DNA of 64,000 nt from Bacillota bacterium (GTDB lineage: Bacteria > Bacillota > Sulfobacillia > DUSP01 > JBFMCS01): assembly GCA_040754315.1 (NCBI GenBank), contig JBFMCS010000032.1:1-64000 (forward strand), in the 5' to 3' direction. The notes beneath the pieces are model-generated. The model had not been told where the DNA came from. It did not search any database and was given only the letters and a program-made list of their open reading frames with translations. Of the stretch, positions 1 through 64,000 are shown in pieces; position 1 is the first letter of the stretch, and each line of letters opens with the position of its first letter. The position numbers and the translations under genes were made by a program.

Positions 1-1
1 G

Positions 2-37
2 ATCAAATACAGCTTCGACAAGACTACGGCCATGTGA
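2..37 (+). CDS. possible 3' end of an upstream gene (partial)
   Basis: The first bases can be read as the last codons of a gene that begins before the window. The frame from base 2 to a TGA at 35-37 has high GC at third positions, as in the genes around it. A second open frame from base 1 ends with TAA at 46-48 but has poorer codon use. A hairpin with a T-rich tail follows at 66-112, which suits the end of a transcription unit. The product cannot be named. Confidence 0.25.
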   Translation: MKYSFDKTTAM

Positions 38-65
38 CTACGTTTTAATACCTCAGCAGTACCGC

Positions 66-112
66 AAAATCTCCTGTAACCGCAACGGTTTCGGGAGATT
101 TTGCCCCTTTTA
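66..112 (+). terminator. rho-independent terminator
   Basis: A long stem pairs AAAATCTCC (66-74) with GGAGATTTT (94-102). An inner stem, AACCG/CGGTT, closes the loop. A pyrimidine-rich tail with four T follows. It separates whatever lies upstream from the regulator gene that starts near 174. Confidence 0.7.
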
Positions 113-116
113 TCTG

Positions 117-146
117 TTAAACTCGGGGCGGCTCTTTATCTATTAT
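117..146 (+). promoter_or_regulatory. candidate sigma-A promoter of the sigma-54 activator gene
   Basis: TTAAAC (117-122) and TATTAT (141-146) are 18 bases apart in a locally AT-rich stretch directly after a terminator and about 28 bases before the ATG at 174. The match is fair, not perfect, and position is the main support. Confidence 0.35.
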
Positions 147-173
147 CCCACATATCTGCAACAAGGCCTAAAC

Positions 174-2093
174 ATGCTAAAATACTTGCAACGGGAGCAG
201 CCTAAGCTGTTGGTGCTCCCTTCAGTCCTGGTGTTTCGGTCGTCCCACATTGTGTTCCCATCTCACGGAATAGTACTTACAGAGGCAGGCGGGTTCAAGG
301 TGAAGATCCGCGAGATAACTGACAGGCAAAAAGAAACCATCAAATGGGACCAGACCCTTCAAGATGCCGCTTCGCTCTTCGGGAGGATACGGTGGGTCAA
401 CGAGATTCCCGTTGTTGATCAACAGGGCCGCTTGAAAGGGGTGATAAGGCGAGAAGACGTGCTTGAGGCTGTGGCCAAGGGCTGTCACCCTACGACCCCT
501 GCTATTGATGCCCTAAAGCGCACTTCCAACATTGTTTCGGAAGAGGATGACGTCAACCCTGCCCTGATCTTTTCCGGCCCAGAGAGCTGTTGGGTGTATG
601 ATTCCAACAAACGCCTCGTAGGCAAGCTGAACGTCAGTAAGGTTGACTCCCTTGTGGTGGAACAGAGACTTCCCCTCATGGGCCAGCAGGGCAGCATTGC
701 CCGGGAGATTGACCTGGCAGACCTGGTAGCCATCGAGAACCAACCGCTCTTTTCCGCCATCCTCGAATCCTCCTATGACGGGATATACATCACAGACGGG
801 CATGGGATTACACTCTACTGCAACAGCGCATGGGAACAAACGACGGGGCTGCCGAGGGAGAGAATGCTGGGTCGGGACGTTCGGGAAATGCAGTTTGAGG
901 GGATGTACTCCAAGAGCGTAACCCTGATTGTGCTGGAGCAGAGGGTTCCGGTGACTATCTTTCAGGAGTACGTGACCGGCCGGCAGGCCCTTACCACCGG
1001 CAACCCCGTCTTCAGTAAGAGCGGTGACATCGTGAGGGTGGTCTCGAACGTCCGAGACATTTCCGGGCTCCTCCACCTTAGGAGGGAACTTGAGGCCACC
1101 AGGGCGCTGTATGACCGTTCTCGGTCAGAGCTCTCTGAGATGACCCGGCAGCAGATGGAGTCCACTCACCTTGTGGCCAGGAGCAAGTCCTTTCAGCGCG
1201 TCCTGGAGATGGCCTCCAAGGCGGCCCATTTTGACACCACCGTCTTCCTCACAGGAGAGTCAGGGGTGGGCAAAGACGTGGTTGCCAGGTACATTCACAC
1301 CCACAGCGCCCGCCGGGAGAACCCTATGATCCACGTGAACTGTGCTGCCATTCCACCCTCACTTGTGGAATCGGAGCTCTTCGGTTACGTCAAGGGTTCC
1401 TTCACGGGAGCTGATAACAGGGGCAAGCCAGGGATGTTCGAGCTTGCGGATGGGGGCACCATCTTCCTGGATGAGATAACAGACCTGCCTCTGCAGGTGC
1501 AAGGGAAGCTCCTCCGCGCAATACAGGACAAAGAGGTCTACCGAGTCGGTGATCGCCGTCCCACCAGGTTTGATACGGGCATTATCGCTGCCTCCAACAA
1601 GGATGTAAAGGTAGAGATCAAGGAGGGTCGCTTCAGGGAGGACCTCTTCTTCCGGCTGAACGTCTTCCCCATAAGGATACCCCCCCTCCGCGAGAGGCTC
1701 GAAGACATACCCACCCTCGCCTTCCACTTCATCCGGCGCCACAACGAGAAGCATAGAACCCAAAAGATCCTGGCGGCTTGTACCATCGACGCATTCCTGG
1801 CCTATTCCTGGCCTGGTAATGTGAGGGAACTAGAGAACCTGGTGGAGTACCTGTTCATCACCTTGCCGGGGAATGAGATTGCCGTCCGTTCCGTGCCTCC
1901 AGACCCCGAGCCAGGCTTAGCCCTGGAATCTCCCGTCCGGGATGGGAGCCTCAAGGATGCGTGCTCCCGGTATGAGAAAGCGGTTATAGCGGCCGCTCTG
2001 GAAAGGCACGCTTCATTGAGACAGGCGGCCAAGGCCTTAAACCTCAATCCCTCCACCCTTCTTAGGAAGGCGCGGCGGCACGGGCTCTTCTAG
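174..2093 (+). CDS. sigma-54-dependent transcriptional activator (CBS-PAS-AAA-Fis HTH)
   Basis: This is a bacterial enhancer-binding protein that opens sigma-54 promoters using ATP. Residues ~43-160 look like a CBS pair. Residues ~192-300 are a PAS sensor domain. Residues ~335-560 are the AAA+ domain, with Walker A GESGVGKD (~360), the sigma-54 contact loop GSFTGA (~408, Ser for the usual Ala) and Walker B GGTIFLDE. A Fis-type helix-turn-helix closes the protein (~595-639). The conserved part begins around FKVKIREIT, so a GTG at 300 in the same frame is an alternative start; the first 42 residues are not clearly conserved. A perfect -24/-12 promoter lies 142 bases downstream, before the symporter operon, so that operon is the likely target. 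The ligand is unknown; hydantoinase-type genes in the target operon suggest a cyclic amide or amino-acid derivative. Confidence 0.92.
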   Translation: MLKYLQREQPKLLVLPSVLVFRSSHIVFPSHGIVLTEAGGFKVKIREITDRQKETIKWDQTLQDAASLFGRIRWVNEIPVVDQQGRLKGVIRREDVLEAVAKGCHPTTPAIDALKRTSNIVSEEDDVNPALIFSGPESCWVYDSNKRLVGKLNVSKVDSLVVEQRLPLMGQQGSIAREIDLADLVAIENQPLFSAILESSYDGIYITDGHGITLYCNSAWEQTTGLPRERMLGRDVREMQFEGMYSKSVTLIVLEQRVPVTIFQEYVTGRQALTTGNPVFSKSGDIVRVVSNVRDISGLLHLRRELEATRALYDRSRSELSEMTRQQMESTHLVARSKSFQRVLEMASKAAHFDTTVFLTGESGVGKDVVARYIHTHSARRENPMIHVNCAAIPPSLVESELFGYVKGSFTGADNRGKPGMFELADGGTIFLDEITDLPLQVQGKLLRAIQDKEVYRVGDRRPTRFDTGIIAASNKDVKVEIKEGRFREDLFFRLNVFPIRIPPLRERLEDIPTLAFHFIRRHNEKHRTQKILAACTIDAFLAYSWPGNVRELENLVEYLFITLPGNEIAVRSVPPDPEPGLALESPVRDGSLKDACSRYEKAVIAAALERHASLRQAAKALNLNPSTLLRKARRHGLF

Positions 2094-2121
2094 TCTAAGC
2101 CGTTGCCTATGGACAACACCC

Positions 2122-2201
2122 CTTGGGGCCTCTGTTGCCAGTGGGTAACACCTTTGCCCGCCACGAATTCCCTCTCTCGTCTATGAGCATAGGCCCCAAA
2201 G
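2122..2201 (+). promoter_or_regulatory. candidate enhancer (UAS) inverted repeat for the sigma-54 activator
   Basis: CTTGGGGCCT at 2122-2131 and AGGCCCCAAAG at 2191-2201 are inverted copies lying 35-114 bases upstream of the sigma-54 promoter. Enhancer-binding proteins usually bind paired palindromic sites 80-200 bases upstream, so the placement is reasonable but the nearer arm is close. This is inference from position and symmetry only. Confidence 0.25.
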
Positions 2202-2235
2202 CCTTTCTTGCCCCCGTTGGGGTCTCTCCGCGCTC

Positions 2236-2251
2236 TGGCACGGGGATTGCA
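2236..2251 (+). promoter_or_regulatory. sigma-54 (-24/-12) promoter
   Basis: TGGCAC (2236-2241), five bases, then TTGCA (2247-2251) is an exact match to the sigma-54 consensus, with the invariant GG and GC at the right spacing. Transcription should start near 2263, upstream of the small ORF at 2295 and the symporter at 2450. The gene immediately upstream encodes a sigma-54 activator, so regulator, promoter and target sit together. Confidence 0.88.
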
Positions 2252-2294
2252 AAAGGGTATTCCCTAAGCCAAGTCGGGAAAGGGGGTGGCGGCA

Positions 2295-2426
2295 ATGACG
2301 GAGTTCCATGAGGATCCCATGGACACGGTGGCGGCGCCAGCACGTGTCCTGATAGGCGCATGGCTAGGTTTATTCCTGGTCTACCTTTTATACTTCAAAA
2401 TCTGGAGCTGGCTTCTCGGAGGCTAG
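2295..2426 (+). CDS. 43-residue single-span membrane peptide, possible symporter accessory subunit
   Basis: This short ORF has a purine-rich ribosome site (GAAAGGGGG) before its ATG and lies between the sigma-54 promoter and the symporter gene, 23 bases before the latter. The peptide has an acidic N-terminus, then one hydrophobic helix (~residues 17-41, rich in Leu, Tyr, Phe and Trp), and ends in GG. Small one-span proteins encoded just upstream of sodium:solute symporters are a known arrangement and may help assembly or function. I recognise no specific family, so the role is inferred from position. It is expressed with the symporter if the promoter call is right. Confidence 0.6.
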   Translation: MTEFHEDPMDTVAAPARVLIGAWLGLFLVYLLYFKIWSWLLGG

Positions 2427-2449
2427 CGCAAGAAGGAGGTGCCAGAAGA

Positions 2450-3871
2450 ATGAACGCCGAGTATCTCGTGTTCGTTGTCATCTATTTCGCTGCTATGCTT
2501 GGGATAGGTATCTGGGTATCTCGAAGGGTTAAGGGAGGGGATGACTACATCCTGGCGGGCCGGAAGGTACCCTTTTGGCTAGTAGTGGGCGGCATTGTTG
2601 CCACCTGGGTCAACTCGGCGACCCTGATGGGATATGGCGGCATGGGCTACTCCGTGGGCATCGCAGGTTACTGGTCTGGCGGTGCCTTCATGCTCATGTG
2701 CACCTGGATGGGTTGGTGGATGATACCTCGGCTAAGGCGAACCGGCATCGTGACCATCCCCGAGCTCTTCGAAAGGTACTTCGGGGTTAACCACCGGATC
2801 GTGGCCGTTCTGCTCGTGATCGGAAGGGACCTGGGAGTCACTGCTGGCATTTCCATCGCTATGGCCATGATGTTCCAGTTCATGTTCGGTGTCAGCCTGG
2901 TGACGGCTCTCGCAATAACCCTCGCCGTGGTGCTGGTCTACACGCTCCTGGGCGGCATGTGGGCGGTCATGTACACTGATCTTGTCCAGTCCATCATCAT
3001 CCTGATCGGCACGGTACTCGTCATCCCGCTGGCCGTCTCCGCACTGGGTGGGTGGAGCGCCATGACATCGGCGATACCGGCGACCCACTCCCAGATCATG
3101 AATGCCGGAATCCCACAATCCGCAGGGTGGTTTCTGACGGGGGTCCTCATAACCGCGGCGTACCAGACCATAATTCAACGGGGACTCGCCGCGGAGAGCG
3201 ACGAAACCGCCAAGAAGGCCTTCTTGTACGGGGGCCTTATAACGATAGTCTGGTACATGGTACCCTTTGTCATCGGAACCCTGGGTCGTACTCTTTACCC
3301 GGATGTGGCGGCAGGGGACATCTACCTGCACATGATTACACACCTGAAGGGACCCATCTGGGGCGCCTTCTTCTTCACAGCGCTCCTAGCCTCTTGCATG
3401 TCGACAGTGGACTCTTGTGTGCTTACGGTCAGTTCCAACCTGGCCAATGACATCTACAAGAGACTGGTTAACCCCAAGATCAGCGAGCAAGGCCTCATCA
3501 CCGTCCAGAGGGTATGTGTGGTAGTAGTGGCGGTGGCAGCCGTCGTGATAGGCCGGACCCTGCCCATGGTCCTCGAGCTCTTCTGGGTGGGCGGCAGGAT
3601 AATGGCGGCGGCGCTTGCCCCCGTGCTGATCGCCCTGGTATTCTGGCCCAAGGCGCGCCGGTGCCGGGTTACCACCATGGCCGCCATGCTGATGGGCTCC
3701 GGGTTCACTGTGTACCAGCAATTCTTTGGGGCCAAGTACGAAGCGGGCACGGCTTTCCTCTGGAGAATGGATCCCATACTAATGGGTTTCCCCATCGCCA
3801 CAGCGGTTCTCATCATAGGAGTGCTGCTGGAAACCCGAAGGTTGGATAAACGCTACTCTCATCCAGCGTGA
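2450..3871 (+). CDS. sodium:solute symporter (SSS family)
   Basis: This 473-residue, highly hydrophobic protein has about 13 membrane segments and belongs to the SSS/SLC5 family (LeuT fold), which uses the sodium gradient to import solutes such as proline, pantothenate or carboxylates. The start is the ATG at 2450 behind a perfect AAGGAGGT ribosome site; the reading frame is open further upstream but without such a site. An early segment holds the motif GGIVATWVNSATLMGYGG, a family hallmark near the sodium site. It follows a sigma-54 promoter and precedes hydantoinase-type genes, so its substrate is probably the compound those enzymes hydrolyse. The substrate itself cannot be read from sequence. 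Confidence 0.9.
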   Translation: MNAEYLVFVVIYFAAMLGIGIWVSRRVKGGDDYILAGRKVPFWLVVGGIVATWVNSATLMGYGGMGYSVGIAGYWSGGAFMLMCTWMGWWMIPRLRRTGIVTIPELFERYFGVNHRIVAVLLVIGRDLGVTAGISIAMAMMFQFMFGVSLVTALAITLAVVLVYTLLGGMWAVMYTDLVQSIIILIGTVLVIPLAVSALGGWSAMTSAIPATHSQIMNAGIPQSAGWFLTGVLITAAYQTIIQRGLAAESDETAKKAFLYGGLITIVWYMVPFVIGTLGRTLYPDVAAGDIYLHMITHLKGPIWGAFFFTALLASCMSTVDSCVLTVSSNLANDIYKRLVNPKISEQGLITVQRVCVVVVAVAAVVIGRTLPMVLELFWVGGRIMAAALAPVLIALVFWPKARRCRVTTMAAMLMGSGFTVYQQFFGAKYEAGTAFLWRMDPILMGFPIATAVLIIGVLLETRRLDKRYSHPA

Positions 3872-3878
3872 AATCAAG

Positions 3879-3905
3879 CAAGGGGCGGCCCGGGGTCGCC
3901 CCTTG
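3879..3905 (+). promoter_or_regulatory. intergenic hairpin between symporter and hyuA
   Basis: CAAGGGGCG (3879-3887) pairs with CGCCCCTTG (3897-3905), a perfect nine-base GC-rich stem right after the symporter stop. No T-run follows, so it is more likely an mRNA stabiliser or partial terminator that sets the ratio of transporter to enzymes than a full terminator. Confidence 0.5.
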
Positions 3906-3945
3906 CCCACTTCTCATTGTCGTCCTCATGATAGGAGAGATGAAA

Positions 3946-6006
3946 GTGCCCTATAGACTTGGAGTGGACACTGGAGGCACCTTCACGGACATCGCCGTGG
4001 TGGCTGAGGGGAGTGGTGATCTTCATGTAGCCAAGATACCATCGACTCCCGCCAACCCATCCAGGGCAGTGCTGGAGGGCTTGAAAGAGGTCCTTGGGAG
4101 TCTTGGCCTTGATCCCAAGGAGATCTCGTTTTTCATCCACGGCACCACTGTCGCGACCAACGCCCTTCTGGAACACAGGGGTGCGAAGACTGCGCTTATC
4201 ACTACCCAGGGTTTCCGGGACGTGCTCCACATAGGGCGCCAGAACCGGCCAAAGCTCTACGATTTCTGGGCCCGGCGAGCCGAGCCGCTGGTACCGCGAA
4301 GCCTCAGGTTCGAGGTGGGGGAGAGAACCCTCCACGATGGCTCCATCCTTACGTCCCTCGACCAGGAAGAGGTCCGAATGAAGGCCCGTGAGCTCAAGGA
4401 ACAAGGGGTTGAGTCCGTGGCGGTCTGCCTGTTGAATGCCTTCGCCAACCCTGGCCACGAGACACTTATCGGTCGGGTTCTTAACGACGAAATGCCGGGC
4501 ACCTTCATCACGCTTTCCTCTGAGGTGCTGCCGGAGTTCAGGGAGTACGAGAGAATGTCCACGGTGGTCATCAATGCCTACGTGATGCCGCGAGTGGCCA
4601 CCTACGTTCAAGACCTCAGGACCAATTTGGCGGGGCTCGGGCTGGCTTCGGACCTCTACATAATGCAATCGAATGGGGGTGTTATCACAGCACCCGAGGC
4701 GAAAAAGGTGAGTGCCCGCACAGTGCTTTCAGGTCCGGCCGGTGGCGTGCTGGCGGGTCTTTTCGTCAGCCGCCTATGCCAGAGACCGAATGTGATAACC
4801 GTTGACATGGGTGGAACCAGCCTTGACGTATCCCTAATCCACCAGGGAAAGCTACTGGTTACCACGGAAGGGGAAATCGGCGGGTATCCTATGAAGCTCC
4901 CGATGATAGAGATCAACACCATCGGTGCGGGAGGGGGAAGTGTTGCCTGGATAGACCAAGGGGGAGCCCTGAGGGTCGGCCCGCACAGCGCTGGCGCCGA
5001 GCCCGGGCCCGTCTGCTACGGCCAGGGTGGCCAGGCGGTTACCGTAACTGACGCCAACGTAGTGCTAGGAAGACTGAATCCCGAATACCTGCTGGGCGGC
5101 CGCATGCCCCTGGAGAGGGCTCTAGCCTTCCGGGCCGTGGAAAGCCAGATCGCCGCACCTGCGGGAATGACCCCATTGCAGGCGGCCGAGGGAATCATTA
5201 GGGTGGTCAACGCCAACATGGTAAGGGGCATAAGGGTCGTCTCCGTTGAGAAGGGATATGATGTCAGGCAGTTCTCACTGGTAGTCTTCGGTGGGGCGGG
5301 CCCGGTGCACGGGGCCCAGCTGGCTCAGGAGCTGGGCATACCCGAGGTAATCGTGCCTCCCCACCCGGGTGTCACCTCCGCCATGGGCATGCTAGTGGCT
5401 GATGTCCGCCATGACTTCGTACGCACGGTGGTAGGGAAGGTGGAATCGCTTTCTGCCTCGGACCTTCGGTCAGAGTACCAGGGGTTGGAAGGCCAGGCGC
5501 GTGCCCAACTGGAGAGAGAGGGCTTCAGGGGGAGTGATATGCAGCTGCTGATGAGCGCCGACACCAGGTATGCGGGGCAGGCCTATGAGCTGAACGTGCC
5601 CATCAGCCGATCGATCTTGGAAGAGGGCTCCCTTCAGGAGATGGCCTCTCTGCATCACGGGTCTCACCAGCGGCAGTACGGGTACAGCCTCCCCAGGGAA
5701 CCGGTGGAACTGGTCAACCTGCGTCTAACCGCCTTCGGGAGGCTTCCGGAGTTCCAAGTGACAGGCCACCGCCGTAGGCTGAAGGAGGAAAAGGTGGGTT
5801 CTGGGGAGAGAAAGGTCATCTTTGACGGGGAGGAGATCATGGTTCCGGTGTTCCCGAGGGATCATATCGATGCGGGGTACTTCCTGAGAGGGCCTGCTAT
5901 CATAGAACAGATGGATTCTACAATCGTGGTGTTCCCGGGCCAATGGGCTGCCTCTGACCAACACGGCAATCTAGTGATTAGACAAGGCGAGGAGGCTGCT
6001 CAATGA
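3946..6006 (+). CDS. hyuA: hydantoinase/oxoprolinase family protein, subunit A
   Basis: This is a HyuA-type subunit of the ATP-dependent hydantoinase / 5-oxoprolinase / acetone carboxylase superfamily. The N-terminus has the phosphate-binding motif GVDTGGTFTD, typical of the actin-like ATPase fold, and a second ASKHA-like block near VDMGGTSLDVS. With HyuB it would open a cyclic amide such as N-methylhydantoin or 5-oxoproline, or carboxylate a ketone, at the cost of ATP. I chose the GTG at 3946 because AGGAG (3933-3937) is eight bases before it; the ATG at 3940 is only two bases from that site. The length (686 residues) is normal. It overlaps hyuB by four bases (ATGA), showing coupled translation. 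The exact substrate is not determined by sequence. Confidence 0.88.
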   Translation: MPYRLGVDTGGTFTDIAVVAEGSGDLHVAKIPSTPANPSRAVLEGLKEVLGSLGLDPKEISFFIHGTTVATNALLEHRGAKTALITTQGFRDVLHIGRQNRPKLYDFWARRAEPLVPRSLRFEVGERTLHDGSILTSLDQEEVRMKARELKEQGVESVAVCLLNAFANPGHETLIGRVLNDEMPGTFITLSSEVLPEFREYERMSTVVINAYVMPRVATYVQDLRTNLAGLGLASDLYIMQSNGGVITAPEAKKVSARTVLSGPAGGVLAGLFVSRLCQRPNVITVDMGGTSLDVSLIHQGKLLVTTEGEIGGYPMKLPMIEINTIGAGGGSVAWIDQGGALRVGPHSAGAEPGPVCYGQGGQAVTVTDANVVLGRLNPEYLLGGRMPLERALAFRAVESQIAAPAGMTPLQAAEGIIRVVNANMVRGIRVVSVEKGYDVRQFSLVVFGGAGPVHGAQLAQELGIPEVIVPPHPGVTSAMGMLVADVRHDFVRTVVGKVESLSASDLRSEYQGLEGQARAQLEREGFRGSDMQLLMSADTRYAGQAYELNVPISRSILEEGSLQEMASLHHGSHQRQYGYSLPREPVELVNLRLTAFGRLPEFQVTGHRRRLKEEKVGSGERKVIFDGEEIMVPVFPRDHIDAGYFLRGPAIIEQMDSTIVVFPGQWAASDQHGNLVIRQGEEAAQ

Positions 6007-7763
6007 GCATTGACCCAGTTACACTCGAGGTCATGAGGAACGCCTTCCAGTCTGTAGCGGAAGAGATGGGGGCAGCCCTGATAAGGACGGCACTCTCTAC
6101 CAACATTAAAGACAGGAGGGACTGTTCCACTGCTATTTATACGCCGGAAGGCTCCCTCGTCGCTCAGGCGGAGCACATTCCCCTTCACCTCGGGCTCATG
6201 CCCACTGTCGTCAAAGAAGTGCTCCGGCGGCATCCCCCCGAGAGGCTGGGTCCGGGCGACGCCGTGATAATAAACGACCCGTACATAAGTGGGTCTCACC
6301 TTCCCGACATATGCATGATAACCCCGGTCTACAAAGAAGGAACACTTGTCGCCCTCCTGGCCAACCTGGCTCACCATGTGGACATAGGCGGCATTTCGCC
6401 AGGAGGAATGCCCGCCAGTTCCAGCGAGATCTTTCAGGAGGGTTTGAGGATTCCCCCTATCAAGCTGCGGGAGGGGGGAGAGGTGAAAGAAGAGATCCTG
6501 AACCTCATATCCAGCAACGTCAGGACCAGCCAGGAGACCAGAGGCGATTTCCAGGCTCAGATGGCGGCGAACAATGTGGGTGAGAGGCGAGTTCTCGAGA
6601 TAGTGGACCGGTACGGAGCCAGCCAGGTGCTCCGTTACATGGAGGAGATCATCAACTATTCGGAGCGGAGAATGCTGGCCATGCTGGAGCAGCTTCCTCG
6701 AGGGACCTACAGGTTTGAGGACTACCTCGAGGGGGATGGGTTTTCGGATGACCTCATCCCAATTAAGGTGGCTGTGACGATAGAGGGAGGGAACGTCCAC
6801 GTAGATTTCACGGGTACCAGCCCGCAGGTGAAGGGCTCCGTGAATTGTACTCGCGCTGTCACCCTTGCCAGTGTTTATTACGCCATCAAGTGCGTGGCCG
6901 ACCCTGACCTCCCTTCTAGCGAAGGAAGCTACAAGCCTGTGAAGGTGACCACCCCTGAAGGCACCCTGGTGAACCCTCGCTTCCCGGCAGCAGTATCCAA
7001 CGCCAACATCAATACCGCGCAGCGCATAGCTGATGTGGTGCTGGGAGCTCTTGCCCTGGCGGTGCCGGAAAGGGTGACAGCTGCCTCTACAGGGAGCATG
7101 AGCCTCTTTACTATCGGGGGGCTGGTGCCGGGGACCAATACCTACTTCTCCTATGTGGAGACCTATGGAGGCGGGCAGGGGGCCCTGTGGGATCAGGATG
7201 GTATGGATGGCGTTCATACCAACATGACCAACACCAGGAACGCCCCCACGGAAGTGATCGAAATGACCTACCCGTTGCGAGTGGAACGTTACGGCTTGGT
7301 GCCTGATTCAGAAGGCCCGGGTGCCTTCAGGGGAGGCCTCGGGCTCACCAGGGAGATCGTGGTCCTGGGAGAAGAGACGGGAATAACCCTAAGCACGGAA
7401 CGGAGAAAGACTAGACCGTGGGGACTACAAGGAGGGAAGCCGGGAGAAGGTTCCGAGTGCTGGCTGGTGCAGGGAAGAGAGAGGATACTACCCACTAAGA
7501 TCACTACTACCGTTTCCTCAGGAAGCAAGCTAATCTTGAAAACTGCAGGTGGGGGAGGTTACGGTGACCCCCTCAGGAGGGATCCGAAGTCAGTCCTGTG
7601 GGACGTGAGAGAGGGGTTAATATCCTCCGAAAGGGCTCGGGAGCGTTATGGTGTGGCTGTGAATACGGAAACCTGGACAGTCATGGAAGAAGAAACCGCA
7701 AGGTTGAGAACCAAAAGCAGCCATCCTATGAATGACGGTGCGCGTCCAGGACCGATGATCTGA
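6003..7763 (+). CDS. hyuB: hydantoinase B/oxoprolinase family protein
   Basis: This is the partner subunit of the preceding HyuA-like protein. Residues from the N-terminus (DPVTLEVMRNAF) through the block NDPYISGSHLPDI match HyuB, and the C-terminal third carries the conserved GGGGYGDP glycine-rich motif. Its ATG overlaps the hyuA stop, so the two are translated as a pair. The length (586 residues) is usual. Family members differ in substrate (5-oxoproline, hydantoins, acetone or acetophenone), and sequence alone does not choose between them. The neighbouring symporter and sigma-54 regulator suggest an inducible catabolic unit that imports and hydrolyses one compound as a nitrogen or carbon source. 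Confidence 0.88.
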   Translation: MSIDPVTLEVMRNAFQSVAEEMGAALIRTALSTNIKDRRDCSTAIYTPEGSLVAQAEHIPLHLGLMPTVVKEVLRRHPPERLGPGDAVIINDPYISGSHLPDICMITPVYKEGTLVALLANLAHHVDIGGISPGGMPASSSEIFQEGLRIPPIKLREGGEVKEEILNLISSNVRTSQETRGDFQAQMAANNVGERRVLEIVDRYGASQVLRYMEEIINYSERRMLAMLEQLPRGTYRFEDYLEGDGFSDDLIPIKVAVTIEGGNVHVDFTGTSPQVKGSVNCTRAVTLASVYYAIKCVADPDLPSSEGSYKPVKVTTPEGTLVNPRFPAAVSNANINTAQRIADVVLGALALAVPERVTAASTGSMSLFTIGGLVPGTNTYFSYVETYGGGQGALWDQDGMDGVHTNMTNTRNAPTEVIEMTYPLRVERYGLVPDSEGPGAFRGGLGLTREIVVLGEETGITLSTERRKTRPWGLQGGKPGEGSECWLVQGRERILPTKITTTVSSGSKLILKTAGGGGYGDPLRRDPKSVLWDVREGLISSERARERYGVAVNTETWTVMEEETARLRTKSSHPMNDGARPGPMI

Positions 7764-8304
7764 ACCGGGTCGCGGGGCGGTCATGCCAGAGCGTATCTGG
7801 CGGCTAATCTAAACCCAGAATTCGCTCCTCGGTGCTCGGCAGGGGTGAGTGCTGGGCTGAGAGGCCTATAAGAGCAGGTGGCTAAAATGCCAAGCGAAAG
7901 CCAGGTCCCTGATGCACAGTGGACCCTCCCACATGGTATCCACCCCAGTTGCCGGTTAAGCACCAGCATCTGAATAAAAACCTAAGAAAAGCCATGACTG
8001 TTCAGCCTTGGATGTCTGGATACAATACGACAAAGAAGAGAAAACCCTTGTGGTCAGTGGGAATAGAGAGTCTTCCCAGAAGCCGCCAGGGACTACCTGG
8101 GAAAAACCGGGCATGGGGGGAGCGAGTGATTTTACGAATGAATTGCGGTAAGGTGATTGAAAAGGCGGCTTCTAGGAACAGCCAGGGCCTTGAGCGGGTG
8201 CGCACCACAAAAATGAGTATAGGGCAACAATGCCCCCATCATGCCGGGCGTGTAGAGGATGCATTCAGTTTCGCAGGCGGTCTACCGAGTAGCAGGGTAA
8301 GGAT
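7764..8304. other. gene-poor stretch after hyuB
   Basis: No gene can be supported here. A small stem (GCCAGA 7785-7790 with TCTGGC 7796-7801) follows hyuB but has no T-run. Open frames present are unlike any family I know and have no ribosome sites. The stretch leads into recognisable transposase and methylase remnants and is probably decayed mobile DNA. Confidence 0.5.
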
Positions 8305-8520
8305 GGAGGGATGGTGTTCATTGCGATGAGGTGGGTGTGCCAGGCCCAGGCCCTGATACTCCTTAAGATGAAGCGTTCGATTTCGCGGCCTATCTTGACG
8401 TGCTTGAAGCAGCGTTCCGAGGAGGTGCGGAGGGCATAGGTTTTCTTTTGCCGGGCAGATCCCCCCCGGGGTACTGTTGAAAAGGCGCGGGTCCTCGATG
8501 GGCTTGGTGTGCATGGTCCT
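8305..8520 (-). mobile_element. transposase remnant (DDE-type, C-terminal part)
   Basis: On the minus strand, two frames together give the tail of an insertion-sequence transposase. One frame has TKPIEDPRLFN. The next has YALRTSSERCFKHVKI followed by an arginine-rich segment ending in HTHLIAMN. That order (DPRLF, then R(T/R)SxER, then a basic helix) is characteristic of a common DDE transposase group. A frameshift separates the halves and no start remains, so it is a fossil. Terminal repeats could not be seen. Confidence 0.55.
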
Positions 8521-8640
8521 CTGTCGCCTCCCCTCTATATAGGGATTTAGCAGGTTAATGCAACCCCCCGCGGCGAGGAGCTGGAAATCGTGCGTGGCCG
8601 TGTGGCCGCTTAGGGGTAAACCCCGGTTCTCCGGCCCAAG

Positions 8641-9171
8641 ATCATCGTCTTCGCCGCGTTTCAGTTCGACCGGACGCGGCAAAGGACATTGACGAAACCC
8701 ATTGGCCGGGTGTCACCCTGCTGAAAGCAACAGATGAATGCCGACCTCTTGACCGATGACCTGGAGGAAAAAACGGGCCAGCAACGAGTTCTTCTGGCTG
8801 ATGGCCACCCGGACGTGGCAGTGGAGCGCCTCCCGGATGGCTAATACCGCCTATCGGTGCACGGCTTCGACTACTATAACACCAAGACCGGTCGCATCGA
8901 ACCGGGTGGCGCGGACTAGATCGCCGTCTGGCTGCTGGATACCGATTACAACGGGCGTAGTCTGTATCTACGCCAGGTGTTCTTCCCGATGGCCGGGGAG
9001 AAGGAAGGGTGGGCACGGCTGGCGAAGAGCCTCAAGGCCGAAATCGACGAGGAGTTGCTGGAGGTCTACCGGGGGACGGTCTCGCTCCCCTTCGCGCCGG
9101 GAGATCACAAGCGCATCGCCGTCAAGATCGTGGACGACCGGGGCATGATCTTAAAGGTGGTGAGAAGTTAG
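8641..9171 (+). pseudogene. remnant of type III restriction-modification methylase (Mod), C-terminal part
   Basis: Pieces in shifting frames match the C-terminal region of adenine-specific methylases of type III systems: NADLLTDDLEEK, then a block with VHGFDYYNTKTGRIEPGGAD, then [20 protein letters not shown] and [11 protein letters not shown]. The last block is open to the TAG at 9169-9171, but in-frame stops occur before YRLSVHGFDYY and after EPGGAD, and the first part needs a frameshift. The catalytic half with the DPPY motif is absent. It lies in the normal position before a matching nuclease remnant (9809 on). Confidence 0.75.
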
Positions 9172-9173
9172 CA

Positions 9174-9479
9174 ATGAATCCAAGTCTAACAGTTTCCCGC
9201 GAGAGTATTGCTGAGTTCTGCTTGGAACACGGCATCCGGCGGTTAGCAATCTTTGGCTCTGCGCTGCGTGGTGATTTTCGCCCGGATAGCGATATAGACG
9301 TTCTGGTAGAATTCGTGCCTGATCGTATACCCGGCCTCCTGGGGATAGCCCGTTTGGAAAGAGAACTGTCGCTTCTCTTTAACGGGCGCAAGGTAGACTT
9401 GCACACGCCGGAGGATCTGAGCCGGTATTTTCGGCAAAGTGTGATCGAGGAAGCTGAGGTGCAGTATGCGCAAGAGTGA
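9174..9479 (+). CDS. MNT-type nucleotidyltransferase (MntA-like antitoxin)
   Basis: This 101-residue protein belongs to the minimal nucleotidyltransferase family. The motif [20 protein letters not shown] carries the GSxxxG and DxD catalytic signature. In the characterised MntA-HepT systems the MNT protein adds AMP to the HEPN toxin and silences it. The ATG at 9174 follows the methylase remnant by three bases, and the gene overlaps the HEPN gene by 14 bases, the standard arrangement of the module. The gene is intact while its partner is broken, so it is either an orphan antitoxin or drifting. Confidence 0.85.
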
Positions 9480-9809
9480 GGCCATTCGTTTACGGCATAT
9501 GCTGGATGCGGCCTAGGAGGCCATAACCTTTATCCAGGGGCGGGACCGCAGCGATCTTGACACCGACCGTCAGCTTGCCCTGTCGTTGGTGAAGAAGTGG
9601 AAATAACCAGCGAAGCCGCTTACCGGTTATCGCCGGAAACGCGAGAGAACCTGCCTGAAATACCATGGGAAGACATCATCGGTATGCGCCACCGGCTGGT
9701 ACACGCTTACTTTGACATTAACCTTGACATCCTGTGGCAGACCATCCGGGAGGACCTGCCTGCTTTGGTTTCACTCTTGAGTTCTGCGATGTCAGTGGAG
9801 GAATCTTGA
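9466..9809 (+). pseudogene. broken HEPN-domain toxin (DUF86/HepT-like)
   Basis: Reading from the ATG at 9466 gives the start of a HEPN protein ([16 protein letters not shown]) but meets TAG at 9514-9516. A single-base loss near 9591-9597 then throws the frame; restoring one G would join LALSLVKEVEITSEAAYR. The last part (to 9809) keeps the RNase-type motif RHRLVH in GMRHRLVHAYFDIN. One nonsense change and one frameshift therefore disable a toxin whose active-site region is still conserved. It overlaps the intact MNT gene upstream, and its stop overlaps the ATG of the nuclease remnant. Confidence 0.8.
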
Positions 9810-10868
9810 TGGCCAGAACAACCATCGACCGGCTGATCATCAACTTGCCCTACGATGAACCGGCAAGGCACTGGTGCTGCGAGCGCGAGACGCGGACCTT
9901 CGACCTGGTGGAGGTCCGCGGCCCGGCGGGCTACGTGGTGGCCTCGGGCGACTCCAAGGCTTAACGATCCCGGCATTTTTGTGGAACCCGCTGGTTAACC
10001 AGGTCCACCCGCGCGTAAGAGCCTGGCGCAAGGCAGGCTACCCCGGCGTCACCGGCACCACCGAGCGGTTACTGGAGCACTGGCGCGACCCGGAGGAGTT
10101 CGAAAGCCGACGCTTCTTCTTCCGCTAGAGGCGGTGGAAACGCTGATGTGGCTGAGCGAGTCGCGCCGGGCCGGCCGCGTTGGAATCGAGATTCTCGGCG
10201 ACGGCGGAGAGTTTACACGCCAATGCTGCAAGATGGCCACCGGCTCGGGCAAGACCACCGTCATGGCCATGGTGGTCACCTGGCACATCCTGAACCAGGT
10301 TACTTATCCGCAGTTCGACAAAACGTGCTGGGTGATTGCACCCAGGCTCGCAGTGAAGAGCTGGCTGGCGATGCTGGAACCCGCCGGTATCGGCAATTAC
10401 TACGAGGCATTCAACATCGTACCCCCGGCCCAGGACAAGCTACGCCAGGGCAAGGTGCTGGTGCGCAGCTGGCACGCGCTGGCCTGGGGCAGCGAGGAGC
10501 AGATCAAAAAACGGCGCAGCGTGGACACGCGTGACGCCAAGAGCATTGAGGCTATACCTAAATACCTGCGCAGCCGGGATATGAAAGACAGCGCCGGGGG
10601 GGCCACGGTCTGGATCTGTGCGCTGGACCAGCTGCGCCGTTCGCGGGGCATCCTCACCTGCTACGACTCTTCCGCTATGCCCTTCACACCGCCGGGCAAA
10701 AAGAGCAGCGAGGAGGCGCTCTTCGGCTGGATCGCCAGCGACTTCGGCCTGAACGACGCCATCGAGCAGACTTGGTCAAGACCCCGCGTAGTGGTGCGCG
10801 ACGACGCCGTGCCCGGCGAATCAAAGAAAGAAACGGCGCTTGGGAAGCGCCGTGATGGTGCAGCCTGA
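9809..10868 (+). pseudogene. remnant of type III restriction endonuclease (Res, helicase N-terminal part)
   Basis: Three successive frames give the start of a DEAD/DEAH-type restriction nuclease. They are MARTTIDRLIINLPYDEPARH up to a TAA at 9962, then NPLVNQVHPRVRAWRKAGYPG up to a TAG at 10126, then ETLMWLSE followed by the Walker A block MATGSGKTTVMAM and WVIAPRLAVKSWL. The match fades after VVVRDDAVP (~10815). The rest of the helicase and the nuclease domain are missing. At least two frameshifts and a 3' truncation make it non-functional. With the methylase remnant upstream it shows that a type III system once lay here, with the MNT/HEPN pair between its subunits. Confidence 0.78.
10826..10853 (-). 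terminator. rho-independent terminator of the CofE-like gene
   Basis: ACGGCGCTT (10833-10841) pairs perfectly with AAGCGCCGT (10845-10853) around a three-base loop. On the minus strand the stem is followed by a T-rich tail (TTTCTTTCTTT), so it ends transcripts coming from the minus-strand gene at 10943-12493. On the plus strand there is no T-run. Confidence 0.75.
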
Positions 10869-10942
10869 GTGGTCATGGCCCGTCTAGAACAGGGGGCGCT
10901 TTTTCATGCCTGCCTAGCCAGACTGTCCCGTTTCGGGCGAAT

Positions 10943-12493
10943 CTAGTATACGAAATTCCTCACAAGCACTATTGGAGTCCCCGCATCAGCAGACCCAGCA
11001 GCCAGGTCGGCCAGCGTGCCAAGTATGCTGGTGACGCTCCGGGGAGTGGTGCCCAGGGTCTCTCGAGAGATGTTGCTCTCCTTGTTCTGGAGAAGATGTG
11101 CCATCTGTTCCCGGGAGTAGCCCTGGCGAAACCACGTTTCTACCTGGAGTTTCAGTTTCGTCCCGGTCCTCAGGGCAGCGCTTCTGAGGCCGGAACTACA
11201 TCCTATGCAAGGATGCGGATCAGCCAGCTCATATATCCCGGTATCAGGGTCCTTATACGCGCCGTCTCCAAAGATCAGTACCTCAACCTCCCTCCCGGTA
11301 TCCTGCTTCACGCTTTCTTTTATGCTGTCTGCTGCGACATCGGCGTTATCCGGCAACAGCTTCAGTATTCCTTTCTCCAGGTCGGACGCATTAGAACCTA
11401 TGACCCCCCACGGTCCAGGTCCGAGATCCTGAATTGTCAGTACGGGAGTCTTGGTGCCAAAGGAGCCAAACAGGTCTTTAAGCTGGTTACGCTTGTGAAC
11501 AGCACCGATAATGACTCCATCGACAACGCCCGCGTCGAAGACCTTGAGAGGATTATTCGTGAAAAGGATCTCGCCATTCGCGTTTTCCTGCCGAATCAGG
11601 TCAAGGTACATGCCAGGGTAATCCATCTTCGTAATGGGATGGACAAAGCTGCGGTTTTGCACCTCCTCCGAGTAAATGCAGTCCGGGTCTTGATAGATCC
11701 CCACCTGGGTTGAATAGGACAGTTCAGCTATGAGAGACTTTTCCATCCCAGATGCTAGATAGGCCTCAGCATCCACGATGGTCACTTTCTGCCTCTCCAA
11801 ATCTACCGTTATGGCCAGGGTCCCATCGCTTTGGACATCATTCTTGATGCTCAGAGCCCTGCGCGATGTCTTGCTGAGGTTCTCAAAACTCACTTCAGCG
11901 ATCATACTGCGACCATCGGGAGCCTGGAGTGTTAAGTCACCTACTCCCTGCCCGGTTATCTTCCGGATGGCGCTAATATCGTACCCGATTTCCTGCAGTT
12001 TAAGGGCCGCCAGCAATTCCCGGATGAGGACATTCATGTGAGGAGTGTTGCCTCGTATCTGTTGCAGGCTGTTGAAGATCCCCTTGAATCGCAAGCGCTT
12101 GGTAGTGAAGTCTTCATCCAAGACCTGGTTTCCCACTTCGTCGGCGGGTATCGAAAGCTGGACCACTACATATCCTCCACGCGTGGCCTTGGCTATCGCC
12201 CGGAGGATTAAGGCAAAACGGTTCCTGCTGACAATTGGACTGATTACAGCCAGCCTGTCGCCCCCGCACAGTTTCAACTGGGATATTAAGGCCTGAGCCA
12301 GCTCATCACATGTGATGTATCTGTTCTGGGAACGTGCCAGGACCGATTCCGTAACACAGATTATGTCGCCGTCTTCCACGATACCCTCAACTGCAGACAC
12401 GGCAATCCCACGGATATCGTCGCTGGGCAGGATCAATGGTGTCTTCAAGCTTATGACAACGACGCCGGCCTCTCCGGGTATTCTTAGATCCAT
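10943..12493 (-). CDS. CofE-like protein (F420-0:gamma-glutamyl ligase family) with large internal insert
   Basis: The N-terminal ~130 residues (VEDGDIICVTESVLARSQ, ISPIVSRNRFALIL, PADEVGN) and the C-terminal ~200 residues (VLIFGDGAYKDP, ELADPHPCIG, GTTPRSVTSILG) resemble the Clostridia branch of the coenzyme F420-0:L-glutamate ligase family. That branch is typically about 390-400 residues; this protein has 516. The extra ~120 residues fall between about 132 and 265 and resemble no domain I recognise, although the stretch GVGDLTLQAPDGRSMIAEVSF has a beta-rich, nuclease-like look. Many hosts of this branch are not known to make F420, so the substrate is uncertain. The ATG at 12493 follows AAGGTGG. 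The gene stands alone on the minus strand with its own terminator. Confidence 0.75.
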   Translation of the reverse strand: MDLRIPGEAGVVVISLKTPLILPSDDIRGIAVSAVEGIVEDGDIICVTESVLARSQNRYITCDELAQALISQLKLCGGDRLAVISPIVSRNRFALILRAIAKATRGGYVVVQLSIPADEVGNQVLDEDFTTKRLRFKGIFNSLQQIRGNTPHMNVLIRELLAALKLQEIGYDISAIRKITGQGVGDLTLQAPDGRSMIAEVSFENLSKTSRRALSIKNDVQSDGTLAITVDLERQKVTIVDAEAYLASGMEKSLIAELSYSTQVGIYQDPDCIYSEEVQNRSFVHPITKMDYPGMYLDLIRQENANGEILFTNNPLKVFDAGVVDGVIIGAVHKRNQLKDLFGSFGTKTPVLTIQDLGPGPWGVIGSNASDLEKGILKLLPDNADVAADSIKESVKQDTGREVEVLIFGDGAYKDPDTGIYELADPHPCIGCSSGLRSAALRTGTKLKLQVETWFRQGYSREQMAHLLQNKESNISRETLGTTPRSVTSILGTLADLAAGSADAGTPIVLVRNFVY

Positions 12494-13121
12494 GAAGTAC
12501 CACCTTCACAGTCTGTCTCGCGGGGCGTACCTGATTTCTCCCGCAACGCTGGCAGCATCACTGCCCAAGAGCAGGCCACTTCGCCTTGGCTCCTGGAAAC
12601 TGGCCAGAGGAAACACAAATGCCACCCTTGACCAGAGTACCACCTGGCGAGCGGGAAAGTAAAGAGGAATAGTGAGGTGAAAGGAAGAGATTGGCACACG
12701 TCTTTTGAACTTGAAGGAAAGTATCGTGGGGATCAGGTGTTGGGCGGGTTCTTATGAGGTGATACGATGGCGGCCGGCAGGTTCTCACAAGACGGGAAGA
12801 CACCATGGTGGCTGATAGAACCCGGAAAAGCCAGGTTCGAAGTAGTAGGCGCTGGCGCACAAATTGAAGATGAATCTATCTATCATCTCGCGCCGCGAAG
12901 AGATGGTCACCGGCGCCTCCCTCTGAAACTCCTGCCTGCATTGGACCTGGAACGCCTAAGAGCCTGCGTGCTTCCACGGAATTACTGTGCTCTCATGGAC
13001 GGGGTGAGGAAGGGATCCTGCCATCCTGGGTGGAAGAAGCGACTGGACTGCTCGATCCATTCGTCACAGACAGGGCCATGCTTGAGCCAAGTCTCAACAG
13101 GATCTGCGAGACGAGAGGGCG
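12494..13121. other. intergenic stretch without a supported gene
   Basis: About 630 bases lie between the divergent CofE-like gene and the membrane protein gene at 13122. It must hold both promoters, but I see no convincing -35/-10 pair. A frame ending at 13130 has coding-like composition over its last ~40 codons (LPSWVEEATGLLDPFVTDR) but no recognisable start or family, so it may be a decayed gene end. Confidence 0.4.
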
Positions 13122-13664
13122 ATGGGTTTAGACATGAGGACGCAAGACATAACGTTTATCAGCCTGTTGGCAGCGGTTCTGGTGGCGGGGGGTTACATTC
13201 TGTACCTCCTAAGCAGGGCCATACCACTCCCCGGAGGCAAGTTTGTCCTCATGGCTCCGTACCTTTCCTTGATAATGGCCATAGGGCTAAAGCGCCTTAA
13301 GAGCTCATGGACCATGGCGCTTATAAGCCTGGTCTTTGGAGGTATTCTTATCGTATTCACGCCGTTCATGGGATTAGCGATCCTGTCAGCGGGCATACTT
13401 TCTCATCTGAGCAGCCGCCTGCTTCCGGGAACCTCAGACTCGCCATTCAAGATATGGTTTTCTGCGGCCTTCTATCCATTATGGGGTTTCTGGCTGTCAT
13501 TGATAGTCTCCAATTACTTCACCGGTAATCTGCTATTTAGAACGATTGGCGTTGGCCTGTTCTTTGCCATGAGTACCCTCATATACGGGCTCGCCCTCGG
13601 CGGTGCAGTCGTGGGTCTGGAAATATCGAAACGCGTTCTACAGGGGAAAATGGCGAAACACTAG
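13122..13664 (+). CDS. small integral membrane protein, ECF S-component-like
   Basis: This 180-residue protein consists almost wholly of five or six hydrophobic helices with short loops and a basic C-terminus. The pattern of short helices with a segment such as FTPFMGLAILSAGILSHL is reminiscent of substrate-binding S components of ECF vitamin transporters, but no signature fixes the substrate. The ATG at 13122 follows GAGAGGGCG. No ECF ATPase or T component lies nearby; if the call is right it would share a module encoded elsewhere. It could equally be an unrelated membrane protein. Confidence 0.5.
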   Translation: MGLDMRTQDITFISLLAAVLVAGGYILYLLSRAIPLPGGKFVLMAPYLSLIMAIGLKRLKSSWTMALISLVFGGILIVFTPFMGLAILSAGILSHLSSRLLPGTSDSPFKIWFSAAFYPLWGFWLSLIVSNYFTGNLLFRTIGVGLFFAMSTLIYGLALGGAVVGLEISKRVLQGKMAKH

Positions 13665-14099
13665 GTCCTTGAAGTGCCTGGCTGTGCGGACTAAAACTGG
13701 GCGAGAGATGCTGGCAGTATGAGGGAGTGGAGTACCGATCTCTCTCATAGCCCCCTTCAGATTATCGCCGTACCTGCCATATGGCCCTGATGGCGATAGC
13801 CTAAAACCTACTAAGGCTCTTTGTCCTGAGAAACCTGAAGAATGCAAAGGGCTTCACGGGGGTGGCGTTGAGAGTATTGACCTGCCTCCCGCTGCTGAAA
13901 GCCCCAATCTATGTACTCGCCCCTGCCCCCGGCTAAATGAGGTTCTCATCGTGGCCGGTGGTCAGGAACAGGGGGAAATACCACGAAATCCCAGCCCATC
14001 ACGCAGATCGCCCGCTGCACCCGATTTGGCTACCCCTTCCTCAAACGGACCCGGAAATGCCCAGGTCCTACAAACCCTCTATTGATGCAAGCCGGATCG
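13665..14099. other. intergenic stretch before the blaI-type operon
   Basis: No gene is supported. A stem (TATGAGGGAG 13718-13727 with CTCTCTCATA 13740-13749) follows the membrane protein gene but has no T-run, so it is at best a weak terminator. The rest shows no recognisable feature until the promoter at 14100. Confidence 0.45.
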
Positions 14100-14128
14100 T
14101 TGACGACATGCTGAAGATGAAGTATCAT
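14100..14128 (+). promoter_or_regulatory. sigma-A promoter of the blaI-type operon
   Basis: TTGACG (14100-14105), 17 bases, then TATCAT (14123-14128) is a strong housekeeping promoter. It lies 63 bases before the TTG start of the BlaI-like repressor. The palindromic operator begins at the very next base, so the predicted start site falls inside it. Confidence 0.75.
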
Positions 14129-14155
14129 GTGATTACTATCCGCCATAGTAATCAC
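14129..14155 (+). promoter_or_regulatory. palindromic operator of the BlaI-type repressor
   Basis: GTGATTACTAT (14129-14139), five bases, then ATAGTAATCAC (14145-14155) is a perfect inverted repeat with 11-base arms. It abuts the -10 box and covers the predicted transcription start, the right place for repression. The gene that follows encodes a BlaI/MecI-type winged-helix repressor, so autoregulation is the simplest reading. The core differs from the TACA/TGTA of classic bla/mec operators. Confidence 0.75.
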
Positions 14156-14190
14156 TGTGGGATTTGCTAACGAAAGGCAGGTAGTAAAGG

Positions 14191-14610
14191 TTGACAAGAC
14201 CTTTCATCCCCGACTTCAAACCGCAAAGAGAGGGGCTTCGCCGGGTGCTCGGCGACCTGGAAGCGGACGTCATGGAGACAATGTGGCAGATGGGCGAGTG
14301 CTCTGTCAGGGACGTCTACGAACGTATGCGGCTTGACAAGGAACTTGCCTACACCACAGTGATGACGGTGATGTCCCGGCTTTCTGACAAGGGCCTGCTT
14401 TCCCGTAGGCAAAGAGGTAAAGCGTATATCTACGTACCGTCCATGGGAAGGGAGCAGTACCTGGACAAAGTAGTTGGGGAGGTCATGGATTCGTTGCTTT
14501 TTAGCCACAGGGATAAGGTCATTTCCCATTTTGTAGACCGGCTGGGCGAGGCCGACGAAAAGGCCCTTTCTGAACTTGAGGAAATCATCAGGCAAAAACG
14601 GAGGCAGTAA
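14191..14610 (+). CDS. BlaI/MecI-family transcriptional repressor
   Basis: This 139-residue winged-helix protein has the family pattern LGDLEADVMETMWQMGECSVRDVYERM followed by a recognition-helix region with AYTTVMTVMSRL and a basic wing (RQRGKAYIYVP). The C-terminal helices form the dimer domain and usually hold the site cut by an M56 protease. It starts at TTG 14191. The next gene, two bases on, encodes such a protease, as in blaR1-blaI and mecR1-mecI, but the regulated genes here are an ABC transporter and an exported protein, with no beta-lactamase. Confidence 0.88.
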   Translation: MTRPFIPDFKPQREGLRRVLGDLEADVMETMWQMGECSVRDVYERMRLDKELAYTTVMTVMSRLSDKGLLSRRQRGKAYIYVPSMGREQYLDKVVGEVMDSLLFSHRDKVISHFVDRLGEADEKALSELEEIIRQKRRQ

Positions 14611-14612
14611 GT

Positions 14613-15542
14613 GTGATCTTCCTTGAGTCTTTTCTTGCACCATATATCATCTACCTGCTGCTGGCCAGCGCGCTTTCACTCGGTGTGGCGGTAGGCTTTG
14701 ACAAGCTCTTTTCCCCCGGCCCGCGGACCAGGGTGTGGCTTTACGCGGGCACGCTTTTTCTTCCCTTTGTCACCTATATCAGATACCTCATGCACGCTGC
14801 ATACACATGCCGGGTAAATGGCACAGTCACCCAGGCACTCATCTGCGTGCTGGCCGCCAGGTACTGGCTGTTGCTTGGAACTATTACTTCGCTTCTTTTT
14901 TCCGGGTATCTTCTCTTTAGGTGGCACCGGCTGAAGGCTCCGGGGCGCAGCGCAGCGCCATGGGCGGACCCGCAGGCGTACGCCCGGGTCCGGATGCTCA
15001 TTGGACGCCTCGGTCTTCAACGGGAGCCGGGGGTCTTCCTCCTTGATACCATATACCCGCTGGCTTACGTGAAGGGGTATACAAGACCTGTGATATACCT
15101 GTCACGTGGGCTCTTGGAGATCTTGGATGACCAGGAGCTGCAGGCAGTGCTCGCCCACGAGGCGGCGCACATAGTCGGAGGCGACAACGCCCTGAACCTG
15201 GCACTTTTATTTAAGGAACTCGCGTTCTTCTCTCCGTTTACTCACCTGGCGTACGCACGCTTCAGCCAGGCAAGGGAGGAGGCGGCCGACGCGCTGGCTG
15301 CATCGCGCACAGGATTTCACGATGCGCTCGCCTTGGCCATCATCAGGGTGATGAAGAGGACGCACGGGCTCAAGTACTGCGCCCAGCTGCGCCCTGCCGA
15401 AAGCTACCTAGTCCGGCCAGCCGGACCTGTGGCCCGGGTCAGGCGTCTACTTGACGATGGCGCCCGGCACCGCTGTCGCTACATGCTGCTGGTGCCGCCT
15501 GTCTTTGGTCTTACGCTTGGCTTGTTGTTCGTTCTCTGCTAG
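14613..15542 (+). CDS. M56-family membrane metalloprotease (BlaR1-like, no sensor domain)
   Basis: This 309-residue protein has several N-terminal membrane segments, a zinc motif HEAAH (~residue 181) with a downstream acidic AREEAADALA segment, and a final membrane helix. It corresponds to the protease part of BlaR1/MecR1 but ends without the extracellular penicillin-binding domain, so it must sense something else or be triggered by another protein. The GTG at 14613 sits just after GGAGG. It is expected to cleave the BlaI-like repressor encoded immediately upstream and so induce the operon. Confidence 0.85.
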   Translation: MIFLESFLAPYIIYLLLASALSLGVAVGFDKLFSPGPRTRVWLYAGTLFLPFVTYIRYLMHAAYTCRVNGTVTQALICVLAARYWLLLGTITSLLFSGYLLFRWHRLKAPGRSAAPWADPQAYARVRMLIGRLGLQREPGVFLLDTIYPLAYVKGYTRPVIYLSRGLLEILDDQELQAVLAHEAAHIVGGDNALNLALLFKELAFFSPFTHLAYARFSQAREEAADALAASRTGFHDALALAIIRVMKRTHGLKYCAQLRPAESYLVRPAGPVARVRRLLDDGARHRCRYMLLVPPVFGLTLGLLFVLC

Positions 15543-15567
15543 GAGTATTTTGTTTTGCCCAAAACTA

Positions 15568-15580
15568 CTACGTTTCGTAG
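15568..15580 (+). promoter_or_regulatory. small palindrome before the ABC permease gene
   Basis: CTACG-TTT-CGTAG is a perfect short inverted repeat in the 61-base gap between the M56 protease gene and the ABC permease gene. It resembles the outer bases of a BlaI-type box (TACTAC...GTAGTA) and may be a second repressor site or only a small hairpin. Confidence 0.3.
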
Positions 15581-15603
15581 GACATTGAGAGGAGACGATA
15601 GGG

Positions 15604-16761
15604 ATGGGATTTTTCTCGGTGGCATCCAAGAATCTGCTGCGCCACAGGATTCGCTCCCTGCTCACGATCCTGGCCATCGCCACCGGTATCTTCATGCTTT
15701 ACAGCTTCCTGGCCTTCAACAAGGGTTACCAGGCAGGCCTGCGCAGGGAAGTCGGCAACATGGGAGCCCACATGCTGGCGATTGCCAAGGGGTGTCCCTA
15801 TGAAGCCACAGCCATGATCGTCCACGGCGGTACTATTACGGATTACCTGACTCGGGAGGACCTTCTGCGCATCCGGGAGATGCCAGGCGTTGCCCGGGCG
15901 GTGGGGATGTTCATGAACCAGAAGGCCCTCGAGCACGGGAAGGTGACGGTGATCTACGGCGTGGACGAAGATGTGTTCGCCTTAAAGCCCTGGTGGGTAG
16001 TGAGAGGCGACAGGCAGCTTAGGGACGATAGTGTTATCCTGCCTGTGGACATGGCGGAAACGCTCGGGATAAGGCTGGGGGATGCGCTGGCCATCCCTGG
16101 CATAGACAGGGAGTTTCGGGTCGTAGGCCTGCTTGAGCGAACCGGTTCCCAGGATGACCAGTTCGTATACATGCCTCTTCTTACCGCCCAGCAGATTTTT
16201 GATGCCGAGGATAAGCTTACGTCCATCGCAATACAGGTGCATGACATAACCAGGACCGAGGACGTGGTAACGCAGGTAGAGTCGCTACCGGACGTTCAGG
16301 CTGTTACCATGACACAGGTGCTCGGAACGGTGGAGACGCTCATGACCCAGGCGCAGGCCATGGTAACCACAATTGTTGTAGTCGCCATATTCATAAGCGC
16401 AATCGGGGTGGCCAACACCATTCTCATGTCGGTATTTGAGCGCACGCGGGAGATAGGGATGATGAAGGCCGTGGGCGGTTCGGCGGCAGATATCTTCGCG
16501 CTGATTTGGCTTGAGAGCTTGCTGCTTTCGCTGGCGGGTGGGGCGCTCGGGGTCGCAGGGGCCATCAGCGGGGGAAGGCTCCTTGAGGGAGCCGCCCAGG
16601 CGTTGCTGCCTTTTGTACCATCCGGCAGCCTGATCGTCGCAGACTGGCGCATCGCAGCCTTTAGCATCGCTCTATCCATACTCCTTGGGATCGTGGCAGG
16701 CGCGTTTCCAGCATATCGTGCCGCTGTGATAAGTCCCATGGAAGCGATAAGGAGTGAATGA
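15604..16761 (+). CDS. MacB/FtsX-type ABC transporter permease
   Basis: This 385-residue protein has the layout of MacB-like permeases: one N-terminal helix, a large extracytoplasmic domain (~residues 45-240), then three C-terminal helices with the conserved FERTREIGMMKAVGGS coupling motif between them. Such proteins work as dimers with a dedicated ATPase and use it to move or extract peptides, lipoproteins or antibiotics by a mechanotransmission mechanism. The ATG at 15604 follows GGAGACGATAGG. It overlaps the region that holds the ATPase ribosome site, so the two are co-expressed. Placement under a BlaI-type repressor suggests induction by envelope stress or a peptide antibiotic. Confidence 0.88.
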   Translation: MGFFSVASKNLLRHRIRSLLTILAIATGIFMLYSFLAFNKGYQAGLRREVGNMGAHMLAIAKGCPYEATAMIVHGGTITDYLTREDLLRIREMPGVARAVGMFMNQKALEHGKVTVIYGVDEDVFALKPWWVVRGDRQLRDDSVILPVDMAETLGIRLGDALAIPGIDREFRVVGLLERTGSQDDQFVYMPLLTAQQIFDAEDKLTSIAIQVHDITRTEDVVTQVESLPDVQAVTMTQVLGTVETLMTQAQAMVTTIVVVAIFISAIGVANTILMSVFERTREIGMMKAVGGSAADIFALIWLESLLLSLAGGALGVAGAISGGRLLEGAAQALLPFVPSGSLIVADWRIAAFSIALSILLGIVAGAFPAYRAAVISPMEAIRSE

Positions 16762-16762
16762 T

Positions 16763-17449
16763 GTGAGCGCTCTGATCCTCTGTGAGAAGATGAACAAGTA
16801 CTATAAGCGGGGCAGCGAAGTCGTGCGCGCGCTGCACGAGGTAGATCTGCGCGTGGATGAGGGCGAGTTCATCTCCGTGATGGGCCCTTCGGGTTCTGGT
16901 AAGACAAGTCTTCTAAACCTCATCGGATGCCTCGATACACCCTCTTCAGGCAGCTACATTTTTGACGGAAAGCAGACGGCCCAGCTAAGCGAGAGAGCAC
17001 TCGGGCACATCAGAAGGCAGGGCATCGGCTTTGTGTTCCAGCAGTTCTTCCTCTTATCTACGCTGACTGTGAAGGAAAACGTCGAGCTCCCGCTTCTGTT
17101 CGGGAGAGCGCGTGACAGAAACCCCGTGATAGAAGTGCTGGATATGGTGGGTCTCAGGCACAGGCAGGGACATCTGCCCCGGGAGCTGAGCGGGGGTGAG
17201 ATGCAGAGAGTCGCCATTGCACGGGCCCTGGTGAACAACCCAAGACTCCTGCTTGCTGATGAGCCCACGGGAAACCTGGATTCGGCCAACGCAGACAGGG
17301 TGATGGAACTCTTCAGGCAGCTGAACGCAGGCGGAATTACGGTGATCATGGTCACTCACAACAGTGATCTTGCCCGCCAGGCGGAGCGTACCATCACGAT
17401 ACGTGACGGAAGGATAAGAGGTGAATGTGAACAATGGGAAAGGGAGTAA
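16763..17449 (+). CDS. ABC transporter ATP-binding protein (MacB/LolD type)
   Basis: This is the nucleotide-binding partner of the preceding permease. Walker A is GPSGSGKTSLLN, the Q-loop lies in GFVFQQFFL, the signature is LSGGEMQRVAIARAL, Walker B is LLLADEPTG and the switch histidine is in MVTHN. I place the start at GTG 16763, eight bases after AAGGAG (16749-16754); a GTG at 16754 lies on that site itself. The stop overlaps the next gene by 16 bases, so the operon continues. Confidence 0.92.
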   Translation: MSALILCEKMNKYYKRGSEVVRALHEVDLRVDEGEFISVMGPSGSGKTSLLNLIGCLDTPSSGSYIFDGKQTAQLSERALGHIRRQGIGFVFQQFFLLSTLTVKENVELPLLFGRARDRNPVIEVLDMVGLRHRQGHLPRELSGGEMQRVAIARALVNNPRLLLADEPTGNLDSANADRVMELFRQLNAGGITVIMVTHNSDLARQAERTITIRDGRIRGECEQWERE

Positions 17450-17820
17450 TCGTCTTTGTGCTTTTGTTTGCGGTGTTTACGGGCTACTACTTCTTCAGGG
17501 GCCTACTTTCGCAAGAAGAAGTGTTCGGTGCGGAGGCGCCAGCTGAGGCCCGGGCGGCACGGATCGGAGAGATCCTGGCCGATCCTGGGGCATACTCCGG
17601 GCAAATGCTGGTCGTAGAGGGTAAGATTTCGCTGGTCTGCGGCAGCGGCTGCTGGTTTTATATGGTATCGGCCGGTGAAAGGGAGGGCATCGTGGTGGAT
17701 CTGGCCCCCGCAGGTCTCACCGTGCCGAGGAGGATTAACGCCAGGGTACGAGTGTATGGCGGAGTGTTGGTTGACGGAAACAGGGTCCTGCTGGAAGGCT
17801 TGCGGGTGGAGTTTCTCTGA
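17434..17820 (+). CDS. exported OB-fold-like small protein
   Basis: This 128-residue protein has an N-terminal signal or anchor helix (~residues 4-22) followed by a domain with alternating strands, including GQMLVVEGKISLVCGSGCWFYM and ARVRVYGGVLVDGNRVLLEGLRV. The pattern suggests a small beta-barrel of the OB type, as found in several exported tRNA_anti-like proteins. Two cysteines in CGSGC could bind metal or form a disulfide. It overlaps the ABC ATPase gene and is last in the operon. It may act outside the membrane with the MacB-like transporter; no specific function is recognisable. Confidence 0.6.
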   Translation: MGKGVIVFVLLFAVFTGYYFFRGLLSQEEVFGAEAPAEARAARIGEILADPGAYSGQMLVVEGKISLVCGSGCWFYMVSAGEREGIVVDLAPAGLTVPRRINARVRVYGGVLVDGNRVLLEGLRVEFL

Positions 17821-17843
17821 TCTGTACCTTCCTCCATACAATA

Positions 17844-17873
17844 CCCGCCTGACTCTTTCGGCGGGCCTTTTTT
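17844..17873 (+). terminator. rho-independent terminator of the blaI-type operon
   Basis: CCCGCC (17844-17849) pairs with GGCGGG (17860-17865), followed by CCTTTTTT. It begins 23 bases after the last stop codon of the operon. Confidence 0.85.
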
Positions 17874-17945
17874 GGCAAAGGAGGGTTTGCAGGCCTTTGA
17901 TATGTGTGATACAGGGGGCGCTGGCTGGGGGGAATACCCTCAGGA

Positions 17946-19187
17946 TCATCTTTTCACGTCGCCAGTTATGGGCCAGTGCCCCCCGGTATGTGTCAGTTTG
18001 ATGCCGCGCGCAGAAAGGCTCTCCTCGAAGAGGTTGAACGGGACATCTTTGTGAGAGACTATGCCCGGTTTAAACATGCCGCTCAGTATCATCTGCACCC
18101 CAATGCTTGCAGTGAATGCCGTTGTGCGTGCCATGGCGGTAAACCCTGTTGCCAGGTCTCTCCTGTCGATAACCTGGTATACGGTTCTCACGCGCTGCCC
18201 GTTCTTGACCCCACGGGCATCTGCGCGGATCAAGGCAACATCCCGCTCGCGTTCCGCATACCAGAACTGCTCCTGGCTGCCCAACAGGCTTGCGAGGAAG
18301 TCTGCGGGCGACACCTCGCTTTCTCCCACTTTCAAAGGTGTATCCCCCAGAAAACCACACCTGGCCATAGTGTCCCAGAATTGGCCATGACCTGGCCAGC
18401 GGCATATGTACCGGCCCATCGTTCTGACGGTCTTCTCGATGCCAAGCGCATGGACGTACCGGGCGGAATTACCGTTCGGGAAACACTCAAGAGGATGGCC
18501 GAGTTCCTCGAGATAAAGCATGTGAGTGTTGTGAGGGGAAAACATCTCCACCGCCGGGATACGGATGACTCTCCCGTCACGCAAGAAGCGCGCTGGCCTG
18601 AAGTAGGATTTGAAGACGCCTTTGACGGACCATGTGAACTTGTATTTCAAAGGATTCCCCGCCGCGTCGATCTCAGGGAAACCCGCTCCGTAGGAATCGA
18701 GTTCGTGAACCTCATCGAGGTCCCTGGCCGCTTGGTGGCACAGTATGAGGTCTATCCCGGGATCCATGCCAAATTCGGGGAGAACGCATACCCCTTTTTC
18801 CCCTGCATCAAGGTCCAGCTGGTGAAGGCGCTCCCTGGCGGCTTCTAGCCTGGAGGCATCCTCTTCGCCTGGGTCCGTTAGGTAGGAGGCGTTAACGAGA
18901 TGGACTCCTGTTTTAACCGCAAGCTCAGCCAATGGGTAAGCGAACTCCGAGGGAAGCAAATCCAGGACGGCATCCGCGCCCGCCATTAACCTGGATATAT
19001 GCGCGCCGTCACGGGCGTCGGCAACGATCCCTGTGATTTTCGGAGAGTGAACCTGCAACATGCCATCCTCCAGGGCCTGGAGCCTGTCAGCCACGACTAT
19101 TTCCGAAACCGCGTCGCACTTGGCCAGGTCATGAAGCGCAGCCTTGCCCTGCATTCCCAAACCGAGAAGCAAGACTCTCTTCTTCAC
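17946..19187 (-). CDS. saccharopine dehydrogenase-like oxidoreductase (paralogue 1)
   Basis: An N-terminal Rossmann fold (VLLLGLGMQGKAAL) and the central PEFGMDPGIDLIL block place this ~413-residue protein in the saccharopine dehydrogenase / LOR-SDH family, which makes or cleaves secondary amines between amino and keto acids using NAD(P). The GTG at 19187 follows GGGGG and puts the Rossmann motif at the N-terminus as usual; a GTG at 19211 is possible. It is last in a minus-strand cluster with two other SDH-like genes, epimerase- and racemase-fold enzymes and a guanidino-modifying enzyme. It is closest to paralogue 3 in motif content. Its substrate is unknown; true saccharopine is only one option. 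Confidence 0.8.
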   Translation of the reverse strand: MKKRVLLLGLGMQGKAALHDLAKCDAVSEIVVADRLQALEDGMLQVHSPKITGIVADARDGAHISRLMAGADAVLDLLPSEFAYPLAELAVKTGVHLVNASYLTDPGEEDASRLEAARERLHQLDLDAGEKGVCVLPEFGMDPGIDLILCHQAARDLDEVHELDSYGAGFPEIDAAGNPLKYKFTWSVKGVFKSYFRPARFLRDGRVIRIPAVEMFSPHNTHMLYLEELGHPLECFPNGNSARYVHALGIEKTVRTMGRYICRWPGHGQFWDTMARCGFLGDTPLKVGESEVSPADFLASLLGSQEQFWYAERERDVALIRADARGVKNGQRVRTVYQVIDRRDLATGFTAMARTTAFTASIGVQMILSGMFKPGIVSHKDVPFNLFEESLSARGIKLTHTGGHWPITGDVKR

Positions 19188-19248
19188 TGCAGGAACCCCC
19201 AGTCCGGGCACAATTGGGGCCCGGCAATTGCGCGAGGGAAAAGATGAA

Positions 19249-20172
19249 TCAGCCCCGGCGCAAAAAACCGGTCATACAATGGATGCCTCCCAACCCCTTG
19301 AGCAATTCCGAAACATCAAGCTCGATCACTTCCACTCCTGCATCCTGCAGGATGGTTCTGGTCTTGGGATTGCCCGAGGGCATTAAGAGCGTGCTTGGTT
19401 TTAGTGCCACGAAGTTCAAGGCAAAGGTATTCTTAACCTCGTCAATATCCGATGCCTCCAGTATCCGGAACCCCCTGTCTCTCAAGGCGGCAATAACGTC
19501 GTAAGGTGTCTGCCACGGGAAGATCATTGCGGTATTCCTGTCCACCATGTTCATCACGCCGTCTATATGAGCCTGCCCGTACGGTATCTGAAAAGGGATT
19601 ACGTGCTCAACGCCCATGTTTCTCAGCTCATATTCCACCTGCCTGGCACCAGACGAATTACACCGGGAGCCTGTTCCTAGCAGTACCGTTTCCGGGTCGA
19701 TCCACATGCAGCATGCGCCCTCGAAAATACCGTCGGCATTTACAGTCTTCAGTATTGGCACACCGTGTTCCGCGAGCGCGCGCGCCACATACCTTTCCTC
19801 CCCGCGTCTTGCTGCCATGGCCGGCCTGCCGATGATAGCACCCTCTCGTGTCATGAACATTAGGTCTCTGACGAACAAGGCGTTCGGCCGGTCCCTGCGC
19901 GTTTCCCCGGCGTAGTAGACGTCAACGCCGTGGCTTCTGTAGAGAGCGGCCATCTCATCGTGCTGCTTCCGCGCCAGATGGGGGTCCATGGCCTCTCGCC
20001 ACCTGTACGCGATGGGGTCGCCTATGCCCTCGATCTCAGCCCCCGGCCGGTGAAGGAGTACTGCCCGGAGGGGCTCAACCTCCGACGTGACGCCCCAGTC
20101 ACCCCACAAATCCCCCATATCCTCAATAAACGTATCATGAGACGGAAACCATTTCTCGCCGGTTACTTCCAT
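19249..20172 (-). CDS. guanidino-modifying enzyme (arginine deiminase / dimethylargininase fold)
   Basis: This 307-residue protein has the residues of the amidinotransferase/deiminase fold: an acidic residue in GIFEGACCMW (Glu151), the HxD pair in QAHIDGVMNMVD (His202, Asp204) and the nucleophile in GGIHCMTG (Cys299). Such enzymes hydrolyse or transfer the guanidino group of arginine derivatives, as in arginine deiminase, dimethylargininase and cyanobacterial arginine dihydrolase. I chose the ATG at 20172 because GGGGAGG lies just before it. In cyanobacterial AgrE/ArgZ a related domain is fused to a LOR/SDH domain; here separate SDH-like genes flank it. This supports an arginine-derived substrate by analogy only. 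Confidence 0.8.
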   Translation of the reverse strand: MEVTGEKWFPSHDTFIEDMGDLWGDWGVTSEVEPLRAVLLHRPGAEIEGIGDPIAYRWREAMDPHLARKQHDEMAALYRSHGVDVYYAGETRRDRPNALFVRDLMFMTREGAIIGRPAMAARRGEERYVARALAEHGVPILKTVNADGIFEGACCMWIDPETVLLGTGSRCNSSGARQVEYELRNMGVEHVIPFQIPYGQAHIDGVMNMVDRNTAMIFPWQTPYDVIAALRDRGFRILEASDIDEVKNTFALNFVALKPSTLLMPSGNPKTRTILQDAGVEVIELDVSELLKGLGGIHCMTGFLRRG

Positions 20173-20275
20173 CGTGATTCCTCCCCAGATCCCCCAAAGA
20201 GGAAATACTCTTTCACCGCTTTTACTTCGCCCGGAAGTAGTCCCCGAGTGTATCCCGGAAAGAAGCGCCGTGGTC

Positions 20276-21427
20276 CTAGGGTTCAAGGTCAAGATGGCCT
20301 GAGCGCTCATTGAGCACCAAGCCCCGCTTCTTCAATTCGTTAAAGAAGAACGAGGCTTCAAAACACATATCCGGCGATACGACACCCCGGGTGCTTACAC
20401 CGGCTGCCAGCATCTGGGTGCCCACAGACATGGGGAGTCCAGTGTTCTTCGAATACGCTCCAGGTATTCCCCAGGCATCCTCGGGCGGGTGCGTTGTGTA
20501 AAACGAGAGAGTGAGGGGCTGCCCGCCCTGCATGGCCTGGATTTCCACAACGAGCCCGAATCCCCATATCTCCTCCTCAGCCAGGACTTTGCTGGAAAAC
20601 ACGAATCGCTCCATGAACTCCATGGGCTCGATCATTGCATCCCCGACCCTGACCTTTCCGGCGGTGAAGAACCCGAACTCGTGAAGAAACCGAAGGTAAG
20701 AACGTACTTTCGGTGTCCAGGTTCCCCTCACGCTCACACTCCTGACCGACGGGAAAGAGCGTGGTATCGTGAAGACTTCTGAATGGGGCACGTAGTAGGT
20801 CTCCTGAGGCCCTATCGGGTGCGGAAAGTGCACAGTCTTAGGCCCCGAAAATGGGGGGACCCTGTGGTACTGCCCGTCCTTCAGGTACATTCTCCCTGTC
20901 TCCTGGGGATCCACCTCCCACGTGGTGGTATGGACGAGCCCCGGAGCAGTCGCGAGGGCCCTGTAGGAGGCAAAGGCGATGTGCACGTCACGCAACTCAT
21001 CACAGCGATCCAGGGCATACCGGGCTATCATGTTGGTGACGCCGGGTGAGATCCCGCAGCACACCACGAAGGTAAGGCCAGCTTCCTCGAACCGTTCATG
21101 CATTTTTAGCTGCTCGGCTGTGGCCCCGATGTCAATCCCGTTCACGCCGGCTTTCAAGGCCATTTCCGTGACGTAGGTATCGTACTTGAAGGGGAGGCAG
21201 TTGCACACCAGTGGGAATTCCCCGATTAGCCGGAGAAGGGCCCTCTCGTCCTCCACCTCCAGGGGAAAAGCCCTGAACCTGCTGTCTTCAAGGGAGGATA
21301 CCAGGCTTTCGGCTCTTGACATGTCAGCATCGGCTACCACCACACGGGAAAACGTACTTGTAGCTGCCAGATCCCTGACCACCTCGGACCCGATCAAGCC
21401 CGCCCCACCCAGGACAATAAGATCCAT
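20276..21427 (-). CDS. saccharopine dehydrogenase-like oxidoreductase (paralogue 2)
   Basis: Residues 1-15 (MDLIVLGGAGLIGSE) form a Rossmann dinucleotide motif and the CCGISPGVTNMIA block matches the family's central region. At 383 residues it is shorter and clearly divergent from the two other SDH-like proteins in the cluster, so the three are not recent copies. The ATG at 21427 follows GGGGG. It lies between the NhaC antiporter (59 bases upstream) and the guanidino-modifying enzyme. It probably oxidises or reduces a C-N bond in an amino-acid conjugate. Confidence 0.78.
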   Translation of the reverse strand: MDLIVLGGAGLIGSEVVRDLAATSTFSRVVVADADMSRAESLVSSLEDSRFRAFPLEVEDERALLRLIGEFPLVCNCLPFKYDTYVTEMALKAGVNGIDIGATAEQLKMHERFEEAGLTFVVCCGISPGVTNMIARYALDRCDELRDVHIAFASYRALATAPGLVHTTTWEVDPQETGRMYLKDGQYHRVPPFSGPKTVHFPHPIGPQETYYVPHSEVFTIPRSFPSVRSVSVRGTWTPKVRSYLRFLHEFGFFTAGKVRVGDAMIEPMEFMERFVFSSKVLAEEEIWGFGLVVEIQAMQGGQPLTLSFYTTHPPEDAWGIPGAYSKNTGLPMSVGTQMLAAGVSTRGVVSPDMCFEASFFFNELKKRGLVLNERSGHLDLEP

Positions 21428-21486
21428 CGGAAACCCCCTCGTTTAGCAGGCGGGGGGAGGCGGCAAGCCCTCCCCCCACTTCGTAC

Positions 21487-23052
21487 TCAGTCTCCGGTGC
21501 TGCTGCCCGGTTTTTCCTCCAAGAGAAGAGGCCTGCCCGTGGCTTTGGATATGGCGAGTATGGCTCCAGCCAGCACTGCCAGCGTGATGCTAAGAGCAAG
21601 GGGGCCGCTGGGCGCAAAGCCAGCTACGATATACCCGACCCCGGCTGCCAGTGCAGCAGTCAGCGCGTAAGGCAGCTGTGTTGTCACGTGATCTATATGA
21701 TCGCAGGTAGACCCGATCGAGGACAGGATGGTCGTGTCTGAGACGGGGGAGCTGTGGTCTCCGAAGATTCCCCCGCTTAGGGCCGCGCCGATCGCCGGGT
21801 ATATGGATACATCCAGGGCCAGGGCCAGGGGTATGGCGATCGGCATGAATATGGCAAACGTTCCCCAGGAGGTACCGGTCGAGAAGGCCGTTGCCGCGGC
21901 TGCTAGGAAGATCAAAAGGTAGAGCAGGTGGGGTGAAAGCGCGCCCTCAGCTATCCCCACGATGTACGGGGCCGTGCCGACTCCTTTGCACACGCTGCCT
22001 ATCCCCCATGCAAGTACCAGGATAACCATGGCATCCATCATGCCGCGAACGCCTTCCATCCAGTTGCGGATCCCGGTCTTGAAGGTGAACACCCCGCTTT
22101 TCACGCCCATTATGAAGGCTACGACACCGGCTACGAAGAAGGACATTATCAAGGAAGGCATGGTGCTGGCGTGCGGGAATGCCTCGAAGAAGCCGCGCCC
22201 GGGGAACCCTCCCGTCCAGAGGAACATGCCGAAGATGCAGATCACAAGGCAGATGATTGGGAGAAACATGTTCCACACGGTTGGCCTTGCGCCATCTGGG
22301 ATCTTGACCTCGATCTCATCCCGCAAGGGCTCGGCTCCGTCTCTCAGGAGCTTGCCCTCACGCCTAGCACGCATCTCTGCAAGCCGCATCGGCCCGTATT
22401 CCAGGTTTGTGGCGGCTATGACCAGTACCATGAGTATCGCTGCTATCGTGTAAAGCTGGAATGGTATGCTCCTGGTAAACGCAAGAAACACGCTCTCCGT
22501 GATATTGGCCTCCTGGAACTCCGTCCCTATCAGGCCCATTATGTAGGCCCCCCAGGAGGTTATGGGCAGGAGGCATGGGACGGCGGCGCTAGTAGAGTCG
22601 ACGATGTAGGCAAGTTTCTCCCTGGACACGCGCACCCTGTCGGTGATGGGCCGGAATATTGGACCGACAACCACCGGGTTCGTAGAATCGCTGAAGAAGA
22701 TGGCAAGCCCGCCGAGCCACGTTACCGTCTGAGCGCTCCGAGGACTGGTAATGCGCTCCCGCATGGCTTCAGCAAAGGCATGCGCGCCGCCACCCCTCTC
22801 TATGAGGGCCGCGAAGCCTCCCAGGACCACAAGCATCACGATGACCGATGCATTCCATGAATCCGCCAGGTTAGGCACAAGGAAGTGCCTGAAGGAATCG
22901 ACCACCCCCACCCAGGGGTTTCCATGAGCCAGCATGGTTGCCCCTATCCACACGCCCAAGAAAAGACTCAGGATGACCTGTTTGGTCCAGATTGCCAGCC
23001 CGATAGCCACAATGGGCGGCAAAAGGGACAGGATGCCAAAAGTCGTTTCCAC
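21487..23052 (-). CDS. NhaC-family Na+/H+ antiporter-type transporter
   Basis: This 521-residue protein has about 11-12 membrane helices and belongs to the NhaC/ion-transporter superfamily. Members exchange Na+ for H+, or exchange metabolites such as malate and lactate or amino acids. The motif SDSTNPVVVGPIF and the later GTSWGTFAIFMPIAIPLA block are typical. The GTG at 23052 is seven bases after AGGAGGG. Placement inside an amino-acid enzyme cluster suggests it carries the pathway substrate or product in or out. It is the first gene after a 255-base gap that holds a palindromic candidate operator. Confidence 0.85.
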   Translation of the reverse strand: METTFGILSLLPPIVAIGLAIWTKQVILSLFLGVWIGATMLAHGNPWVGVVDSFRHFLVPNLADSWNASVIVMLVVLGGFAALIERGGGAHAFAEAMRERITSPRSAQTVTWLGGLAIFFSDSTNPVVVGPIFRPITDRVRVSREKLAYIVDSTSAAVPCLLPITSWGAYIMGLIGTEFQEANITESVFLAFTRSIPFQLYTIAAILMVLVIAATNLEYGPMRLAEMRARREGKLLRDGAEPLRDEIEVKIPDGARPTVWNMFLPIICLVICIFGMFLWTGGFPGRGFFEAFPHASTMPSLIMSFFVAGVVAFIMGVKSGVFTFKTGIRNWMEGVRGMMDAMVILVLAWGIGSVCKGVGTAPYIVGIAEGALSPHLLYLLIFLAAAATAFSTGTSWGTFAIFMPIAIPLALALDVSIYPAIGAALSGGIFGDHSSPVSDTTILSSIGSTCDHIDHVTTQLPYALTAALAAGVGYIVAGFAPSGPLALSITLAVLAGAILAISKATGRPLLLEEKPGSSTGD

Positions 23053-23200
23053 ATTCCATCCCTCCTAATAGAAGCGTGGTCCGGCACCGCTAGGCCGTGA
23101 ACCGACATTTCCCTCTTCATCGATCACCCCCTTGAGACTGATAGTCCCTTCCATGCAGTCATTAGATTCTCTTCCCAGGCCTCCTAAAGAGAAAGGCATC

Positions 23201-23214
23201 CAAGGTATACCTTG
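23201..23214. promoter_or_regulatory. candidate GntR operator (14-base palindrome)
   Basis: CAAGGTATACCTTG is a perfect 14-base palindrome about 150 bases upstream of the NhaC gene, in the only sizeable gap of the minus-strand cluster. Its core GGTATACC fits the GT-n-AC pattern bound by GntR/FCD regulators, and a GntR/FCD gene heads the cluster. No -35/-10 pair is obvious beside it. Confidence 0.5.
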
Positions 23215-23306
23215 CGTGAAGGGGCGCTTCTGGACCTACTGGGTGACGGAGGTAGCCTTCCACTCGTATTCCTCTTGTGGGTCATGATGCTAAGAGGTCA
23301 TCCGGC

Positions 23307-24032
23307 TCAATGGAGGCTCCAATAAACCCAGTTGGTCAGTGTTACGATGTCAAACACCGGCAGTCTTGCCGCTTTCCTGATATCGGGAGAGAACGATGGC
23401 AAGTCCGTGCATTCAATGACTATCGCGCCAACACTGGGGTCATGCCTTACGATTCTTTCCATGGCAACCTCGACAACCTGTGCCCGGAATCTCTCGACGT
23501 CAACCGTGGCACCGGGTTCATCGCGAACTCGGGAGAAAACACCAGTGTCCTGGATCCCCGCAATGCATACCGGGATCCTCTCGTCTATACCCACTGCCTG
23601 CAAGTGTTCCTTCGTGAGGAAGCGCTCGTCTGCGGTCAGGATCCCAACTGCCTTGCCAGGGTCTATCATGGTGTGCACCATGGGGACCTGGAGCAAGCTT
23701 GACGTGAATACCGGGATCCTTACGGCAGCCGCCAGGTGGTGCTGGAAAATTGCGTTGAAGCCGCAGCTGGTGGTCACAGCTCGTATGCCATCCCTCTCCA
23801 TCTCCTTTGCTGCCCTTACCATCTCCTGGAGCACCTCAGGGCTCGGCATCTCAACGACCGTGGAAAAGGATGCCCCCTTAACTCGCTCGAAGCGGACCGG
23901 AAACTCAAACGTATCAGGGTGAAGGAAATGGCCGGGGATGGCCTCAAACTGCGAAAGGTCCTGCGGCCCGCTTTCCCAGCGCAGTATTCCAATGAAGATC
24001 CCTTTGTCACGCTCAGAGCCAGATCCGGCCAT
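23307..24032 (-). CDS. Asp/Glu racemase-superfamily enzyme
   Basis: This 241-residue protein has two catalytic cysteines where the Asp/Glu/hydantoin racemase and maleate isomerase superfamily has them: Cys90 in VTTSCGFN and Cys208 in VIECTDLP. One takes the alpha proton and the other returns it on the opposite face. The ATG at 24032 follows GGAGGTGACGGCTG and overlaps the end of the upstream epimerase gene by 20 bases, so the two stereochemical enzymes are translationally linked. The amino acid acted on is unknown. Decarboxylases and isomerases share the fold, so the reaction is not certain. Confidence 0.75.
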   Translation of the reverse strand: MAGSGSERDKGIFIGILRWESGPQDLSQFEAIPGHFLHPDTFEFPVRFERVKGASFSTVVEMPSPEVLQEMVRAAKEMERDGIRAVTTSCGFNAIFQHHLAAAVRIPVFTSSLLQVPMVHTMIDPGKAVGILTADERFLTKEHLQAVGIDERIPVCIAGIQDTGVFSRVRDEPGATVDVERFRAQVVEVAMERIVRHDPSVGAIVIECTDLPSFSPDIRKAARLPVFDIVTLTNWVYWSLH

Positions 24033-24954
24033 CAGCCGTCACCTCCACTTTAGAGTGCGAGAACCGGGCTTTTACAGGTCTCCCGCGCCGGAGAGTCATT
24101 GATAGCTCCGTTACCTCTGGTCCAGCCAGGTTCGGCCCGCCTCCAGTCTCGAAGCGGAGCATGGCAGGGCCCTCATCAGGTACTCCTCTATCGTCCATCT
24201 CTCCTGATTCAGCGCACGCGACCCCAATGGCAACCGTACCCGTTCCACAGGCAGGCTCTACGTGCCCTGAGGGAATGCTGTGGGGGTAAACAGCCCTTAA
24301 GTCCCCGCCCTGGCGGGGATGCCAGTCATAGAGGGCAAAATCAAGGTTTTCTTGGCCCGTGATCGCCTTGAAGCCTTCCTGCAGCCTTACGAGTGTTTCG
24401 AGCGCCGCCGTGTTCATCTTGTCGAAATCCGCCTCTTGGCACGCGGCTCTGACCTCGTCTGCATTCAGTACGAGGAATTTGCCCACCCGCATTGCATTGA
24501 CACCGGGCAGCCGGACGGGCCCTACTCCCAGGTCGTAGCACTCTGAGAGGAATGCTCCCATATCGGTTGTGACCTTTCCGGCCTTTCCCCCTGAGACCTC
24601 TATAGCGACCTCCACCAGGCCAGCATCTGTTTCGATATGCACCTTCGTGACGGGTTCGATGACCGGTATTCCAAATCTCTCAGCCAGCCCAGCCTCAACA
24701 AGAGCCTTGCCAAGAACCTGGGTGAAGCCGCCGCAGGCGCTGATGAACCTGCGTGAGGTAAAGCCCACTATCTTTGCCTTGATGTCTCCATGGCCCTCCG
24801 GAGCGTACAGAATCCCTGCCTCATGGCCGCTGACGCACGTATGCCCCATGGCCCTCAGGGAGACTTCTATTTCGGTTTCCCTTGGGACTTCATCGCCGCA
24901 GAGCACCACGATGGTATTCCCGCCCATGTGGCCCTTCACGAAGCTAATCCTCAT
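24013..24954 (-). CDS. DapF-fold epimerase/racemase (diaminopimelate epimerase or PrpF-like)
   Basis: This 313-residue protein shows the two-domain pattern of cofactor-independent epimerases: a first cysteine in SACGGFTQ (Cys74) and a second in EPACGTGTVAIG (Cys236). Diaminopimelate epimerase, proline racemase and PrpF isomerase share this. The overall length and sequence are not those of standard DapF, and the context is a catabolic-type cluster, so a related amino-acid or acid epimerase is more likely. The ATG at 24954 follows AGGAGG; the frame is open further upstream without a good site. Confidence 0.72.
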   Translation of the reverse strand: MRISFVKGHMGGNTIVVLCGDEVPRETEIEVSLRAMGHTCVSGHEAGILYAPEGHGDIKAKIVGFTSRRFISACGGFTQVLGKALVEAGLAERFGIPVIEPVTKVHIETDAGLVEVAIEVSGGKAGKVTTDMGAFLSECYDLGVGPVRLPGVNAMRVGKFLVLNADEVRAACQEADFDKMNTAALETLVRLQEGFKAITGQENLDFALYDWHPRQGGDLRAVYPHSIPSGHVEPACGTGTVAIGVACAESGEMDDRGVPDEGPAMLRFETGGGPNLAGPEVTELSMTLRRGRPVKARFSHSKVEVTADGRIWL

Positions 24955-24994
24955 CTTGTGCCTGCCTCCTGCGCCATTGCCTTGGAGCGTGTTG

Positions 24995-26314
24995 TCAGCC
25001 GCTGAGCACCGCCTCTTCTTTGCGGGACCGCAATCCCTCGACCTCAAGTTCGTCCAGCACAGGCTCATAGATCGCCCGGTGAATGGGGATCTGCACCCCG
25101 GCCTCACGGATCCTTCCCTCAAGGATGAGGCTCGACACGATCCCTACCGGAAGCCCCGTGGTCCTGGCAATGGCGCTGTCTCCGCCAGGGACCCCGTAAT
25201 CCACGAGTGTTGAGACAAGCCTCTTTCGGGTGCTGCCTTTTTCCTCCACATCCAGCTCAATCTGCATGACCAGCATGTCCCGTTCAGTCTTCTCATAGCG
25301 AAGCCTCTCCAAGAGTAAATCAGTGACAGCCTCTCTCACTGAGCCTTCCTTTCTCCCGGTGGCACGCTCATCCAGAAGCCCAAGCCACTGTATCCTCTTC
25401 ATAACCGCTGAATGCCTCGGGACCGACAGCTGAGCAACCAAGCGCTCCTCGAGATCCGAAGCCTTGCCCCCTCCAAGAAGGCTGCGGCACAGGTCCCCGT
25501 AGGTCATGCCGGTGAGATCCATCCTCTCTCCGCGGAGTATTCCAAGGCTGATCAAAGCGGATAGGGTTTCACACCATCCGGTGTAGCGGTATGTCCCCCG
25601 GAAGATTTCCCTGACCTCTTGTATCCCGTAAAGGTCTTTGTACTGGAGGGCGTCTCCGTTAGGGTAGACTTCAAACCAGCACAGATCCTCCACGTACTCC
25701 AGGGAGTAGTGTTCCAGCAGCGTTTCTCCCGGCACCTTAACCTCGAGCCCGCCAGCCAGGTACCTGGCTGGTCGCCGGGATGCCTCAAGAAGGTCATGAG
25801 GCGACCAGGAGAACTTGTATCCAAAGGGATTGGTGTTCGCTTCAGGCGCAGGGAGTGCGCCACAGCAGGACCTGAAGCCGGTGACGGTCCCTCCTTCACG
25901 TTTTGCGCGGTCGATGGCCTTCGCTGCCAGCATGTGATCGATGCCGGGGTCCACCCCGATTTCACACATCAGCACTATGCCGGCTCTCACCGCCTCCTCA
26001 TGGAGGCTACGCGTGCCTTCACTAGGGTAGCTCGCACTTACCATAGGCTTCCTGGCCTCCAGGCATAGCGCGGCGATTTCGGCCTGGAAATGAGCGGGGA
26101 GGAGGTTGACAACGATGTCAGCCTCCAGCATGAGCGAGAACGTCCCCCTCGCATCCAGCGAAAGGGACTCTGCTCTTGGGTGCCCACCGGCCACGTTCTG
26201 GGCATTCTCCTGATCGCGATCCACTATCTTCAGGTGGTATACAGGGTTTCTGAGAAGATATTGTACGCACGGCCTGGCAACTCTGCCTGCGCCAAGGACA
26301 AGAATGGTCTTCAC
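24995..26314 (-). CDS. saccharopine dehydrogenase-like oxidoreductase (paralogue 3)
   Basis: This is the longest of the three SDH-like proteins (439 residues). It opens with MKTILVLGAGRVARP, a Lys9-like Rossmann motif, and contains CEIGVDPGIDHMLA and NPFGYKFSWSPHDLL, the hallmarks of saccharopine reductase-type enzymes. The C-terminal region is a regular SDH C domain. It follows the GntR gene by 25 bases and precedes the DapF-like gene by 40, so it is the first enzyme of the unit. Reductive joining or oxidative cleavage of an amino acid and a keto acid is expected; the actual substrates are unknown. Confidence 0.82.
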   Translation of the reverse strand: MKTILVLGAGRVARPCVQYLLRNPVYHLKIVDRDQENAQNVAGGHPRAESLSLDARGTFSLMLEADIVVNLLPAHFQAEIAALCLEARKPMVSASYPSEGTRSLHEEAVRAGIVLMCEIGVDPGIDHMLAAKAIDRAKREGGTVTGFRSCCGALPAPEANTNPFGYKFSWSPHDLLEASRRPARYLAGGLEVKVPGETLLEHYSLEYVEDLCWFEVYPNGDALQYKDLYGIQEVREIFRGTYRYTGWCETLSALISLGILRGERMDLTGMTYGDLCRSLLGGGKASDLEERLVAQLSVPRHSAVMKRIQWLGLLDERATGRKEGSVREAVTDLLLERLRYEKTERDMLVMQIELDVEEKGSTRKRLVSTLVDYGVPGGDSAIARTTGLPVGIVSSLILEGRIREAGVQIPIHRAIYEPVLDELEVEGLRSRKEEAVLSG

Positions 26315-26339
26315 GCCGGTGACACCTCCAGTTCGTTTT

Positions 26340-27044
26340 TCACCAAGTTTCTTTCGCCCGCATCTCCCTCAGCCTCAGGTAATTCAGGTTGAGGTGCTCA
26401 AACGCTGACCTTATCTGACTGCGCATTTCACTCTCACAATCCTCAGGGTTCTTTGCGCGTAGTGCCTCAAGCAGCCTGTGATGTTCCTTTATGGATTTCA
26501 CTTCTTCGATGGGAAGCCCGAAGAAACTGTCGTAGAATATGAGGCACAGGTTGCTGCGGTCTAACAAGCTCTTCAGAATGGAGGCCAGAACCTCGTTCCG
26601 CGAAGCGTCCGCGATTAGCCCGTGAATAGCGTCATTCGCCGATACGTAAGCCTCGAAATCCTGGTTCAGACAGGCTTTTTCTTCCTCTTCGAGGAGCCGT
26701 TCCAGCCTGTCTAGTTCCTCCGGCGTTATGGCAGCAGACGCCAGTCTGGCCGCGAAGCCCTCCAGGACCTCTCTAACCCTGTAGACCTGCTCGATCTCAC
26801 TGGCAGACATTTCAGCTATAAAAGCCCCGTTTTTTGGAACCATCTTCACGAGCCCCTCATAAGACAGTCTCCTGAGAGCGTTCCTGATAGGAGTGCGGCT
26901 TACCCCGAACCTCTCGGCGAGCCTTAATTCCACCAGTTGTGAGCCTGCGGGAAGCACCTGCGTGACGATGGCTCTCTTGATCTCCCTGTATACTCTGTCT
27001 TCGGGTCCAATGTCCCTGTCGCCGGGCGTCATGTGTGAAGGCAT
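26340..27044 (-). CDS. GntR-family transcriptional regulator with FCD domain
   Basis: The first ~80 residues form the GntR winged helix (VYREIKRAIV, RLAERFGVSRTPIRNALRRL) and the rest is the all-helical FCD effector domain of the FadR subfamily, which commonly binds carboxylates or amino acids through a metal site. The ATG at 27044 follows GGGGAG. It is the first gene of the minus-strand cluster and most likely controls it, with the palindrome at 23201 as a candidate site. Confidence 0.9.
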   Translation of the reverse strand: MPSHMTPGDRDIGPEDRVYREIKRAIVTQVLPAGSQLVELRLAERFGVSRTPIRNALRRLSYEGLVKMVPKNGAFIAEMSASEIEQVYRVREVLEGFAARLASAAITPEELDRLERLLEEEEKACLNQDFEAYVSANDAIHGLIADASRNEVLASILKSLLDRSNLCLIFYDSFFGLPIEEVKSIKEHHRLLEALRAKNPEDCESEMRSQIRSAFEHLNLNYLRLREMRAKETW

Positions 27045-27167
27045 TTTTCACTCCCCATGGTTGGATACGATATTGGATCCACTTCTGCATCCATTCCAGA
27101 ATCCCTTCTCTGACGGCAGCTTCTCTATGCCTGAGAGCACCAAGTCCACCAGGAGGCTCTAGGCAGG

Positions 27168-27320
27168 ATGAGCCGCCTGGATGGGATCCTGTGCTTCATC
27201 AGTAACGAGGCGGCGGAAAAACTGCCTGCGGCCGAGATAATGAGCTACTACCGCCGAAAGAATACCATGGAAGAAGCCTGCAGGGAGATGAAGGACTACC
27301 TTAACTACTCAATACTATAG
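27168..27320 (+). mobile_element. transposase remnant (IS4/IS1634-like, C-terminal part)
   Basis: A 50-codon frame encodes DGILCFISNEAAEKLPAAEI followed by YYRRKNTMEEACREMKDYL. This is the pattern of the C-terminal catalytic block (Y-x-R-x-W/x-x-E-x-x-F/C-R-x-M-K) of IS4-type transposases. Nothing before or after it is intact. It lies just upstream of the GntR promoter region and about 570 bases before the HEPN/MNT pair. Confidence 0.55.
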
Positions 27321-27892
27321 AGCAGAAACTCCACGCTCAAGGCCAACCAACCCCTGCAGGCGCCACAGGCCCTGCAACAACCAGGCGGGTGCTTGCTGAA
27401 CGGCCTTGGTCCCAAGGGGAGCAAAAAGTAGGCCAGTAGCATCACCGAGCCGGCCCCCGGACAACTGCAAGGCTTGGACTGCTGCAGCGACCTCGTCAGC
27501 CGAAGGTTCCCTGAACCCCTTGCTGAAGCGATATCACGTGTAGTAGAGAAAATCCCCTCGCGAACAACAACCACTGCCCGTTACACTGGGTATTGACAAA
27601 ATATGTCGCCAAAGTCGGGCTGTAATGTATGGTTCCTGGGAAGAGGATCATCTATAGATGCGTTGAATGAGACCACGGAGGGAAGGGCAAGAGTCGCCCA
27701 TCGATCGAGAACCAGAAAATGGCCTGCCGGGGGCACGACCTCACAGGCGAGGCTGAAATGTCGAACATACACCCTTGCATTCTATCCCAGTTTCCACAAG
27801 AAGACCGATGGCATATTGTTCCTGGAACTGATAAGCGCACCTTCAGTCAATTTCCGGAAAAGGGGACAGTAAAACAGATTGGAGGGCGTTGC
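27321..27892. other. degenerate stretch between transposase remnant and HEPN/MNT pair
   Basis: I see no intact gene. The composition is mixed and lower in GC than the flanking clusters near 27590-27900. TTGACA occurs at 27593 but without a -10 box at proper spacing. This is most likely decayed insertion-sequence DNA plus the leader of the pair at 27893. Confidence 0.4.
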
Positions 27893-28291
27893 ATGAACAA
27901 TGAAAGGACCAAGAAGAGATTGGAGGAGTATCGCAAAGCAGTCTCGCGGCTTGGAGAGGCCTTGGACGAAAATACCTCGAATCCTCTTGTTTATGATGCA
28001 ACGATCCAACGCTTTGAATTCGCTTATGAGCTGGCCTGGAAGTTGATGAGGGCCTATCTTGATTACGAAGGAATAGTGGCTGTTAATTCTCCGCGCTCCG
28101 CTTTTAAGGAAGCGTTTGCCGCAGGCTTGATAATCAATGGCGACGTCTGGATTGAGATGATTGATGATCGCAATCTTACGGTGCATACCTATAACGAGAA
28201 AATGGCCAAAGAGATCTACGATAGGATCAGAGGGGTGTATTTTGCCTCTTTTGCTGCCTTTGCGAACAAGATGAAGGAGGTGCTAGGATGA
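27893..28291 (+). CDS. HEPN-type nucleotidyltransferase substrate-binding protein (HI0074-like)
   Basis: This 132-residue helical protein matches the HI0074 family, which pairs with a minimal nucleotidyltransferase. Typical features are TIQRFEFAYELAWKLMRAYL, then SPRSAFKEAFAAGLI, then WIEMIDDRNLTVHTYNE. The ATG at 27893 lies seven bases after GGAGGG. Its stop overlaps the ATG of the MNT gene. The pair is thought to act as a toxin-antitoxin or RNA-modifying unit. Lower GC than the neighbours and transposase remnants on both sides suggest it arrived by transfer. Confidence 0.85.
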   Translation: MNNERTKKRLEEYRKAVSRLGEALDENTSNPLVYDATIQRFEFAYELAWKLMRAYLDYEGIVAVNSPRSAFKEAFAAGLIINGDVWIEMIDDRNLTVHTYNEKMAKEIYDRIRGVYFASFAAFANKMKEVLG

Positions 28292-28584
28292 ATTTGGGAT
28301 TACCACAACGCATTGTGAGCGCCATAATCAAAGAACTCCAAAAAAGCGACAATGTAACCCGGGCAGTCATCTTTGGCTCACGGGCTGAGGGGGACTACAG
28401 ATACAATTCCGATATCGATCTCGCTGTCTACTGTGAGGGAAAACTGCCTGCTGCAGTGCGGCTGGATCTGGACGAAGCAGCGGGGATATATAAGATTGAC
28501 ATCGTGGACATGAACAGTTGTCTTGATGAGAATCTGCGCCGAAGGGTTGAAGAACGCGGGGTGGAGATATACAGCTCGGCCTAA
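28288..28584 (+). CDS. MNT-family nucleotidyltransferase (HI0073-like)
   Basis: This 98-residue protein carries GSRAEGDYRYNSDIDLAVYC, the GSxxxG and DxD signature of the pol-beta-type minimal nucleotidyltransferases. Its ATG overlaps the stop of the HEPN-like gene, giving the standard two-gene unit. The family likely transfers a nucleotide to its partner or to RNA. It is intact, unlike the toxin half of the other MNT/HEPN pair at 9174-9809, and is not closely similar to that one. Confidence 0.85.
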   Translation: MNLGLPQRIVSAIIKELQKSDNVTRAVIFGSRAEGDYRYNSDIDLAVYCEGKLPAAVRLDLDEAAGIYKIDIVDMNSCLDENLRRRVEERGVEIYSSA

Positions 28585-28761
28585 GAAGCGGGGAGTCTAC
28601 CGCCGTTGCTGCAAGTTCTCATTTAGTCACAGACTCATGGGTATTCGGTTAAGTCCCGGAAGGCCAGTACACAGGTGACATATTATCCCTGGGGATCGGA
28701 AACCAGTAGAATTTGGGCGGCCCTAGTAGAATGTCTTCCCTCAACACCCCAAGAAGAAACA

Positions 28762-29018
28762 GATGTGTGTAATCGACGATCCCCACGCATAGGCCTAATC
28801 AAGCGCAACCGCAAGATCGATCCGGTTGCGTTTTTCTGGGTACTGGTGCTGGGTTTTGGGACTTGAGTGGAAAGGACCTTTGCTTCTTTGCGGCAGGCCT
28901 ATCAAATGGTGCCCGCGAAGTCCATCGTGCCTTCCGGCCTTCTCCGATCCCTTGACGTCGACACTGCTGGCTCTGAAACCTTTGCGCGGCAATCCAGGAT
29001 GGCCACCTCTCTATGAGT
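28762..29018 (+). mobile_element. transposase remnant (IS4-like, N-terminal part)
   Basis: The plus-strand frame reads GLIKRNRKIDPVAFFWVLVL, meets a TGA at 28864-28866, then continues VERTFASLRQAYQMVPAKSI. This resembles the N-terminal block of IS4-type transposases. It is truncated and stopped, so inactive. With the C-terminal fragment at 27168 it frames the HEPN/MNT pair. Confidence 0.5.
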
Positions 29019-29053
29019 GCTCTCTCGGCATGCCCCTCCGTAAACGATAGGCG

Positions 29054-29081
29054 GGCCGCCTCAGGATGGGTGGCCTTTTTT
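29054..29081 (+). terminator. terminator facing the minus-strand QueG-like gene
   Basis: GGCCGCC (29054-29060) pairs with GGTGGCC (29069-29075), with one G-U pair, and six T follow. It would end plus-strand transcripts coming from the HEPN/MNT region just before the convergent gene that ends at 29087. Confidence 0.55.
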
Positions 29082-29086
29082 AGAGA

Positions 29087-29863
29087 TCAGGGTATGCGTG
29101 TCTCGCACGGCACCTCGGTCTGGCACTTGGCGCAGCCGTACCTGGGCTCGAACATGGGCTTCACCACATCATCTATGTAGCGCCTGCATGCTTCCTTGTC
29201 CTTTCCCTCTGTGGTGATGGCGCCGGATGGGCACCGGTCGACGCAGGCCCCGCACTCACCCCGGTCCAGCCAGGGGCAGTGGGAGTAGTGCGTGATAAAG
29301 GGTCTGGGGGTGGCCTCCATCTCCAGGTCAGTCACAACGCTTCCGAACCTCCCTGCCGAACCCCGCTGGGTTATCAATGACCTGCTCAGGCCGAAGGTTC
29401 CGAGGCCGGCGGCGAAGGCCACATGCCGCTCGGACCAGTTGGAGGAGAGGTCCCTCACGGTGTACTCCTGGGCCAGGGCAGGGGCCACAGCCTGGTAGCC
29501 CAGGCCCTCCAGGTGGGTCACCAGGAAGCGGCGAAGGCTGTCGTTAAAGGCCTCCCCGTCTATTCTCGCGGAACACCATTCCGGGGAGGGAAGGCCCGGG
29601 CGGTAGTTCGAGGACCGGACCTCCTCGCTGAAGGGTAGGAAGTAGGATATAACCGTCTTGGCCCCGGGCAGCCACTCCCCGGGGGGGCGAAAGCCAGGCA
29701 TGCCCACGGCTGGCTCCCTAAGCCTCTCGAACATGAAGTCCTCAGCATCCGCGAATGCTACCAGCGGTTCATCCCAGATGCGCATGCCCCCATGGGCCTT
29801 CAGGGCGTTTCCGGGCCTCTCCATGAAGTGCCGCAGGGCCTCTTGTATCACTTGACGGCTCAC
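29087..29863 (-). CDS. QueG-like 4Fe-4S protein (epoxyqueuosine reductase-related)
   Basis: The C-terminal part has a ferredoxin-like cysteine run (CPWLDRGECGACVDRCPSGA), then further cysteines in YGCAKCQTEVPCE, enough for two 4Fe-4S clusters. The rest resembles the cobalamin-binding epoxyqueuosine reductase family, but at 258 residues it is shorter than QueG and lacks the HEAT-repeat tail. These short homologues are common in Clostridia and are probably reductases of unknown substrate. I place the start at GTG 29863, behind GGGGGG; an ATG at 29887 is in frame but has no ribosome site. Confidence 0.75.
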   Translation of the reverse strand: MSRQVIQEALRHFMERPGNALKAHGGMRIWDEPLVAFADAEDFMFERLREPAVGMPGFRPPGEWLPGAKTVISYFLPFSEEVRSSNYRPGLPSPEWCSARIDGEAFNDSLRRFLVTHLEGLGYQAVAPALAQEYTVRDLSSNWSERHVAFAAGLGTFGLSRSLITQRGSAGRFGSVVTDLEMEATPRPFITHYSHCPWLDRGECGACVDRCPSGAITTEGKDKEACRRYIDDVVKPMFEPRYGCAKCQTEVPCETRIP

Positions 29864-30035
29864 TCTCGAGCCCCCCAGGCCTAGCATGGCCAGGCGGTAT
29901 TTGCCAGATCCATTCGCCGGGCGGGGCACGGGGTCCTTTCGGCGGGGGAATATATACTGGTCCAGGAGGAATCTGGACAGGCTCGCTGAAACTGTGGAAG
30001 AACCCCCATTAGCCTTAAGGGGAGGTTTTCCAGTG

Positions 30036-30572
30036 ATGGCATGGCTCCTCGTCGCCCTGGGCTTCACGCTCTTCTGCTCCGTGGTAGTCCCCTCTTTCTG
30101 GGGGGGAGCCTGGAGCCCCACGCCCATGAGGGTAGTCGACGGCATGCTGGACATGGCCCAGCTGGCGGGCCATGAGACCCTCTACGACCTGGGGGCGGGG
30201 GATGGCAGGGTGCTCTTCCGGGCCGCCAAGACCCGGGCGGCCCAGGTGGTGGGGGTTGAGATAGACCCGGTCAAGTGCTGGCTCCTGAAGGCCATGGTGT
30301 ACGCCAAGGGCCTATCGTCTGTGAGGATAGTGAAGGGAGACTTCTTCCGGGTGGACCTATCCGGGGCTGACGTGGTGTTCCTGTACCTCTCACCGGCTGC
30401 CCACAACAGGCTCAGGGAGAAACTTGAGAGGGAACTGAAGACAGGAGCCAGGGTGGTGAGCTACAGGCGTGTGATGCCCGGTTGGAGGGCGGCACAGGTG
30501 GACCCATCAAGACGGCTCTTCCTTTATCAAATTGGGCAGGAGACGGGGTGTGGGCAAGATGGCAACCAATAG
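30036..30572 (+). CDS. membrane-anchored class I SAM-dependent methyltransferase
   Basis: An N-terminal hydrophobic helix (~residues 1-20) is followed by a Rossmann methyltransferase core with motif I LYDLGAGDGRVLF, the acidic ribose-binding residue in VVGVEIDP, and DVVFLYLSP at the end of strand 4. The length (178 residues) fits a small anchored methyltransferase. AGGGGAGG precedes both the ATG at 30036 and an in-frame GTG at 30033. The substrate is unknown; a membrane lipid or quinone-type acceptor is possible. It overlaps the flippase-like gene downstream by 23 bases. Confidence 0.78.
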   Translation: MAWLLVALGFTLFCSVVVPSFWGGAWSPTPMRVVDGMLDMAQLAGHETLYDLGAGDGRVLFRAAKTRAAQVVGVEIDPVKCWLLKAMVYAKGLSSVRIVKGDFFRVDLSGADVVFLYLSPAAHNRLREKLERELKTGARVVSYRRVMPGWRAAQVDPSRRLFLYQIGQETGCGQDGNQ

Positions 30573-31572
30573 GGGCGGCATGGAGGGGTTCAGTCCCAAG
30601 AGGATGGCGCTTGGGCTCTTTTCATCCCTTGGTCTGAGCTTCATCGTCATATATATCCTGCTTCATCGCTACCGGCTGGAGCAGGATCTCGGCGACATCC
30701 TGGCGAGCCTTCCTGCCCCCTTCATTCTTGCCGCCCTACTCCTCCTGCTTATAGGATGGGTCGCCGATGCCCTCCGGATCCGGGAGCTGGCAGGCATCTT
30801 CGGGATCCCCCTTCCCCTGAGGCTGGCCTTTCCCGCAGTCCTGGCGGGCAACTTCGCCATCAACATCACGCCCTTCTACATGGGGGCGGGGCTTGTGCAC
30901 ATCTACGTCTTCCGGGAAAAGGGCCTGGACCTCCCCCGGTCCACCGCGGCCGTTGCCGGGGGAGCCCTGGTGTCCCACGCATCCCAGGCCATCCTGGCCC
31001 TGGTGAGCCTTGTGCTTACCTGGGAGGCGGTGGCCCTGTCCCTGACCGCCAGCCGAGCGCTGGTGATAGGGTTGTCGACTTACCTGGCTTTCATCGTTGC
31101 CCTGGGAATAGTGGCAGGCTTGGTTGAGGACCCATCCAGGCTGCTAGGGGGCCTCCTGAGGTACCCGCAGGCACGGTGGGCGGGGGATCGCCTCAGGGAC
31201 TTCCACCGGGGCCTTGCCCTGCTCCTCAAGGCGGGTCCCAGGCGGCTTGGCCGCATGTTCCTGTTTTCCCTGGTCTACCTCGTATCCTTCTACTCCATAA
31301 CCCCTGTTCTCCTGGCGGGCATGGGGTTTTCCCAGCCTCTGGGCCAGGTAATCGCCTTCCAGCTGGTGCTCTTCTTCGCCGCATCCCTGGCGCCCACCCC
31401 AGGCAGCGCCGGCGCCATAGAACTGGGTGCCTTCTCGCTGTTCTCCTTCATCGTCCCCCTGGACATCCTGGGCAACTTCCTGGTGTGGTGGAGGCTGCTC
31501 ACCTTCTACCTGAATGTCCTCGTGGGCACTGGCCCCTTCATCTACCTGGCCATTGGGAGGACGTGGTCCTAG
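30550..31572 (+). CDS. lysylphosphatidylglycerol synthase TM-region / UPF0104 flippase-like membrane protein
   Basis: This ~340-residue protein has about eight membrane helices and the LPG_synthase_TM (AglD-like) pattern: NFAINITPFYMGAGLVHIYVF, then GGALVSHASQAILAL, then ASLAPTPGSAGAIELGAF. The P-x-P-G-x-x-G-x-x-E block is the family hallmark. Such proteins without the synthetase domain are likely lipid flippases. The GTG at 30550 is seven bases after AGGAG; an ATG at 30559 is in frame. It is coupled to the methyltransferase upstream, so the pair may modify and move a membrane lipid. Confidence 0.82.
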   Translation: MGKMATNRGGMEGFSPKRMALGLFSSLGLSFIVIYILLHRYRLEQDLGDILASLPAPFILAALLLLLIGWVADALRIRELAGIFGIPLPLRLAFPAVLAGNFAINITPFYMGAGLVHIYVFREKGLDLPRSTAAVAGGALVSHASQAILALVSLVLTWEAVALSLTASRALVIGLSTYLAFIVALGIVAGLVEDPSRLLGGLLRYPQARWAGDRLRDFHRGLALLLKAGPRRLGRMFLFSLVYLVSFYSITPVLLAGMGFSQPLGQVIAFQLVLFFAASLAPTPGSAGAIELGAFSLFSFIVPLDILGNFLVWWRLLTFYLNVLVGTGPFIYLAIGRTWS

Positions 31573-31709
31573 GGTCAGTCATCAAAGGGAACCACGTAGA
31601 TACCCCTTCCTGGAACCGCCGAGGCGTAGAATACATCCCCCAATCAAAGTCCCCTCTTTTCCAGCTGAGCCAGGAGTTGCTGCCGGGTAATCCCGGCCCT
31701 TGGCAGGTT

Positions 31710-32254
31710 CTACTCGTTGATGGCCCCTTCCTCCACCAGTGAGGTGGCGACGGCAGGCCTCACCGGCACGCTCAGGACCTTTGGTGTGGCAGGGGCTGCC
31801 TCAGACTTCCGCAGGAGGCTTAGCGTCCCGTTCTGCTCCAGGACCGCGGTGTCAACCTCTGCAGGGTCGAAAACGCCTTGCTCCCTCAGGAGCATCAATA
31901 CATCATCGATGCCGTAGTGCACACTCGCCATCTGGCGGGGGAGCATCCAGCCATCCCTGGTAATGACCTGGGGTTCAGAGGTTACCAGGCGGGACAGGGC
32001 ACGCCTGCGTGTGGAGAGAGAGGCGATGACCCTCTGGAGAAGGCCAACGAGGATCACAGGAGCACCGTGGGGGTGTGGGGAACCGCAGGGTCAGCCAGAT
32101 CCGCCCCGACTATGGCGCCCATGAGCACCAGGACCAAGAAGTCAAAGACCAGGAGCTCGGCAATGGGCCTCCTATCCATTACGAGTAGGGCCACCAGCAC
32201 CAGGATAGGTATGACCGCGATAATCCGGAGCGCCACCTGGGCGAAGCCAGCCAA
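31710..32254 (-). pseudogene. DUF421 (YetF-like) membrane protein, split by frameshift
   Basis: Read on the minus strand, the first frame gives two membrane segments with MDRRPIAELLVFDFLV and VGADLADPAVPHTPTVLL, then a TGA. The next frame, reached by a one-base step back, continues VILVGLLQRVIASLSTRRR, then EPQVITRDGW and DVLMLLREQGVFDPAEVDTA. Together they make one normal DUF421 protein, so the gene looks frameshifted. The TGA overlaps a GTG (GTGA), so two coupled polypeptides are an alternative. A TTG near 32254 with AAGGGGG upstream is a plausible start. It is divergent from mraZ. Confidence 0.6.
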
Positions 32255-32424
32255 CCCTGAATGCCCCCTTGGCCTCTTCCCCGCCGCAACCTGGCACATG
32301 CCGGCCAATGCCAAGGTGAAGGGCTTGGCGGGATTCTGGGCCCACACCTTGCCGCACAAATTTTTTCCATCGCGAAGGAGGAATTCCCCAAAGTAGAGGC
32401 GAATGGTGACCGTACTGGTGGAGC

Positions 32425-32443
32425 AAAGTGGGGAAAAGTGGGG
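32425..32443 (+). promoter_or_regulatory. MraZ boxes (direct repeats upstream of mraZ)
   Basis: AAAGTGGGG occurs twice with a ten-base period (32425-32433 and 32435-32443), about 20 bases before the mraZ start and just upstream of its ribosome site. MraZ is known to bind tandem GTG/TGGG repeats with this period ahead of its own gene. A degenerate third unit follows at 32445-32453. This predicts autoregulation of the whole cluster. Confidence 0.8.
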
Positions 32444-32463
32444 ACACACTGGAGGAGAGCGCG

Positions 32464-32895
32464 GTGCTGATCGGGGAATACCAGCACACCATAGATGACA
32501 AGGGCCGGATAGCAGTCCCCTCCCGCCTCCGGGAGGACCTCGGTGAGCGCTTCATCGTCACCAGGGGCCTGGAGAACTGCCTCTTCGTATTCCCCATGAG
32601 CGAATGGGAACTGGTAAGAGAGAGGCTTCGCTCCCTGTCCTTCACCAAGTCCGATGCCAGGGCCTTCACCCGGTACCTCTTCTCCGGGGCCATGGAGGGA
32701 GAGGTGGACAGGCAGGGGCGGGTGCTGATTACCCCCACACTAAGGGACTACGCGAAGCTGGAGAAGGACGTGATGGTCATCGGCGTATCCACAAGGGTTG
32801 AGATATGGAGCAAGGAGCAGTGGGAGGCCTACCGCGAGAAGGCGGATCTCTCCTACGAGGACATAGCCGAGAAACTGGCAGAGGTTGATCTGTGA
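32464..32895 (+). CDS. mraZ: transcriptional regulator MraZ
   Basis: This 143-residue protein has two SpoVT/AbrB-like halves, each with the DKGRIAVPSRLRE or DRQGRVLITPTLRDYA type of motif. MraZ forms a ring that binds repeats before its own gene. The GTG at 32464 lies six bases after GGAGGAG and gives the conserved N-terminus (LIGEYQHTIDDKGR). It is the first gene of the dcw cluster and overlaps rsmH by one base. Confidence 0.95.
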   Translation: MLIGEYQHTIDDKGRIAVPSRLREDLGERFIVTRGLENCLFVFPMSEWELVRERLRSLSFTKSDARAFTRYLFSGAMEGEVDRQGRVLITPTLRDYAKLEKDVMVIGVSTRVEIWSKEQWEAYREKADLSYEDIAEKLAEVDL

Positions 32896-33806
32896 TGAGC
32901 GAGGCCTTCCACAGGCCTGTGATGGTCCAGGAGGTCCTGGACCTCCTGGGGGACTTGGGTGACGGGGTGTTTGTGGACGCAACGGTGGGCGGCGGAGGCC
33001 ACAGCCTGGCGGTCCTGGACCGCTGGACGGGGCTGAGGGCGGTTGTGATGGACCGGGACCCCGATGCCCTGGAAGAGGCTGCCAGGACACTGGGGTGTTA
33101 CGGGGACAGGGTGACCATGAGACAGGCCAGGTTCTCTTGCCTGGAGCGCATCCTGGGGGACCTGGGATTGGAGGGAGCCCACGGCATCCTGATGGACCTG
33201 GGGGTATCCTCTCACCAGCTGGACCAGCCGGAGCGGGGCTTCACCTACAGGGGCGAGCGTCTTGACATGAGAATGGACCCGGAGGACTCCATCGACGCAG
33301 TCACGTTGCTTAACACATGGCCGGAGGCGGATATCGCCAGAGCGCTCCGGCAGTATGGCGAGGAACGGTGGGCACCCAGGATAGCCCGTTTTATCACGAA
33401 AAGGAGGCCCCTTAAGACCGCAGGCGAGCTGGTAGAGGTCATCAAGGATGCCATTCCCGCCAAGTTCAGGAGGACCGGGCCACACCCGGCGCGCAGGACC
33501 TTCCAGGCGCTCCGGATCGCAGTGAACCGGGAGATGGAGGAACTGCAAGAGGGGCTGGCGGCGGCAGCCAGGGCCTGCCTCCCCGGAGGCCGGGTAGTGG
33601 TCTTGTGCTATCACTCCCTTGAGGACCGCATGGTGAAGTCATCCTTCAGGGAATGGAGTCAATCTGGTTGTTTCCGGGTCCTAACCCCAAGACCGCTGAG
33701 GCCAGAGCCAGCGGAGGTCGAGGCTAACCCCAGATCCCGCAGCGCCCGGCTCAGGGCTGCCCAGAGGGTCTCAGGTATAGGGGCATCAGGGAGGGAATAC
33801 ACATGA
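32895..33806 (+). CDS. rsmH: 16S rRNA (cytosine1402-N4)-methyltransferase RsmH (MraW)
   Basis: The SAM-binding motif VDATVGGGGHS, the GILMDLGVSSHQLDQPERGF block and the C-terminal CYHSLEDRMVK motif identify RsmH, which methylates N4 of C1402 in the ribosomal decoding centre. At 303 residues it is of normal length. The ATG at 32895 overlaps the mraZ stop (TGATG). It is the usual second gene of the cluster. Confidence 0.96.
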   Translation: MSEAFHRPVMVQEVLDLLGDLGDGVFVDATVGGGGHSLAVLDRWTGLRAVVMDRDPDALEEAARTLGCYGDRVTMRQARFSCLERILGDLGLEGAHGILMDLGVSSHQLDQPERGFTYRGERLDMRMDPEDSIDAVTLLNTWPEADIARALRQYGEERWAPRIARFITKRRPLKTAGELVEVIKDAIPAKFRRTGPHPARRTFQALRIAVNREMEELQEGLAAAARACLPGGRVVVLCYHSLEDRMVKSSFREWSQSGCFRVLTPRPLRPEPAEVEANPRSRSARLRAAQRVSGIGASGREYT

Positions 33807-34300
33807 TACAGGCTGCCCATCTGGCCAAAGGACCAGGGCGCCTGGCAAGGCGCAAGGCTCCCGTGCGCGCGGGAGCCAGCCGGCTTCAGGCCGTTCGCGC
33901 CCCCAAGGCATCATCCAGGGCACGGTATATCCGGGAATTCGCTGCCACCAGTGCCATGGTGGGGCTCCTGGCCTGCCTGGGACTGGCCCTGGTAGCCAGC
34001 CAGACCCTGGTAGCCTACACCGGCTACCGGGTCGTGGAGCTGAAAGCGGAACTCGGGGCGCTCCAAGGCGAAGGTCAGAGACTGGACCTGGAAATAGCCA
34101 GGTTGAGCTCCCCAGACAGAATAGAGAAGGAGGCTGTCGAGCGTTTGGGGATGTGCGCTCCCGGCGAGGTTAGGATGGTCGCTATGGAGGTTCCTGACCC
34201 TTCAAGGGATCTGGCTACCGAGTCCAGGCAGGGTTTCTGGCGCACGCTGGCTGGCACGCTGCTGAGAGGAATAGGGCGGGCTGTAGCCGGTTCACCCTGA
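33803..34300 (+). CDS. ftsL: cell division protein FtsL-like
   Basis: This 165-residue bitopic protein has a basic cytoplasmic N-terminus (~50 residues), one membrane helix (~50-75) and a coiled-coil-type segment (VVELKAELGALQGEGQRLDLEIARL) followed by the SSPDRIEKEAVERLGM motif seen in FtsL/DivIC proteins. It overlaps rsmH by four bases and precedes the division PBP, the standard FtsL position. It should link FtsQ and the FtsW-PBP pair at the septum. Sequence conservation in this family is low, so position is part of the support. Confidence 0.85.
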   Translation: MIQAAHLAKGPGRLARRKAPVRAGASRLQAVRAPKASSRARYIREFAATSAMVGLLACLGLALVASQTLVAYTGYRVVELKAELGALQGEGQRLDLEIARLSSPDRIEKEAVERLGMCAPGEVRMVAMEVPDPSRDLATESRQGFWRTLAGTLLRGIGRAVAGSP

Positions 34301-34353
34301 ACGGGTTCGACGGCCCCTTGGGCGACTCCGCCCTGGGGAAGGAGGGGTAGGCC

Positions 34354-36474
34354 TTGCACGCTCCGCCAGGTTTGATCCTGCGGAAAAGGGTCATACTCCT
34401 TTTTGCGTTCTGTGCCATCGCACTGGTGGGTCTCCTGGGCCGCCTGGCGTACGTCCAGCTTGTGTGGGCGGAGGAACTGGGCAGGATGGCCCTGGAAACC
34501 AGGATGCGTGAGGTTCCCGTGGAGCCCAAGCGCGGTGTCATCTACGACCGCAAGGGCCGGGAGCTGGCCATCAGCGTGAATGTGGAGTCCGTATACGCCA
34601 TCCCGGCTCAGGTAGAGGACCCCGAGGCCACCGCGGCTGCTGTGGCGGAGGTCCTAGGCATGCCCGCCGTTGACGTGCTGAAGAAGCTCACCCTTTCTCA
34701 GTCCTTCGTCTGGGTCCAGCGGAAGATCCCTGAGGACCTTGCCCGCACTCTCCGGGAGATGAACCTCCCCGGCATTGACTTTACTCAGGAATCCAAGCGC
34801 TTCTATCCCAAGGACGTACTGGCCTGCCACATCCTGGGCATCGCAGGTATCGACAACCAGGGGCTGGAGGGCTTGGAGGTATACTATGATAAGCACCTCA
34901 GGGGAACCCCTGGCAAGATAGTCCTGGAATTCGATGCCAGGGGCAAGGAGATGCCCCAGGCGGTCCACGGCTACTTCCCTCCGGTGGATGGGGATAACCT
35001 GTTTCTCACCATTGACGAGGTAGTCCAGTTCGTGGCCGAGCGCGAGCTGGAGAAGGCGGTCGAGGAAAACGGGGCCAAGGGCGGAACCGTCATCGTCATG
35101 GACCCATCCACCGGTGACATACTGGCCCTGGCGAACTCGCCCCGCTACGATCCGAACTTCTACCAGGACTACCCTGCGGAACACAGGAGAAACCCGGCCA
35201 TCAGCGATGCTTACAGTCCCGGCTCCACCTTGAAGCCTATCACGGCAGCGGGGGCCCTGGAAGAGGGGGCCATCACCGCCAGCTCTGGCTTCCACTGCGG
35301 TGGGTCCCTCAAGGTCCCCGGGGCCTCGGTATCCTGTGCCAACGGGGTGGCCCACGGGTCCCTGGATTTTTACGGGATCCTTGTGAAGTCCTGCAACGTA
35401 GCCCTTGCCACGGTGGGCCTTAGGATGGGGGCGGAAACCTTTCATCGCTACGTGGTAGACTTCGGCCTCACCCAGAGGACCGGAGTGGACTTCCCAGGTG
35501 AGGCCGTGGGGATAATGCTCCAGCCCAGTGAGATCAAGCCTGTGGACCTGGCGGTGATGTCCTTTGGCCAAACCCTCACCATTACCCCGATCCAGCTGGC
35601 GGCGGCCATTTCCGCGATCGCCAACGACGGCGTCTACATGCAGCCGAGGCTCGCCAGGGAGATAAGGGCCCCAGATGGAAGTGTCAGGATGCGAATGGAG
35701 CCCCGGGCTCTCCGGCAGGTCATATCCAGGGATACGGCGAAGGAACTCAAGACAGCCCTCCAGCTTGCGGTGGAGCAGGGCACGGGACGCCGCGCCTACG
35801 TTGAAGGCTACAACGTAGCGGGGAAGACCGGCACGGCGCAGAAGGCTGTGGAGGGCAGGATAGTGGAGGGACGCTACGTGGCATCTTTCGTGGGGTTTGC
35901 CCCGGTGGATAAGCCCCAGGTGGTCGCTCTGGTGATGCTGGATGAGCCTTCAGGCTCCTACTATGGTGGCACGGTGGCCGCCCCGGTGTTCGCGGCGGTC
36001 ATGAAGGATGTCCTGCACTACCTGGAGGTGCCTCCCGACAGGTCCCCCAGGAGTGCCCGCCCTGAGGAGCAGGAGGCTCCCGAGGACCTTACAGTGCCTG
36101 ACCTTATGAACCTCACGCCTGCCGAAGCTACCGAGGTGTGCAGCGCCGCAGGGCTCAGCCTAAGGGTCGAGGGCAGCGGGGTGGCAATAACCTCGCAGAT
36201 CCCAGCCCCCGGGGCCGTGATTCCCCCTGGGGCCGTGGTGCTGGCCTACACCGACGAAAAGGAGATAACCCGGTCGGGCCTTGTGAGGGTGCCTCTCGTG
36301 GAGGGAAAGAGTCTCCGCCAAGCGGCGGAGAGACTGGCCGCTGCGGGCCTGGTGATGGAGCCCATCGGCACGGGCCTGGCCAAGGAACAGTACCCTCGCG
36401 CCGGGACCCAGGTATCCCCTGGGCACACCGTTACGGTAGTCTTTGAGGCGCCCGGGGAACCCGCGGAACCATAG
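34354..36474 (+). CDS. spoVD: class B penicillin-binding protein with two PASTA domains (SpoVD/PBP2B-type transpeptidase)
   Basis: One N-terminal membrane helix is followed by a dimerisation domain and a transpeptidase domain with the three catalytic motifs: SPGSTLKP (Ser ~291), SCN (~345) and KTGTAQK (~490). Two PASTA domains end the protein (~582-640 and ~645-703). It crosslinks septal or cortex peptidoglycan with the cognate FtsW/SpoVE. TTG 34354 is eight bases after GGAGG. Only one such gene is present in this cluster, so it may serve division, spore cortex, or both; the symbol reflects its closest well-known relative. Confidence 0.88.
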   Translation: MHAPPGLILRKRVILLFAFCAIALVGLLGRLAYVQLVWAEELGRMALETRMREVPVEPKRGVIYDRKGRELAISVNVESVYAIPAQVEDPEATAAAVAEVLGMPAVDVLKKLTLSQSFVWVQRKIPEDLARTLREMNLPGIDFTQESKRFYPKDVLACHILGIAGIDNQGLEGLEVYYDKHLRGTPGKIVLEFDARGKEMPQAVHGYFPPVDGDNLFLTIDEVVQFVAERELEKAVEENGAKGGTVIVMDPSTGDILALANSPRYDPNFYQDYPAEHRRNPAISDAYSPGSTLKPITAAGALEEGAITASSGFHCGGSLKVPGASVSCANGVAHGSLDFYGILVKSCNVALATVGLRMGAETFHRYVVDFGLTQRTGVDFPGEAVGIMLQPSEIKPVDLAVMSFGQTLTITPIQLAAAISAIANDGVYMQPRLAREIRAPDGSVRMRMEPRALRQVISRDTAKELKTALQLAVEQGTGRRAYVEGYNVAGKTGTAQKAVEGRIVEGRYVASFVGFAPVDKPQVVALVMLDEPSGSYYGGTVAAPVFAAVMKDVLHYLEVPPDRSPRSARPEEQEAPEDLTVPDLMNLTPAEATEVCSAAGLSLRVEGSGVAITSQIPAPGAVIPPGAVVLAYTDEKEITRSGLVRVPLVEGKSLRQAAERLAAAGLVMEPIGTGLAKEQYPRAGTQVSPGHTVTVVFEAPGEPAEP

Positions 36475-36491
36475 ACATAATCTATATCGTC

Positions 36492-36499
36492 CATATATT
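36492..36499 (+). promoter_or_regulatory. candidate sigma-E-type -10 element before murE
   Basis: The 64-base gap between the PBP and murE genes is strikingly AT-rich in an otherwise GC-rich cluster. It holds CATATATT (36492-36499), a match to the sigma-E -10 pattern CATAnAnT, with an ATA 18 bases upstream (36471-36473), one or two bases more than ideal. An internal promoter here would fit a mother-cell need for murE onwards. Confidence 0.25.
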
Positions 36500-36538
36500 A
36501 ATGAAACCTGTGGCAAATACTAGCAGGGGGGTGAGCGC

Positions 36539-38029
36539 TTGCGCGCCGGCAATCTCCTGGACGCCCTTGGAGACTACACCCTAGAGGGCTCCCCGGGCAC
36601 AGATATCTCCAGTATATCATATGATTCCCGGACGGTGGCCCCTGGCACGGCCTTCGTTGCCGTAAAGGGCTTTCGCCATGATGGACATGACTTCGTTGAC
36701 GAGGCGGTGCGCAGGGGCGCCTCCCTGGTAGTGGCTGAACGGCGTGTGGATACCCTGGGGGTGCCGCTGGTGCTGGTCAAGGACACCAGGGCTTCCCTGG
36801 CGGCCCTGGCCAGCGAGTTCTACGGCCACCCATCCACGCTACTGAGGGTGATCGGGGTGACGGGAACCAACGGCAAGACCACTACGACTCACCTCATCAG
36901 GAGGATACTAATAGCGGCGGGACATGAAACGGGGCTCCTGGGCACCGTCACCAACATCATTGGCGGTGCCGAGGTGCCGAACAAGCATACCACGCCGGAA
37001 TCGCTGGACCTGATGGAAATGTTTGCCAGGATGCTGGAGGCAGGCTCAACCCATGCGGTCATGGAGGTGTCCTCCCATGCCCTTGCGTTGGGAAGGGTGT
37101 CGGGGTGTGAGTTCGACGTTGGCGTGTTCACCAACCTCACCCAGGACCACCTGGACTTCCACGGGTCGCTGGCAATGTACAGGGAATCAAAGGCCCGGCT
37201 CTTCAGGAGCCTTGGAAGGCCATATCACGGCCAGGGGAAAAGGGGCCCTAAGCGTGCCGTCATCAACCTGGACGACCCCTCGTACGGCTTCATGGCGGGT
37301 GCCTGCAGGGTTCCGGTGGTCTCCTACAGCCTTCATGAAGGGGCCGACTTTACCGCCCGCGATGTGGAGGTGGGCTCTGGTGGAGTGAGGTTCCGCGTGG
37401 ACTACCCAGGGGGCAGCATGGATGTGAGCATGCCTGCCACGGGCCGCTTCAACGTGTACAATGCCCTGGCTGCCGCAGCCGCGGCATCAGGGGAGGGGGT
37501 ATCCCCCGGGGTCATCAGGGACGCCCTGGCTGGTTTCACGGGGGTGCGAGGCAGGTTCCAGGTGGTCTCCGGGCCCGGGGACCCCACAGTCATTGTGGAC
37601 TATGCTCACACCCCGGATGGGCTCCGCAACGTGCTGGAGACGGCCAGGGAGATCACATCGGGAAGACTGACCGCGGTCTTCGGCTGCGGGGGGGACCGGG
37701 ACAAGACCAAACGGCCTCTCATGGGTGCCATAGCTGCGGGACTGGCGGACCGGGTTATCGTGACATCGGATAACCCTAGGAGCGAGGAGCCCAGGGAGAT
37801 CGCCGAGGCGGTGGCGGAGGGCGTGAAGCAGGCCGGTCGTAGCGATTTTGAGGTCATTGTGGACAGGAGAGCCGCCATTGAGAGGGCGGTGAAGGGCGCC
37901 CGTCCCGGGGACGTTGTGGTTATAGCCGGCAAGGGACACGAGACCTACCAGGTATTCAGGGACAGGACCATACACTTTGACGACGCGGAAGTGGCTGGCG
38001 AACTACTGGGAAACAGGGGAGAGGGGTAG
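36539..38029 (+). CDS. murE: UDP-N-acetylmuramoyl-tripeptide synthetase MurE (meso-diaminopimelate type)
   Basis: Residues include the ATP-binding motif GVTGTNGKTTTTHL, the SSHAL and NLTQDHLDFHG blocks of Mur ligases, and DNPRSEEP, the motif that marks enzymes adding meso-diaminopimelate rather than lysine. The length (496 residues) is typical. TTG 36539 follows a run of AGGGGGGTGAG. It adds the third residue of the peptide stem in the cytoplasm. murF follows after only four bases. Confidence 0.95.
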   Translation: MRAGNLLDALGDYTLEGSPGTDISSISYDSRTVAPGTAFVAVKGFRHDGHDFVDEAVRRGASLVVAERRVDTLGVPLVLVKDTRASLAALASEFYGHPSTLLRVIGVTGTNGKTTTTHLIRRILIAAGHETGLLGTVTNIIGGAEVPNKHTTPESLDLMEMFARMLEAGSTHAVMEVSSHALALGRVSGCEFDVGVFTNLTQDHLDFHGSLAMYRESKARLFRSLGRPYHGQGKRGPKRAVINLDDPSYGFMAGACRVPVVSYSLHEGADFTARDVEVGSGGVRFRVDYPGGSMDVSMPATGRFNVYNALAAAAAASGEGVSPGVIRDALAGFTGVRGRFQVVSGPGDPTVIVDYAHTPDGLRNVLETAREITSGRLTAVFGCGGDRDKTKRPLMGAIAAGLADRVIVTSDNPRSEEPREIAEAVAEGVKQAGRSDFEVIVDRRAAIERAVKGARPGDVVVIAGKGHETYQVFRDRTIHFDDAEVAGELLGNRGEG

Positions 38030-38033
38030 AAGA

Positions 38034-39401
38034 TTGATCCACATGAAGGCCAGCCTCGCTGCCGAGGTGCTGGAGGGTCGGCTCGTGGGGAACCCTGAGG
38101 CGCGCTTCACTGGTGTGAGCCTGGATTCGCGAGGGGTCAGGCCAGGGGAGCTCTTCGTTGCCCTCAGGGGCCAGAGGACCGATGGCCACCTTTATCTTGA
38201 CGCTGCCTTCCGGGCGGGTGCCACCGTTGCGCTGGTGGAGGAGGCCCCTGCGGATCTGCCCCAGGACAGGGCTCTGGTGGTGGTGCCGGGTACCTTGCTT
38301 TCCCTGGGGACCCTGGCCGGGTGGCACAGGGGGCGCTACTGTCCCAAGGTCGTCGGGCTCACGGGGAGCGTAGGGAAGACCACCACCAAAGGGCTGCTGG
38401 CTGCATGCCTGGAGGGCACCTTCTCCACGCTGGTGAGCCCTGGCAACTACAACACCGAATCCGGGGTGCCCATGACCCTTTTTGGGCTGGACGAATCCGT
38501 GGAGGTGTGCGTTCTGGAGATGGCCATGAGGGGCACGGGGCAGATAGCCTACCTCGGGCGTCTGGCCAGGCATGATACGGCGGTGATCACGAATATAGGG
38601 TCCAGCCACATCGAGATCCTGGGGAGCATGCAGAAGATCGCCGAAGCCAAGGCGGAGGTGCTCCTTGGTACCAGCCTTGCGGTGCTGAACCGGGACGACT
38701 TGCGGATAAGGAGGATCGCCCGGGGCTACCCAGGGCGTGTGGTCTGGTTTGGCCAGAGCCGCCGGGCTGACTTCTTCGCTGGTGATATCGAGACAGGGCC
38801 TGGAGGGTCATCCTTTTTCGTGCGGTCTCCGGAAGGCGAGGCCCGGGTGAGGATTCCCCTGCCGGGCACTCACAACGTCATGAACGCCCTGGCTGCCCTG
38901 GCTGCCGCGGTCTCCTTGGGAGTGCCCCTGGAGGATGCGGCCCGGCGCCTTGGATCCGCAAGGCCCCTCGCAATGAGGTGGGAGATCCTGGAGGGTGCCG
39001 GGATAACTGTGATAAATGATGCCTACAATTCCAGCCCTGCGTCGGCGTCGGCGGCCCTGGAGAGCCTCTTCATGATGGAGGGGAGGCGGGTAGCGGTCCT
39101 CGGAGATATGCTGGAGCTGGGACACTACGCTCGCCGGGGGCACCGGCAGGTGGGAAAACAGGCGGCCAGGTCAGGGCTTTCCCTCCTGGTGACTGTGGGT
39201 CCCCTGGGACGCCTCATAGGCGAGGCAGCCCTGGAGGCAGGCATGGCCGGGGACCAGGTGGTTTTCTGCCATGACAGGCAAGACGCCCTGGCGGCGCTGG
39301 AGGCAAGGTCTAGGCCTGGGGATGTGATCCTGGTGAAGGCCTCGCGCAGGCTTGGCATGGAGCATCTTGCCCGGGCCCTGGTGGGAGGTGCTTCCCGGTG
39401 A
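38034..39401 (+). CDS. murF: UDP-N-acetylmuramoyl-tripeptide--D-Ala-D-Ala ligase MurF
   Basis: The N-terminal substrate domain is followed by the ATPase motif GLTGSVGKTTTKGLL, the NIGSSHIEILGS block and NDAYNSSPASA, all typical of MurF. It adds D-Ala-D-Ala to finish the UDP-MurNAc pentapeptide. I place the start at TTG 38034, seven bases after GAGAGGGG; an ATG at 38043 is in frame but 16 bases away. The stop overlaps the GTG start of mraY by four bases. Confidence 0.94.
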   Translation: MIHMKASLAAEVLEGRLVGNPEARFTGVSLDSRGVRPGELFVALRGQRTDGHLYLDAAFRAGATVALVEEAPADLPQDRALVVVPGTLLSLGTLAGWHRGRYCPKVVGLTGSVGKTTTKGLLAACLEGTFSTLVSPGNYNTESGVPMTLFGLDESVEVCVLEMAMRGTGQIAYLGRLARHDTAVITNIGSSHIEILGSMQKIAEAKAEVLLGTSLAVLNRDDLRIRRIARGYPGRVVWFGQSRRADFFAGDIETGPGGSSFFVRSPEGEARVRIPLPGTHNVMNALAALAAAVSLGVPLEDAARRLGSARPLAMRWEILEGAGITVINDAYNSSPASASAALESLFMMEGRRVAVLGDMLELGHYARRGHRQVGKQAARSGLSLLVTVGPLGRLIGEAALEAGMAGDQVVFCHDRQDALAALEARSRPGDVILVKASRRLGMEHLARALVGGASR

Positions 39402-40360
39402 CCCTGCCGCTCTTGGCACTGGTGTCATCCTGGGCCCTGTCCCTTGGGCTCACCCAGGTGTTCCTGCCCCACTTGAGAAGGCTTCACCTGGGCCAGAGCA
39501 TCAGGACACAGGGCCCGGAGGCCCACCGGACCAAGGCAGGCACCCCCACAATGGGGGGGCTGGCCTTCATCTTGGCCGCCATAGTAGTCTCCCTTCTCTT
39601 CTCGCCTCGCACAGTGCCATTCTGGGCGGTGCTTTCGGCAGCCCTGGGTTTTGGCTTCCTGGGCTTTCTCGATGACTTTTTGAAGACCGCCTTGAAGAGC
39701 CCTGTCGGCCTTAGGGCACGCTACAAGTTCATGGGACAGCTGCTCCTTGCGGCGATACTGGTAGGGGTTAGCCTGGAGACAGGTAATGACAGGGTTATAG
39801 GGGTGCCATTCACAAGGCTTGCCCTCGACCTGGGCCTGGCCTACCCTGCAGTGGGCGTGCTGGCTGTTGTGGGGACCGCCAACGCGGTGAACCTCACCGA
39901 CGGCCTGGATGGCCTTGCTGCGGGTACCTGTACCATGGCGTTTCTCTCCTATTCCATCGTGGCCAGGGGCCTGGGATACCCGGACCTCTCTATCATAGCT
40001 GCGGCAATGGCAGGAGGCCTCTCGGGGTTTCTCCGTTTCAACCACCATCCCGCCAGCGTCTTCATGGGTGATACCGGGGCACTGGCCCTGGGTGGGAGCC
40101 TGGGGGCCCTGGCGCTCTTCAGCCAGACCGAACTCTTGTTGCCCATTGTTGGAGGGGTGTTCGTCATCGAGACCCTCTCCGTCATGGCTCAGGTGGTGTA
40201 CTTCCGTCTCACGGGGCGACGCATCCTGCGCATGAGCCCTCTACATCACCACTTCGAGCTAGAGGGGCACAAGGAGCCTTCCGTGGTCACAGGATTCTGG
40301 ATCGCGGGCGCCATCCTGGGCGCCCTGGGCGTCCTGGCCCTGAGGTTTCCCGGTGTCTAG
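39398..40360 (+). CDS. mraY: phospho-N-acetylmuramoyl-pentapeptide transferase MraY
   Basis: This 320-residue polytopic enzyme transfers phospho-MurNAc-pentapeptide to undecaprenyl phosphate, making lipid I. The catalytic aspartates are in LGFLDDFLK and NLTDGLDGLAAG, and the histidine-rich MSPLHHHFELEG loop is intact. Ten membrane helices are expected. The GTG overlaps the murF stop. It is followed directly by ftsW; the murD gene usually found here is missing. Confidence 0.96.
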   Translation: MTLPLLALVSSWALSLGLTQVFLPHLRRLHLGQSIRTQGPEAHRTKAGTPTMGGLAFILAAIVVSLLFSPRTVPFWAVLSAALGFGFLGFLDDFLKTALKSPVGLRARYKFMGQLLLAAILVGVSLETGNDRVIGVPFTRLALDLGLAYPAVGVLAVVGTANAVNLTDGLDGLAAGTCTMAFLSYSIVARGLGYPDLSIIAAAMAGGLSGFLRFNHHPASVFMGDTGALALGGSLGALALFSQTELLLPIVGGVFVIETLSVMAQVVYFRLTGRRILRMSPLHHHFELEGHKEPSVVTGFWIAGAILGALGVLALRFPGV

Positions 40361-40373
40361 GGAGGGGAGAGCA

Positions 40374-41471
40374 GTGGCCCACAGCAAGAAGAGCCCGGAC
40401 TTCACCCTCTTTGTGGTGACAGTCATCCTTCTTGCCATCGGCATTGTCATGGTGTTCTCCGCCAGCTCCGTCAAGGCCATGGTGCTATACGAGGATGCCC
40501 TTTACTACCTGAAGCGGCAGGCCCTCTGGGCGGTGATGGGGCTGGCGGCTGCTGTGCTCTTCATGAACATGGACTACCGTTTTTTGAAGAAGCTGGCCCT
40601 CCCCTTCTTCGGGATCGGCATGGTCCTCCTCGTGATGGTGCTGGTGCCCGGGCTCGGCAAGGTGGGAGGGGGCGCCCAGCGCTGGCTGGACCTGGGCCCC
40701 CTGAGGGTGCAGCCCTCCGAGGTGATAAAGGTAGCCATGGTGCTGTTTCTCGCCAACAGCCTGGCAAGGAAGGGAAGCGGGATCGCCCGGTTCTGGCAGG
40801 GGCTGCTCCCTTACATCGGCCTCATGGGACTTGTCTTCCTTCTCGTGCTCCGGCAGCCCGACCTGGGTACTGCCCTGAGCATCGTGGGTACCATTGTGGT
40901 AATGCTCTTCGTGGCGGGGGCCCGCCTGGGCCACCTGTCCCTAATGGGTCTCGCCAGTATACCTGTGGTATACTGGGCGATATTCAGCGAGGAGTACAGG
41001 CGGCGCCGCTTCTTGGCCTTCCTGAACCCCTGGGAGGACCTGCAGGATACGGGGTATCACATTGCCCAGAGCCTCTACGCCCTGGGCTCAGGGGGTCTCT
41101 TTGGGCTTGGTGTCGGCGGCAGCCACCAGAAGTTCTTCTACCTGCCGGCGCTCCACACGGACTTCATCTTCGCTGTCCTGGGCGAGGAGATGGGCTTCCT
41201 GGGAACCTCCACCGTGCTCCTGCTCTTCCTGGTATTTGCCTGGAGGGGCTTCAGGGTGGCGGTGTCCGCCCCGGACACCTTCGGGTGCCTCCTGGCAACG
41301 GGCATAACCGCCATGATCACCATACAGGCCATCATCAACATAGGTGTGGTCACGGCCACCCTGCCCATAACCGGGATACCGCTGCCGCTCCTAAGTTCCG
41401 GGGGGTCTTCCCTGGTGCTCACCCTGGCGTCTGTGGGGATGCTCTTGGGAATATCGCGATGGGCCACATAG
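40374..41471 (+). CDS. ftsW: SEDS-family peptidoglycan glycosyltransferase FtsW/SpoVE
   Basis: This 365-residue, ten-helix SEDS protein polymerises lipid II during septation or cortex synthesis together with its class B PBP. Family motifs include WLDLGPLRVQPSEVIKVAMV, LRQPDLGTALSI and the C-terminal TGIPLPLLSSGGSS. The GTG at 40374 lies behind GGGAGGGG; the frame is open a few codons upstream. In spore formers this position can hold spoVE or ftsW, and sequence alone does not separate them. It follows mraY directly. Confidence 0.93.
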   Translation: MAHSKKSPDFTLFVVTVILLAIGIVMVFSASSVKAMVLYEDALYYLKRQALWAVMGLAAAVLFMNMDYRFLKKLALPFFGIGMVLLVMVLVPGLGKVGGGAQRWLDLGPLRVQPSEVIKVAMVLFLANSLARKGSGIARFWQGLLPYIGLMGLVFLLVLRQPDLGTALSIVGTIVVMLFVAGARLGHLSLMGLASIPVVYWAIFSEEYRRRRFLAFLNPWEDLQDTGYHIAQSLYALGSGGLFGLGVGGSHQKFFYLPALHTDFIFAVLGEEMGFLGTSTVLLLFLVFAWRGFRVAVSAPDTFGCLLATGITAMITIQAIINIGVVTATLPITGIPLPLLSSGGSSLVLTLASVGMLLGISRWAT

Positions 41472-41483
41472 AGGGGGCTTGAC

Positions 41484-42593
41484 ATGAGGTTCTTGTTCAC
41501 GGGTGGGGGCACAGGTGGGCATATATATCCCGCCATAGCGGTGATAGGAGCCCTCAAGGAGATGGTCCCCGAGGCCGAGTTCCTCTTCGTTGGGACATCC
41601 CAGGGGCTTGAGGCCAGCATCCTGCCCAGGGCAGGCATAGCCTTCCATCCCATAAGGGCCAGGGGGCTCAGGGGCAAGTCGCCAGCTGTGGCTGCCAGGG
41701 GTTTATGGGAGGCAAGCCAGGGCTTCCGCGAGGCCCGGCGGCTCCTGAAGTGGTTCAAGCCCTGTGTGGTGGTGGGCACCGGCGGCTATGTGTCCGGGCC
41801 CGTGGCCCTGGCCTCGTGCCTGGCGCGGGTACCCACGCTCCTCCAGGAGCAGAATGTGGTGCCAGGTGTCACCAACCGGATCCTGGGGCCCCTGGCTTCA
41901 GGGGTGGCGGTACCCTACGAGGAGTGCCGGCGCTACTTCGGCCCCAGAACCCGGGTCATGGTCACTGGCAACCCTGTACGCCCTGAGATCCTGGCCACCA
42001 CCAGGGACGAGGGTATAAGGTCCCTGGGGCTTGAGCCTTCCCTCAAGACCCTTCTTGTCCTGGGAGGAAGCCGCGGGGCGCAGGCACTGCTCGATGCCGC
42101 CCTGGGGGCGCTCCCCCGGCTCCCTGGGCGGAGATGGCAGGCCCTGGTCATCACCGGGGAGGCGTACCACCAGCGGGCCAGGGTGTTAATGGATCAACTG
42201 GGAATAAAAGGGTGGTGGGCTGGCCACATTAGACTCATGACCTACCTTCACGAGATGGAGAAGGCGTGGGCCTCAGCGGACCTGGTGATGGCCAGGGCCG
42301 GGGCGATGACCATTGCCGAGGTCACGGCCTTGGGGCGCCCATCGATCCTGGTACCCTCCCCAAATGTGGCTGGGGACCACCAGACCGTCAACGCGCGGCT
42401 CCTGGAGAGGAAGGGGGCGGCCGTTGTCATACAGGAGAAGGCCCTGGGCGCTGAGTACCTGGCCAGCGCCTTGACATCCCTCATGTGGGGGGAAAGGCGA
42501 CTGGAGGCTCTTGGCCAATCCGCCAAGGCCATGGGCAGGCCTCGGGCCGCCCATGACATTGCCCAGGAGGTACTGAGACTATCCAGGCGCTGA
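41484..42593 (+). CDS. murG: undecaprenyldiphospho-muramoylpentapeptide N-acetylglucosaminyltransferase MurG
   Basis: The N-terminal GGTGGHIYPAIA loop, the GTGGYVSGPVALA block and the C-terminal RAGAMTIAEVTALGRPSILV donor site identify MurG, which adds GlcNAc to lipid I on the inner face of the membrane, giving lipid II. At 369 residues it is normal in length. The ATG at 41484 follows AGAGGGGG. Confidence 0.96.
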   Translation: MRFLFTGGGTGGHIYPAIAVIGALKEMVPEAEFLFVGTSQGLEASILPRAGIAFHPIRARGLRGKSPAVAARGLWEASQGFREARRLLKWFKPCVVVGTGGYVSGPVALASCLARVPTLLQEQNVVPGVTNRILGPLASGVAVPYEECRRYFGPRTRVMVTGNPVRPEILATTRDEGIRSLGLEPSLKTLLVLGGSRGAQALLDAALGALPRLPGRRWQALVITGEAYHQRARVLMDQLGIKGWWAGHIRLMTYLHEMEKAWASADLVMARAGAMTIAEVTALGRPSILVPSPNVAGDHQTVNARLLERKGAAVVIQEKALGAEYLASALTSLMWGERRLEALGQSAKAMGRPRAAHDIAQEVLRLSRR

Positions 42594-42670
42594 GTCCAGG
42601 GACAAGCCAGAATACCTGGGCCCGGGCGGGAACATATGATAAGGTGTGTTGCAGGGGGAGGGGTGGAGGC

Positions 42671-44050
42671 GTGCACTATCACTTCGTGGGACTGGGCGGG
42701 GCGGGCATGAGCGCCCTTGCCCGGGTGCTCATGGACCTGGGGCATGAGGTGTCCGGGTCTGACCTCCAGCCCTCCCACCTCATGCTTCGCCTGGAAGCCC
42801 TGGGTGCGCGCTTATACAGCGGCCACCGGGTCCAGAACGTACAAGGCGCGGATTTCGTGGTAGTCTCCTCCGCGGTTCCCACGGACAACGTGGAGCTAAA
42901 GAGGGCTAGATCCCTGGGGATCCCCGTGCTTCACAGGGCTGACCTCCTTGCCCTTCTCATGAAGGGCAAGGTGAGCGTAGCTGTGACCGGGTGCCACGGC
43001 AAGACAACCACTACCTCCATGGTAGCCCTGGTGCTGGAGAGGGCGGGCCTTGACCCCACCGTCATGGTTGGAGGGGAACTAGACAACATCGGGGGCAACG
43101 CCAAGCTTGGGCGAGGCAACTACCTGGTGACCGAGGCGGATGAAAGCGATGGCTCTTTCCTGAAACTATCGCCCACGGTGGCGGTGGTGACCAACATCGA
43201 TGACGATCACCTGGACCACTACGGAGGGAACATGGCCGAGTTGACCCAGGCCTTCAAGACCTTCCTGGAGTCAGTGCCTGCCGAGGGCGCCATGGTGGTC
43301 TGCGGGGACGACCCCCGGCTTTTCGAGATGGCCCGGGCCATGGGAAAGAGGGCCATCACCTATGGCGTCCAGGGCGGCCGCTTCCGGGGCTCAGGGGTTC
43401 GCCGGGCGGGAGAGGGGTCCGAGTTCACCGTTGAGGACCAGGGCAAGCCGCTAGGCCGGATCTCCCTGGGTGTGCCGGGGGTCCACAACATCTCCAACGC
43501 GCTGGCTGCCCTAGCGGTAGGACGGTTCCTAGGGGTGGAGTTTCCCACGATAGCAGAGGCCCTGGGGAGGTACCAGGGGGTTCACCGGCGCTTCGAGACG
43601 GTGGCCGAGGCCGGCGGCGTGAGGGTGGTGGACGACTACGCCCACCATCCCACCGAGATCGAGGCCACCCTGGAGGCGGCCCAGGGGCAAGTGCCCGGGA
43701 GGGTCATCGTGGTGTTCCAGCCTCACCGCTACTCCCGGACCCAGCTCCTGGCGGGCTCCTTCGGGCCTTCTTTCCGCCGGGCAGACCATCTGATACTGCT
43801 GCCTGTTTACCCGGCGGGGGAGAACCCGGTGCCCGGGGTGGATTCTGGCCTGATTGCCCGGTCCGTCGAGGCCAGCCTGGGCCCAAGGCCTGTCATGGCC
43901 GAACCTGGCGAGGTTCCCGGGCTGGTGGCCGTCTGGGCTAGGCCCGGCGACATGGTGATACTCATGGGGGCCGGTAATGTGTACCAGCTGGCGCCCCATG
44001 TCAGGAAGGCCCTGGACGCGGGTCCCAAGGAGGAGAACTGCCGCCTCTAA
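42671..44050 (+). CDS. murC: UDP-N-acetylmuramate--L-alanine ligase MurC
   Basis: The N-terminal HFVGLGGAGMSALARVL motif, the ATPase motif VTGCHGKTTTTSM and the VVDDYAHHPTEIEATL block are those of MurC, which adds the first residue (L-Ala) to UDP-MurNAc. I place the start at GTG 42671, just after GGTGGAGGC and right before the conserved N-terminus; the frame is open a little upstream. The length (459 residues) is usual. A 180-base gap follows before murB. Confidence 0.95.
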   Translation: MHYHFVGLGGAGMSALARVLMDLGHEVSGSDLQPSHLMLRLEALGARLYSGHRVQNVQGADFVVVSSAVPTDNVELKRARSLGIPVLHRADLLALLMKGKVSVAVTGCHGKTTTTSMVALVLERAGLDPTVMVGGELDNIGGNAKLGRGNYLVTEADESDGSFLKLSPTVAVVTNIDDDHLDHYGGNMAELTQAFKTFLESVPAEGAMVVCGDDPRLFEMARAMGKRAITYGVQGGRFRGSGVRRAGEGSEFTVEDQGKPLGRISLGVPGVHNISNALAALAVGRFLGVEFPTIAEALGRYQGVHRRFETVAEAGGVRVVDDYAHHPTEIEATLEAAQGQVPGRVIVVFQPHRYSRTQLLAGSFGPSFRRADHLILLPVYPAGENPVPGVDSGLIARSVEASLGPRPVMAEPGEVPGLVAVWARPGDMVILMGAGNVYQLAPHVRKALDAGPKEENCRL

Positions 44051-44230
44051 CATTGAGGCGGAAGCGTTAAGAATCCATACTGGCCGGAGTGGGTTCACGG
44101 ACAGTCTAAACGGGCGTGGACGGGATGTAAGACTTTTCGGAGCAATCCTGGATGAAGCGTCAAAATTGGCCGAAGAGAGGCGGCCTTCCAAACTTGCGAT
44201 TTAGGCAGGTTTGGTAAACCAGGGTGCGTA

Positions 44231-45142
44231 GTGGCTTACTCACCATTGGTCCAGGAGCTACGTAGTATGACCAAGGGAGAGGTGTTGGCCCAGGAGCCCA
44301 TGGCTCGCCACACGTCCTTCCGAATAGGGGGCAACGCTGATATCCTGGTAGCGCCGGCGACCCTGGAAGACCTCGAAGCAGTGTTGGACCTAGCCTTTAG
44401 GAGAGGAGTGCCCTACCTCGTGTTCGGAGGGGGCACAAACCTCCTGGTGAGGGACGGAGGTATCAGGGGGATGGCCGTGAAGATAGGGAAGGGACTCGAT
44501 GGGATTAGGGTGCTTGAGGATGGCCTTGAGGCTGGGGCTGGCCTGCCGCTGGCACAGGTGGCGCGGCAGGCCCAGGACGCAGGCCTAGGGGGGCTTGAGT
44601 TCGCTTTTGGCATCCCGGGGACCCTGGGGGGGGCCATCTCCATGAACGCTGGGGCTCACTCGGGGACCATTTCACAGGTCATCACAGAGGTAAAGGCGGT
44701 AAGACCGGGAGGGGAGAGCCGGACCCTCTGCCCCGGCGACCTCGAGATGGGATACAGGGAAAGCGTGTTCTCTCACACTGACTGGGTGTGCGTGACGGCC
44801 ACCCTGAGGCTGGCGCCCTGCCCACCTGAGGAGATCAGGGAGGCCTCCCGGCGACACCTAATGGAACGCAGGAGATCTCAGCCCTTGAGCCAACCCAGCG
44901 CTGGCAGTGTGTTCAAGAACCCTCCGGGGGATTCCGCCGGCCGCCTCATAGAGGCCGCCGGCCTCAAGGGGCGCTGCCTGGGAGGGGCTCAGATCTCCCA
45001 AGTTCACGCCAATTTTATCGTTAACACAGGGGGTGCCACGGCCCGGGACGTCCTGGAACTGGTAGATGAGGCAAGGCAGGCTGTACAGCGGGTACACGGG
45101 ATCTGGCTGGAGCTGGAGATCAGGGTAGAGGGAGAGGGATAG
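44231..45142 (+). CDS. murB: UDP-N-acetylenolpyruvoylglucosamine reductase MurB
   Basis: This FAD enzyme reduces UDP-GlcNAc-enolpyruvate to UDP-MurNAc. Visible motifs are HTSFRIGGNADILV, the FAD-binding VFGGGTNLLVRDGG, the NAGAHSG block and the catalytic-serine region GSVFKNPPGDSAGRLIE. The length of 303 residues fits the Gram-positive type IIa form. It starts at GTG 44231. It lies next to murA, which makes its substrate. Confidence 0.95.
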   Translation: MAYSPLVQELRSMTKGEVLAQEPMARHTSFRIGGNADILVAPATLEDLEAVLDLAFRRGVPYLVFGGGTNLLVRDGGIRGMAVKIGKGLDGIRVLEDGLEAGAGLPLAQVARQAQDAGLGGLEFAFGIPGTLGGAISMNAGAHSGTISQVITEVKAVRPGGESRTLCPGDLEMGYRESVFSHTDWVCVTATLRLAPCPPEEIREASRRHLMERRRSQPLSQPSAGSVFKNPPGDSAGRLIEAAGLKGRCLGGAQISQVHANFIVNTGGATARDVLELVDEARQAVQRVHGIWLELEIRVEGEG

Positions 45143-45149
45143 GACCAGG

Positions 45150-46430
45150 ATGCCGGAGGTGGAGGGCGTGGGCGTGCTGGACATAAAAGGCGGTCACAGG
45201 CTTGGAGGGGCGGTAAGGGTTTCCGGCGCAAAGAACGCCATCCTGCCCATGCTGGCGGCTACCGTGCTCACCAAGGGGCAGTGCCTCATCAACGATGCGC
45301 CATTCCTCAAGGACGTATCTGTGATGTCCCAGATCCTGCGGGGGCTGGGAGCCCGGGTGAGCCACGAGGGGGGGCCCGGTGGCAAGACCCTCTGGGTGGA
45401 CCCCTCCGCTATCTACAACTACGAGGTGGGCGACCTGCTCACCCGGGAGATGCGCTCATCCATATTCCTGATGGGCTCCCTCCTGGGGCGCCTGGGCCGC
45501 GTCCGCGTGGCCTATCCCGGCGGCTGTGACCTTGGCCCCCGGCCCATTGACCTTCACCTATCTGGGCTAAGGGCCCTAGGGGCCCGCCTCTACGAGAGGC
45601 ATGGCTTCATCGAGGCAGAGGCCCCGAGGCTCTCGGGAGCTGATATCCACCTGGACTTTCCCAGCGTGGGAGCGACAGAGAACATAATGATGGCCGCTGT
45701 CCTGGCCCAGGGCACAACCACCATCAAGAACGCCGCCAAGGAGCCGGAGATCGTAGACCTCCAGAACTTCTTGAATTCCCTGGGCGCCCGGGTGATGGGG
45801 GCGGGCACGGACGTCATCCGCGTAGAGGGCGTAGAATCCCTGGGAGGCACCGAGTACTGGGTGATCCCGGACAGGATAGAGACGGGCACCTTCATGGTGG
45901 CCGCCGCCATCACCCGGGGAGACCTGATGCTGGAGAACGTCATACCAGAGCACGTTGAGTCCGTCAGTGCCAAGATGAGAGAGGCCGGTGTCACAGTGGA
46001 GGAGATGCCCGGGGGGATCCGGGTCCGGGGCACCAGGCGCCCCACAGCACTAGACCTGAAGACCCTGCCCTACCCTGGTTTCCCCACGGATATGCAGCCG
46101 CAGTTCATGGCCTTGATGAGCGTGGCCGAGGGCACCAGCGTGGTCACGGAGACCGTCTTTGAGAACCGCTTCAAGCATGCGGAGGAGCTCCGGCGCATGG
46201 GGGCCAACGTGAAGGTTGAGGGAAGGGCCGCCGTCGTGAAGGGGGTTCCCCACCTCTCCGGGGCTATGGTGGAGGCCACCAATCTCCGAAGTGGCGCCGC
46301 CCTGGTCCTGGCAGGCCTGGTGGCAGAGGGAAACACCTGTGTTAGGGGAACCTGCCACATAGACAGGGGCTACGAGAGACTGGAGGAGAAATTGAGATGC
46401 CTGGGCGCCGTCATAGACCGGAAGGAGTGA
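45150..46430 (+). CDS. murA: UDP-N-acetylglucosamine 1-carboxyvinyltransferase MurA
   Basis: This 426-residue enzyme transfers enolpyruvate to UDP-GlcNAc, the first committed step of peptidoglycan synthesis. The N-terminus holds the KNAILPMLAA block, and the reactive cysteine is in the loop YPGGCDLGPRPID, so fosfomycin sensitivity is expected. ATG 45150 follows AGGACCAGG. It overlaps ftsQ by 34 bases. Confidence 0.95.
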   Translation: MPEVEGVGVLDIKGGHRLGGAVRVSGAKNAILPMLAATVLTKGQCLINDAPFLKDVSVMSQILRGLGARVSHEGGPGGKTLWVDPSAIYNYEVGDLLTREMRSSIFLMGSLLGRLGRVRVAYPGGCDLGPRPIDLHLSGLRALGARLYERHGFIEAEAPRLSGADIHLDFPSVGATENIMMAAVLAQGTTTIKNAAKEPEIVDLQNFLNSLGARVMGAGTDVIRVEGVESLGGTEYWVIPDRIETGTFMVAAAITRGDLMLENVIPEHVESVSAKMREAGVTVEEMPGGIRVRGTRRPTALDLKTLPYPGFPTDMQPQFMALMSVAEGTSVVTETVFENRFKHAEELRRMGANVKVEGRAAVVKGVPHLSGAMVEATNLRSGAALVLAGLVAEGNTCVRGTCHIDRGYERLEEKLRCLGAVIDRKE

Positions 46431-47218
46431 GGCCAAAGGCAAGTCACCGGTGGGGCAGGGGCAGGAGGATCGTGCTCTACTCGACCATTCTCATGGTCCT
46501 GGCGGCGCTCTACGCCTTCTACCGTTCCGCCTACTTCCGAGTTGAGGTGGTGGAGGTCGCGGGGACGCAACAGCTCCAGGCTGGGGAGGTCATTGAGGCT
46601 ACGGGCATTCTACTGGGGACAAGCCTCCTGGGTGTGCGTCCTAGCAAGGTGAAGGCACTCGTAGAGGCTCTCCCCTATGTGAAGGAGGCCCGCGTTATGG
46701 TGCGGCTTCCCTCCAGGGTTACCGTGAGCGTGACGGAACGTTCCTGTGTTGGCTACCTGCTGGTGGACAGGTCCTACCTGGCCATCGATGAAGAGGGTGT
46801 CCTCCTTGAGAGATGGGAGGGGGCCTTCTTTCTGGACCAGCCGCTGGTGACCGGGGACATTCCCGGGGACATGCTGCCCGGGGAGCGGCTCACCGGGACC
46901 ACCCTCCTGGATGCTGCCCGCCTCCTAGGCCTCCTCGGGGATTTCCGGGATGAAGTGTCGGAGGTGAACGCGTCAGCCGAGGGCCTGACCCTCTACACCA
47001 TCCAGGGGCTACCAGTCTACATGGGAAGCCCCGGAGCCCTCATGGAGGAGAAGGTGGCCATCCTCAAGGGGATCCTTGAGGATGCCAAGCGGGAGGGCTT
47101 GGACCTGGAGTATGTTGATATCAGGACCTCAAAGCCGGTGGTGCGGCCCAAGGAAGGCACCTATGTGCCCCGGTTCGAGGAGTTCATTGAAGAGGGAGAC
47201 GATGGTGCTTCATGGTAG
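46397..47218 (+). CDS. ftsQ: cell division protein FtsQ/DivIB
   Basis: This bitopic protein has a basic N-terminus (~25 residues), one helix (VLYSTILMVLAALYAFY), then a POTRA domain (VEVVEVAGTQQLQAGEVIEA through RLPSRVTVSVTER) and the FtsQ beta domain. It joins the FtsL/DivIC complex at the septum. The length of 273 residues and the position before ftsA are standard. The ATG at 46397 lies inside the end of murA, so translation is probably coupled. Confidence 0.92.
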   Translation: MPGRRHRPEGVRPKASHRWGRGRRIVLYSTILMVLAALYAFYRSAYFRVEVVEVAGTQQLQAGEVIEATGILLGTSLLGVRPSKVKALVEALPYVKEARVMVRLPSRVTVSVTERSCVGYLLVDRSYLAIDEEGVLLERWEGAFFLDQPLVTGDIPGDMLPGERLTGTTLLDAARLLGLLGDFRDEVSEVNASAEGLTLYTIQGLPVYMGSPGALMEEKVAILKGILEDAKREGLDLEYVDIRTSKPVVRPKEGTYVPRFEEFIEEGDDGASW

Positions 47219-47280
47219 GCCTAGAGGGATATTCCTCCCTGCGTTGAATTAGTCTAGGACGGGTTCCAGGGGGTGGCGGT

Positions 47281-48510
47281 TTGGCCAGGAGACAGGCTAT
47301 AGTTGCGCTAGACATCGGCACCACGAAGGTTGTGGCCCTCGTGGGTGCAGTTGCCCCCCTCGGTGATGTGAACATCGTAGGGGTAGGTGTGGGGCCCTCC
47401 ACCGGTATGAGGAAGGGCATCGTGGTGGATATCGATGGCACTGTCAAGTCCATCCAGTCGGCCGTGGATTCTGCCCGGAGGATGTCGGGGCTGGACATAA
47501 GGTCGGTGTTCCTGGGGGTCGGGGGTTCGCACATTGCCTCCCTCCGGAACAAGGGAGTCGTGGCGGTGAACCGGGATGACAGGGAGATAACCCGGGCTGA
47601 CGTGGAGCGCGTCTTGGAGGCGGCCCGGGTCATCAGCATTCCCCCAGACCGGGAGATCATTCACGTGCTTCCCCGGGGCTACACAGTGGATGGCCATGAC
47701 GGGATCCGTGATCCCGAGGGAATGGTGGGCATCAGGCTGGAGGTAGAGGCAGGAATAATAACCGCGTCGGTTACCAGTCTCCAGAACCTTCTCCGGAGCG
47801 TGTACAAGTCTGGGCTGGACGTGGACGACGTGGTGCTCAACCCCTTGGCCTCAGGGGAGGCGGTGCTCCAGGCGGCCGAGAAGGAACTTGGCGTTGTGGT
47901 TGCCGACATCGGCGGTGGGACCACTAGTGTAGCCCTCTTTGACGAGGGCAGCCTCTGGTTTTCCAGCATCGTTCCGGTGGCGGGCTCCCACATTACCGGG
48001 GACCTGGCTGTAGGACTCAGGACTCCCATCGCCGAGGCCGAGAGGGCAAAGACGGAGTACGGGGTTGCCCTGGAGGAGATGGCGGCCGAGGGTGAGACCT
48101 TCCAGATAGCGGGGATCTCCGGTGGTCGCATGAAGGAGGCGCCACTTGGAGAGATTGCCGCCATAATCGAGCCTAGGGCACACGAGATCATGACCATGAT
48201 CGGTCAGGAGATCAAGCGATCCAGCTTTGGCAAGGTAATCCCTGGCGGGCTGGTCTTGACGGGGGGTACAAGCCTTCTAAGGGGATTGGGGGACTTGGCT
48301 GAGAAGTACCTGGAGATGCCTGTACGGGTAGGCCTCCCCAGGGGGGTGGGAGGCCTCACGGATGTTGCCCGTCACCCTGGCTATTCTACTGCCGTGGGGA
48401 TCCTGATCCATGCTGCCAGGAACCTGGACAGCGCGGGAGAGCGGCCCGTAAGCGGAAGGGTTGGGGGATTATGGCAAAGAATCGGGGGCTTTTTTAGGGG
48501 GATGTTCTGA
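47281..48510 (+). CDS. ftsA: cell division protein FtsA
   Basis: This actin-like ATPase tethers FtsZ to the membrane. The phosphate motif [16 protein letters not shown], the [15 protein letters not shown] block and [15 protein letters not shown] are those of FtsA. The C-terminus ends in an amphipathic helix ([12 protein letters not shown]), the membrane-targeting sequence. It starts at TTG 47281. The length (409 residues) is normal. Confidence 0.95.
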
Positions 48511-48533
48511 GTCCTTCTTGGGGGGTATGGGTC

Positions 48534-49598
48534 TTGCTGGATTTCGATATCGAGGCTGAGCGGTTTGCCGTGATCAAGGTAGTAGGTGTGGGCGGGGGTG
48601 GGTCCAATGCAGTGAATCGCATGATAGAGGCTGGTCTTAAGGGCGTGGACTTCGTCTCAATAAACACAGACATGCAGGCGTTATCAAGGTCTCACGCCCT
48701 GGGGAGGATCCAGATAGGGGAGGGGATCACCAAGGGGCTGGGCGCCGGTGCAGACCCCGAGATCGGCCTGAAGTCTGCGGAGGAGTCCCGCGACCAGATC
48801 CTGGAGAGCCTGAGAGGCGCCGACATGGTGTTCATCACCGCCGGCATGGGGGGGGGAACCGGTACCGGAGCCGCCCCTGTGGTTGCCGAGTGCGCCAGGG
48901 AAGCGGGGTCTTTGACGGTTGCCGTGGTAACCAAACCCTTTTCCTTTGAGGGCAAGCGGAGGATGGCTGTGGCTGAAGCGGGCATGGCCAATCTCCGGGA
49001 GAAGGTGGATACGCTTATAACCATACCAAATGACCGCCTCTTCCAGGTGGTGGACAAGAAGACCTCCATCCTTGACGCCTTCCGCTTTGCTGACGATGTG
49101 CTAAGACAGGGGGTGCAAGGGATCTCCGACCTCATCGCCGTGCCGGGACTAATCAACCTGGACTTCGCCGATGTCAAGACCATCATGGCCAACACTGGTT
49201 CCGCCCTCATGGGCATCGGCAGGGCCTCAGGGGACACGAGGGCCCAGGACGCCGCCAAGGCGGCCATCTCCAGCCCTCTCCTGGAGACCTCCATCGAGGG
49301 AGCCAAGGGGGTGCTCCTTAACATCACCGGCGGCGCCGACCTCGGGCTCTTCGAAGTGAACGAGGCCGCCAGCATTGTGATGTCTGCTAGCGACCAGGAG
49401 GCAAACATCATCTTTGGCGCCGTCATCCAGGAGGACATGCAGGATGAGATCAGGGTTACCGTCATAGCCACGGGCTTTGACAGTGGGGGAAGATGGAAGA
49501 CCCGACGGGAACAGCCAGAATTCGAGGTGCGCCCCCTGGCCGCCGAGGACCTTGAAGTCCCAGCCTTCCTGCGGCGCAGGGAAAAGACGGCATCCTGA
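48534..49598 (+). CDS. ftsZ: cell division protein FtsZ
   Basis: This tubulin-like GTPase builds the Z-ring. The GTP-binding motif [13 protein letters not shown], the T7 loop [18 protein letters not shown] and the C-terminal peptide [11 protein letters not shown], which binds FtsA and other tethers, are all present. TTG 48534 follows a run of G. The unstructured linker is short, giving 354 residues. Confidence 0.97.
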
Positions 49599-49613
49599 CG
49601 CGCCCGGCCTGAA

Positions 49614-49646
49614 GTGACAGATTCGGCTCTAGACGGGTAGTAGAAT
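49614..49646 (+). promoter_or_regulatory. candidate promoter of spoIIGA-sigE
   Basis: TAGAAT (49641-49646) in the gap after ftsZ has GTGACA (49614-49619) 21 bases upstream. The Bacillus subtilis spoIIG promoter has an unusually long 22-base spacer and is activated by Spo0A, so a long spacer would be meaningful. No clear Spo0A box is seen, so the call is tentative. Confidence 0.25.
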
Positions 49647-49716
49647 ATGGCATAGGGGGGACCCGAAGGCAATAGAAGTATAACATACCCCACGATTCCG
49701 GCCGTCTAGGCAGGTG

Positions 49717-50592
49717 ATGCAGGTGACCCAACACCTGAATCTCGATGTTTACGTTGGGGTGAACCTCTTCATGAACTACGCCCTGCTGTGGATGACCGGA
49801 CGGCTGGTCAGGGCCCGGTTGGTTCACGCTCGTCTCCTTGCTGCCGCAGGGGTCGGTACCGTGTACTCCCTGGCCTTTTTAATGCCTAACCTGGCCTTCC
49901 TTTTTAGCACTTCTGCCAAGGTAGTATGCTCCCTAATCATGGTAGCCATTGCCTTCCAGCCCTCCAGGTGGAGGCATCTCATTGCCCCTTCCGCAGTGTT
50001 CTTCGGGGTTGCCTTCATTACCGCAGGCTCCATTATGGCCATGGCATTTGCCTGGGGGCAGGGGGCCTTTCCCCTCAGGTGGTGGCTGTTGCCCCTTGGT
50101 TTAGGCGCCACGCTAGGCACTAGTTACACGCTCAGCTGGTACCTGGGCCGGGATGCCCGGGTGAGGCCGGGCATGGTTGAGGCAGAGGTGTTCCTGGGGG
50201 ATGCCCGCGGCCATCTAACGGGGTACCTGGATACCGGGAACTGTCTCCGGGACCCGATCACAGGGGCGCCGGTTCTCCTGGCTGAGCTGGCAGCGGTCAG
50301 GGACCTATTACCATGCGGGGCCGGGGTCGCCATGGCGGGAGACCCGCTCAGGGCCATGGATGAACTGGCCTCCACCACCATTGCCAGCAGGGTCAGGCTA
50401 ATCCCCTACTCAACCGTGGGGAATCCCGGTGGCCTGCTCCTGGGTTTCCGCCCTGATGCGCTGGTCACCACTGCCAGGGGGCGCACGCTGGTAACCCGGG
50501 ATGTGATAGTGGCCGTGATCCCTGGTGACCTGGGCCTGGGAGCTTGTGACTGTCTCGTCCACCCTGAGCTGGTTCTTGCTGAGGATGATTGA
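49717..50592 (+). CDS. spoIIGA: sigma-E processing peptidase SpoIIGA
   Basis: Five N-terminal membrane helices are followed by a cytosolic aspartic-protease-like domain with the catalytic motif LTGYLDTGNCLRDP (~residue 172). SpoIIGA cleaves pro-sigma-E in the mother cell after a signal from SpoIIR. It starts at ATG 49717 (a GTG directly before it is possible). The length of ~291 residues and its position before sigE are those of the classical spoIIG operon. Confidence 0.93.
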   Translation: MQVTQHLNLDVYVGVNLFMNYALLWMTGRLVRARLVHARLLAAAGVGTVYSLAFLMPNLAFLFSTSAKVVCSLIMVAIAFQPSRWRHLIAPSAVFFGVAFITAGSIMAMAFAWGQGAFPLRWWLLPLGLGATLGTSYTLSWYLGRDARVRPGMVEAEVFLGDARGHLTGYLDTGNCLRDPITGAPVLLAELAAVRDLLPCGAGVAMAGDPLRAMDELASTTIASRVRLIPYSTVGNPGGLLLGFRPDALVTTARGRTLVTRDVIVAVIPGDLGLGACDCLVHPELVLAEDD

Positions 50593-50607
50593 AAGGGAGG
50601 GGCTTTG

Positions 50608-51339
50608 ATGTTGCGACCGTTGCCTCGCATGAAGTGGGTCCTAAGGCTCCTGGTGCTACGATTCTGGCAGGTGCTGGGGCTCCCTGTCTTGCCCGTGCTG
50701 TACGTTGGATCTAGCGAGGCCCTTCCTCCTCCGCTCTCCACCGACGAGGAGATGTTTCTCATCGGCCGGCTCGGCACTGATGATACCCAAGTGAGATCCG
50801 TCCTCATCGAGAGAAACCTCAGGCTGGTTGTTTACATCGCCAGGAAGTTTGAGAACACAGGCATAGGCGTTGAGGACCTGGTGTCCATCGGTACCATAGG
50901 GCTGATCAAGGCTGTGAATACCTTTGACCCCCACAAGAAGATCAAGCTGGCCACCTACGCCTCCAAGTGCATCGAGAATGAGATCCTGATGTACCTGAGG
51001 AGGCACAACCGCAGCCGTTCCGAGGTGTCCTTCGATGAGCCCCTGAACATTGACTGGGATGGTAACCAGCTGCTGCTCTCGGATGTGCTGGGCACGGAGG
51101 GCGATCTCATCTGCCGGGGTATTGAGGAAGAGGTGGACCGCATACTCCTCCGGAAGGCCATGCTGAAGATATCGGGAAGGGAGAGGTCCATAATGGAGCT
51201 TCGGTTCGGGCTGAAGGACGGGGTTGAGAGAACCCAGAAGGAGGTGGCGGACCTCCTGGGGATATCCCAGTCCTACATCTCCCGGCTGGAAAAACGGACG
51301 ATACGGAGGCTGAGGAAGGAAATCAGGCGGATGGAGTAG
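50608..51339 (+). CDS. sigE: RNA polymerase sporulation sigma factor SigE (pro-form)
   Basis: This is the mother-cell sigma factor. Region 2 holds [22 protein letters not shown] and the [20 protein letters not shown] promoter-melting segment; region 4 is a helix-turn-helix ([18 protein letters not shown]). An N-terminal hydrophobic/basic pro-segment (~30-40 residues, with [15 protein letters not shown]) precedes the core and is the part removed by SpoIIGA. ATG 50608 follows GGGAGGGG. In many relatives sigG follows at once; here 2.5 kb of scar lies between. Confidence 0.95.
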
Positions 51340-51470
51340 CCATACTGGCGATGGGGTGTGACCCGGTGGATCCCGCGTCAAACCTAGATGCGCTAAGCAG
51401 GGGGCCCAAAACCTTATAATACGGGCATAAAGCCCAGTGATTCGAGCAAGAGGCTTAGCTTGAACGAAGG

Positions 51471-51647
51471 CATATCGAGCGCTTGAGGAAAAACCCCCTG
51501 GCCTGGGCCCTCAGGATGGACAAGTTGAGCCTTGCCGCGCTGGAGGCCTGCCTCTACAGGCACGAGAAGGCTTGGCAGCCGTTCCCGTGCTGTCAGCTTT
51601 TGGTGAAGAGGACACCTGCCTCGAACAGCTGTGAGGGCAGCAGCTAA
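51471..51647 (+). pseudogene. remnant of selA (selenocysteine synthase), fragment
   Basis: A short open frame encodes HIERLRKNPLAWALRMDKL followed by SLAALEACL and ends at TAA 51645-51647. The order (I/R)-K-N-P-L-x-x-A-L-R-x-D-K-L-x-L-A-A-L-E is a highly conserved block of L-seryl-tRNA(Sec) selenium transferase, which converts serine to selenocysteine on its tRNA. The N-terminal pyridoxal-phosphate part is absent and the frame after this block is not recognisable, so it is a fossil. Confidence 0.6.
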
Positions 51648-51954
51648 CCGGGATCTTACTCCCGGGTGTTTCTGACCAACGCCGGTGACTAACTCCCTTT
51701 TGTCGTGCACCTCCGTCACGCCCGTGCTCCTCCAAGAGTGCCGGTGTGACGATCAAATGCACGCATAACCCGTCTGAGGCAGCCAGGAGTACACCTTTGT
51801 CCAAGGGCCCACCCGTTACGCGTCACAGTCCATGTCCGAAGTAGTTCCTGGTAGGATAAGGGACATATTCGTATCGAAAGATGCAGTAGTGTACGTATGA
51901 TTAAGGCAAGGTGAAGATTTCCCACATCCGTGAGGTGAACGGGGGGAGTTCGGC
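51648..51954. other. stretch without a gene before the HTH/MazF pair
   Basis: About 300 bases with no supported gene. They follow the selA fragment and may hold its further decayed 3' part and the promoter of the pair at 51955. GTGAGGTGAACGGGGGGAG lies directly before the HTH gene and includes its ribosome site. Confidence 0.35.
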
Positions 51955-52236
51955 ATGGCTGGCAGATTGTTGACGCCTGAGGAGGTGGCTGAGAGGCTCT
52001 CAGTGAGCCCCAAGACCGTTCGGGATTGGCTACGCTGCGGAAGCATGAAGGGTTGCAGGATTGGCGGAAAGGGGCTCTGGCGAGTGCGTGAGGCGGACCT
52101 GGAGTACTTTCTCCAGGATGAGGTGGGGTACAAGACTGCCCCGCGGGATGACGCTGAAGACATCGAGTGGCTGGAGGCGGAGATCGAGGCCCCACTCCCG
52201 TCCTATGACTGGGGCCCGGTGGTCCACCCCCTGTGA
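51955..52236 (+). CDS. excisionase/MerR-type HTH protein with acidic tail, possible antitoxin
   Basis: Residues 1-55 form a DNA-binding domain of the excisionase type (LTPEEVAERLSVSPKTVRDW, then a wing GGKGLWRVREADLEYFL). The last ~30 residues are acidic and end in PSYDWGPVVHPL. Fifty-five bases downstream begins a MazF-like toxin gene. A DNA-binding N-terminus with a flexible acidic C-terminus is the design of type II antitoxins, so this is a plausible but non-standard partner for MazF. The ATG at 51955 follows GGGGGGAG. It may instead be a simple mobile-element regulator. Confidence 0.72.
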   Translation: MAGRLLTPEEVAERLSVSPKTVRDWLRCGSMKGCRIGGKGLWRVREADLEYFLQDEVGYKTAPRDDAEDIEWLEAEIEAPLPSYDWGPVVHPL

Positions 52237-52290
52237 AGCCCGTCAAGTACTTGCCGGGCGTTGGCCTTGTGGTGGAGGGTGGCAGATCGC

Positions 52291-52653
52291 ATGCCAAGTG
52301 AACCTGTTAGGCTTGGCGACGTCTTGACGGTTGAGCTGCCGCGCCATATCCCTGCCCTCCGGGAACAGGAAGGAGTGAGACCGGCCGTTGTGGTCGGTCC
52401 TCCCAAGGGCACCCGCTGTCCCGTGATCGTCATTGTCCCTCTTACCACCGAAAAGGGGCCTTGGACTCAGACGAATCCCAGGCTATACCCGGGCTTGCCG
52501 CAGGGAGAAGGAGGCCTCGTCCGGCCGTCCATATCCCTCATCGATCAGGTGAGGTCGATAGACGTCCACAGGGTCCTGGGTTACCTGGGGACTCTGAGTT
52601 CCACCGAGTTTGAGCGCATCCAGGCGGGGCTCAGGCACCTTCTCGAGATGTGA
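52291..52653 (+). CDS. MazF/PemK-family toxin (endoribonuclease)
   Basis: This 120-residue protein has the PemK/MazF fold pattern: LGDVLTVELP at the start, then EQEGVRPAVVVGPP (the conserved E/Q-G-x-R-P-x-x-V segment), VIVIVPLTT, and SLIDQVRSIDVHRV with the conserved Q-x-R-x-(I/V)-D. Such toxins cut single-stranded RNA. ATG 52291 follows GGAGGGTGGC; a longer reading is possible. The preceding HTH gene is the likely antitoxin. It lies in the scar between sigE and sigG. Confidence 0.82.
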   Translation: MPSEPVRLGDVLTVELPRHIPALREQEGVRPAVVVGPPKGTRCPVIVIVPLTTEKGPWTQTNPRLYPGLPQGEGGLVRPSISLIDQVRSIDVHRVLGYLGTLSSTEFERIQAGLRHLLEM

Positions 52654-53044
52654 TGCTCAGTGGAGAGTTCCTTGGAGCACACGGCATGCTAGCCCCTGGG
52701 TCAGTGCTGTAGCGTTTGAGTTTCTCGACGGGTCAACCTGGAGTCTCCTATCTGCTCTCCGGGTGGACCCTCTTGTTTCATGGCCTCCCTGGGATTGCTT
52801 TCGAGGGCCGTCACGGTCCCCATCAAAGGCACTGCCCCGTGGACGGAACCTGCCGAGAGGCCGGTGGATTGGTCTCTCGGCGATTCCGTGGGGTCGCATA
52901 CGTCGATGACGGATCCATAGGTGTGATGGCCAGTCTCTTGATGAGGCTCTCAAGTCTTTGGCGTTCCTGCGCCGTGTATGGCTCACGACACGGTCCGTGG
53001 CTTGTTGGCTGGCCCGCCGCACCCTGCTGTACGTCTCTTCATTT
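52654..53044. other. stretch without a supported gene (sigE-sigG scar)
   Basis: No open frame here has a recognisable family or a ribosome site. Given the neighbouring remnants, it is probably decayed coding DNA. No tRNA, repeat array or terminator is obvious. Confidence 0.4.
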
Positions 53045-53260
53045 GTTCAGGAGTATCTAGACAAAGGCCGAGATGTCCTTCTTTTGCCTCTCAGGGAGGC
53101 ACCGGTAGCGGCGCCACATTGAGACGGTAGAAGAGGTCCTCCCTGAACTGGCTCGCTCTTACCATCCTCTCCAGGTCGCTTTAGTGGCTGCCACGACCCG
53201 TGTGTCCACGTACATTGCATTGGCCCTTCCTTGCCCAGTATACCAGCGTCGGGCGCGTTC
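53045..53260 (-). pseudogene. remnant of a sigma-54 activator (AAA+ domain fragment)
   Basis: Minus-strand frames give, in order, DTRVVAATK, then MVRASQFREDLFYRLNVAPL with PVPP, then a shifted piece corresponding to RERQKDI. This is the well-known R-V-(V/I)-A-A-T ... F-R-x-D-L-(F/Y)-Y-R-L-N-V block near the end of the sigma-54 AAA+ domain. At least two frame changes and stops interrupt it and nothing else of the gene is recognised. It is a second, dead member of the family whose live member lies at 174-2093. Confidence 0.65.
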
Positions 53261-53544
53261 AATGGTGACGGCGGTTCACAACTGGCAATGACCGGTGGAA
53301 GGGTGGCCCGGATCACCAGGGGAGAAGCCATTACCCAAAGCATCAACCCGGGGAATGCGAGACTCCGGCGAATGGCCCAGAGTCTCCGGGGGGAATGGCC
53401 GCAGGTGGCCCGGATCCTTACAGAGAGGTATTTTTCGATAGCTCTCGGTTGATCATATGTAATGACACCTTATCCCGGAGATTCACCCAACCTTCACGCT
53501 ACGATACGCAGGACCCTATTCCCCTAATGGAGGTGACGCTTTCA
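53261..53544. other. stretch without a supported gene before the YHS peptide
   Basis: A frame across this stretch is open but has no clear start, ribosome site or family. It may be further debris of the scar. Towards 53450-53540 it becomes less GC-rich and probably includes the promoter of the YHS gene, although no consensus pair is clear. Confidence 0.35.
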
Positions 53545-53706
53545 ATGGCGAAGGACCCAGTGTGCGGCCAGGAGGTCAAGTCGGGCAGTTCACCGGAGAA
53601 ATCGAGTTTCCAGGGGTCCACTTACTTCTTCTGCTCCAAACAGTGCAGGTCGCAGTTTGAATCCAACCCATCTTTATACTCGTCCAAGAAGGGTTTTCGC
53701 GGGTAA
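53545..53706 (+). CDS. YHS-domain small metal-binding protein
   Basis: This 53-residue protein is almost entirely a YHS/TRASH domain: DPVCGQEV at the start, an aromatic Y-F-F-C-S segment, then C-R-x-x-F at the end (STYFFCSKQCRSQFE). The cysteines should bind a metal such as copper, iron or zinc. Free-standing YHS peptides occur near metal transporters and oxygenases, but none is close here. The ATG at 53545 lies nine bases after GGAGGTG. Its low similarity to the rest of the scar and intact reading frame suggest it is functional. Confidence 0.78.
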   Translation: MAKDPVCGQEVKSGSSPEKSSFQGSTYFFCSKQCRSQFESNPSLYSSKKGFRG

Positions 53707-53709
53707 ACA

Positions 53710-53755
53710 GGTCCCGTTGGGGACCAGGGGCCAGGCCGCCCAGGGAGCTGGCCCC
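53710..53755 (+). terminator. tandem hairpins after the YHS gene
   Basis: GGTCCC-GTTG-GGGACC (53710-53725) is followed at once by GGGGCCAG (53727-53734) paired with CTGGCCCC (53748-53755). The tail is only moderately T-rich (GCTCTCTTT). The pair likely ends transcription from the scar and insulates sigG. Confidence 0.5.
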
Positions 53756-53808
53756 GCTCTCTTTGAGGTAACAGCAGGCACAAATTGCCATATTCAGGCA
53801 GCGCCCAT

Positions 53809-53838
53809 GCATACAGACAGAATTGGGAGGGGATAATG
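53809..53838 (+). promoter_or_regulatory. sigma-F promoter of sigG
   Basis: GCATA (53809-53813), 15 bases, then GGGGATAATG (53829-53838) matches the sigma-F consensus GYATA-N15-GGnnAnAHTR at every defined position. It lies 35 bases before the sigG start. In known spore formers sigG is transcribed by sigma-F in the forespore, so the biology and the sequence agree. Confidence 0.85.
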
Positions 53839-53872
53839 AGAGGCGAGAAGCCGGTTTGATGGAGGCCCAGGT

Positions 53873-54643
53873 ATGCTGAACAAGGTTGAGATCTGTGGTG
53901 TTAACACGTCCAAGCTCCCGGTGCTGGGCAACGCCAAGATGAGGGAACTCTTCGTCAGGATGCGCCAGGGTGACACCACTGCCCGGGACGAGCTAATCCA
54001 GGGCAATCTCAGGCTGGTGCTCAGCGTGATCCAGCGCTTCAACAACCGGGGAGAGTACGTTGATGACCTGTTTCAGGTTGGCTGCATCGGCCTGATGAAG
54101 GCCATAGACAACTTCGATCTAGGCCAGAACGTGAAGTTCTCCACCTATGCGGTTCCCATGATCATCGGGGAGATCCGGAGGTACCTGAGGGACAACAACC
54201 CCATCAGGGTGTCCCGCTCCCTCAGGGATGTGGCCTACAAGGCCCTCCAGGTAAGGGACTCCCTGGTTAACCGCCTGTCGAGGGAACCCACCATCAACGA
54301 GATATCGGAGGAGCTTGGCATACCCAGGGAGGAGATCGTGTATGCCCTGGATGCCATACAGGAGCCAGTATCCCTTTTCGAGCCCATCTACCATGACGGC
54401 GGGGATCCCATCTTCGTCATGGATCAGATCGGCGACGACAAGAACGAGGACCTGGTGTGGCTGGAGGGCATAGCCATCAGGGAGGCGCTGCGCAAGCTCA
54501 GCCAGCGGGAGAGGCTCATCCTGACACTCAGGTTCTTCGATGGGAAGACCCAAATGGAAGTGGCAGATGAGATAGGCATTTCCCAGGCTCAAGTGTCCCG
54601 GCTGGAGAAGGCAGCCCTGGGGCACATGAGAAAGAACATGTAG
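53873..54643 (+). CDS. sigG: RNA polymerase sporulation sigma factor SigG
   Basis: This is the late forespore sigma factor. The N-terminal MLNKVEICGVNTSKLPVL peptide is the SigG signature and includes the segment bound by anti-sigma factors. Region 2 (NLRLVLSVIQRFNNRGEYVDDL) and the region 4 helix-turn-helix (VADEIGISQAQVSRLEKAAL) are complete. The length (256 residues) is normal. ATG 53873 follows GGAGG. It has its own sigma-F promoter. Confidence 0.97.
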   Translation: MLNKVEICGVNTSKLPVLGNAKMRELFVRMRQGDTTARDELIQGNLRLVLSVIQRFNNRGEYVDDLFQVGCIGLMKAIDNFDLGQNVKFSTYAVPMIIGEIRRYLRDNNPIRVSRSLRDVAYKALQVRDSLVNRLSREPTINEISEELGIPREEIVYALDAIQEPVSLFEPIYHDGGDPIFVMDQIGDDKNEDLVWLEGIAIREALRKLSQRERLILTLRFFDGKTQMEVADEIGISQAQVSRLEKAALGHMRKNM

Positions 54644-54659
54644 TCTGGAGGTAGATCCC

Positions 54660-55280
54660 TTGTCCAGGCAAGTAGGGTTGTTCCTGGCGGTGGCGATTAT
54701 CACGGGGCTCCTGGCGGCGGGGCATGAGGGAGACGCGGTTTTCTCCTATAACCCGGACAACCTTGTCCGCCTCCACGTGCTGGCTCACAGCGATGGTGAG
54801 AGGGACCAGGTCCTCAAGATGGAGGTCAAGGACGCGGTCATTGCCGAGAGCCGGTTCATCCTGGCCAAGGCACTGACCCGGGAGGATGCCCTCCGGGCTC
54901 TCACCCTTGGCAGGGCCAGGCTTGAGGAGGCCGCCAGGCGGCGCCTGGAGGAATCAGGAAGCGATTGCCCTGTCCAGGTGGCCATAGAGAGAAAGCCGTT
55001 CCCCCCGCGGGACTACGGGGGCATGGAGGCTCCCGCAGGCATGTATGACGCTGTGACTGTGACTATAGGGGACGGGGGGGGCTCCAACTGGTGGTGTGTG
55101 GTGTTCCCGCCGCTTTGCCTGGTGGACACCGCGGTGGAGCCGCAGGTCAAGGTGAACCTGGACCTGGAACTGTTCCGCCGGCACGAGTTCAGGCCACGCT
55201 TCGTCACCTGGGAATGGCTCAGAAAGGTACTGCCAGGATGGGACTTTGCAGCGGAGTGGACCTCCGGGCCCCAAGACTAA
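54660..55280 (+). CDS. spoIIR: stage II sporulation protein R (SpoIIR)
   Basis: This exported signalling protein is made in the forespore and activates SpoIIGA across the septum. A signal peptide (~residues 1-22) is followed by the VRLHVLAHSDGERDQVLK block, the YGGMEAPAGMYDAVTVTIG block and the characteristic NWWCVVFPPLCLVD. TTG 54660 follows GGAGGTAG. It lies 16 bases after sigG, so the sigma-F promoter may drive both, which would put the SpoIIR signal under forespore control as expected. Confidence 0.92.
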   Translation: MSRQVGLFLAVAIITGLLAAGHEGDAVFSYNPDNLVRLHVLAHSDGERDQVLKMEVKDAVIAESRFILAKALTREDALRALTLGRARLEEAARRRLEESGSDCPVQVAIERKPFPPRDYGGMEAPAGMYDAVTVTIGDGGGSNWWCVVFPPLCLVDTAVEPQVKVNLDLELFRRHEFRPRFVTWEWLRKVLPGWDFAAEWTSGPQD

Positions 55281-55389
55281 CCCTACTCCCCCCAGAACAA
55301 CTGTGAAGTTTTTCCTCCTTCTTTGCCAGGCATTCCGCAGGGAAAATCTCCCCTTTGGCCATATAATATAATTGGACCGGAGGGAGAAC

Positions 55390-55653
55390 ATGGAGAGGGC
55401 CACTGATCTCAGGGCGCGGGACGTAATCAACATTGTGGATGGTCGCAGGCTTGGCGCCATCAGCGACCTTGAGATCGACCTGGATACGGGCCGCATAACG
55501 GCCATCGTTGTCCCTGCCCCCGGGCCGTGGTGGGCCCTTTTTGGGCGTGAGGGCGACTACGTGATCCGGTGGGACCGCATCCGCAAGATCGGTGAGGACG
55601 TGATACTTGTGGAGCTGCCCGGCTACTCCCAGCCCCGGTACGACCGGCGATAG
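55390..55653 (+). CDS. ylmC: PRC-barrel protein, YlmC/YmxH family
   Basis: This 87-residue protein is one PRC-barrel domain: ARDVINIVDGRRLGAISDLEIDLDTG, then a segment with ALFGREGDYVIRWDRI. The family is restricted to spore-forming Bacillota and sits near sporulation genes; its role is not settled. ATG 55390 follows GGAGGGAG. TATAAT at 55362-55367 lies close upstream (the overlapping CATATAAT would also fit a sigma-E -10 box), but no matching -35 is visible. Confidence 0.85.
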   Translation: MERATDLRARDVINIVDGRRLGAISDLEIDLDTGRITAIVVPAPGPWWALFGREGDYVIRWDRIRKIGEDVILVELPGYSQPRYDRR

Positions 55654-55711
55654 ACTAGACAAGGCGGTGGACAAGCTGGAAGAACCCCTGAAGTTGCAGG
55701 AGAACGCAAAG

Positions 55712-56572
55712 GTGCCATTTCTCACTGTGGCCGCGTGGGAACCCAAAGGGGCCAAGGCTTTATTCAGTACTAGGATGGGAGGGGTAAGCAAGGGGGAGTA
55801 TTCCTGGATGAACATGGGCTTGTCAACCAGGGACAACCCCGAGTTCGTACGGGAGAACCGGCGGGCCTTCTGGTCCGCTACCGGTGTTGCCCAGGGTAGC
55901 GTGGCTCAGGCCGGGCAGGTCCACGGTGACCGGGTGGCGGTGTGCCACACCGCCGGGAACTACCGGGAGACCGATGGTCTTGTGACGGCCAGGGGCGGTG
56001 TGGTCCTGGCAGGGACCTTTGCTGACTGTGTCCCAATCTACCTGTTTGATCCTGTGGCTCGCATCGTGGCCCTGGCTCACGCGGGGTGGCGCGGCACGCT
56101 GTCGGCCATTGCTGCCCGGGCAGTTAGGGCCATGGAGGGCTGCGGGGCGAAGGCCTCCAGGTGCATGGCTGTAATAGGGCCCGCCATAGGCGCGTGCTGC
56201 TACCAAGTTGATGAGAGGGTCATGACCCCATTTTCCGAGGCCTTTCCCGCCTGGACGGACCTGGCGAAACCCGGTGAAACCGGGGGCTTCCTCCTTGACC
56301 TCAAGGGGATTAACCTTCGCCACCTGGTGGGGGCGGGCCTGTCCCCGTCCCATGTCAGCGTGAGCGGCTGGTGCACCGCCTGCCACCCCCTAATGTTCTT
56401 CTCCCACCGGCGCGACTCGGGAAGGACAGGGAGAATGGTGGGGGCCTTGTGGCTTACTGGCGTGCAGGAGGATTCGTGTCGCCGCTTGGAGAAATCTGAG
56501 AGAACCGAGGGGAGAGCGCCTGATGCCGAAGGCCAGCAGCATATACCGGGGGGCCAAGCGCCGGGCCGCTGA
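55712..56572 (+). CDS. pgeF: peptidoglycan editing factor PgeF (laccase-domain, YlmD/YfiH family)
   Basis: This protein removes wrongly incorporated serine-containing muropeptides or acts on purine nucleosides, depending on the study. Conserved metal-site motifs are QVHGDRVAV, TFADCVPI and LAHAGWRGTL, with a later GPAIGACCYQV and C-terminal SHRRDSGRTGRM. I place the start at GTG 55712, nine bases after AGGAG; the frame is open about 35 codons upstream. The C-terminal ~35 residues after ALWLTGVQ have no counterpart in the family and overlap the next gene by 50 bases. Confidence 0.88.
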   Translation: MPFLTVAAWEPKGAKALFSTRMGGVSKGEYSWMNMGLSTRDNPEFVRENRRAFWSATGVAQGSVAQAGQVHGDRVAVCHTAGNYRETDGLVTARGGVVLAGTFADCVPIYLFDPVARIVALAHAGWRGTLSAIAARAVRAMEGCGAKASRCMAVIGPAIGACCYQVDERVMTPFSEAFPAWTDLAKPGETGGFLLDLKGINLRHLVGAGLSPSHVSVSGWCTACHPLMFFSHRRDSGRTGRMVGALWLTGVQEDSCRRLEKSERTEGRAPDAEGQQHIPGGQAPGR

Positions 56573-57821
56573 TGGCCGGGCTCCCAAGAGGAAGCGCCAA
56601 AGGAGCCCAGTCCCACTCCTTATCCTGCTTCTGGCGGCAGCGGTCACCTGGGTGTTCATCCTGGGGCCGGGAAGAGGGACCCTCCTGTCGCGCTTCGCCC
56701 GGGTTGGCAGCGTCCAGCAGGGTTCCGTGGAGGTAACCGCCAGCGGGGAGGGGCTCATCCTCAGGGCCGAAAGCGTCTACAAGGCGCCGGTTCAGGGCGA
56801 GGTCATGGTGCTCCTGCCTGAGGGCGAGAGGGTACGGGTAGGCTCTCCTGTGGTGGAGGTAGTGAGCCCCAGCCTCCTGGAGGAACTGGAGGCCCAAGTC
56901 TCCTCCATTCGACAGGACCTGGCAGGTTTCCAGGCCCAGGATGCCCTGAGGCTCTCTTCCCTGAAGGACGAGGCACTCAGGCTTGACCGGGAGCTTATAG
57001 CGGCTGCCACTGGACTCCAGGATGCCCTCAAGGGAGGCGACACGACCGCCATCCAGAAGGCCTGGAAGCATCTGGAGCGCCTCTACAGGGAAAGGGAAGA
57101 AAAGGCCGCGTCCGTGGCCTCCCTGGAGGAACGATTGCGCACCCTCCTGGAGGACGAATCCCAGGTGGTGCGCCAGATGGAGGAGGCCTCCAGCGTCATG
57201 GAGGCAAGGGAGACGGGCTGTGTAAGCTATGCGGTGGATGGGCTTGAGGCCCTCCTGGACCCCGGCAGTGGAACGGAGGTAACCGCCGCTACGGTATACC
57301 AGGCAGACCCCCAGCCAGCCCCCATCATGACCGGGGATAGCGTTGAGGCGGGAGCGCCACTCTTTAAGATCGTCGATGTGGGCAGCATACGCTTGGCCCT
57401 GGCATTGCAGGTCCAGGACGCACTGGCCCTGGCCAAGAAGGGCGAGTTCTTGGTGCGGCTCCTGGAGCCGGGCTCCGCGACATTTAGAGTCCGGGCGCAC
57501 GAGGTGGGCAAGAAGACTGGGGATGACTACGCAGTGATTACCCTGGAGCCCTTGGAGTTCAAAGAGGATCTGGTCACCGCCAGGAGGGTCAAGGCCGAGG
57601 CTATCCTCGAGACCCTTGACGGAACTCTCATCCCCCGAGGGGCGCTGGCCGAGGTCTCAGGCATAGAGGGTGTGTACGTTGTTGAGAAGGCTACCGCCCG
57701 GTTCTGGCCGGTGACGATCTTGGGTGCCACGGGCGACAGCGTTGTTATTGAGGGCATATCCCCAGGCACCAGCATTGTGCTCACGCCCTTCCTGGTCAAA
57801 GACGGGTCTACTGTGAGGTAA
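56523..57821 (+). CDS. HlyD-family membrane-fusion-like protein
   Basis: This 432-residue protein has a basic N-terminus, one membrane helix (~residues 28-45), a first biotinyl-lipoyl-like half (VYKAPVQGEVMVLLPEGERVRVGSP), a long coiled-coil hairpin (~residues 115-220) and a second barrel half (GDSVEAGAPLFKIVD). It looks like an adaptor of the HlyD type, but no ABC or RND pump is encoded nearby. Similar genes lie between pgeF and yggS in some Clostridia, so it is probably a conserved part of this envelope cluster. It overlaps pgeF by 50 bases. Confidence 0.75.
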   Translation: MPKASSIYRGAKRRAADGRAPKRKRQRSPVPLLILLLAAAVTWVFILGPGRGTLLSRFARVGSVQQGSVEVTASGEGLILRAESVYKAPVQGEVMVLLPEGERVRVGSPVVEVVSPSLLEELEAQVSSIRQDLAGFQAQDALRLSSLKDEALRLDRELIAAATGLQDALKGGDTTAIQKAWKHLERLYREREEKAASVASLEERLRTLLEDESQVVRQMEEASSVMEARETGCVSYAVDGLEALLDPGSGTEVTAATVYQADPQPAPIMTGDSVEAGAPLFKIVDVGSIRLALALQVQDALALAKKGEFLVRLLEPGSATFRVRAHEVGKKTGDDYAVITLEPLEFKEDLVTARRVKAEAILETLDGTLIPRGALAEVSGIEGVYVVEKATARFWPVTILGATGDSVVIEGISPGTSIVLTPFLVKDGSTVR

Positions 57822-57836
57822 CGGGAGAGTGAGACC

Positions 57837-58538
57837 TTGAGCATTGCAGACAACATGGCAAGGATATGTGAGAGCGTGGCCAAGGCGGCCCTCAAGGCCG
57901 GGAGATCCCCCAAGGATGTATCGGTGGTGGCTGTTACCAAGACGGTAGCGCTTCCAAGGATCCTGGAGGCACTGGAGTGCGGGATCAGTCACGTGGGGGA
58001 GAGTAGGGTTCAGGAGGCCAAGGAGAAACTGCCGGGCCTTCCCCCGGGTATCACCAGGCACATGGTTGGACACCTCCAGACGAACAAGGTGGGGAGCGCC
58101 CTGGGGATCTTCGAGGTCATACACTCACTGGATAGGGTGTCCCTAGCCCAGGAGATCTCCCGGAGGGCCCTGGCCCAGGGGATGGTGGCACGAGTGCTGG
58201 TCCAGGTGAACACCGCTGGGGATGAGGAGAGACATGGAGTGCTTCCAGCCGGGGTTGAATCCCTTGTCCGGCAGGTCTCGGTTATGGGGGGGCTGTCGGT
58301 AGAGGGCTTGATGACCATCGCCCCCTACACCAGCGATGAGAGGCGACTCAGGAAGGCCTTTAGTGTCCTTAGGGAACTAAGGGATGAGATCAAGGGGAAG
58401 AATATGGCAGGGGTCACCATGGAGCACCTGTCCATGGGAATGAGCGGAGACTACCAGCTGGCCATCGAGGAGGGGGCCACGCTCGTAAGGGTGGGCACCG
58501 CCATCTTTGGATCCAGACCGCGAGGAGGTGACGGATAG
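57837..58538 (+). CDS. yggS: YggS family pyridoxal phosphate homeostasis protein (YlmE)
   Basis: This single-domain PLP-binding protein resembles the N-terminal barrel of alanine racemase. The PLP lysine is in VVAVTKTV (Lys35), and the HMVGHLQTNKV and LSMGMSGDYQLAIEEG blocks are diagnostic. It buffers PLP and affects amino-acid metabolism. TTG 57837 follows GGGAG. The length (233 residues) is usual. In Bacillus the next gene would be sepF, which is missing here. Confidence 0.93.
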   Translation: MSIADNMARICESVAKAALKAGRSPKDVSVVAVTKTVALPRILEALECGISHVGESRVQEAKEKLPGLPPGITRHMVGHLQTNKVGSALGIFEVIHSLDRVSLAQEISRRALAQGMVARVLVQVNTAGDEERHGVLPAGVESLVRQVSVMGGLSVEGLMTIAPYTSDERRLRKAFSVLRELRDEIKGKNMAGVTMEHLSMGMSGDYQLAIEEGATLVRVGTAIFGSRPRGGDG

Positions 58539-58540
58539 GC

Positions 58541-58807
58541 ATGGTCAGGCAGGTGATCCATACCTTCTTCTCAATACTGGTGTGGCTCATCATTATTCGC
58601 GTGATCCTGTCGTGGATACGCCCCAGCGCCTACAACAGGACCTACTATGAGATTAGGAGAGTCATCTTCAGGCTCACCGAGCCAATACTTGAGCCTATCC
58701 GGGGCCGGCTGCCTCCAATGGGCACCATTGACCTTTCGCCCCTGGTGGCTGTGATTCTCCTCCAGATCGTTGAGGTGCTTCTTCTGAGGCTGGTGGGTGC
58801 CAGGTGA
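58541..58807 (+). CDS. yggT: YggT family membrane protein (YlmG)
   Basis: This 88-residue protein has two membrane helices flanking an amphipathic segment. The first carries the family pattern LIIIRVILSW and is followed by LTEPILEPIRGRLP; the second is near SPLVAVILLQIVEVLLL. YggT proteins help cell shape or division by an unclear mechanism. The ATG at 58541 directly follows yggS. Confidence 0.88.
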   Translation: MVRQVIHTFFSILVWLIIIRVILSWIRPSAYNRTYYEIRRVIFRLTEPILEPIRGRLPPMGTIDLSPLVAVILLQIVEVLLLRLVGAR

Positions 58808-58829
58808 AGTGCCGGGAAGGGGATTTCGG

Positions 58830-59273
58830 ATGCTGACTCCCAGGGATATCCAGGAGAGGGAGTTCTCCAAAGCCTTCCGGGGTTACCACCCCCAGGCTGT
58901 CCGGGGCTTCCTTGAGGGGGTGGCCGGAGCCTACAGGCAGTTGCTGGAGGAGAACTACCAGCTGAAGGAGACCCTCAAGGACCTTGCCTTTGAGCTTCGC
59001 TGTTTTCGCCATCTGGACGAGTCGCTCAACAACACCCTGGAGGTTGCCAGGGCTTCCGTGTCCCAGGTTACCGAGGTTGCTCACCAGGAGGCTGGCTTGA
59101 TCCTGGGGAAGGCAAGGCCCCAGGCGGAGGCCGAGAGGAGCGAGGGAACCAGGGTGGCGGGAAAGATAGAGAGTGAGGCGGCCAGGATGGAGGTTTCGGC
59201 CTCCCAGTTCAGGCGCCGGGTGAGGGACGATCTGATGCGGGTGCTGTCAGCCTTGGAGAAGGTGAAGGCCTGA
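58830..59273 (+). CDS. DivIVA-domain protein (paralogue 1)
   Basis: The N-terminus (MLTPRDIQEREFSKAFRGYH) is the DivIVA membrane-binding domain, and the remainder is a predicted coiled coil. ATG 58830 follows AAGGGGA. At 147 residues it is about the size of paralogue 2, but its coiled coil is much less regular and less charged. It ends with RVRDDLMRVLSALEKVKA. DivIVA proteins bind negatively curved membrane at poles and septa. Standing before the better conserved copy, it may be a specialised adaptor. Confidence 0.8.
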   Translation: MLTPRDIQEREFSKAFRGYHPQAVRGFLEGVAGAYRQLLEENYQLKETLKDLAFELRCFRHLDESLNNTLEVARASVSQVTEVAHQEAGLILGKARPQAEAERSEGTRVAGKIESEAARMEVSASQFRRRVRDDLMRVLSALEKVKA

Positions 59274-59367
59274 AGCAATGCCGGGGATTTCCGGGCAGGA
59301 TTCCCCGCGGTGTGGGTAGAAAGCCAAGCGAACAGGAAAGCGCAGAACCAAGGGGGTATCAAGAGGG

Positions 59368-59832
59368 GTGCTTACACCGCTCGAGATTCACAACAAGGAG
59401 TTCTCCAAGGCCTTCCGCGGGTACCGTGAGGGGGAGGTAGATGAGTTCCTGGATGAGATAATCCGTGATTACGAGCAGGTCCTCAAGGAGAACGCCGTGT
59501 TGAAGGAACAGGTCGAAGCGGCCAACAAGGAGCTTGGGCACTATCGCACTCTGGAAGAGGTCCTCCAGAAGGCCATTATCGTCGCCCAGGAGGCGGCGGA
59601 AGAGGTGAAGTCCAGCGCGCGCAAGGAAGCGGAACTCTTGATCAAGGAGGCTCAGGAGGCCGCTGACAGGCTAAAGGAGGATGCCAGGGAGCGGCTGCGC
59701 AAGACCGCCGAGAACAACGAGGAGCTCATCAGGCAGCGGGACCTGTTTGTGGCCCGCATGAAAGCGGTGGTGCGCTCGTACCTGGATCTCCTGGAGGAAC
59801 TCAAGGAAGAGGAATCCGAAGCCCCCAAGTAG
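59368..59832 (+). CDS. divIVA: cell division initiation protein DivIVA (paralogue 2)
   Basis: This 154-residue protein starts MLTPLEIHNKEFSKAFRGYR, the conserved DivIVA lipid-binding domain, and continues as a long, highly charged coiled coil (LKEQVEAANKELGHYRTLEE and following heptads). It marks cell poles and the septum and recruits division or sporulation proteins. It starts at GTG 59368 with AGGGGG 11 bases upstream. It lies 94 bases after the first DivIVA-type gene. Confidence 0.92.
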   Translation: MLTPLEIHNKEFSKAFRGYREGEVDEFLDEIIRDYEQVLKENAVLKEQVEAANKELGHYRTLEEVLQKAIIVAQEAAEEVKSSARKEAELLIKEAQEAADRLKEDARERLRKTAENNEELIRQRDLFVARMKAVVRSYLDLLEELKEEESEAPK

Positions 59833-59879
59833 GCTCCCCCTTGGGCATTATGAGGGACTATGAGGTCACATGGAGCGAC

Positions 59880-60179
59880 ATGAACTTCTTAAGAGCGGTT
59901 CCAGAGGGTGTAGTCCTGCAGGTGAGGGTTCAGCCCAGGGCATCAAGGGAGGGCATAGAAGGCTGTAGCGAGGATTGCCTGAGGCTCAGGGTGACGGCGC
60001 CCCCTGTGGGCGGCCAAGCCAATGAGGCTTGCGTGGAACTGGTGGCACGGGCCCTCGGAGTGAAACGAGGGCTCGTTGACATACGGTCAGGCCACAGGTC
60101 CAGGACGAAGGGCGTCTTGATACGGGGGATGACACTCGCCCAGGCCGAAGAGGCACTTAGGCGCCTGGGCCCAATCTGA
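59880..60179 (+). CDS. yggU: YggU family protein (DUF167)
   Basis: This 99-residue protein has the family pattern VVLQVRVQPRASREGI, then LRLRVTAPPVGGQANEACVELVA and VDIRSGHRSRTKGVLI. The role is unknown, although the gene is common next to divIVA and ileS. I chose ATG 59880, which gives the usual N-terminus (MNFLRAVPEGVV); ATG 59850 and TTG 59841 are in frame and possible. Confidence 0.88.
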   Translation: MNFLRAVPEGVVLQVRVQPRASREGIEGCSEDCLRLRVTAPPVGGQANEACVELVARALGVKRGLVDIRSGHRSRTKGVLIRGMTLAQAEEALRRLGPI

Positions 60180-60224
60180 CGGTGTATGGTAAGGGCATAC
60201 TTGGGATGAATGGAGGAATACGAG

Positions 60225-62987
60225 TTGGACTACAGCAGGACTCTTAACCTGCCCAAGACGGGTTTCCCCATGAAGGCGAACCTCCCTTCAAGGGAGCCGG
60301 AGATCCAGGCCAGGTGGAAGGAAGCGGACCTCTACAGCCGGATCCGCCAGAATCGCCAGGGGCGCCCCAAGTTCATCCTTCACGATGGCCCGCCCTATGC
60401 CAACGGTGACATACACATCGGGACTGCCCTTAACAAGGTTCTCAAGGACATGGTAGTGAAGTACGCGACAATGTCCGGGCATGACTCCCCCTATGTGCCC
60501 GGCTGGGATACGCACGGGCTTCCCATAGAGCACCAGGCGCTGAAGGCCCTGGGCATCGACCGCCATCACACCTCCCCCCTGGAACTCAGGGCCAGGTGCC
60601 GCGAGTTCGCCCTGAAGTACCAGGGGATCCAGAGAGAGCAGTTCCAGAGGCTCGGTGTCATAGGGGACTGGGACAACCCCTACCTTACGCTGGTGCCCCA
60701 GTACGAGGCCCGCCAGATACGGGTGTTCGGGAAGATGGCTGCCCAGGGGCACATATACAAAGGCCTGAAGCCTGTTTACTGGTGTGCCTCTTGTGAGACC
60801 GCCCTGGCCGAGGCCGAGGTGGAGTACGGTGACCGGGTATCCCCCTCTATCTACGTAAGGTTCCCCGTCAGGGACGGCAAAGGGCTCTTGCCCGAGGACG
60901 CCTACGTTGTAATCTGGACCACCACCCCATGGACGCTTCCGGCCAACATGGCCGTTTGCCTTCACCCGGATCTGGAGTACAGCCTAGTTATAACGGGCAA
61001 GGGGAAACTGCTGGTAGCCTCCGGGCTCCTGGAGGAGAACCTAGAGGCCATGGGCCTTGAGGGCGAGAAGATAGCCTCCTATTCCGGCCATGACCTGGAA
61101 GGGGTCGTGCTTGGCCATCCCTTCTACGATAGGAGTTCCCAGGTTGTCTTGGGGGATCACGTCAGCCTCGAGCAGGGTACCGGCTGTGTCCACACGGCCC
61201 CCGGCCATGGCGAGGAGGACTTCAACACGGGGGTGCAGTACGGCCTTGAGATACTCCAGCCCCTGGATGACCGTGGGGTGTTCACTGAGAAGGGCAGTCC
61301 CTTCACCGGACTCTTTTGCGAGGATGCCAACGGCGAGATCGTGAAGGTCCTGGAGGAGCGGGGGACTCTCATGGGCCAGGAGGAGATCCGTCACCAGTAT
61401 CCCCACTGCTGGAGATGCAAGGAACCCGTGCTCTTCCGGGCAACGGAGCAGTGGTTTGCCTCTATCGACAGGTTCAGGCAGGATGCCCTGAAGGCCATAG
61501 AGGATGTGAAGTGGATACCCCACTGGGGACGCGAGAGGATCCACAACATGGTGAAGGAGCGGCACGATTGGTGCATTTCCCGCCAGCGGGTCTGGGGGGT
61601 TCCCATCCCCGTATTCTACTGTGACGACTGCGGCGAGCCCTTGGCGGACCAGGGTATCATCGAACGGGTGGCGGATGTGTTCGAGAGGGAGGGGTCCGAT
61701 GCCTGGTTTGCCCGCCCGGCCGGGGACTTCCTGCCTGAGGGCTACCAGTGCCCAGGTTGCGAGGGGGGTTCCTTTAGCAAGGAAACGGACATCATGGACG
61801 TCTGGTTTGACAGTGGCACCAGCCATGCCGCCGTGCTGGAGACCCGGCCGGAGCTGGCTTGGCCTGCCGACCTGTACCTTGAGGGGTCGGACCAGCACCG
61901 GGGCTGGTTCCAGTCCTCGCTCCTGACGTCCACAGCCACCACGGGCCGGGCCCCCTACAGGGCTGTCCTCACCCATGGGTTCGTGGTGGACGGTGAGGGC
62001 AGGAAGATGTCCAAATCCCTGGGGAACACCGTGTCTCCCCAGGAGGTCATCAAGGAGTTCGGCGCCGATATCCTCAGGCTCTGGGTGGCCTCCGCTGACT
62101 ACCGGGGGGACATCCGCATCTCCCAGCTGATCCTCAGGCAGCTGGTGGAGGTCTACAGGAAGATCCGGAACACCTTCCGGTTCATCCTGGGAAACCTGTA
62201 CGACTTTGACCCCGCAACGGACGCTGTGGCCCTGGAGGACATGGAGGAACTGGACCAGTGGGCCCTGATGCGTATGGATGAGGTACTGGAGCGAGTTACC
62301 AGGGCATACGAGGACTACGAGTACCACATGCTCTACCATGCCGTTCACAACTTCTGTGTGCTGGACATGAGCTCGTTCTACCTTGACATAGCAAAGGACA
62401 GGCTCTACTGCTCACTGGCGGGCGCCCCAGGCCGGAGGGCTGCGCAGACCGTCATGTACAGGGTGGCCAGGGCCCTGGTGGGGATACTGGCCCCTGTATT
62501 GAGCCACACAGCGGAGGAGGTATGGGGCCATCTCCCCAAGGAGGCAGGGGACCCTGAGAGCGTTCACCTCACCGGCTGGCCTGTGCCCGCAGGGGTATCA
62601 CCGGAGGGGCTGAAGGAACGCTGGTCCCGGCTGGGTGCCGTGCGGGAGAAGGTCTCCCGCTCCCTGGAAGAGGCCCGGGCCAAGAAGGCCATAGGCAGTT
62701 CCCTGGAGGCCAGGGTAACCCTGGGCGCCGGACCGGAGCTGCGGGAGTTTCTCCAAGCCTACCTGCCCCAGTTACCCGGCCTCTTCCTGGTGTCTCAGGT
62801 GGAGATGGTTGATGCCCCTGACCTCCAGGTAGCCGTGGACAGGGCCGGTGGGGAAAAGTGCTCGCGGTGCTGGATCTACGGGGAAGACGTAGGGGAAGAC
62901 CGCGAATACCCCGGCACCTGCCGGAGGTGTGCCGCTGTACTCGGGCGGCAGGGGGCCAAACCGGAGGGGGAGGGGACCTTTGCCTGA
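60225..62987 (+). CDS. ileS: isoleucyl-tRNA synthetase
   Basis: This class I synthetase charges tRNA-Ile. The HIGH motif is in PPYANGDIHIGTALNK (~residue 63), the editing domain follows, KMSKS is at RKMSKSLGN (~593), and the C-terminal zinc motif has four cysteines in KCSRCWIYG and GTCRRCAAVL. TTG 60225 is eight bases after GGAGG and gives the canonical N-terminus DYSRTLNLPKTGFPMKANLP; an ATG at 60210 is in frame but poorly placed. The length (920 residues) is usual. There is no room for a T-box leader, only about 45 bases of spacer. Confidence 0.96.
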   Translation: MDYSRTLNLPKTGFPMKANLPSREPEIQARWKEADLYSRIRQNRQGRPKFILHDGPPYANGDIHIGTALNKVLKDMVVKYATMSGHDSPYVPGWDTHGLPIEHQALKALGIDRHHTSPLELRARCREFALKYQGIQREQFQRLGVIGDWDNPYLTLVPQYEARQIRVFGKMAAQGHIYKGLKPVYWCASCETALAEAEVEYGDRVSPSIYVRFPVRDGKGLLPEDAYVVIWTTTPWTLPANMAVCLHPDLEYSLVITGKGKLLVASGLLEENLEAMGLEGEKIASYSGHDLEGVVLGHPFYDRSSQVVLGDHVSLEQGTGCVHTAPGHGEEDFNTGVQYGLEILQPLDDRGVFTEKGSPFTGLFCEDANGEIVKVLEERGTLMGQEEIRHQYPHCWRCKEPVLFRATEQWFASIDRFRQDALKAIEDVKWIPHWGRERIHNMVKERHDWCISRQRVWGVPIPVFYCDDCGEPLADQGIIERVADVFEREGSDAWFARPAGDFLPEGYQCPGCEGGSFSKETDIMDVWFDSGTSHAAVLETRPELAWPADLYLEGSDQHRGWFQSSLLTSTATTGRAPYRAVLTHGFVVDGEGRKMSKSLGNTVSPQEVIKEFGADILRLWVASADYRGDIRISQLILRQLVEVYRKIRNTFRFILGNLYDFDPATDAVALEDMEELDQWALMRMDEVLERVTRAYEDYEYHMLYHAVHNFCVLDMSSFYLDIAKDRLYCSLAGAPGRRAAQTVMYRVARALVGILAPVLSHTAEEVWGHLPKEAGDPESVHLTGWPVPAGVSPEGLKERWSRLGAVREKVSRSLEEARAKKAIGSSLEARVTLGAGPELREFLQAYLPQLPGLFLVSQVEMVDAPDLQVAVDRAGGEKCSRCWIYGEDVGEDREYPGTCRRCAAVLGRQGAKPEGEGTFA

Positions 62988-63285
62988 GGCAGGCGATGAG
63001 GGACAGAACACGAGGATCACCAGGGCCCTCTTGGAGGTCTCAAGGCAACTTGAGAGGTCCAAGATAGCTGAGTACGTGACCCTCCTGAACACGCCGGGCC
63101 GCCTCATATACCTGAACTTCCTTGCGGGCATCGCCCGGGGCGTGGGGTTTGCCGTTGGCGCTAGCGTCCTGGCGGCGCTTCTCATCTACTTCCTCCAGAG
63201 GAGTTTCGTTGTCAACCTGCCCATCATCGGCGGGTTTATCGCCCAGATCGTAGAAATTGTGCTCCAGCAGCTGCGTGCGAGGTGA
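62980..63285 (+). CDS. DUF5665-like small membrane protein
   Basis: This 101-residue protein has a basic, helical N-terminal half (ALLEVSRQLERSKIAEYVTLL), then the segment PGRLIYLNFLAGIARGVGFA and one or two hydrophobic helices. It resembles the DUF5665 family of Bacillota. TTG 62980 follows GGAGGGG and overlaps the end of ileS by eight bases. The function is unknown. Confidence 0.78.
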   Translation: MPEAGDEGQNTRITRALLEVSRQLERSKIAEYVTLLNTPGRLIYLNFLAGIARGVGFAVGASVLAALLIYFLQRSFVVNLPIIGGFIAQIVEIVLQQLRAR

Positions 63286-63734
63286 GGCACTTGCTCACGC
63301 TGGGTTCAGCCCTGGCGGTGGTCCTTCTTGACCAGGTCAGCAAGGCAGCCATCTGGCTGGCGATGACCCCCGGCGAGTCCATCCCCGTCATTCCCGGCGT
63401 ATTTCACATTACCTACGTCCTCAATCCTGGGGTGGCCTTCGGGATGGCCCCGGGCGCCTCTGGCCTCCCCATCCTGGCATCCGCCGCGGCCATCATCGGT
63501 ATAATCCTGTTTCACAGGAGGGCCCGGGGGTGGATGCTCCGCGTTGGGCTGGGCCTGGCCATGGGCGGCGCCGCGGGGAACCTCGTGGACCGCCTGCGTT
63601 TTCAGGGGCATGTAGTAGACTTCCTTGACTTCAGGGTGTGGCCCGTGTTCAACTTCGCGGACAGCGCCCTGGTGGCCGCGGCAGGCCTCATCCTCTGGGA
63701 TACAATGAGGTCGGGAAAGGAGGACAGGCGCTGA
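63282..63734 (+). CDS. lspA: lipoprotein signal peptidase LspA
   Basis: This 150-residue, four-helix aspartic protease removes signal peptides from prolipoproteins. Visible motifs are VVLLDQVSKAAIW, the TYVLNPGVAFGM block and the catalytic aspartates in GNLVDRLRF and FNFADSAL. The GTG at 63282 overlaps the stop of the preceding gene. The stop overlaps the apparent CTG start of the pseudouridine synthase gene. Confidence 0.95.
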   Translation: MRHLLTLGSALAVVLLDQVSKAAIWLAMTPGESIPVIPGVFHITYVLNPGVAFGMAPGASGLPILASAAAIIGIILFHRRARGWMLRVGLGLAMGGAAGNLVDRLRFQGHVVDFLDFRVWPVFNFADSALVAAAGLILWDTMRSGKEDRR

Positions 63735-64000
63735 CCACCTACCGGGTTGGAAAAGAGGGTTTTGGCTCCCGCGCCGATACCTATGCATCAGGTGTCACAG
63801 GACTCAGCCGCTCCCGGATCCAGGGCCTTATAAGAAAGGGACTAGTGACCCTGAACGGCCGCAGGCTGCGCCCGTCCCACAGGCTCTCCCCCGGCGACAT
63901 GCTGGAGGTAACGGTGCCCGAGCCCCAGCCCCTTAACCTGGAACCTGACCCGATTGTCCTGGCAATCGTGTACGAAGACGACCACCTGCTGGTGGTGAAC
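63731..64000 (+). CDS. rluD: RluA/RluD-family pseudouridine synthase with S4 domain (partial, runs off window)
   Basis: The visible ~90 residues are an S4 RNA-binding domain (LSRSRIQGLIRKGLVTLNGRR, then PSHRLSPGDMLEVTVP) followed by the start of the catalytic domain (LAIVYEDDHLLVVN). This is the RluD/YlyB type, usually encoded after lspA. No ATG, GTG or TTG in frame lies near the start. GGAGG (63719-63723) is seven bases before CTG 63731, which overlaps the lspA stop as CTGA, so CTG is the likely initiator. The 3' end is beyond the window. Confidence 0.82.
   Translation, partial: MTTYRVGKEGFGSRADTYASGVTGLSRSRIQGLIRKGLVTLNGRRLRPSHRLSPGDMLEVTVPEPQPLNLEPDPIVLAIVYEDDHLLVVN

Follow-up and report, generated by a model that had tools for sequence, protein, structure and literature searches.

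The first 7.8 kb of contig C32 raise the question of whether a regulator, a transporter and an enzyme encoded side by side work as a single inducible unit. The contig belongs to a 2.92 Mb genome of 65 contigs, and the stretch analysed here (the window) comprises its first 64,000 nucleotides. All on the plus strand, genes for a sigma-54 activator, a tiny membrane peptide, a sodium:solute symporter (SSS) and a HyuA–HyuB pair follow one another, and Pfam domains together with an exact sigma-54 site place every element of the original prediction in the order it had given. At the sequence level, the parts, their order, the promoter and the conserved catalytic residues are all present. The unit is a well-formed, ordinary bacterial catabolic operon, one more case of a known type. 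We consider it probable (roughly 75%) that the whole, with the activator, the symporter and its peptide, and HyuAB, is a one-component sigma-54 catabolic circuit.

The activator gene occupies positions 300 to 2093 on the plus strand. The GTG at 300 is the more likely start codon: relatives in three loci (L108, L109 and L110) begin exactly there, and the alternative at 174 is thus probably too far upstream. Pfam assigns CBS, PAS, Sigma54_activat and HTH_50/Fis domains to the protein, and its full arrangement reads as a first CBS repeat, a degenerate second one, PAS, AAA+ and the C-terminal helix-turn-helix. The AAA+ domain (PF00158, 219 bits) carries a GESGVGK Walker A motif and a GSFTGA loop, as in sigma-54 enhancer-binding proteins (EBPs). 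GSFTGA is an accepted variant of the GAFTGA-type loop (PMC6615313). The C-terminal domain is of the Fis/TyrR type, with HTH_50 (43 bits) and HTH_8 (24.8 bits) both above cut-off.

Downstream of the activator lies the predicted exact TGGCAC-N5-TTGCA promoter, at positions 2236 to 2251 on the plus strand. This site, TGGCAC-GGGGA-TTGCA, matches the sigma-54 pattern exactly and is alone in the window in doing so, where shuffled sequence would give 0.03 such matches; when two mismatches are allowed, the pattern performs no better than chance. A transcript start near position 2262 would be expected, consistent with spacing from the -12 element. Other scans of the DNA gave little: sigma-70-like promoters and terminators in window positions 1 to 10000 occur near chance level, and an Rfam search of the window returned no match.

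The 142 bases that separate the activator stop codon from the sigma-54 site also contain two inverted repeats that the original prediction had missed and that are positioned like activator sites. Candidate site 1 (CGTTGCCTATGGACAACA, positions 2101 to 2118, no strand assigned) is an imperfect repeat with the same arms as candidate site 2 (TGTTGCCAGTGGGTAACA, positions 2133 to 2150, no strand assigned), which has the form TGT-N12-ACA. The two are set 32 bp apart, about three helical turns. Site 1 precedes the sigma-54 site by about 118 bp, and the centers of sites 1 and 2 lie approximately 127 and 95 bases upstream of the promoter. Site 2 fits the TGT-N10-12-ACA type, which is the published site form for PrdR and for a further fourteen Clostridiales groups; most published activator sites lie 100–250 bases upstream of the promoter (PMC6615313). 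Shuffling the 142-base stretch 2000 times produced an equally good inverted-repeat pair once, and 4 of 900 segments of the window, sampled in overlapping steps that may include the locus itself, contained one. Both figures are descriptive, since the scoring scheme was devised with the pair already known. The locus is of interest as a compact, probably inducible cassette and as an example of how such bacteria pack activator, activator sites and sigma-54 promoter into one short gap.

The same layout recurs across the genome, which encodes a single rpoN and, counting proteins whose AAA+ domain is substantial, 22 activators. Exact sigma-54 sites number 11 genome-wide, versus two for a reversed control pattern. 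A sigma-54-like site on the same strand, within 300 bp past the activator stop, follows 7 of the 22 activators, and four of these seven sites are exact, compared with 0.012 expected from genome-wide density. By these counts, the window unit is one instance of a local house design. Inverted repeats appear in comparable gaps: two copies of a GGTGCG-N4-CGCACC-kind repeat follow the C16 activator, and TGATGACGAGCGTCATCA follows the C3 activator. The single rpoN, the intact AAA+ motifs with GSFTGA, the exact promoter, the UAS-like pair and the recurring layout together give good support to the proposal of a self-contained sigma-54 circuit.

Some further activator-related features were observed by the way. 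At L123 (G000:C52), an activator at 7025–8985 has a sigma-54-like site on either side, of which the one upstream is divergent and points at an MttB-like gene; a proline-racemase-like gene was named there by eye from its sequence. Several MttB (trimethylamine methyltransferase)-like genes were likewise noted by eye near sigma-54-like sites at L121, L123, L130 and L136, all in the same genome. On the minus strand of the window, positions 53106 to 53180 encode a 25-residue remnant of the Sigma54_activat end within a 29-amino-acid frame, possibly a decayed activator.

An N-terminal CBS pair combined with PAS had been called uncommon, which our survey contradicts: 3 of the 22 activators in this genome match CBS, CBS and PAS occur together in 5/5 activator relatives fetched from other genomes, and the best-scoring named family is PrdR (372 bits, versus an NCBIfam equivalog cut-off of 795). 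CBS activators also appear among Clostridiales EBPs (PMC6615313). At L109 and L110, in other genomes of the phylum, a CBS-PAS activator adjoins genes that resemble CoA-transferase subunits, as named from sequence, and this neighborhood is recurrent. The same kind of activator thus stands beside unrelated genes in relatives, and its neighborhood does not fix its ligand.

Of the CBS pair, Pfam finds the first repeat and misses the degenerate second one. Weak matches to the solved structures of AMPK gamma and Ta0289 span both halves, which makes a CBS fold likely. These matches, and a recognizable first repeat with the usual Asp, are what favors the suggestion that AMP/ATP binding by the CBS region gates the PAS-controlled activator and ties induction to energy charge. 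Against it, the T/S-x-x-D/N ribose-contact signature is incomplete: GVIRREDV in the first repeat retains the Asp alone and GKLNVSKV in the second lacks both positions. An AlphaFold model of the N-terminal region alone, predicted from a single sequence, was unusable (pLDDT 33). CBS pairs are also known with other ligands, or with none. With the second repeat degenerate, the link to energy state that the original prediction had raised is speculative and unsupported, and we regard an energy sensor here as quite unlikely.

The first frame downstream of the promoter (positions 2295 to 2426, plus strand) encodes 43 amino acids with a single transmembrane helix at approximately residues 18–35 and is preceded by a purine-rich stretch, which makes it a candidate small partner of the symporter. 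Small membrane partners of SSS transporters include DUF485 with ActP and DUF997 with PanF, and one such partner in this genome is a DUF3311 protein. The peptide matched no family in Pfam or NCBIfam, including DUF3311, DUF485 and DUF997. Its homologue search in 398 genomes gave chance-level matches alone, and none of those checked adjoins a detectable SSS gene. The missing family match and the lack of a convincing homologue would suit a different reading, in which the frame is part of a leader rather than a gene and some 190 bases of untranslated RNA lie ahead of the symporter. The frame nevertheless has a hydrophobic helix and a plausible ribosome site, and it ends 23 bases before the symporter start. 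Small transmembrane frames are, moreover, far commoner before SSS genes than before other genes: within this genome, one with a ribosome-site-like stretch directly precedes 4 of 11 SSS genes, compared with 5 of 191 other genes (Fisher p = 0.0005, a descriptive figure because the thresholds were set after the first cases had been seen). With slightly looser settings, such a frame precedes 10 of 28 SSS loci in this and other, nearly all related, genomes. We therefore consider a leader unlikely and favor a translated peptide. That the peptide is an undescribed, essential single-helix SSS subunit, one of a broad unannotated set before SSS genes in the phylum, is a tentative idea that we hold to be possible but doubtful. 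Tiny membrane peptides recurring before symporter genes are the part of this locus most worth following, because annotation usually overlooks genes of this kind.

One further SSS gene, at L150 (G000:C56:14000-22000; gene at C56:17306-18532, minus strand), contains three in-frame TAG codons and no other stop inside its domain, and is thus either a pseudogene or a gene in which TAG is read. It too is preceded by a short transmembrane frame.

The symporter gene spans positions 2450 to 3871 on the plus strand and encodes 473 amino acids. Its start is 2450 and not 2360, with an AAGGAGG ribosome site ahead, and the protein belongs to the SSS family (PF00474, SSF, 146.7 bits versus a cut-off of 22.8). 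At a threshold of 1e-60, no relative was found in 154 genomes of the class or 398 of the phylum; the best is a paralogue at 32% identity. The absence of a close SSS relative in the sampled phylum means that the symporter substrate cannot be inferred.

The operon ends with hyuA (positions 3940 to 6006) and hyuB (6003 to 7763), both on the plus strand, with the hyuB start overlapping the hyuA stop by four bases. HyuA most likely begins near 3940 and not at the mechanically called GTG at 3868. Pfam identifies Hydantoinase_A with its N and C domains in HyuA, the ATPase subunit of an ATP-dependent hydantoinase/lactamase type, and Hydantoinase_B in HyuB, the metal-site subunit. For both proteins the closest structures are an N-methylhydantoinase (7hk5) and 6yra, listed as 5-oxoprolinase/hydantoinase. 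We take the latter to be the P. jessenii caprolactamase CapAB, consistent with chain lengths 696 and 581. Caprolactamase requires CapA D11 and D295 and CapB D41, H99, D102 and H124 (PMC8453981). HyuA keeps both ATP-site Asp residues and HyuB keeps D40, H99, D102 and H124, as judged by motif and position rather than structure. The two Pfam domains, the ATP-site Asp residues and the metal tetrad place the pair in the hydantoinase/oxoprolinase superfamily, and HyuAB is most likely an enzyme that opens cyclic amides.

The same superfamily includes acetone and acetophenone carboxylases, and matches to acetophenone carboxylase subunits raise the possibility that HyuAB instead drives ATP-dependent ketone carboxylation, making this an operon for ketone use. 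HyuA scores 291 bits in that comparison, however, versus 625 for caprolactamase (NCBIfam CapA) and 527 for N-methylhydantoinase; a third subunit is not encoded, and HyuB has Asp where acetone carboxylase has Glu. A carboxylase is very unlikely on these grounds. For the cyclic-amide enzyme, close hyuAB pairs occur in five other genomes (HyuA 51–55% and HyuB 58–62% identical), and no such activator or symporter was found near those five pairs. The combination in the window thus looks locally assembled, and the functional link among HyuAB, symporter and activator rests on one genome because the closest pairs elsewhere stand alone. Elsewhere in this genome, within the stretches read, the other HyuB copies likewise lie away from any such activator. 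A literature search found no paper describing a hyuAB–SSS–sigma-54 unit. The proposal that the unit serves inducible use of one compound is a reasonable reading. Past the operon, window positions 9150 to 9809 contain frames that, judged by eye, may be a toxin–antitoxin pair, one like a minimal nucleotidyltransferase and one like its HEPN partner.

The circuit could then operate as follows, with the ligand, activator sites, transport partner and substrate class each inferred. The activator would bind the two tandem sites between 2101 and 2150 as dimers. An intracellular ligand sensed by the PAS region, and perhaps by the CBS region, would lead the AAA+ ring to assemble and drive open-complex formation by sigma-54 RNA polymerase at 2236–2251. 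A single transcript would encode the peptide, the symporter and HyuA–HyuB; the peptide may assist the symporter, which would bring in substrate together with sodium. HyuA–HyuB would spend ATP on the ring opening of a cyclic amide (a lactam, oxoproline or hydantoin, for example), probably via a phosphorylated intermediate handed to the HyuB metal site.

Among known regulators, the activator is closest to PrdR and, more generally, to the CBS-PAS sigma-54 activators found in Clostridia, which it resembles in its architecture, helix-turn-helix type, TGT-N-ACA type site and adjoining controlled operon. It falls below the PrdR cut-off, however, its second CBS repeat is degenerate, and its neighbors are SSS and hyuAB genes rather than the proline reductase genes of a prd operon, which sets it outside PrdR proper. 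Like SSS transporters with small partners (DUF3311, DUF485, DUF997), the symporter has a short transmembrane protein gene directly before its own, but the window peptide has one helix and no match among the described families. HyuAB shares with CapAB (6yra) and N-methylhydantoinase (7hk5) a two-part organization, the ATP-site Asp residues and an Asp-His-Asp-His metal site, whereas scores of 625 (HyuA) and 347 bits (HyuB) against NCBIfam cut-offs of 1000 distinguish it from the caprolactamases themselves.
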